From a virus, in IMG/VR virus record IMGVR_UViG_3300022562_000766, positions 1-23,700 of that record: 23,700 nt of DNA; one strand, given 5' to 3'. Made by a program: the position numbers and the translations under genes. The notes under the pieces are model-generated. The model saw nothing but the letters and a program-made list of their open reading frames with translations, was not told the origin of the DNA and searched no databases. This document shows, piece after piece, positions 1-23,700 of this stretch (the first letter of the stretch is position 1; each line of letters begins with the position of its first letter).

Positions 1-243
1 CGGTCCTTCGACTACGTAAGGGATGGATCCGATGAGCGTGTTCGTATCAACATCCAAGACTTGGATGGTGTTGTCGCATCCCCAGAACACAATCCTTGGC
101 CAGAGAGGGTTTGCCGTTGCGGCATACTGAGCATAGCCGTATGAGGGCTCACTCAACGCCTGTGGAATCGTCACCAGAAAGACCGGACAAGTCGCAACCG
201 GATTTTCAACCTGAATGCTTAACGATTTTGCGCATGTTCTCAC
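1..243 (-). CDS. Downstream part of a split Ig/beta-propeller virion protein (partial at window edge)
   Basis: This open frame of 81 codons runs off the window edge. Its first possible start is a GTG at 243-241 that overlaps the stop of the preceding minus-strand gene as GTGA. The first residues after the GTG (RTCAKSLSIQV) read as the last beta strand of an Ig-like He_PIG domain, whose earlier strands end the preceding gene. Further on, VLDVDTNTLIGSI resembles the repeat unit of YVTN-type beta-propellers. The reading is that this is the C-terminal continuation of the 240-1223 protein in the -1 frame. It is reached either by ribosomal frameshifting, by stop-restart at GTGA, or because of an indel or assembly error. 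The role is probably as part of a tail or adhesin-like virion protein. Homology is judged by eye only. Confidence 0.55.
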   Translation of the reverse strand, partial: MRTCAKSLSIQVENPVATCPVFLVTIPQALSEPSYGYAQYAATANPLWPRIVFWGCDNTIQVLDVDTNTLIGSIPYVVEGP

Positions 244-1223
244 GTTGAGGAATCTGTAACGGTTACCCGGAAGCTTGCGAACTCATCTGTGGTTGGAGTC
301 CCGGTGATCAATCCATCCGATGCCAGAGAGAGCCCATCCGGAAGGCTCCCGCTTTCCAACGCGAAAGTGTATGGCGCGGTACCGCCGTCCGCCGTGAGTT
401 GCTCGCTGTAGGCAATTCCGATTGTCGCATCCGGAAGAGTCTGATCGTTGGTTACTCCAAGCACTCCGATGTCATAGGTCTTGGAGAACGTCCAGCCATC
501 ACGGCTCACCGCAAGGATGGTTACAAAGTAATGCCCCGGGGTTGGGCAAAGCCCGTAGAACTGTGCGGTATTGTTGTTCACTTGCCGGAAACCGATTCCC
601 GGCGGAAGCGTTCCACCGATGACGCTGAAACGGTACGGGATGTTTGTCCCGGTGATGGCAACCGTTGCTGACCATGCCTGATTGGCGCATGGCAAAGTGG
701 CGAGCTTGCTCATGCACATCACCCGGCTGGCAACCAACTGGCAAGCCCGGACTACCGCAAGCCTGTCTGCGAGTTCCTGAGAGAGAGCAACGAATGATCC
801 CGCCGGAATCGTCCAAGAGAACGTTGTAGATCCATCCGGGCACGGGAAGGTGCAAGTCTGTTGAGTATTGTAGAAAAGCTCAAGCTGGGGAGGTGTGCAT
901 CCATCCGGATCATAATCGCACTCGTTCCCGCCGTCCGGGAAAGGCGGAGGAGGTGTGTATCTGCAAATGTCTGCGAACCTTGCGGCACAGAGATCGGCGT
1001 CATCCTGAGACTCAAAGCTGGTGCATTCAAAGAGTCCAGCACAGGCAGAGGCAACCCACCATCCGGGGATGAGTGGATCATACGGGTCAACGTAAACAAA
1101 CTGGCGGGAGGTGAATTCGGCTCCATCGGTGTACTCCGAACTGTAGTTGATTACAGGAGAGTCGGCTTCAAGCCCCGGAGTCGGTCCCGGGCAGACAATT
1201 TTTGTGAGGCATGGTCTATCCAC
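240..1223 (-). CDS. Cysteine-rich tail/virion protein with Ig-like (He_PIG) domains
   Basis: This 327-aa protein starts at GTG 1223, chosen because GGAGGA lies 7 nt upstream; the start overlaps the end of the upstream 608-aa gene by 8 nt. The first 170 residues are rich in cysteine and proline. From about residue 175 two Ig-like repeats follow. The second is a good match by eye to the He_PIG pattern: LPDATIGIAYSEQL, then GSLPDGLSLASDGLITGTPT, then FRVTVTDSS. Such domains are common in phage tail and adhesin proteins. The last strand of this domain is missing because a TGA ends the frame at 240, and the missing strand is encoded in the -1 frame directly downstream. It pairs with the upstream structural gene in a minus-strand virion block. 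Surface attachment is a plausible role but not shown. Confidence 0.75.
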   Translation of the reverse strand: MDRPCLTKIVCPGPTPGLEADSPVINYSSEYTDGAEFTSRQFVYVDPYDPLIPGWWVASACAGLFECTSFESQDDADLCAARFADICRYTPPPPFPDGGNECDYDPDGCTPPQLELFYNTQQTCTFPCPDGSTTFSWTIPAGSFVALSQELADRLAVVRACQLVASRVMCMSKLATLPCANQAWSATVAITGTNIPYRFSVIGGTLPPGIGFRQVNNNTAQFYGLCPTPGHYFVTILAVSRDGWTFSKTYDIGVLGVTNDQTLPDATIGIAYSEQLTADGGTAPYTFALESGSLPDGLSLASDGLITGTPTTDEFASFRVTVTDSST

Positions 1224-3042
1224 AATTCAATCCTCCATAGAGTGATTTCTCAACTGGCGTTCCGTAGATCAGAACTCCCCGCATTCGACACCAGCCCTTG
1301 ATGACAACGCGAACTTGGAACTGGTATCCAATATTTGTTGGTCTGATTCCCATGGATCCGCACGATGGTTTTGGCTCCGGAAGCGTGATGGGCCATTTGT
1401 AACCTTCGCGATACACCTTTTCCTCCCCGGGGTAGGGATATACCGGGCAAGTTGGCAGGAGCCCATCCTCTTCGCATTTCCGGGCAACGCAAATCTCTTG
1501 GTGCGCCCAATACCGATAGCAAGGATCAGCGTCCGCACGATAGTAGAAGTCGAACTCAACAGTCCCGAAAACCTTATCAACCCAAAACTCCGCACCAACG
1601 AGTTTCTTCAGGGTCATCTCCTTGCCGAAATTGTATGCCGGGGTTTCAAACGCCCAAATCACCCGGTTGTCACCGTTCTCAGTCCGGGAGTCTGTTGTGA
1701 GTTCCCAGCAATTGATGGAACTGTCTATCTCAGACACGGTGAATGCGAATCCCCGGTCAAGTCCGCCGAAGTCGCCCCGGAAGAGCTGCAATATCGGTTG
1801 CCCCTCGTACATGCCTTCCCATGCTGGCGGAGAGTGCTCATCCAGCGTGCTGATAATGTCGAAGTCGAGGATCAGGATGCCATCACTGACAACGCCTTGA
1901 GGAGTGGAACGGGGAAGGCACGTTTCCCAGAGCCGATTGTCGAACTCAATTCCACTGCATAGGCGCATGAGCGCACGATCGTTGAACCTCAGAGCCCGGT
2001 TCACATTGTTGCTGATCGGAAGATTGCCCCACTCATCTTGATTTCTGATTGCCGTCTTGATGGACCGGATGGACGGCTCCAAGGATTGACCGAAGAGATC
2101 TCCGTTCACCGGGACAACAGTGCGGTCATTCACCCATCCGTTGTTTAACTGAGCAATCCGTTGAAGAGGCTGGTTGTTTGAGTCGGCGGCAATCCAGTCA
2201 TCACGGGTAACCGGGACTTGGAGGGAGTAGACGGCTTTGCGCGTGCCGATATACAGGAGCCCGTCACCAAGCTGGTTGTTGATGTTTGCTGAATGCTTCA
2301 GGCATCGAATGTTCCCGGAGTTGCTGGGGACAGTGAAGTTGTCACCTCCGAAGCAGAGGGGATTTTCCGTTACCTTCACAACCGAATCCCGGAAGTTGTA
2401 AGGAATCGTTCCGGATGCGCTGTTTCCAACGATGTCCCCGGCTCCGTAGGTTCTCCCTTGGGCGTACCAGATTCTCCCCATGTAATAATCCATGCACGTT
2501 GCCGCCGGGAGTTCGTTGTACGGAAGATCGTCAAACGGATATGCCGATGGGGTGTGAGTCGGTCCCAAGATCCCAACAGATCTTCGGAGAATCTGACCGT
2601 CCCAGAACAGCGGGAGAGTCACACCATCCCCGGCTTGGATCACAAGGAACTCCTCGCCCTGAACGAAAAAGAACTGATCCAGATCCGCCGGGTGAACCAA
2701 TCCGAAGGCTGTTGAGAGATCGGTTACCGCCCCGGTTGATGGAATGTAGCGGTAAATGAATCCGCCGATGGAAACGATGAAGTATGGGTCACTGCCATCC
2801 CGGGGCTCATACATGTAGCCGCCTTGGTAAATCGCACTCCCGTCATGAACCTTGTGCAACGGTTGCCATCCGGTTCTTTGGTGGATCCCGCCGTCCCGGA
2901 CAGAGCAATTGTTCATCCAAGATAGCTGATTCCTCTTCAAGCCACGTTCGGTCAATGCCGATTGAATTGTAGTAGCGCGAGACGAATCAACACCCCCGGA
3001 CCAATCGAAGCTGCCATCTGTAAGATAGACATCGTGAGGCAT
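1216..3042 (-). CDS. Virion structural protein (tail-associated), 608 aa
   Basis: ATG 3042 gives a 608-aa protein beginning MPHDVYLTDGS. An in-frame TTG 39 nt further upstream (3081) is possible but would sit in the divergent regulatory region. The N-terminal third contains aromatic and glycine-rich beta segments such as WMNNCSVRDGGI, IYQGGYMYEPRDGSDPY and QFFFVQGEEFLVIQAGDG. From memory these resemble a structural-protein family seen in environmental phage contigs; no search was possible. No transmembrane segment is visible. The last 100 residues are rich in cysteine. The position beside terL and the 8-nt coupling to the Ig-domain gene downstream suggest a tail, adaptor or neck component. 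The exact role is unknown. Confidence 0.7.
   Translation of the reverse strand: MPHDVYLTDGSFDWSGGVDSSRATTIQSALTERGLKRNQLSWMNNCSVRDGGIHQRTGWQPLHKVHDGSAIYQGGYMYEPRDGSDPYFIVSIGGFIYRYIPSTGAVTDLSTAFGLVHPADLDQFFFVQGEEFLVIQAGDGVTLPLFWDGQILRRSVGILGPTHTPSAYPFDDLPYNELPAATCMDYYMGRIWYAQGRTYGAGDIVGNSASGTIPYNFRDSVVKVTENPLCFGGDNFTVPSNSGNIRCLKHSANINNQLGDGLLYIGTRKAVYSLQVPVTRDDWIAADSNNQPLQRIAQLNNGWVNDRTVVPVNGDLFGQSLEPSIRSIKTAIRNQDEWGNLPISNNVNRALRFNDRALMRLCSGIEFDNRLWETCLPRSTPQGVVSDGILILDFDIISTLDEHSPPAWEGMYEGQPILQLFRGDFGGLDRGFAFTVSEIDSSINCWELTTDSRTENGDNRVIWAFETPAYNFGKEMTLKKLVGAEFWVDKVFGTVEFDFYYRADADPCYRYWAHQEICVARKCEEDGLLPTCPVYPYPGEEKVYREGYKWPITLPEPKPSCGSMGIRPTNIGYQFQVRVVIKGWCRMRGVLIYGTPVEKSLYGGLNCG
1231..1236 (-). 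promoter_or_regulatory. Shine-Dalgarno GGAGGA for the GTG start at 1223
   Basis: Read on the minus strand, GGAGGA sits 7 nt before the GTG at 1223, inside the last codons of the upstream gene. It is the clearest ribosome binding site seen in the window and decides the non-ATG start of the Ig-domain gene. Confidence 0.7.
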
Positions 3043-3099
3043 ATCTTTCGCGACATTCGCACCTTGCCCGTTTTCAGGCAAGATCGTAATGTGCGCCCG
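3043..3099. promoter_or_regulatory. Divergent intergenic region with a 6-bp inverted repeat
   Basis: These 57 nt separate the minus-strand tail block from the plus-strand terL operon, so promoters for both directions would be expected here or in the flanking coding ends. An inverted repeat is visible: CTTGCC at 3063-3068 and GGCAAG at 3077-3082, with an 8-nt spacer. It could be an operator or a hairpin. No convincing -35/-10 boxes were recognised. Confidence 0.3.
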
Positions 3100-4911
3100 A
3101 TGGGCAACATCACTCGCTACGGTCTTTCTTGGCCGGATACAACCGATGATCTGAAAATTGAACGGTACATGATCCGCTCAGGTGGATTCATAGAGCAAAA
3201 CGGGGTGAAGTACGGAGAAGGGTTGTTCCAGCACTATCGGAACTTCATGACTCTATGCTGGCCCGATGACGATCATCACCGATGGAGTGACTTAGGGCTT
3301 AAAAGGATCTGCGAGAATGAGATCACAGTTTTTCTTGGATCCTCAGACAGTAACAAGACCTATCTGGTAAGCAGGTTCGTTCTCTGCGACTGGTGGGCTC
3401 ACTACGAGAATACACTCTGGCTGATTTCCAGCACGGAAATGCGGGGTGCGGAGCTTCGGATCTGGGGCAAGCTCAAGGAATTGTTCAACCGTGCCCGGTC
3501 CCGGTGGAAGTGGCTCCCGGGGACAGTGCTGGAAAGCAAGCATGCCATCACCACAGAGGAAATGTGCGACGATGGAAGCGAAGCCCGGTTGCTCACCAAG
3601 GGGCTCATCTTCATTCCGTGTAAAAGCAACAATCGCTGGATTGGCATGGGATCCTATGCCGGGATCAAACCGACAAAGAACGGACGTCTGGGGCATTGCG
3701 GTGATGAGGTGAGCTTCATGGAACGATCATTTCTGGATGCCTACTCAAACTGGTATGGGAAGGCGAATTTCAGAGGGTTACTCACCGGGAATCCAACAGA
3801 CATCGAAGATCCTCTCTGTACGGCGGCGGAGCCTCTGGACGGCTGGGACAGTTGGACCGATACGGAAAAGACTCAGGAATGGCGTTCCAAGTTCTACGGG
3901 GCTTGGGCGGTTGCCTTCGATGGCAGGGATTCACCCAACATGGATTTCCCGGCGGATCAGCCAACACGTTACCCTTACCTGATTGGCCGGAAGAAGCTGG
4001 AAGCAGTTGCCAAGACCGAAGGACAGGACTCCCCGCTCTGGTGGATGCAATGCATCGGGAAGCCTTTACCGGGCATGTCCAACCTGAAGGTGATCACCCG
4101 GCAAATGTGCGAGGACTGTGGTGCGTATGATGATGTGATCTGGGAGGGTAGCGATACCACTCACGTTGTCTCTCTGGATGCAGCTTATGGCGGCATCGGC
4201 GGAGATCGTTGCGTTCTCACCCATCTGGAATTTGGCGTTGATGTCGAAGGCGTAAACGTTGTCAGTGTGAAGAAGCAGTTGATCATCCCGGTGAGCGTGA
4301 AGAATCCGGAACTGGTAGAGACTCAGATCTCCCGGTTCTGCATGCTCTACTGTGATGGATTTGGGATCCCGGCGGACAACTTCTTCTTTGATGCCCGTGC
4401 GACACTCGCCGTAGAGCTGGCCCGGGTATGGAGCCCGAACGTGAATGCGGTTGACTTCGGCGGATCCGCAACCAAACGCCCGGTGTCGGCGGATGAGTAT
4501 GTTTTTGATGGCGACACTCAGAGCAAACGACTCAAGCGTTGCGATGAGCACTACTCAAAATTCGTTACTGAGCTTTGGTTCAGCGTTCGCTATCTGATTC
4601 GCGGAAAGCAGATGAGGAATCTTCCACGGGACACGGCGGCGGAAGGAGCCAAGCGTCTCTGGCGTTTCACCAAGGGGCAACCTCCACGGATTGAGGTTGA
4701 GCCAAAGCCGGAAATGAAACTGCGAACAAAGGAGTCACCGGACTTGTTTGATTCGCTCGCTACGGGTGTCGAGGGTTGCCGCCGCCTTGGATTCGTGATC
4801 GAAAACCTGAAGGAAACCCGGGCAAAAGATCAAGAGCAAGAGCAATGGTTACAGCGGGAGGTTGACAAACATAAGAAATTCATGAGAAAACACGAACTGA
4901 GACACGCATAA
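3100..4911 (+). CDS. terL: Terminase large subunit (packaging ATPase and nuclease)
   Basis: The terminase large subunit pumps DNA through the portal and cuts it. ATG 3100 (MGNITRYGLS) gives 603 aa, a typical TerL length; the frame is open upstream to 2962, but that part lies over the divergent tail gene. A Walker A-like element, FLGSSDSNKT, ends at about residue 87. It has Asn where the classical motif has Gly before Lys-Thr. A Walker B-like GHCGDEVSFM lies near residue 200. The C-terminal RNase H-fold nuclease shows its acidic residues in SLDAAYGG (near 358), FFFDARA (near 430) and PDLFDSLATG (near 549). It heads the plus-strand late operon and is followed after 2 nt by a zinc-ribbon gene. 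No small terminase gene was recognised. Confidence 0.9.
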   Translation: MGNITRYGLSWPDTTDDLKIERYMIRSGGFIEQNGVKYGEGLFQHYRNFMTLCWPDDDHHRWSDLGLKRICENEITVFLGSSDSNKTYLVSRFVLCDWWAHYENTLWLISSTEMRGAELRIWGKLKELFNRARSRWKWLPGTVLESKHAITTEEMCDDGSEARLLTKGLIFIPCKSNNRWIGMGSYAGIKPTKNGRLGHCGDEVSFMERSFLDAYSNWYGKANFRGLLTGNPTDIEDPLCTAAEPLDGWDSWTDTEKTQEWRSKFYGAWAVAFDGRDSPNMDFPADQPTRYPYLIGRKKLEAVAKTEGQDSPLWWMQCIGKPLPGMSNLKVITRQMCEDCGAYDDVIWEGSDTTHVVSLDAAYGGIGGDRCVLTHLEFGVDVEGVNVVSVKKQLIIPVSVKNPELVETQISRFCMLYCDGFGIPADNFFFDARATLAVELARVWSPNVNAVDFGGSATKRPVSADEYVFDGDTQSKRLKRCDEHYSKFVTELWFSVRYLIRGKQMRNLPRDTAAEGAKRLWRFTKGQPPRIEVEPKPEMKLRTKESPDLFDSLATGVEGCRRLGFVIENLKETRAKDQEQEQWLQREVDKHKKFMRKHELRHA

Positions 4912-4913
4912 TT

Positions 4914-5570
4914 ATGGCTGAATTCAATCGTCACACAATACCTCCGAAGGGTTGGATCTTTTTCCAGCCGCAAACCGGATGGTCACCTCCAACGCCACTT
5001 GGAAGCACTTTCGATCAGACTGTTCAGTTGATCTTAAAGCATCGCATCCAGAACAAGGCAATCACCCTCAAGCACAAGCTTGCCACCAACCCGGCGGCTA
5101 TTGCCGATGAACTGGAAGCATTCACCAGAAAGCGTTTGAACCTCCCTCCTGCATTGCTCCCAAAAACGATGCCCCGGCTCCCCCATATGTCCCACGTAGC
5201 CGGGGCTGCTGCGGACATTAAAACTGCCGCCCAAGGGACTGCTGTAGTGATGGACTGGCTTTCCAGCGGGGCTCCCGCTGTTGACCAAAAGCTTGCTGAG
5301 AAACGTGCGGCAATTTGCATTGAGTGCCCGAAGAACGTTCCCGGTAGCTGGTACACGGTCGGTCCGGCTGAGTTGATTCGATCAACTCTTTCGATGCGCA
5401 AGGACAAGCTGGAAACTCCGATGGATGACAAGCTCCTGTCATGCGATGTCTGCAAATGCCTCATGCGCCTCAAGGTTTGGGTGCCTTTGAAGCACATCGT
5501 TGAGCAAACCAAGCCCGAAACCATGAAACGGTTTCCTGATCATTGCTGGATTCCGAACATGGATCAGTGA
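4914..5570 (+). CDS. Zinc-ribbon-like hypothetical protein, 218 aa
   Basis: The gene starts 2 nt after terL ends and finishes inside the GTGA that starts the next gene. The first 130 residues are mostly helical in character with no recognised domain. The C-terminal part carries two cysteine knuckles, C135xxC138 (ICIECPKN) and C177xxC180xC182 (LSCDVCKCL), plus C211 in HCW, which together look like a zinc-binding fold. No catalytic motif is visible. It may be a packaging accessory protein, given its neighbour terL, or the first gene of the glycan cassette; the sequence does not decide. It is soluble by inspection, with no signal peptide or membrane segment. Confidence 0.7.
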   Translation: MAEFNRHTIPPKGWIFFQPQTGWSPPTPLGSTFDQTVQLILKHRIQNKAITLKHKLATNPAAIADELEAFTRKRLNLPPALLPKTMPRLPHMSHVAGAAADIKTAAQGTAVVMDWLSSGAPAVDQKLAEKRAAICIECPKNVPGSWYTVGPAELIRSTLSMRKDKLETPMDDKLLSCDVCKCLMRLKVWVPLKHIVEQTKPETMKRFPDHCWIPNMDQ

Positions 5571-6274
5571 GGATTGCCGTTGTCTATACTTGTGTCGCCG
5601 GGAGAGAATCAACTCTCTCCTATGCGACAAGATTCGTTTCGACGTACCACACGTTTGAGTCCGGGGTTGAGCATGATCTATTTTACATGTGCAACGGAGG
5701 GGCTCTGGACAATGCGTGCAAGGCGGCTCTCTCCGGTCTTGGCGGTCAATTCATTGAGAGGGACAACACCGGATGGGATATTGGCGGATACATATTCGGA
5801 GCCTACGGAGCGTGCAAAGATTATGACATGATGTTCTGCCTTGGTGAGTCGGTCTATTTCCACCGTCCAAGATGGCTTGTCCGGCTCGCTGATAGTTGGC
5901 AGCAAGGAGGTGTTGGGATCTACGGACCGCTTGCCAGTTACGTTGTCCGCCCTCATTTGCTCACCACTGCATTCGCAACCTCCCCAGATCTTCTCCGGAG
6001 GTATCCTCACCATGTTGAAACCAAGGAACAGCGTTACGAGTTTGAGCATGGCAAGCGTTCATTCTGGGGATGGGTGAACTTTCTGGGGAAGGCGGCGAAG
6101 CTTGTCACTTGGGATGGATGCTGGGGATCAATGCAATGGCGAGTGCCGGACAATATTCTTTGGAGGGGCACGCAATCAAACTGCCTTGTCTGGTGCAATC
6201 ACACTGATACCTATGCAACCGGGTCCAAGTCGGTGAAAGCGAAGTGGGCCAGAATGGCGGACACGTTCCCATGA
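5567..6274 (+). CDS. Glycosyltransferase-like protein 1 (RgpF-like motif), 235 aa
   Basis: GTG 5567 is chosen because it overlaps the previous stop as GTGA and begins a clean beta strand (RIAVVYTCVAG); a TTG at 5543 is the only earlier option. The motif DNTGWDIGGY at residues 66-75 resembles the N-x-G-x-DI signature of rhamnan-synthesis RgpF-type glycosyltransferases. FEHG (159-162) and WRGTQSN (199-205) recur at matching places in the next gene, so the two are tandem paralogues. No clear DxD metal motif is present. Expected role: transfer of a sugar to a glycan, in the cytoplasm. The donor and acceptor are unknown. Confidence 0.7.
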   Translation: MRIAVVYTCVAGRESTLSYATRFVSTYHTFESGVEHDLFYMCNGGALDNACKAALSGLGGQFIERDNTGWDIGGYIFGAYGACKDYDMMFCLGESVYFHRPRWLVRLADSWQQGGVGIYGPLASYVVRPHLLTTAFATSPDLLRRYPHHVETKEQRYEFEHGKRSFWGWVNFLGKAAKLVTWDGCWGSMQWRVPDNILWRGTQSNCLVWCNHTDTYATGSKSVKAKWARMADTFP

Positions 6275-6939
6275 AAGTCACGATCGTTTACATCTTCGCC
6301 GCCACATCGCCAAGGTACGATGACTATGCAAGCAGGTTTCTCTACTCATACATCAAAAACCCCACCGATACGGATCACGATTCAATTGTTGTAGTCAACG
6401 GAGCGAAGCCTACAACTGAGATCCAATGCCGATTCGGAGCCCTCAAGAATCTCAGCCTGTTCTACCATGACAATTCCGGGTGGGACATCGGTGCGTTTCA
6501 GAATGTCGCCCGGAACGTTCAGAGTGACTTGATGGTTTTCTTCGGGTCTACCTCATACATCAAGGGCTACGGATGGCTTGACCGGATGGTTCAGGCGTAC
6601 AACAGGCATGGGAATCACCTTTATGGGAGCATGGGCAACCAAGGCGGCGGTCCTGTGCATGCCCATATCCGCACGGTTGGCTTTTGGATGAATCCAAAGC
6701 TGTTCAGTGAATACCCGGTGAAGGTCAACAGGCTTGATCAGCGGTATCCATTTGAGCACGGGCCGAACAACCTCACCAAATGGATCTGGAAGCAAAAGCG
6801 TAGGGCTTTCGTTGTGACTTGGGTAAAGGAGTACGAATACCCGAACTGGGACAAGATCCCGAACGGTTTTCACCGGGGGAACCAGAGTGCCCTGCTAACC
6901 GGGGACAGGCTTGCGGATCCGCCGTTCTACTACGGATGA
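6271..6939 (+). CDS. Glycosyltransferase-like protein 2, paralogue of the previous gene, 222 aa
   Basis: ATG 6271 overlaps the previous stop as ATGA. It begins MKVTIVYIFAA, aligned with the start of the preceding protein. Shared blocks are DNSGWDIGAF (residues 67-76), a central FFGSTSYI resembling FCLGESVYF of the paralogue, FEHG (161-164) and HRGNQS (201-206). The order and spacing of the shared blocks support an ancient tandem duplication. The fold is probably a nucleotide-sugar-binding GT-A-like domain, but that is inference from the RgpF-like motif. It is the second gene of the coupled cassette, and its stop overlaps the next start as ATGA. Confidence 0.7.
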   Translation: MKVTIVYIFAATSPRYDDYASRFLYSYIKNPTDTDHDSIVVVNGAKPTTEIQCRFGALKNLSLFYHDNSGWDIGAFQNVARNVQSDLMVFFGSTSYIKGYGWLDRMVQAYNRHGNHLYGSMGNQGGGPVHAHIRTVGFWMNPKLFSEYPVKVNRLDQRYPFEHGPNNLTKWIWKQKRRAFVVTWVKEYEYPNWDKIPNGFHRGNQSALLTGDRLADPPFYYG

Positions 6940-7616
6940 TTGCGGTCTTTTATCACTGCTACCTGATCAACCCTCTTCAGAGCGAGGTGAACGAGCATGC
7001 TTACTATGTGACCGCACTTCAGATGACGGTCTTGGCGCAAAGCGGTCTTGCCTCTCATGCATCTGAGATCCACATCTGCATCAATGGAGGGGATGAAAGC
7101 CGGGACTTGGCACGGCTTATTTGTCCAGTCAAATCGAACTATGTCCTCCACGGTCTTGACTCATGCAACGAGAACTTAACGATTGAATTTATCGGGCAAT
7201 GGGCCAAGTCCCACCCGGGGTGGAACGTTCTGTATTTCCACGCCAAGGGTGCGAGCCATCACCCCGGGCAGAGGATGGTTGAGAACTGGCGTGACTGCAT
7301 GATGAACCATTGCGTCCGGGGATGGACACGATGCCAGTTGGATCTTCAGAAAGGGTTTGATTCGGTAGGTGTCCACTGGTTGGCCGGGATGGGGAACGGG
7401 AGCCAAAACTATTGGGGAGGAAATTTCTGGTGGGCAAAATCGAATTTCTTGTCCACTCTCCCGCCCATTACGAACAGAGTTCAAATTAAAAGATCCGGGA
7501 TCAAGCATCCCGATAGCCGATATGAAGCAGAGGTTTGGATTGGGACCGGGCCAAGGCTTCCGAAGGTCAAAGACTATCACCCGGGATTCCCGGTTTACGT
7601 TCACCAGCATCAATGA
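6936..7616 (+). CDS. Glycosyltransferase-like protein 3 (YFHAKG / GNFWWA type), 226 aa
   Basis: ATG 6936 overlaps the previous stop (ATGA); the frame is open further upstream but only inside the preceding gene. Residues 99-106 (LYFHAKGA), W118-R119 and the block GGNFWWAKS (161-169) form a combination I associate with a family of small glycosyltransferases in bacteria and viruses. The family's GNFWWA segment is thought to follow the active site. The N-terminus (MIAVFYHCYLI) is a beta strand rather than a signal peptide. It differs from the two preceding paralogues and may add a different sugar. The family assignment is from memory of the motif, not from a search. Confidence 0.65.
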   Translation: MIAVFYHCYLINPLQSEVNEHAYYVTALQMTVLAQSGLASHASEIHICINGGDESRDLARLICPVKSNYVLHGLDSCNENLTIEFIGQWAKSHPGWNVLYFHAKGASHHPGQRMVENWRDCMMNHCVRGWTRCQLDLQKGFDSVGVHWLAGMGNGSQNYWGGNFWWAKSNFLSTLPPITNRVQIKRSGIKHPDSRYEAEVWIGTGPRLPKVKDYHPGFPVYVHQHQ

Positions 7617-8083
7617 ACTACTACGCCGATAGACTTTCACGCATCCGAAGGATTGGCCCGAAGATAGACCTTGGATGTGGAAAGAAATGCCGCCCCGGAT
7701 TTGTCGGAATCGACTTTCAGGAGTTCGGGCAGGATGTGCGCTGGGACATTCGCTACGGCATTCCATTCCCGGACAACAGCGTTGATGAGATCTTCACCTC
7801 TCATTTCGTTGAGCACTTAACCGAAACTGAGATCATGATGCTTTGGGTTGAGATGCTCCGTATCTGCAAGCCGGGTGCGAGGATTGAGATCCGATGCCCT
7901 CATGCCGGGACGATCGAAGCGTTCTATCACAATCACCTTAGCCTTTGGACTGTTCAGAGGATCAAGGGAGTAGTCGCCGGACTTCACGGATCCGCCGCCC
8001 CGGGCGAGAAATATCCATCTGTAGTTGAGGCTGGCGTTCTTGGAATTGAGTTGGTGGCAATTTTAACCATTAAGACAAAATGA
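7613..8083 (+). CDS. SAM-dependent methyltransferase, class I, 156 aa
   Basis: ATG 7613 overlaps the previous stop (ATGA). Motif I is IDLGCGK at residues 18-24, the acidic end of strand beta 2 is VGIDF (31-35), then DIRYGIPFPDNSVDEI and HFVEHL (64-69). This order is typical of Methyltransf_11-type enzymes that use S-adenosylmethionine. At 156 aa it is short, and the C-terminus after about residue 130 lacks recognisable final strands. Placed after three glycosyltransferase-like genes, it probably methylates a sugar or a small substrate in the same pathway rather than DNA. No DNA-methylase DPPY or PCQ motif is present. Confidence 0.8.
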   Translation: MNYYADRLSRIRRIGPKIDLGCGKKCRPGFVGIDFQEFGQDVRWDIRYGIPFPDNSVDEIFTSHFVEHLTETEIMMLWVEMLRICKPGARIEIRCPHAGTIEAFYHNHLSLWTVQRIKGVVAGLHGSAAPGEKYPSVVEAGVLGIELVAILTIKTK

Positions 8084-8610
8084 AAAACATGTGGAACTAC
8101 AAGGGTCTTGGGCAAGTGAAGTACGGTCATCCCGAGAGCTATCAGCGTGCGGCGGCTTTCTTCGATGAGGTTGGAGGGGTCTTGGAGGACTGGGGTTGCG
8201 GTTGCTGCGGAGCGAAGGAGCACATCAAGCGATGCCAGTACATCGGCATTGATGGCAGCAAGAACGAATACGCCGACAAGCAAGAGGATCTCCGGACCTA
8301 TACGTCCGATTGTGACTGCCTGTTGCTCCGGGGAGTTCTGGATCACAACACCGAATGGGAGAAGATCCTCAAGAATGCCATCGCAAGCTTCCGCAAGAGG
8401 GCTTTCGTTTTGATCTTTCACGATCTTGGCCCGGTGACAAAGGTTCTGTTTCGGCATACGGATCCGAAGTTTGCCGGGGTGCCTGATCTTCAATTTTCAT
8501 TGGAGGACTTGATGAAGCACATGCTCCCCTATCTGGTGAAGGTGGAATGCATCCCGGCTTGCAAGGGCTACCCGAACAACGAAACTCTGTTTTACCTCGA
8601 AAAGAAGTGA
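8080..8610 (+). CDS. Methyltransferase-like protein, 176 aa
   Basis: ATG 8080 overlaps the previous stop (ATGA). The segment LEDWGCGCCGAKEHI (residues 35-49) followed by QYIGIDGS (53-60) mimics motif I and the acidic strand of class I methyltransferases, with Trp replacing the usual Val or Leu in the DxGxG region. Later strands are ILKNAIASF, RAFVLIFHDLG and VECIPACKGYPNNETLFYLEK. Part of the core, DCDCLLLRGVLDH, corresponds to the motif IV strand. The gene is the second of three methyltransferase-like genes in the cassette and ends in the GTGA that starts the third. Activity is uncertain because motif I is unusual. Confidence 0.65.
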   Translation: MKNMWNYKGLGQVKYGHPESYQRAAAFFDEVGGVLEDWGCGCCGAKEHIKRCQYIGIDGSKNEYADKQEDLRTYTSDCDCLLLRGVLDHNTEWEKILKNAIASFRKRAFVLIFHDLGPVTKVLFRHTDPKFAGVPDLQFSLEDLMKHMLPYLVKVECIPACKGYPNNETLFYLEKK

Positions 8611-9149
8611 TCCAATTCGACAAGTACGAGCGTGACGGTGACTACCACTGGAAGTGGTATCGTGAGCGTACCAACCAGTACGCTGATCATGCAGCATTCT
8701 GCGCACGATGGGTGCAAGAACGTCCGTGCCTTGATGTTGGTTGCGGTGACGGTCTGATCACCGCATTGCTTGGTCCCAGAGTTGTCGGAATTGATGATAG
8801 CAAGCTTGCCGTTGAACTCGCCCGGAAGCATAAAGTCATCGCCAACGTCAAAAGCGTCTACGATCTGAACGAATCACAGCACTGGAAGGCAATTTTGCTT
8901 AGTGATGTGATTGAGCACTTGGAGCATCCCGGGAAAGCATTGCGCTCAATCCATGGGGCACTCATGGATGAGGGATTGCTCTACATAAGCACACCTCCGA
9001 AACAGCCGACACTCTCACCTTACCACTACCGGGAGTTCACCCCTGAGGAGCTTCAATTGTTCGTGGAAGATCACGGCTTTGAACTCACGGATAGCATCAT
9101 TGTGAAACCGGAGTGGAAGGAAATGTATGCCCGGTTCATGAAGGTATGA
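8607..9149 (+). CDS. SAM-dependent methyltransferase, class I, 180 aa
   Basis: GTG 8607 is chosen because it overlaps the previous stop as GTGA; the upstream frame lies within the preceding gene. Motif I LDVGCGD at residues 42-48, GIDDS (61-65), LLSDVIEHLEHPGKAL (97-112) and LLYISTPP are the classical Methyltransf_11/23 strands. This is the most canonical methyltransferase of the three. The likely job is methylation of a sugar or lipid-linked glycan made by the neighbouring transferases. An N-terminal region rich in Trp, Tyr and His (YHWKWYRERTNQYADH) precedes the fold and may bind substrate. Confidence 0.8.
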   Translation: MIQFDKYERDGDYHWKWYRERTNQYADHAAFCARWVQERPCLDVGCGDGLITALLGPRVVGIDDSKLAVELARKHKVIANVKSVYDLNESQHWKAILLSDVIEHLEHPGKALRSIHGALMDEGLLYISTPPKQPTLSPYHYREFTPEELQLFVEDHGFELTDSIIVKPEWKEMYARFMKV

Positions 9150-9700
9150 TCTACACCTCAATCTTTGGAAACATTGATCCTCCCCGGATAGATGTTCTCT
9201 GCCTTGGCACAAGCAACCGGATGAACGCCAAGGTCTACAAGGTTCTGTCTCACCTCTTCACACCCCCGGAGCCAACCCTTTGGGTTGATGGCAACATCTT
9301 CCCGCTGATAGCCGAAGGAGAGATCCTTTCCAAGATGCTATGCGATGCCGATTTGGCACTGTTTCGGCATCCGTTCCGGAAGAATCCTCTGGAAGAGGCG
9401 AGGGAGCTTGTTGTCACAAAGTCAGAATGCTCCGGTCTTTTTAGGTTTGTCGAATACTACGGAGAGGCGTATCTCTCAGCATTGCCACTCTATGAATGCG
9501 GCATTTTGGCAAGGCGACCGACTGAGGCGACTAGACGCTTCAATGAAATATGGTGGAACCTTATCTCTAAGTGGTCCGTGCGTGATCAGGTTACGTGCCC
9601 GATTGCTATTGCGGAATCCCGGATCAAGATCAATGTGATAGAGTGCGACTTGAGAAAGCATCGGATGTTCCGATACGAAAATCACCAAAAGAACGGATGA
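9146..9700 (+). CDS. DUF616-like (TOD1/MUCI70-type) glycosyltransferase, 184 aa
   Basis: ATG 9146 overlaps the previous stop (ATGA). The start YTSIFGNID (residues 3-11), WVDGN (46-50), HPFR (75-78) with EE at 83-84, and the C-terminal block LYECGILARRP then FNEIWW and RDQ (146-148) are the conserved stations of the DUF616 family, whose plant members TOD1 and MUCI70 are glycosyltransferase-like. WVDGN probably carries the metal- or nucleotide-sugar-contacting acidic residue. The gene closes the glycan cassette and is followed by the portal gene after 3 nt, so it is co-transcribed with virion genes. The family call is by eye. Confidence 0.72.
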   Translation: MIYTSIFGNIDPPRIDVLCLGTSNRMNAKVYKVLSHLFTPPEPTLWVDGNIFPLIAEGEILSKMLCDADLALFRHPFRKNPLEEARELVVTKSECSGLFRFVEYYGEAYLSALPLYECGILARRPTEATRRFNEIWWNLISKWSVRDQVTCPIAIAESRIKINVIECDLRKHRMFRYENHQKNG

Positions 9701-9703
9701 GTC

Positions 9704-12112
9704 ATGAAATTCGATAGTGCCGGAAAACTGGAAGAGGTTATATGGACGGCTCGCCTTGCTGATCTTCCAAGGTCTGAGAATCGCGCAATCCTTCAACGAC
9801 TCTACAACGGTGAGCCCCCGTTTGATCCGAATGAAGCCGAAGAGAACAACGTTGAGATCAACCGGAACAACCTCACTGGCGTTACACTTCTGTCTCAGGC
9901 TCGCCGCCAGTGGAACAATGCTTTCCTTGGCCAGAAACGTTTCTTCAATGTCTCACTGGACTCAGGACCGAAGCACAAGAGGCAGACATGGAGTGAGATT
10001 ATCAGCGCAAGTGCCAACAAGGTTTTGAAGAAGTGCTCCCGGATGCGTGAACAGATCCGGGCAACCGGGGCAAACGTGATGCTCCATGGAATCGGTCCGG
10101 TGAATTGGCCGGACAAAAGAACTCCTGTTCCATGTCCTCTCCCGGTGAGTAGCCTTCTCATCGCCTCTGAAACGGAAATCGGATTCGACAACCTTGAATG
10201 GTTCGCCGTGTTCCGGGAACTCACACCAACTCAGCTTTACATGCTCACGCACGGTCCGAAGGTTGACCCGGGCTGGAACATGCCTCTGGTGAAGAATCGG
10301 CTGAAGTACGTTGCGGAGGAGGTTCAGAAACGCCCGAACGCCACAGCTTACCAGTACATGCCTGAACGCATCGAAGAGCTGATCAAGCAGGACATGGGTT
10401 ATTTCGGTACCGATGCCGTTCCAACGATCGACATCTGGGACTTCTATTTCCGTGAGGCTGAGAGTGGTGATGGTTGGTATCGCCGCATCCTTCTTGATTG
10501 GGGAATCGGGACATCCGAAATGGGGTCATACGCTACAAGCGGGGCGATGCCGAAATCCCAGAACGTCATTGATGACAAGTCCGCCTTTCTGTACACGTCC
10601 GGCAAGCGGAAGTACGCAAGCGAGCACTCCCAGATCATCCACTGCCAGTTTGGCGACACATCGGCTTACGCTCCGTTCAAGTACCATAGCGTCCGTTCGC
10701 TTGGCTGGATGCTCTGGGGTCCGGCGGATCTGGACAATCGGCTTTATTGCAAGTTCATGGAAAACGTTTTCATGAATTTGATGTGGTGGTTCAGGGTGTC
10801 CGGGGAGAACGCTTTCAACCGGATCAAGAGGGCGGACTTCTTCCACATGGGAGTGATCCCTCAAGGTGTCACGCCGATGCTGGCGAATGAACGCTTCCAG
10901 CCGGACTCAAGATTCATTGAGCTTGGCTTCGCGCACAACCAGAAGCTCATGCAGGATCATTCCTCATCGTTCACTTCCGATTGGTCAAAGGGCACTCCAA
11001 CCAAGGCGATGACCGCAACGGAAACCATGGCCCGGGTTGATGCGGTCAACTCCATGGTGAGTGGAATGCTCACACTCGCCTATTCCTATGAGGAGCCGAA
11101 GCTCACTGAGATATGTCGGAGGCTTTGCATCAAGAACAACCCGGACAAGCTTGCCAAGCATTTCCGGAAGCTTTGCATCACTCAGGGAGTCCCGGAGGAT
11201 CAGCTTGATGTCGAGAGGTGGGCGGTTGAATGCGAGAAGTCCGTTGGCGGCGGAAATAAAACCATGCAAATGGCCATGGTCAATTTCCTGAACTCCATCC
11301 GCAAGAACATGAATCCTCAAGGCCAGAGGATCATTGACCATCTGAGCGTGTTCATCGCAACGGAACAGGCTGGACTGGCGGATGAGATTGCTCCGATCGA
11401 AGGCGAGTCCAAGATGACTAATTCGATGCACGATGCCACTCTGGCGATGCCAAGGCTTATGCAGGGGTTGCCATACCCGTTCCAGAACAAGATGGTTGCG
11501 GAGGATTACGTCCGGGTTTGGCTGTTGGATCTTGGCATCCAGCTTGGGAACGCGAAGAAAACCGGGGGCAACATGGCGGATCCGGAAGAAGTCATCGGGT
11601 GGGGCAATGTTTCCCAGCACATCAAAGAGTACTTGGGAGTCATGTCATCTGACCCGGAAGTCAAAATGCGCGTGCGCCAGTATCAGGATCAGTTGAAGAA
11701 TTTCGACAACGAGATCCGTGGATACGTTCAGCGCATTCAGGAGCAAATGAAGCAGGGCGGAGAACAGAACGGAGCCGGAGCCGAAGAACAGGCGAAGCTT
11801 CAGGCGCAACTGGAATCCCAAAAGATCATGGCGCAAGCCAAGGCTGAAAACCTCAAGACGTCTCACGCAATGCGCACGGCTCAGAAGCAAGCGCAATTTG
11901 AAATGGATGAGCAACGCAAGGACCGCCAGCAGAAGGCGGAGATCCGCCGTGAGGATGAGCAATTCCAAATTGAGTTGGATCAGAAACAGGCGGAGATCCA
12001 GCTTGAGCAACAGGCGAAAGAAGAGGAGATCCGGCTCAACCAGAAAGCCAAAGAGGCTGAGATAGCCGCCAAAGAAAAAGCAGCAGCAGCAAAACCCAAG
12101 TCACAAGAATGA
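9704..12112 (+). CDS. Portal protein, 802 aa, with long helical C-terminal region
   Basis: The portal is the dodecameric channel through which DNA enters the head. The call rests on size, position between terL and the scaffold-like gene, and content: an N-terminal helical segment with FDPNEAEENNVEINRNN, LTGVTLLSQARRQW, later aromatic beta segments, and a stem-like helical middle. From about residue 655 the protein is almost purely charged and helical, rich in Gln, Glu and Lys, like the barrel of long podovirus portals such as P22. ATG 9704 lies 3 nt after the preceding stop, with GGA upstream. The end overlaps the next start as ATGA. No frameshift is seen. A search could still place it in a specific portal family. 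Confidence 0.8.
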   Translation: MKFDSAGKLEEVIWTARLADLPRSENRAILQRLYNGEPPFDPNEAEENNVEINRNNLTGVTLLSQARRQWNNAFLGQKRFFNVSLDSGPKHKRQTWSEIISASANKVLKKCSRMREQIRATGANVMLHGIGPVNWPDKRTPVPCPLPVSSLLIASETEIGFDNLEWFAVFRELTPTQLYMLTHGPKVDPGWNMPLVKNRLKYVAEEVQKRPNATAYQYMPERIEELIKQDMGYFGTDAVPTIDIWDFYFREAESGDGWYRRILLDWGIGTSEMGSYATSGAMPKSQNVIDDKSAFLYTSGKRKYASEHSQIIHCQFGDTSAYAPFKYHSVRSLGWMLWGPADLDNRLYCKFMENVFMNLMWWFRVSGENAFNRIKRADFFHMGVIPQGVTPMLANERFQPDSRFIELGFAHNQKLMQDHSSSFTSDWSKGTPTKAMTATETMARVDAVNSMVSGMLTLAYSYEEPKLTEICRRLCIKNNPDKLAKHFRKLCITQGVPEDQLDVERWAVECEKSVGGGNKTMQMAMVNFLNSIRKNMNPQGQRIIDHLSVFIATEQAGLADEIAPIEGESKMTNSMHDATLAMPRLMQGLPYPFQNKMVAEDYVRVWLLDLGIQLGNAKKTGGNMADPEEVIGWGNVSQHIKEYLGVMSSDPEVKMRVRQYQDQLKNFDNEIRGYVQRIQEQMKQGGEQNGAGAEEQAKLQAQLESQKIMAQAKAENLKTSHAMRTAQKQAQFEMDEQRKDRQQKAEIRREDEQFQIELDQKQAEIQLEQQAKEEEIRLNQKAKEAEIAAKEKAAAAKPKSQE

Positions 12113-12381
12113 TCATTAGTCCAAGGCAACGGTTCTGCGAAAGCGCACACCGTTCAAGTCATGAAAAGCTAGTCATCACTGAAGCATTCCAGATCGCATG
12201 CGAATACGCATTGCTCACTCTTGTCAGTGAATTGCCGGAAGCGTCTGATCCATCAAGAGGATGGGATAGCCACAGTCAACTGACCGGGGCTCGCCGTGTC
12301 CTTGACATTTTGAAAACGCTTCACAAACTCCCAGAGAAGCCGAAAGGCTTGAAGTCACCAACGCTTAAATACGGAGTATAG
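12109..12381 (+). CDS. Small hypothetical protein, 90 aa
   Basis: ATG 12109 overlaps the portal stop as ATGA, and a short gap carrying GGAG leads to the next gene. The protein is helical (LVITEAFQIACEYALLTLVSEL) and soluble, with no cysteine pairs or known motif beyond a basic C-terminus. The tight linkage between portal and scaffold-like genes suggests a head-assembly accessory or head-tail connector role, but nothing in the sequence shows this. Confidence 0.6.
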   Translation: MIISPRQRFCESAHRSSHEKLVITEAFQIACEYALLTLVSELPEASDPSRGWDSHSQLTGARRVLDILKTLHKLPEKPKGLKSPTLKYGV

Positions 12382-12383
12382 AT

Positions 12384-13709
12384 ATGCCAGAAGCAGTAGC
12401 AGCACCAGCACCAGCATCAACACCCGCACCGGATCCATCACCGATCGACAATCCTGAATTGGGAGGAGAACGGGATGGAGGTGGGACAGTTGATTTCGAT
12501 TCGGATATTGATCGTGAGCTTTCCGAAATGGACGATGACGCACCTCCGCCGAAGAAAGAGGTGAAGAAAGAAGTCACTCCCCCGGCGAAGCCCAAGAAAC
12601 CAGCCGCCGCCAAGAAGCCGGAAAAGAAACCGGAAGGCGAAGAGGAGGAGGAGATGCCCCCGGGCGATGAGGGCAAGCCGAAGGACAAGCCTGAGACTCC
12701 CCCGGTCAAGGCGGCGGATTTGCGGACCGCTTACGAGGGGCTCAAGAAAAAGGTGACGGAGCAATATGAGCCGGAACTTTCCAAGCTGAAGGCGAAGCTC
12801 CAAAAGCTGGAATCCCAGAAGCCGGAAGCCGATGCCGCCATCACCGAAGAACTCACCAACATCAAGAAGGAGCGCGATGCTCTTGCGGAGAGGATCCGCT
12901 TCATCGACTACCAAGCTCATCCTGAGTTCAAGGAGAAGTACGAGAAGCCTTATCAGGATGCTTGGAAGCGTGCCATATCGGATCTCAGTGAGATCTCAAT
13001 CCGGGATCCGGAGACTGGAACTGAGCGCACGGCAACCGCACAGGACTTGATGGAGATCTGCAACATGCCGCTTGGCGAAGCTCGCAGGGCGGCAAGAGAG
13101 CTTTTCGGTGATGCCGCCGATGACATCATGACGCATCGGAGGGTAATCCGTGAATTGTCAGAAGCTCAAAACAAAGCCCTTGAAGATGCGAAAACCAATA
13201 GTGGTGAACACCAGAAAAAACTGGCAGCACAACGCCAGATCGAACACCAAGAAACACTCAAACTCTGGAAGTCTGCGAACGAAAGCCTTGCGCAAAAATA
13301 CCCCAAATGGTTCGCACCAGATGAATCAGACCCCGAAGGCAACACCCTTCTCGAAAGTGGTTTCGCACTTGCGGACCTTCATTTCATTGGTCCGAAGGAT
13401 TTGACGCCGGAGCAAATTGAAATGCTCCCGCCAATGTTTAGAGATCCCCTAAAATCAGAGGGAACCTTAAAGGGTCCGGCGAGGGTAGCTCTTGACGCAT
13501 TGATCCGGAACAAGGTTGCCAGCCATGGCCGGATCATTCGGAAGCTGAAGCTCGCTAACACGCGCATCAAAGAGCTTGAGGAATCTCTTGCTCAGTACGA
13601 AAAGTCAGAGCCCCCCGCCGGACGGGGCGGAGAGGGATCCTCACGCACAGGAGCCGGGGACACCATGGCGGAAGCCGAAGCTGAGTTGGATGCCTTGGAT
13701 ACCGTATGA
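12384..13709 (+). CDS. Scaffold-like head assembly protein, 441 aa
   Basis: ATG 12384 is supported by GGAG at 12373-12376, 7 nt upstream. Residues 1-40 are Ala/Pro-rich, followed by an acidic stretch, then a Lys/Pro/Glu-rich linker to about residue 110. A coiled-coil-like segment follows (EQYEPELSKLKAKLQKLESQ), then helical charged sequence to about residue 300 and a final coil near 395-425 (LKLANTRIKELEESLAQYEK). No enzymatic motif or membrane segment is visible. Extreme charge, helical content and the place just before the capsid gene are what capsid scaffolds look like, although scaffolds are poorly conserved. It overlaps the GroES gene by ATGA. Confidence 0.68.
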   Translation: MPEAVAAPAPASTPAPDPSPIDNPELGGERDGGGTVDFDSDIDRELSEMDDDAPPPKKEVKKEVTPPAKPKKPAAAKKPEKKPEGEEEEEMPPGDEGKPKDKPETPPVKAADLRTAYEGLKKKVTEQYEPELSKLKAKLQKLESQKPEADAAITEELTNIKKERDALAERIRFIDYQAHPEFKEKYEKPYQDAWKRAISDLSEISIRDPETGTERTATAQDLMEICNMPLGEARRAARELFGDAADDIMTHRRVIRELSEAQNKALEDAKTNSGEHQKKLAAQRQIEHQETLKLWKSANESLAQKYPKWFAPDESDPEGNTLLESGFALADLHFIGPKDLTPEQIEMLPPMFRDPLKSEGTLKGPARVALDALIRNKVASHGRIIRKLKLANTRIKELEESLAQYEKSEPPAGRGGEGSSRTGAGDTMAEAEAELDALDTV

Positions 13710-14011
13710 GGATCAAGCCACTTACGGGACAGGTTCTAGTTTCTCTGATCCCCGGGCCAGAGATCTTGAACGGGATTCACCTCCCGGACAAACGCAACCC
13801 GGAGGAGCCTGTCTTTGCTCGCAAGGCGATTGTGCGGGAGATAGGGCCATGGCCGAAAACCAAGAACGGCATGGGAGTGATCCCTCCCTTTGGCAGAGGG
13901 GCGACCGTTCTAGTGAACGAGTACAAAGGCCAGAAACTTACAAACTTCAGTGAACAGTTGCGGCTGATTTCTACGGATGATATAGTCGCCCTGCTGTCTA
14001 ACGACTGCTGA
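13706..14011 (+). CDS. groES: GroES-like (Cpn10) co-chaperonin
   Basis: This 101-aa protein follows the Cpn10 pattern end to end: RIKPLTGQVLVS at the N-terminus (compare IRPLHDRVIVK in E. coli GroES), a short mobile-loop region containing NGIHLPD in place of GGIVL, AIVREIGPWP, PPFGRGATVLVNEY for the core strand and turn, and RLISTDDIVALL for the conserved C-terminus. Length matches GroES (97 aa in E. coli). It would cap the host GroEL ring. T4 Gp31 is a precedent: it replaces GroES for capsid-protein folding. Position between scaffold and capsid candidate fits that job. Its start overlaps the scaffold stop (ATGA) and its stop lies just before a strong terminator. Confidence 0.88.
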   Translation: MRIKPLTGQVLVSLIPGPEILNGIHLPDKRNPEEPVFARKAIVREIGPWPKTKNGMGVIPPFGRGATVLVNEYKGQKLTNFSEQLRLISTDDIVALLSNDC

Positions 14012-14035
14012 GTTCATAATACAGTTGTCAGCCAA

Positions 14036-14071
14036 ACCGGAGCTAAGTGCCTTGGCTCCGGTCTTTTTTTT
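14036..14071 (+). terminator. Rho-independent terminator after the GroES gene
   Basis: A 12-bp stem (14036-14047 with 14051-14062, one G-U pair, triloop TGC) is followed by C and a run of eight T at 14064-14071. This is a textbook intrinsic terminator. It would end, or attenuate, the terL-to-groES transcript just before the leader of the capsid gene. Confidence 0.9.
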
Positions 14072-14073
14072 CT

Positions 14074-14302
14074 CTTGCGCGATTCACGGATGTGGACTAA
14101 CAAGGCAAAAGTGATGTCGTAAACGCGACAACGTTCGGGTGCGAATCCTGAAAGCCCGGGTGAACAGCGGGTAGCCTGTTCAGCTTAGAGCCTCGCAAGC
14201 TTCATCGCAGTTGAAAGACTGTGGACATCCTAGAGAACGTCCATGGTCTACCTGTGTACCCCTCTGGCCGTTTTCAAAAAAACCGTTAACTCAATTTTTG
14301 TT
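14074..14302 (+). ncRNA. Candidate structured 5' leader of the major capsid gene
   Basis: This is 229 nt with no supported gene. CTTGCG (14074-14079) can pair with CGCAAG (14194-14199), closing a domain that holds several local hairpins: TCAC/GTGA (14084-14087 with 14111-14114), TGTCG/CGACA (14115-14119 with 14126-14130), TTCGGG/CCTGAA (14134-14139 with 14147-14152, one G-U) around the 7-nt loop TGCGAAT, which fits the tRNA T-loop pattern, and the perfect TGAACAG/CTGTTCA (14161-14167 with 14176-14182). CCCG at 14155-14158 could pair with the CGGG at 14168-14171 in the last loop as a pseudoknot. A second domain follows: AGAC/GTCT and TGGAC/GTCCA (14216-14249). The remaining 50 nt to the ATG are A/T-rich. 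No known riboswitch, intron or tRNA was recognised. Structure is by hand only. Confidence 0.5.
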
Positions 14303-15853
14303 ATGGCTATTGCCTGTAAATCATTCACCGACTTTCTCAGTCGTCGCAGTGAGCATCTGGACGACATGATCATCAAAGCCCTCCATCCCATCGACACATG
14401 GATTGGGCACGTTTCAACCGGACGCTTCAAGGCGCAAGACGGTGTTGAACACACCTTCGATCGTTTTGAGAACGTGTTCCCGGATCTCCGGGGCACTTGG
14501 GAGGATGTCACTGGCACCTCCTGTGTTGGGCTCCCTTGTGATCCTTCCGAAACCAAAATCGGAATGGGCTTCACCCGGGATTCCTACAAGCTCCAGAGGA
14601 AATCCTACACTACGGATCTTTTCTGTTTCGATCAGATCCTCAGTGCGGACCGTGCGAAGCAACAGTTCGCGCACATCATCCGCGTATTGCGGAGAGCATC
14701 CAGCCTTATCACCAGCCATCGTTTCCGCACGGAAGCGTTGCGCATCGCCAAGCGGAAATGGATCACGGCGAACAACACCCTCGTTCCCATCACGGCAACG
14801 TGGAATGCCGCCATGACCCAGCTTACCGTGAGCGGTTTGCCCACCAGCAAGATCAGCGCACGGCATCTGCAACGCCGGGTGGAGCCCCAGATCCGCGAAG
14901 GCGCATTGGGCGAGGACATCAACCGGGGAGCCCAGCCCATGTTGGAATTCGTTACCAACATGGAAGAAGTCTGGAACATGGTTGAAGGCAATTCGGAGCT
15001 TGTTGACCACTGGCGTTTCCAGCAATGGGAAGATGCCAGCAAGTACCATCGCTACGGATGGGTCGGCAAGTTGGGCAACTACGGCTTGAGAGCCGATTGG
15101 AGCCCTCTCCGATTCAACATCAACAGCGGTCCCGATGCAAACGGGGCATACGTGCTGGATCTGGTTCACCCTTATACCAACGTTGCCACCACCGAAGGCA
15201 TCAAGGAAGAGGTGAACTCAGACTTCGACAACGCCCCGGTCCAGTTGAATTTCATCTGGCACCGCAAGGCGATGACGTCTCTGGTTCGGGACACGACCGC
15301 CATCAACCCGGAAATGCCATTCGCCATGCGAGACTTCGCCGGGAAGTGGCAGTTCGTCATGGACAACCTCACTTGCGGCAACGATGTCAACGGCAACCCC
15401 ATCGCCGTGGACAACGCTCGCCGGAACAAGGGCAAGTTCATTGCGGACTTCAGCTTCGCCACCAAGGCGGAGTATCCGGAGCTTGCGGAAGCGTTCCTGA
15501 GCTTGCGGGAGCCTGCTTGCGTGTTGGACATCCCAACGTGCGCAACCACGCCTTACCCGTACCCGCAGAACTACTCCAGCGAGAATGATCCCTGCCCGGA
15601 TGATCATTCTGTTCTCACCTTCACGCCGATGCTGAAGGATGAAACCGCAACCTATGAGGTTGACGCCAGTTCCATCAAGTGTAACGGCATGACCATCGTT
15701 CATGACGCTATCACCGGAAGTGCAACGGTGGCTGATCTCGTTGCGGAAATGAACACCAAGCTCGCCGCACTTGGCACTTGGGCCGTTAACGGCGGGAACA
15801 TCACGCTTACCACAGACGTTTGCACGGATGTTTCCATCCCGTGGACGGTTTAA
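14303..15853 (+). CDS. Major capsid protein candidate, 516 aa
   Basis: ATG 14303 (MAIACKSFTDFLSRRSEHLD) is chosen over in-frame ATG 14243 because the latter lies inside a leader hairpin and would add 20 residues with no capsid character. The leader is A/T-rich and lacks a Shine-Dalgarno. The call rests on position after scaffold and GroES, on size, on a mixed helix/beta body without catalytic motifs, and on placement at the head of its own transcript after a terminator. The last 90 residues, after FLSLREPACVLDIPTC, look like a separate small beta domain (VADLVAEMNTKLAALGTW, VNGGNITLTTDV) that could decorate the capsid surface. HK97-fold membership is assumed, not shown. Confidence 0.72.
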   Translation: MAIACKSFTDFLSRRSEHLDDMIIKALHPIDTWIGHVSTGRFKAQDGVEHTFDRFENVFPDLRGTWEDVTGTSCVGLPCDPSETKIGMGFTRDSYKLQRKSYTTDLFCFDQILSADRAKQQFAHIIRVLRRASSLITSHRFRTEALRIAKRKWITANNTLVPITATWNAAMTQLTVSGLPTSKISARHLQRRVEPQIREGALGEDINRGAQPMLEFVTNMEEVWNMVEGNSELVDHWRFQQWEDASKYHRYGWVGKLGNYGLRADWSPLRFNINSGPDANGAYVLDLVHPYTNVATTEGIKEEVNSDFDNAPVQLNFIWHRKAMTSLVRDTTAINPEMPFAMRDFAGKWQFVMDNLTCGNDVNGNPIAVDNARRNKGKFIADFSFATKAEYPELAEAFLSLREPACVLDIPTCATTPYPYPQNYSSENDPCPDDHSVLTFTPMLKDETATYEVDASSIKCNGMTIVHDAITGSATVADLVAEMNTKLAALGTWAVNGGNITLTTDVCTDVSIPWTV

Positions 15854-15859
15854 CCGTTG

Positions 15860-16240
15860 ATGCTGCTTGGTGGCGGGGGTAGTGACTTGCCCCCGCCGCC
15901 AATTTCTATTGCTATGCCAATCATACCTCCCGAAGCATCGGATGGGATGGAGAGCCTCTACTCTGAGGAAACTCCCCAGCCGATGAAGCCAGAAATGGGG
16001 GAGGAAACCCCTCCCGAAGAAACCATGGAGGAGAGCCCCGGCTCTACCGCCATGATCGACAACAAGGTTCTCAGTCCAGAGGGCAAACCGCTGAAGGCTG
16101 GTGATCGTGTCATCCTTGAAGTAGTGAAGAACTACGGGGATGAAAGCGAAGTCCGCTACGGAACCATGGAGTCCATGGGCGGGGCGGATCAAATGTCCGA
16201 AGCCAATGCGGAGCTTGACCAGATGGGCATGGAAGCCTGA
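15860..16240 (+). CDS. Acidic, proline- and methionine-rich small protein, 126 aa
   Basis: ATG 15860 lies 7 nt after the capsid stop; a TTG one codon earlier is less likely. The N-terminus holds a glycine run and PPPP. The middle is dominated by Glu, Pro and Met (SEETPQPMKPEMGEETPPEE), and the C-terminal 60 residues are a small beta-rich module with LKAGDRVILEVVKNYGDES, KOW/SH3-like in feel. It could be a capsid decoration or head-stabilising protein given its place right after the capsid gene. No family is recognised. Confidence 0.6.
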   Translation: MLLGGGGSDLPPPPISIAMPIIPPEASDGMESLYSEETPQPMKPEMGEETPPEETMEESPGSTAMIDNKVLSPEGKPLKAGDRVILEVVKNYGDESEVRYGTMESMGGADQMSEANAELDQMGMEA

Positions 16241-16266
16241 GTAACGAAAATTGAGAAAGTATTTTT

Positions 16267-16608
16267 ATGGCTGTTGCCTCATGTGACCCTTCGGCACTCC
16301 TTGCCCGGATGCCGTGTCTTGCCTGTCTGTCCGAAAGCGAGCTTAACAAAGTATTCGTTCTGGCCTTAGCAACCGGGACGGCTTATGAGCTACCGGACCA
16401 CTTGGCTCAACTCATGGACAGTTCCGCTTGCTACACTTGCCTGTCCGACAAGCAACTGTTGCAAGTACTGGTTTCCGCTTACGTGGAAGATCAGTTGGGA
16501 AGTCTGACCATGGATGAGATCAGAGAGAAAATCAAATGCCTGAGCTGCGCTACACCGAAGCAGGTTAAGGCGGCGATTTCCTATCTGACTTGCATCAACA
16601 TCCGGTAA
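16267..16608 (+). CDS. CxxC-repeat protein with three repeats, 113 aa
   Basis: ATG 16267 opens MAVASCDPS, close to the start of the capsid protein (MAIACKS), and the DNA before both starts is A/T-rich without Shine-Dalgarno. The protein consists of three repeats of about 35 residues, each with a short helix, C-x-x-C, and an amphipathic helix: PCLACLSESELNKVF, ACYTCLSDKQLLQVLVSAY and KCLSCATPKQVKAAISYL. The same unit occurs in three other genes of this window. Paired cysteines could hold metal or disulfides. No enzymatic motif is visible. A virion or appendage role is inferred from neighbours. Confidence 0.7.
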   Translation: MAVASCDPSALLARMPCLACLSESELNKVFVLALATGTAYELPDHLAQLMDSSACYTCLSDKQLLQVLVSAYVEDQLGSLTMDEIREKIKCLSCATPKQVKAAISYLTCINIR

Positions 16609-16625
16609 GGGTGTTTCAATCCATC

Positions 16626-16648
16626 CCCGGGCGTTTCGTGCGCCCGGG
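16626..16648 (+). other. GC-rich hairpin between two CxxC-repeat genes
   Basis: CCCGGGCG (16626-16633) and CGCCCGGG (16641-16648) form a perfect 8-bp stem with a 7-nt loop TTTCGTG in the 57-nt gap. It is not followed by a T-run, so it is a weak terminator, an mRNA processing or stabilising hairpin, or a translational regulator. Confidence 0.5.
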
Positions 16649-16665
16649 TGTTCCGTTGATTGCTT

Positions 16666-17508
16666 ATGGCTTGGGATCCTGAAACAACGCTCAGAGCCGC
16701 CAAGTGCTTTACGTGCCTCACCAAAGCGCAAGCCAAGGCGATTCAGACTTACTCTCTCGCAATCACCGCCGGGGTTAATCCTGATCCAGCCTATCTTCTT
16801 GCCGCATCGGCTTGCATGAAATGCATCCCGGTGAGCATGCTTACCGCCGCACAGGCGGCATTGATGTACGCCATTGCCGGGGGAGGGTTGACCTTGGGAC
16901 AGGTGATTCAGGACTCTGCATGTTCATCGTGCATCCCCAAGGGGCTTCTGGAATCAATCAAGGCTTACCAGTATTCGGTGACGGCTCAGGGATCTCTGGA
17001 TCCTTACACGCTTGCTCAAGCATCGAATTGCCTGAACTGCCTCACAGAAATCCAGCATGACATCATCCAGACCTATCTGCTTTGCGTGCTGAATGGCGAA
17101 GGCGGTTGCGGTGAGTCTGGATCTGGATTTGTTGATGGTGTCTTGCCTGAGCCCATCATGCAAACGATGACTGAGATTTATTACTCAGCAACTCCCCCTG
17201 TCTACGTCATTGTTACTCTCACAGAGGATCTCATCGTTGCGGAGGAATTTGATAGCACTCTCTGTCAGTTCAACGACATCGCTACTGGCGGAGGTGACAC
17301 GTTTGATTGCTATACCGTTGAGGCACTTTCTTATCCAACGAATCTGCCTCATGATGCCGGGACTGGTTTCACCGGGCTTTGGTTCTTCGACAATAGCGTT
17401 GAGTTCCCAATGACCGGGGACGATCTTGACTCCTATCCGGTTGGGGCTGTTACATCCGGGACTCTGAGCGGGGGAACCGGGTTCACAGGAGCTTGGATCA
17501 CAAACTAA
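16666..17508 (+). CDS. CxxC-repeat protein with four repeats and a beta-rich C-terminus, 280 aa
   Basis: ATG 16666 (MAWDPETTLR) is preferred to TTG 16660. Residues 1-140 hold four repeats of the CxxC unit: KCFTCLTKAQAKAIQTYSL, ACMKCIPVSMLTAAQAALMY, ACSSCIPKGLLESIKAYQY and NCLNCLTEIQHDIIQTYLL. After a Gly/Ser linker (residues about 145-155) the protein changes to a beta-rich region with the repeated phrase GTGFTGLWF and GTGFTGAW and an acidic DDLDSYPVG, a style seen in phage appendage proteins. It ends 2 nt before the next gene. The architecture suggests a structural protein with a repeat stalk and a binding head. Function is unknown. Confidence 0.7.
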   Translation: MAWDPETTLRAAKCFTCLTKAQAKAIQTYSLAITAGVNPDPAYLLAASACMKCIPVSMLTAAQAALMYAIAGGGLTLGQVIQDSACSSCIPKGLLESIKAYQYSVTAQGSLDPYTLAQASNCLNCLTEIQHDIIQTYLLCVLNGEGGCGESGSGFVDGVLPEPIMQTMTEIYYSATPPVYVIVTLTEDLIVAEEFDSTLCQFNDIATGGGDTFDCYTVEALSYPTNLPHDAGTGFTGLWFFDNSVEFPMTGDDLDSYPVGAVTSGTLSGGTGFTGAWITN

Positions 17509-17510
17509 GT

Positions 17511-18281
17511 ATGAGCGTATCCATTGATACAGTCACAATCGGAACTGAAGATCGTAGGTTTGCGCTTACTAGTGGATCCGGTATCGCTCGCTATCTTGAA
17601 GTCGGATCAAGTTGGACAAGGCTTGTCATCGGGATGCGAATGAACGTGACGGACACCGGGGCAACAATCACCGGGAGCCCGTCTTTCGGATTCGGATTGA
17701 TGTCGAATCCTTTAGCGAACCTTACAAACGGTCCTCTCTCTGCAACTTGTCCGCATTTCATGGGTGTAGGGATGAACTCAAGCTTGGGCTTTGGAGGATT
17801 CAATATCACCCGTGATGCTTCCGGCACTCCGGTGCGCTACTACTCAACAGCCGGGATGATGAGAAAGGTTGGTGCGTCTTGGGCACTTCACTCAGGTGGG
17901 GGTCAAATGGCGTTCAGCGCAAGCGCAACGAACAGGAATAGCTTCTGTCTGCATTTTATCAAGATCGGAACGAATATCATCATGGTCTGGGTTGGCCCAA
18001 CTACAAATCACGTTAATAGTTGCAAGGATGTTTCGGAGAACATTTTGACGGGGATCATGGACACAACGGCTACGATTTCACCATCTGCAAACATAGGTGG
18101 AAATACTCTTTCGTATGCTAATTCCAGACTAAGCACTGGCACAATTGGTCAAAATGCGATTGGAAGCTTCACTATTGCCGCGAATGAGGCTGGGGTTGGA
18201 TACCTCAACGCTTTCGTTGCCTATTGGTCGGCGGCAACTCCGTTGAACATTTCAGAAATCCAAATTCTCAGATCAACATGA
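17511..18281 (+). CDS. Beta-rich virion/appendage protein, paralogue A, 256 aa
   Basis: ATG 17511 (MSVSIDTVTIG) follows the previous stop by 2 nt. The sequence is Gly-, Ser- and Thr-rich, beta-structured, without signal peptide or catalytic motif. It aligns along most of its length with the next gene: IDTVTIGTEDRR / IDSVTISTIEDRR, WTRLVIGMRM / WTDLCIGMRI, HFMGVG / HFVGLC, ITRDASGTPVRYY / IRDATGNPLRGY, SCKDVSENIL / SCKDTTKSEL. Jelly-roll-like fibre or receptor-binding heads look like this, but the fold is a guess. It sits between CxxC-repeat genes, consistent with one appendage complex. Confidence 0.65.
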   Translation: MSVSIDTVTIGTEDRRFALTSGSGIARYLEVGSSWTRLVIGMRMNVTDTGATITGSPSFGFGLMSNPLANLTNGPLSATCPHFMGVGMNSSLGFGGFNITRDASGTPVRYYSTAGMMRKVGASWALHSGGGQMAFSASATNRNSFCLHFIKIGTNIIMVWVGPTTNHVNSCKDVSENILTGIMDTTATISPSANIGGNTLSYANSRLSTGTIGQNAIGSFTIAANEAGVGYLNAFVAYWSAATPLNISEIQILRST

Positions 18282-19054
18282 GTTCGATGATCGAAATAGA
18301 TAGCGTGACGATAAGCACGATTGAGGACCGTAGGGTGCGCCTTGGAGAGACGTTTGCGCGTCAACTCGCTATCGGCACAGGATGGACTGATCTGTGCATC
18401 GGGATGAGAATTGCCCGTGAGGACATCGGTGGTGATTTCTGGTACAGCCCGTTCATCGCACTGGGAATTCAGTCCGCACCAAACGCAACGCTTTCAAACA
18501 ACCCGAACACCGACACAACGGGGCACTTTGTTGGGCTCTGTTTTACCGCAGCTTTAGATGGCGCAAACTACAGTCACATAAGGGACGCTACCGGAAATCC
18601 GTTGAGAGGCTACTGTGGTTTGAGGGCAAGGACAAAAGTTTTGACAGCTTACGTAGAGAGTGCGACTTCCGGAATCTCAAAGTATTACAGCCTTGCCCCG
18701 GCAAGTGCCCGGTGTATTTGGATGCTCAAGTTTAGAAAGATCGGGGCAACGATTGCGGTCAGCATGATTAGCCCGTCAGGCAGTGTCGTTGACTCATGCA
18801 AAGACACAACCAAGAGCGAGCTTTCTTCAGCCCTTGCGTACTATCTTACCGATACATCAGTCAACACGGTGACTTACATCAACACCGTACTGCTTCACAC
18901 TGGGGCTGGCTGGAATGGATACACCTACACGGATTGGGCGGCGGTTGCGGTGAATGAAGCCCTCAATGGTGATCTCAACTCTTTCGTTTTTTCTTGGGCT
19001 TATCGCGCTGTTCCGTTTTACATTTCGGACGTCTACTACGCTTACACCCCATGA
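18278..19054 (+). CDS. Beta-rich virion/appendage protein, paralogue B, 258 aa
   Basis: ATG 18278 overlaps the previous stop as ATGA. This is the tandem duplicate of the preceding gene with clearly diverged sequence. Conserved blocks lie at the N-terminus (IEIDSVTISTIEDRR), at WTDLCIGMRIA, at IRDATGNPLRGY and at VVDSCKDTTK. The C-terminus FVFSWAYRAVPFYISDVYYA matches FVAYWSAATPLNISEIQIL of its partner. The two may co-assemble or serve as alternative receptor-binding variants. The stop overlaps the next start as ATGA. Confidence 0.65.
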   Translation: MSSMIEIDSVTISTIEDRRVRLGETFARQLAIGTGWTDLCIGMRIAREDIGGDFWYSPFIALGIQSAPNATLSNNPNTDTTGHFVGLCFTAALDGANYSHIRDATGNPLRGYCGLRARTKVLTAYVESATSGISKYYSLAPASARCIWMLKFRKIGATIAVSMISPSGSVVDSCKDTTKSELSSALAYYLTDTSVNTVTYINTVLLHTGAGWNGYTYTDWAAVAVNEALNGDLNSFVFSWAYRAVPFYISDVYYAYTP

Positions 19055-19266
19055 CGGTTGAAGAACTAGTTGCCGCATCGAAAGAGTTCAACGTGCTCAC
19101 CAGCACGGAGAAGCTCACGGTGCAGACTTACCTGCTTGCGGTCCTCGCCGGGGTGGATCCGAATCCCACCGCACTCTTGGCGAATGCGAAGTGCTTTTGT
19201 TCCGTGTCGCCGTCTGACTTGATGCGAATGCAAGTTTACTTGCTCAACCATTTGGTAACGGAATGA
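19051..19266 (+). CDS. Short CxxC-repeat protein with a degenerate repeat, 71 aa
   Basis: ATG 19051 overlaps the previous stop (ATGA). Two repeat units are visible. The first (LVAASKEFNVLTSTEKLTVQTYLLAVLAG) keeps the helices but has lost both cysteines. The second (LLANAKCFCSVSPSDLMRMQVYLLNHL) has CxC in place of CxxC. The unit is otherwise that of the 16267 and 16666 genes. Both ends are coupled by ATGA overlaps to the neighbouring genes, so it is probably made in fixed proportion to them. Confidence 0.65.
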   Translation: MTVEELVAASKEFNVLTSTEKLTVQTYLLAVLAGVDPNPTALLANAKCFCSVSPSDLMRMQVYLLNHLVTE

Positions 19267-19448
19267 GTCACCCCAGCGTTGAAAGCATTACTCAAGAAAC
19301 AAAGTGCCTGAGATGCGTCAACCCCTCGACGCTACAGAGCATGCTTCTTTACTTGCTTCAGCACTTTCAGGGTGATTTGATCACGGCGGATAGGACAGAC
19401 ATCACGGCGGACAATGATCAAGTGTTGGCCAACCAGTTGAATATATGA
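19263..19448 (+). CDS. Single CxxC-repeat small protein, 61 aa
   Basis: ATG 19263 overlaps the previous stop and the end overlaps the next start, both as ATGA. One copy of the repeat is present (ETKCLRCVNPSTLQSMLLYLLQHF), followed by an acidic tail with a repeated ITAD phrase (LITADRTDITADND). It is too short for a stand-alone enzyme. It is the last CxxC-repeat gene before the appendage gene and may be an adaptor piece. Confidence 0.6.
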   Translation: MSHPSVESITQETKCLRCVNPSTLQSMLLYLLQHFQGDLITADRTDITADNDQVLANQLNI

Positions 19449-20137
19449 GCGTCCAGAAGATAGGCATCGGAGCCGCACCGAATGACGGGACGGGGGATCC
19501 CTTACGGACCGCTTTCGACAAGGTTAACGACAATCTTGATTGGATGACCGACAAGATTGGAACGGATGATGAGGTGATCACCCTGAGCGGGAACATCGGC
19601 AAGCGGTATTTGGACATGACCGCAACCGATGAAGTCTACAATGACATCAACTTCAACATTTCGACTCTCAACCCGGTGGGCGTAGGCTCCCCGGCTACCA
19701 TCGTTGTCACCAGTGGTCAGAGCGGAATTGACTATGCTCTCCGCTACACCGTGAACAACACGCTCTATGCCGTTGTTCAGCTTCCGCACTACTGGATTCC
19801 GGGCACGCGGGTTTACCCGCACATCCACGTTCAGCCACAGACGGCGAACATCAACGCCGTTTCTTGGGCTGGCTGGTATTCCATTGCCGACATCGGCGGA
19901 GTGTTCCCGGCTCCCACCGCAATAGGTGTGTTTGCCACAGGAATTGCGGCTGGAAACCAGTGGAAACACCTTCTGCTTCCAATGCCGCCCGGGGGAATCG
20001 ACATGACCGGGTTTACCGGACCTTCCGCAATCATCCGGCTGAAGTTTGAAGTCGCCGCCGTGTCGGAAACCTTCGATGTCATTGGCTTCGATGTTCACTA
20101 TCGTTGGGGAGGATCCCCCGTGGTATATTCACCCTGA
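19445..20137 (+). CDS. Appendage/tail-fibre-like protein with GxxPNDGTGDPLR N-terminus, 230 aa
   Basis: ATG 19445 overlaps the previous stop (ATGA). The N-terminal phrase IGIGAAPNDGTGDPLRTAF, followed by DKVNDNLDWM, is a recurrent start of phage tail-fibre or baseplate-attached proteins, thought to anchor the appendage to the particle. The rest, from about residue 45, is beta-rich with Gly/Pro turns and HYWIPGTRVYPHIHVQPQ, consistent with a carbohydrate- or host-binding head. No hydrolase triad is obvious. It is the last gene before the exported and membrane proteins. Confidence 0.68.
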   Translation: MSVQKIGIGAAPNDGTGDPLRTAFDKVNDNLDWMTDKIGTDDEVITLSGNIGKRYLDMTATDEVYNDINFNISTLNPVGVGSPATIVVTSGQSGIDYALRYTVNNTLYAVVQLPHYWIPGTRVYPHIHVQPQTANINAVSWAGWYSIADIGGVFPAPTAIGVFATGIAAGNQWKHLLLPMPPGGIDMTGFTGPSAIIRLKFEVAAVSETFDVIGFDVHYRWGGSPVVYSP

Positions 20138-20138
20138 T

Positions 20139-20486
20139 ATGAAAAAGCTCGCAGCATTGATTTCGGCAATTTTGATTGCTCTCCCGGTCCTCGCGTACCA
20201 AGTCACGCTCGCATGGGATCCCTCCCCGGATCCGGAGGTGGGCGCGTACCGTGTCTACTGGGGTGTGCAAAGTCGCACATATACCAATCATGTCGAAGTC
20301 GGCGGGAGAGGCACAACGAGTGTCACTCTCACCAACCTGCCAGCCGGGGTGACTTACTTTTTCGCAGCAACCGCAGTCGCCACAAACGGAATCGAATCTG
20401 ACTACTCCAATGAGGCTTCGACGTATCTTGTTCCCCAGCCTCACGCACCAACAGGGATCCGCATAACTGTCACTGGATCACCATGA
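20139..20486 (+). CDS. Exported fibronectin type III domain protein, 115 aa
   Basis: ATG 20139 (MKKLAALISAILIALPVLA) gives a clear Sec signal peptide with likely cleavage after Ala19; the upstream frame lies inside the preceding gene. The mature part is one FN3 domain: VTLAWDPSPDPEVGAYRVYW, then TSVTLTNLPAGVTYFFAATAV and SDYSNEAST. It has no membrane anchor, so it would be released to the periplasm or outside. Phage-encoded exported FN3 domains are usually carbohydrate- or surface-binding. The job here is unknown. The stop overlaps the next start (ATGA), tying it to the membrane proteins downstream. Confidence 0.75.
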   Translation: MKKLAALISAILIALPVLAYQVTLAWDPSPDPEVGAYRVYWGVQSRTYTNHVEVGGRGTTSVTLTNLPAGVTYFFAATAVATNGIESDYSNEASTYLVPQPHAPTGIRITVTGSP

Positions 20487-20875
20487 CCAAAGAAAATCAA
20501 CCAGAGCGTCAAGAGCATCGGGAAAAGAGGGATGATGAGTTTGATGAGCTAGAGATTCACACCAAACACCCCGCAAATTTGATAAACAAGACGTTACTAG
20601 GTTTACTTTGCGGCTCGCTTGGTTTTGGGCTCTCGCAGCTCACCATCGCCGGGGACGTCCGTGTTCATGCGGTTGAGATCTCCGGGCTCAAGGCTTCGTT
20701 CATGGATGAGCGCAGACGCACCGATGAACGGGTAGCTGAGATTCTTGATCAGATGAAGCAGCAGATCTCTGTCACTACTGCCATCCTTCAATCAAATCAA
20801 CAGTTGGTCATGCAGAATGACCGCTTCATTTCATTGCTTTCAGCCAAGGCAATTGATCACGCCAGCAAACCATAA
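20483..20875 (+). CDS. Membrane protein with one TM segment and a C-terminal coiled coil, 130 aa
   Basis: ATG 20483 overlaps the previous stop (ATGA). A charged N-terminus (residues 1-32) precedes a probable membrane segment at about 34-56 (LINKTLLGLLCGSLGFGLS). A long amphipathic helical region with heptad-like spacing follows to residue 120 (ERRRTDERVAEILDQMKQQ). The topology fits an inner-membrane protein with a periplasmic coil, as in inner spanins or some holins. The gene is placed before a lipoprotein, as spanin pairs often are, but neither protein is a recognised family member. Confidence 0.6.
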   Translation: MTKENQPERQEHREKRDDEFDELEIHTKHPANLINKTLLGLLCGSLGFGLSQLTIAGDVRVHAVEISGLKASFMDERRRTDERVAEILDQMKQQISVTTAILQSNQQLVMQNDRFISLLSAKAIDHASKP

Positions 20876-20877
20876 TT

Positions 20878-21483
20878 ATGAAATCGAAACTCCTTATCGT
20901 TCTCCTTGCCCTGCCAATTTTTATTGCCGGGTGTGTCGGTCCACAGTCGGCTCCCACCGCATGGGAGCAAAAGTTTTTCGATGTGGAAACGAACTACGTC
21001 CCAAAGATCGTAGTGGTCACGAATACGGTCGTGAAGCCGGATCCCGTGACCCAGATCCCGGTGACCAATTACACGGTGGTTCTGGCAACGAACAATATCC
21101 CGGAGTACGTTTTCAGCAGGAATACCAACGCCGATGAAACGGCAAACTTGGTTGGGAACATCCTGAACATCGCCGCCCCGGGCATTGGTTCAATTTTTGT
21201 TGCTGCCATTGGAGGGCTGTTTGGGCTCTACGGAACGCTACGATCACGCAAGTCCAACCAGACCGCCGCCGCCTTGGCTCAGATCATTGAGACGGGGGAT
21301 CAAGTCTTGCTCTCGCTTCCGAACGGTCCCGCACTCGCAGAACAGTGGAAGGCTTGGATGGTGAAACACCAAGCTGAAACCGGGACTATCGCCCAAGCGG
21401 CAAACCTCGTTGCCAACATCGTTGACACTGAGGATGCACGTAAAGCCGCCGCACAGATCACCGCACTGATCAGCCGGAAGTAA
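20878..21483 (+). CDS. Lipoprotein with an internal membrane segment, 201 aa
   Basis: ATG 20878 begins MKSKLLIVLLALPIFIAGC, a lipoprotein signal with lipobox IAGC and lipidated Cys19. Residues about 20-90 are an extended region with repeated VVTNT-like phrases. A second hydrophobic, Gly-rich segment spans about 97-120 (LNIAAPGIGSIFVAAIGGLF) followed by RSRK. The C-terminus is helical (GTIAQAANLVANIVDTEDARKAAAQITALI). A lipoprotein with a second membrane segment is unusual and does not match a classical outer spanin. It might act in lysis with the preceding coiled-coil membrane protein. It ends inside the convergent helicase-loader gene, overlapping it by 14 nt. Confidence 0.6.
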   Translation: MKSKLLIVLLALPIFIAGCVGPQSAPTAWEQKFFDVETNYVPKIVVVTNTVVKPDPVTQIPVTNYTVVLATNNIPEYVFSRNTNADETANLVGNILNIAAPGIGSIFVAAIGGLFGLYGTLRSRKSNQTAAALAQIIETGDQVLLSLPNGPALAEQWKAWMVKHQAETGTIAQAANLVANIVDTEDARKAAAQITALISRK

Positions 21484-22156
21484 GCGGAAGGCTCTTTTGG
21501 GCGGGGAAGTGGTAGCTCTGGCAGCAATCACGGATCCGCCCAATAATTGCCTCACCGTTCTTGAAGAGGGTCACCAGCCTGTCCCCATTGCTGTTCCCGG
21601 TGAAGAAGGTCGGGCGGCGATTCCGAGATCTCGCATCCAAGAGCGCGAAAAACTTGTCCTCCTGTGGACGGGTGAGCTTGCACTTGTCCACATCGTCAAA
21701 GGCTACAATGTCCGCCTTGGCGAGTGCCTTGATCCATGGAGCCGTCTGCCATGGTCTTTGCTCGCACCCCTGAGCAAATTCGGACGGTCCAAAGATTTTC
21801 ACGCTTAGACCGGAGAAGTGAGCTGCCCGGAGGATCAGGAACATCGTGCGGGTCTTGCCAGTCCGGGGATAGCCCCAGAGGTTCAGACCGGGCTTCGCTT
21901 GCATCCGGTCATATTTCCATTGCATGGCACGGAGGGACAAATCCCGGCACGGAAGCAGTTCTGTATCGGTGTCCATGAAAAGCGGAGGGCACATCTTGGC
22001 CCATTGCGTTTCAAGGATCTGTTGCTGAGATGGCTTGCCCCCGGCGGATGACGCATCAATGCACTTGTCGCACATTGCGCCCATGTCGGAAAATTCCGCC
22101 ATGACTGGGGTTGGAGCTTGGCATCGAACGCACGGAACGGAGATTAACTGTGTCAT
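21470..22156 (-). CDS. DnaC/IstB-like AAA+ ATPase (helicase loader) with N-terminal zinc finger
   Basis: This 228-aa protein runs against the late genes. Four cysteines at residues 9, 12, 29 and 32 form a zinc-finger-like N-terminus. The AAA+ module shows Walker A GYPRTGKT (95-102), Walker B IVAFDD (150-155), a sensor-1 region TFFTGNSNG (183-191), and basic residues R178/R180/R181 as arginine-finger candidates. This composition fits DnaC- or IstB-type loaders that place the replicative helicase on DNA. An IstB role is less likely because no transposase is near. The 14-nt overlap with the convergent lipoprotein gene leaves no room for a conventional terminator between the two transcripts. Confidence 0.8.
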   Translation of the reverse strand: MTQLISVPCVRCQAPTPVMAEFSDMGAMCDKCIDASSAGGKPSQQQILETQWAKMCPPLFMDTDTELLPCRDLSLRAMQWKYDRMQAKPGLNLWGYPRTGKTRTMFLILRAAHFSGLSVKIFGPSEFAQGCEQRPWQTAPWIKALAKADIVAFDDVDKCKLTRPQEDKFFALLDARSRNRRPTFFTGNSNGDRLVTLFKNGEAIIGRIRDCCQSYHFPAQKSLPLTSG

Positions 22157-22165
22157 TTGCTGAGT

Positions 22166-22546
22166 TCATTTTGTTGTCGCCCAATCACTGTAAAGCCCGG
22201 TTGCTGTGTCCTTCACTCGACATCTGTAAAAGCCGGACCGATTGGTCAGTTGTATTGGAGTCTGGAGGTTCGTTGTCTGCAAGAAAAATTGGAATGAGGC
22301 ATTGAGGTTCGGTGCCCACCAGATCTCAAAGACGTAGCTCTCCGGGACCGGGGCAACGTAGTCCCAAGCGAGTTGCCATTGCCGCACAGGCGGAACATAG
22401 ACAGATTCCGGAGCCCGATGTGTGACAGGTTTTGTCCGGACCGGGAGAGGCGGCGGACCGCTCGCAACTGGGGAAGGTTTGGGGGCTGAGATGCACCCGG
22501 CGAGGAGTGCGGTTGAGATCAAGCTGAGAACGGTTCTGGTTTGCAT
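22166..22546 (-). CDS. Lipoprotein with FN3-like domain, 126 aa
   Basis: ATG 22546 lies inside the end of the upstream nuclease gene (28-nt overlap) and the gene stops 9 nt before the helicase-loader start. MQTRTVLSLISTALLAGC is a lipoprotein signal with lipobox LAGC and Cys18. A proline-rich linker follows (KPSPVASGPPPLPVRTKP), then a beta domain of about 75 residues, WQLAWDYVAPVPESYVFEIW to SGFYRCRVKDTATGLYSDW, that reads as a divergent FN3 domain. It resembles in style the plus-strand exported FN3 protein. Being among early-type genes, it may modify the host surface during infection, for example in exclusion. That is speculation. Confidence 0.68.
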   Translation of the reverse strand: MQTRTVLSLISTALLAGCISAPKPSPVASGPPPLPVRTKPVTHRAPESVYVPPVRQWQLAWDYVAPVPESYVFEIWWAPNLNASFQFFLQTTNLQTPIQLTNRSGFYRCRVKDTATGLYSDWATTK

Positions 22547-22923
22547 AAGTGGTGAACAATCTCAAGAAAATCGTCCATTGAGCGTACAATGAAAACTGGG
22601 AATTTCTGATCCTTCGCCATCCTGTGCCAAGCGAGTTGATCAGTTGTGCATTTGCCTGTCTTGGTCTTGCACTCAATCAGGAGTGCCTTGCCGTTGATGA
22701 AGAGAACGAAATCCGGGGCTCCCTTGGCGATAGTCGATGCCTGATCTGTCCGGGCATGGATGTATGGGACAGGAGGGCTTTGAGTCTTGCACCATTCGAT
22801 GATGGGGTGATGGAGATCCCCGATTTCCCTTTCGACTCCGCAATTTTTGTTGGTGCCGTCACGGCTGGCATTCCGGGCCAGCCGTAACTGCATTTGCTCA
22901 AACTGGAATGTGCTAATGCCCAT
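22519..22923 (-). CDS. VRR-NUC domain nuclease, 134 aa
   Basis: ATG 22923 is chosen because the preceding gene ends 11 nt inside it; earlier in-frame codons lie in the other gene. The VRR-NUC pattern of the PD-(D/E)xK superfamily is clear: VPYIHARTD (52-60), STIAKGAPDFVLFINGKALL with catalytic D71, IECKTK with E84 and K86, and Q96 in DQLAWH, then FPVFIVRSMDDFLEIV. Such small nucleases are common in phages and act on DNA structures or termini in recombination and repair. It has no fused helicase or other domain. Confidence 0.85.
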   Translation of the reverse strand: MGISTFQFEQMQLRLARNASRDGTNKNCGVEREIGDLHHPIIEWCKTQSPPVPYIHARTDQASTIAKGAPDFVLFINGKALLIECKTKTGKCTTDQLAWHRMAKDQKFPVFIVRSMDDFLEIVHHLCKPEPFSA

Positions 22924-23275
22924 GAAACAGTACCGTATCAGCTTCGTGACACTCAGGGACTTCATGCAAGTGGAAACAGTTTGGATGAAGGTTGACGTAC
23001 TGCGCGATAGGCGGAAGCAGCATGCCCATGGTGATATTATCCGGGAGAATGGCATACCTGATTTCCCGGATCTCATCCCAAGTGGGGTACCGCCTTGGGT
23101 GTGAAACGCTCATGTGCCAGAGTCCTTTCTTGCCGTCCCGGGTGACAATCGCATGGAGCCATTGATTGATTTTGTATAGGCCAACAAGCTCCATGCCTTT
23201 CGCCCGGTATTGGTCGGCAAACCTGTGGAACTCTGGATGAAGCTCAGAGAGATTTTGGATGTGCAGATTAGGCAT
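22913..23275 (-). CDS. Small phage protein with WHMSVSHP motif (DUF7694-like), 120 aa
   Basis: ATG 23275 overlaps the end of the upstream gene by 8 nt. The core is WHMSVSHPRRYPTWDEIREI, then RYAILPDNITMGMLLPPIAQ, YVNLHPNCFHLHE. I remember this pattern in a small uncharacterised family widespread in phages (named DUF7694 as I recall). No catalytic or DNA-binding motif is evident. It belongs to the minus-strand early block and overlaps the nuclease start by 11 nt. Function is unknown. Confidence 0.65.
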   Translation of the reverse strand: MPNLHIQNLSELHPEFHRFADQYRAKGMELVGLYKINQWLHAIVTRDGKKGLWHMSVSHPRRYPTWDEIREIRYAILPDNITMGMLLPPIAQYVNLHPNCFHLHEVPECHEADTVLFHGH

Positions 23276-23507
23276 GGTTCAGTCTTTGAATTAAGGCATC
23301 GGCATACTCAACGCTGTAGTTCGCTATTTCAGCATTCGTTGCGAATCTTGGCTCAGGATTTGCCAAGATCCCCTGCATCGCCTTCGCGGCGAAGTACGCC
23401 CTCAGTGACATGCCGTAGTGAGGAGAGCATTGCCCCAGCGGGAAAGCCGGGGCATATGCTACAGGTTTGTCAGCAACAAACTCGCTTGCTGGTACGTGCT
23501 CGCTCAT
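23268..23507 (-). CDS. Small hypothetical protein, 79 aa
   Basis: ATG 23507 overlaps the stop of the upstream partial gene as ATGA and begins MSEHVPASEFVADKPVAY. The phrase GMSLRAYFAAKAMQGILANPE with a final helical segment YADALIQRLN is familiar from small phage proteins that recur beside nuclease or recombination genes, but no function is established for it. No cysteines beyond one, no membrane segment. The gene is fully within the early minus-strand block. Confidence 0.6.
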   Translation of the reverse strand: MSEHVPASEFVADKPVAYAPAFPLGQCSPHYGMSLRAYFAAKAMQGILANPEPRFATNAEIANYSVEYADALIQRLNHA

Positions 23508-23700
23508 GGCGTGTAGTCCTTTACCCATGGCCAGTACTTCAGGATGGGAGTGAATCCTTGGTTGAAGGTGTACTCCCAATTGGGATTCTCAAACACCTTG
23601 TAGGCTCCTTTTTCCTTGGTGGAAATGTAAGCGTTGAACGTCCGAATGGTCTTGTCCGGATACAACATATGAACCGCCTTGGCGTAGGCTGAGAGTTGGA
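23504..23700 (-). CDS. C-terminal part of a probable RecB/Cas4-like nuclease (partial)
   Basis: A minus-strand frame of 65 codons enters from the window edge and stops at 23504 inside the ATGA that starts the next gene. It reads QLSAYAKAVHMLYPDKTIRT, then FNAYISTKEKGAYKVFENPN and a Trp-rich tail ending KYWPWVKDYTP. The QLxxYA phrase followed by a beta strand is the C-terminal signature (Q-x-x-x-Y) of RecB- or Cas4-type PD-(D/E)xK exonucleases found in phage recombination modules. The catalytic residues would lie outside the window, so the call is provisional. Confidence 0.5.
   Translation of the reverse strand, partial: QLSAYAKAVHMLYPDKTIRTFNAYISTKEKGAYKVFENPNWEYTFNQGFTPILKYWPWVKDYTP

Follow-up and report, generated by a model that had tools for sequence, protein, structure and literature searches.

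A fast-evolving structured leader ahead of a phage major capsid protein gene, with a probable role in cis

A tailed phage typically makes more of its capsid protein than of any other product, and to our knowledge control of its synthesis by mRNA structure has been little described. A 23.7 kb fragment of DNA from an uncultured phage (IMGVR_UViG_3300022562_000766, positions 1-23,700; this whole stretch is called the window below) carries, ahead of a capsid gene, a region in which a preliminary description had seen a closed multi-helix RNA of no known class. It had offered three roles for this RNA, i.e. a cis-regulator of capsid synthesis, a stabilizing 5′ structure, or a small RNA made by processing. 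Which of these, if any, does the region serve?

For the protein whose gene starts at 14303, neither Pfam nor PHROG gives a match. By Foldseek its AlphaFold model (pLDDT 74.7) resembles the capsid of phage N4 (E 2.8e-10) and many further HK97-fold capsids, and on the strength of these matches the product is identified as an N4-like major capsid protein (MCP) with the HK97 fold. In three relatives (L031, L036 and L074) the conserved capsid sequence seems to be preceded by a fused N-terminal stretch of hydrophobic character. Two proteins encoded upstream are without family match and were judged by position and size; that of 802 aa is taken for the portal and that of 441 aa is probably the scaffold. 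A gene for a GroES-like co-chaperonin (Cpn10, E 1e-6) lies at 13706-14011, directly 5′ of the capsid transcription unit. Placed between the terminator of the upstream unit and the MCP start, the region 14074-14302 holds, by sequence comparison, a non-coding 5′ leader of the MCP mRNA (Table 1). A coding reading was rejected, as most relatives have an in-frame stop within about 10 codons before the MCP ATG (in L002 it is one codon before), and a longer in-frame start at 14243 is not common to the relatives.

Table 1. Coordinates of the features in and around the capsid leader of the window
Feature	Position	Strand	Basis or remark
Intrinsic terminator ending the upstream unit (genes from portal-like to GroES-like)	14036-14069	+	12-pair stem followed by T-run; strong
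Probable MCP promoter: TTGCGC (14075-14080), 17 nt, TAACAA (14098-14103)	14075-14103	+	Weak match, assigned by position
Putative 5′ H-type pseudoknot: TGTCG/CGACA (14115-14119 with 14126-14130) and AACG (14122-14125) with CGTT (14132-14135)	14115-14135	+	Homology to L016, L002, L022 and L006, letters changed
T-loop-like hairpin TTCGGG-TGCGAAT-CCTGAA (14134-14139 with 14147-14152, one G-U; loop 14140-14146)	14134-14152	+	Sequence
Possible second pseudoknot: loop TGCGA (14140-14144) with TCGCA (14193-14197)	14140-14197	+	Inferred from group B and L003
Perfect 7-bp hairpin TGAACAG/CTGTTCA (14161-14167 with 14176-14182)	14161-14182	+	Sequence
AGCTTCATC, equivalent of the CUUC arm, whose partner in many relatives is the start region	14198-14206	+	Partnerless in the window
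Hairpin H1, CAGT-TGAAAG-ACTG	14208-14221	+	100% of cells paired; two pairs changed on both sides
Hairpin H2 (14216-14226 with 14239-14249; 11 pairs, two G-U)	14216-14249	+	90% of cells paired, group A
Helix H3, GAACG (14235-14239) with CGTT(TT)C (14269-14275), enclosing the UGU hairpin	14235-14275	+	95% paired, nearly invariant
UGU-loop hairpin TAC-CUGU-GUA, loop 51 nt before AUG	14249-14258	+	Family test; stem of 3 pairs in the window is below the cut-off used
A/U-rich start region, no Shine-Dalgarno sequence	14276-14302	+	Unpaired in the window
MCP gene, predicted HK97 fold, nearest to the phage N4 capsid	14303-15853	+	AlphaFold model and Foldseek

Searching viral contigs with MCP queries in five scans brought out about 95 distinct phages with MCP identities of about 34-86%; the INPHARED phage collection gave no match. 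One cellular match was to a metagenome-assembled genome of Pedosphaera (Verrucomicrobiota; L173), which hints at the host. The DNA 5′ of the MCP start was extracted and reduced to 66 non-redundant leaders (<30% shared 8-mers). In this phage and dozens of relatives the folded leader is 110-250 bases in length, and across the family the leaders have almost no sequence in common. A single MAFFT/RNAalifold alignment of group A (the group of the window, with only seven or eight members) did not work, and since the leaders are too diverged for one alignment we used motif tests against shuffled sequences together with alignments of sub-groups. The tests were devised after inspection of the same leaders, and the relatives are non-independent draws.

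All the helices of the preliminary description were found where it had placed them, and on the window alone they are no more than chance would give. For the 177-nt segment 14074-14250 the minimum free energy is -54.5 kcal/mol, where shuffled versions average -52.25 (z -0.53); the full gap between the genes, 14012-14302, has z -1.09. Across the family the mean z is -1.64 for the leaders and -1.15 for DNA upstream of the promoter, a modest difference. It is comparison between relatives that reveals a structured leader beyond chance. Substitutions in the paired columns are not random for several of the helices, though not for all those originally named.

One common element is the promoter. TTGACA is present in the expected zone in 47 of the 66 leaders (shuffle mean 2.9, maximum 6), with a TA-like -10 box 16-19 nt beyond it, so that in this family the MCP leader is preceded by a predicted promoter of the sigma-70 type. 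In the window the boxes begin a few bases past the terminator; they are weak, and a consensus promoter scan of the window did not detect them. The RNA would most likely start near 14109-14111. This bears on the helix that had been thought to close the whole structure (CTTGCG, 14074-14079, with CGCAAG, 14194-14199). Both strands are present in the sequence, but 14075-14080 is the site of the -35 box in the relatives, so the closing helix would pair DNA that is not transcribed. Its 5′ strand is probably absent from the transcript, and a closed multi-branch architecture is not supported.

By eye, many leaders open with a stem whose loop can pair with the bases directly 3′ of that stem, i.e. an H-type pseudoknot. 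Requiring a gap of no more than 2 nt between stem and loop partner, such that the helices could stack coaxially, we found a significant knot in 15 of 59 leaders scored (p<=0.05 for each; Fisher 1.2e-6). Control segments at offsets of 66 and 100 and upstream were not enriched (0.99, 0.95 and 0.55 respectively), while an overlapping segment at offset 40 was (1e-4). In the group of the window and its neighbors the pairing is kept as the letters change, being GCGG/CCGC in L002, AGCGG/CCGTT in L016, GCAG/CTGC in L006, CCCAC/GTGGG in L021, TTGCG/CGCAA in L007 and AACG/CGTT in the window. Taken alone, the knot at 14115-14135 of the window is not significant, and the best-scoring knot there is another (p 0.14); assignment of the 5′ knot in the window is made by homology to L016.

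The next hairpin had been likened to the T-loop of tRNA. The fit of its TGCGAAT loop is loose, and the counterparts of this hairpin in L003 and in group B (L005, L007, L009 and L015) have different loops. In these relatives the loop can pair downstream. Within group B the pairing changes on both sides, from GCGGCT/AGCCGC in L015 to GCCTCT/AGGGGC in L009, and in L003 it is GAAGCG/CGCTTC. It is therefore more likely, judging from these homologs, that the loop bases in the window would make an equivalent downstream pairing than a T-loop. An exact-DNA search with the hairpin returned four tRNA clusters, and was set aside as chance identity with a phage tRNA T-arm; the exact hairpin TTCGGGTGCGAATCCTGAA serves as T-arm in a tRNA-like gene within the tRNA clusters of unrelated phages (L079-L082). 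The loop CGGGTAGC of the perfect 7-bp hairpin could pair with CCCG at 14155-14158.

The 3′ domain provides covariation. H1 occurs in the sub-group of the window as CAGT/ACTG, CGGT/ACCG and CGGC/GCCG, and it also pairs in L014 (TGGC/GCCG) and L006 (GGGT/ACCC). H3 is invariant, and so contributes no covariation in sub-group A1. H2 is the hairpin previously described as separate; it is present and well paired in group A, but it is not separate, since it overlaps both H1 and H3, and H2 and H1/H3 would thus be alternative folds. A covariance model of this domain (R1) matched relatives that it had not seen (L014, E 4e-15; L006, E 1e-8) and gave a partial match in L003, in each case directly 5′ of the MCP gene. 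Over 20 whole records it matched at the MCP leader only, in five records.

Closer to the start codon a UGU-loop hairpin, mostly 45-60 nt 5′ of the AUG, was found in 31 of the 66 leaders (9.3 in shuffles, maximum 13), and the 5-mer CUUCA in 30 (7.6 in shuffles). The CUUC-A-rich arm can pair with the A/U-rich bases before the AUG; a compact-helix score gave a mean z of 1.31 and a combined z of 10.6, with 25/66 leaders at <=5%. An earlier test using RNAduplex was weak (mean z -0.58) because it allowed large internal loops, and the compact-helix score was used in its place. The helix is formed from unrelated letters in different phages, as in L006 (CTTCATCG/CGATGAAG), L017 (TCACAACTG/CAGTTGTGA), L211 (TTCAAAACTGT/ACAGTTTTGAA) and L203 (CATAAAATCGT/ACGATTTTATG), where it takes in the start codon. 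In many relatives a covarying helix would therefore hide the start region, while none was found in the window by the compact-helix test. A Shine-Dalgarno-like 4-mer precedes the AUG in only two leaders; the other 64 have none.

We note two further features of the start regions. In L039, L045, L051, L054 and L078 an AAGCC/GGCTT hairpin overlaps an arm GGCTTCAAAA for which TTTTGAAGC, ahead of the AUG, is a possible partner; only one of these pairings can form at a time and both are kept, which is switch-like. Some leaders that lack the start helix (among L004, L009, L021, L024, L025, L059, L061 and L226) have instead purine runs resembling AGAGAAAGA or AAAGAA ahead of the AUG, and look like a second class of start region.

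What, then, is the leader for? Its knots and hairpins form anew as the sequence rapidly diverges, so it probably controls capsid output or the lifetime of the mRNA. Promoter, leader and MCP gene form one unit, with no terminator before the AUG in 64/66 leaders, and a cis-acting leader is thus the simplest reading. We consider it reasonably probable that this is a fast-evolving 5′ leader with its own promoter, exerting cis control on translation of the capsid mRNA, on its stability, or on both. The region is non-coding, structured and immediately 5′ of the gene, and of the roles originally offered a cis-regulator and/or stabilizing 5′ structure is the most likely. Transcription would start at the private sigma-70-type promoter that lies just past the terminator of the preceding unit, and a coaxial H-type pseudoknot would form close to the 5′ end of the emerging RNA. 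Downstream of it would come more hairpins and pseudoknots, and then the UGU-loop hairpin about 50 nt before an A/U-rich start that lacks a Shine-Dalgarno sequence. The 5′ knot may guard the mRNA from 5′-end-dependent decay, or nucleate protein binding, or both, and the 3′ half of the leader may open and close the start region, in many relatives by means of the covarying helix. The mutually exclusive H1/H3 and H2 folds could instead do the switching in the window and in some of its closest relatives. Within the family the window is among the weaker cases, having a weak promoter, no start helix, ordinary stability and a knot that is not significant alone.

More speculatively, the leader might be a switch under feedback control. 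One of the assembly proteins, be it capsid, scaffold or chaperonin, would bind the UGU hairpin and the 5′ pseudoknot and flip the RNA between start-open and start-closed folds, matching capsid synthesis to assembly, with the letters of the RNA almost freely replaced between relatives. We regard this specific scheme as decidedly unlikely.

Other explanations must be weighed against cis control. A structured RNA that opens a late transcript, shortly after its promoter, might modify RNA polymerase such that it reads through the structural operon, in the manner of the put RNA of HK022, which modifies the polymerase to antiterminate. The most conserved elements are positioned relative to the MCP AUG and not to the 5′ end, and we think RNA-encoded antitermination very unlikely. 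The leader might instead be purely protective, its knot and hairpins serving only to stabilize a very abundant capsid mRNA whose translation is unregulated. The location of the pseudoknot at the predicted 5′ end would suit this, as would the lack of a start-region helix in the window and the unusual stability of the T4 gene 32 mRNA, which bears a 5′ pseudoknot (PMC3014915). Such a role leaves unexplained the nearly fixed distance of the UGU hairpin from the AUG and the covarying start-region helix of the relatives, and on balance we find it rather unlikely.

That this compact folded region is processed into a separate small RNA is highly improbable, given that there is no terminator between leader and AUG either in the window or in all but two of the 66 relatives, and that the covariance model matches at the MCP leader only. 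The same shortage of terminators led us to reject a transcription attenuator; U-runs do precede the AUG, but without GC-rich terminator stems. We give equally little credence to an ordinary spacer with chance helices. The fold of the window is unexceptional and the tests were made after inspection, as such a spacer would allow, but control segments from the same phages were not enriched, the covariance model found unseen relatives, and paired columns have changed on both sides.

A phage lineage whose capsid leaders are pseudoknotted would offer natural variants by the dozen with which to test control of late gene output by RNA folding. It also illustrates that searches based on sequence conservation can miss RNAs that keep their architecture while the letters change.

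Several known systems bear comparison. In RNA phages of the MS2 type the capsid protein acts as a translational repressor through an operator hairpin. Those operators share with the present leaders a hairpin, conserved in its loop, that lies at the start site or 5′ of it, and capsid protein could be the ligand here too; however, this is a dsDNA phage, the hairpin is about 50 nt upstream of the AUG, and capsid-RNA binding is conjectural. The GOLLD and ROOL RNAs, which occur in phage and metagenome DNA, are likewise structured, but they are large (several hundred nt) and have Rfam models. By analogy, the closest described case for the layout appears to be the autogenous operator of gene 32 in T4, T2 and RB69, where a phage mRNA likewise has in its leader an H-type pseudoknot, with coaxial stacking, 5′ of an A/U-rich start region. 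In the capsid leaders such a knot is found at the level of the family, and in the window by homology only. In T4, where the ribosome-binding region is A/U-rich, the distance from the pseudoknot to the start codon is 67 nt (PMC3014915), whereas the 5′ knot of the capsid leader lies about 170 nt before the AUG. Gene 32 encodes an ssDNA-binding protein, where the gene downstream here encodes MCP, and the capsid leaders have in addition the UGU hairpin and the start-region helix. A 2010 review of T4 considered the gene 32 pseudoknot to be perhaps the sole viral pseudoknot in translational autoregulation (PMC3014915). The rpsO leader of E. coli likewise uses an operator pseudoknot for translation of an abundant protein (PMC3014915), but there the gene is for a ribosomal protein, and the knot of the capsid leader does not overlap the start site.

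The earlier exclusion of known RNA classes stands. ARAGORN finds no tRNA in the window, and an acceptor stem and cloverleaf are absent. Searching Rfam 15 gave no family at the gathering threshold in the window and 18 relatives, and a permissive search of the window gave chance matches only. The leaders have no conserved ligand-binding core and match no Rfam riboswitch, and the group I intron model RF00028 is not matched in the window. In one relative, L011, a group I intron match of 48.3 bits (E 3e-11, just under the Rfam gathering score) is present at 2668-2953, inside the MCP gene just before about codon 17.
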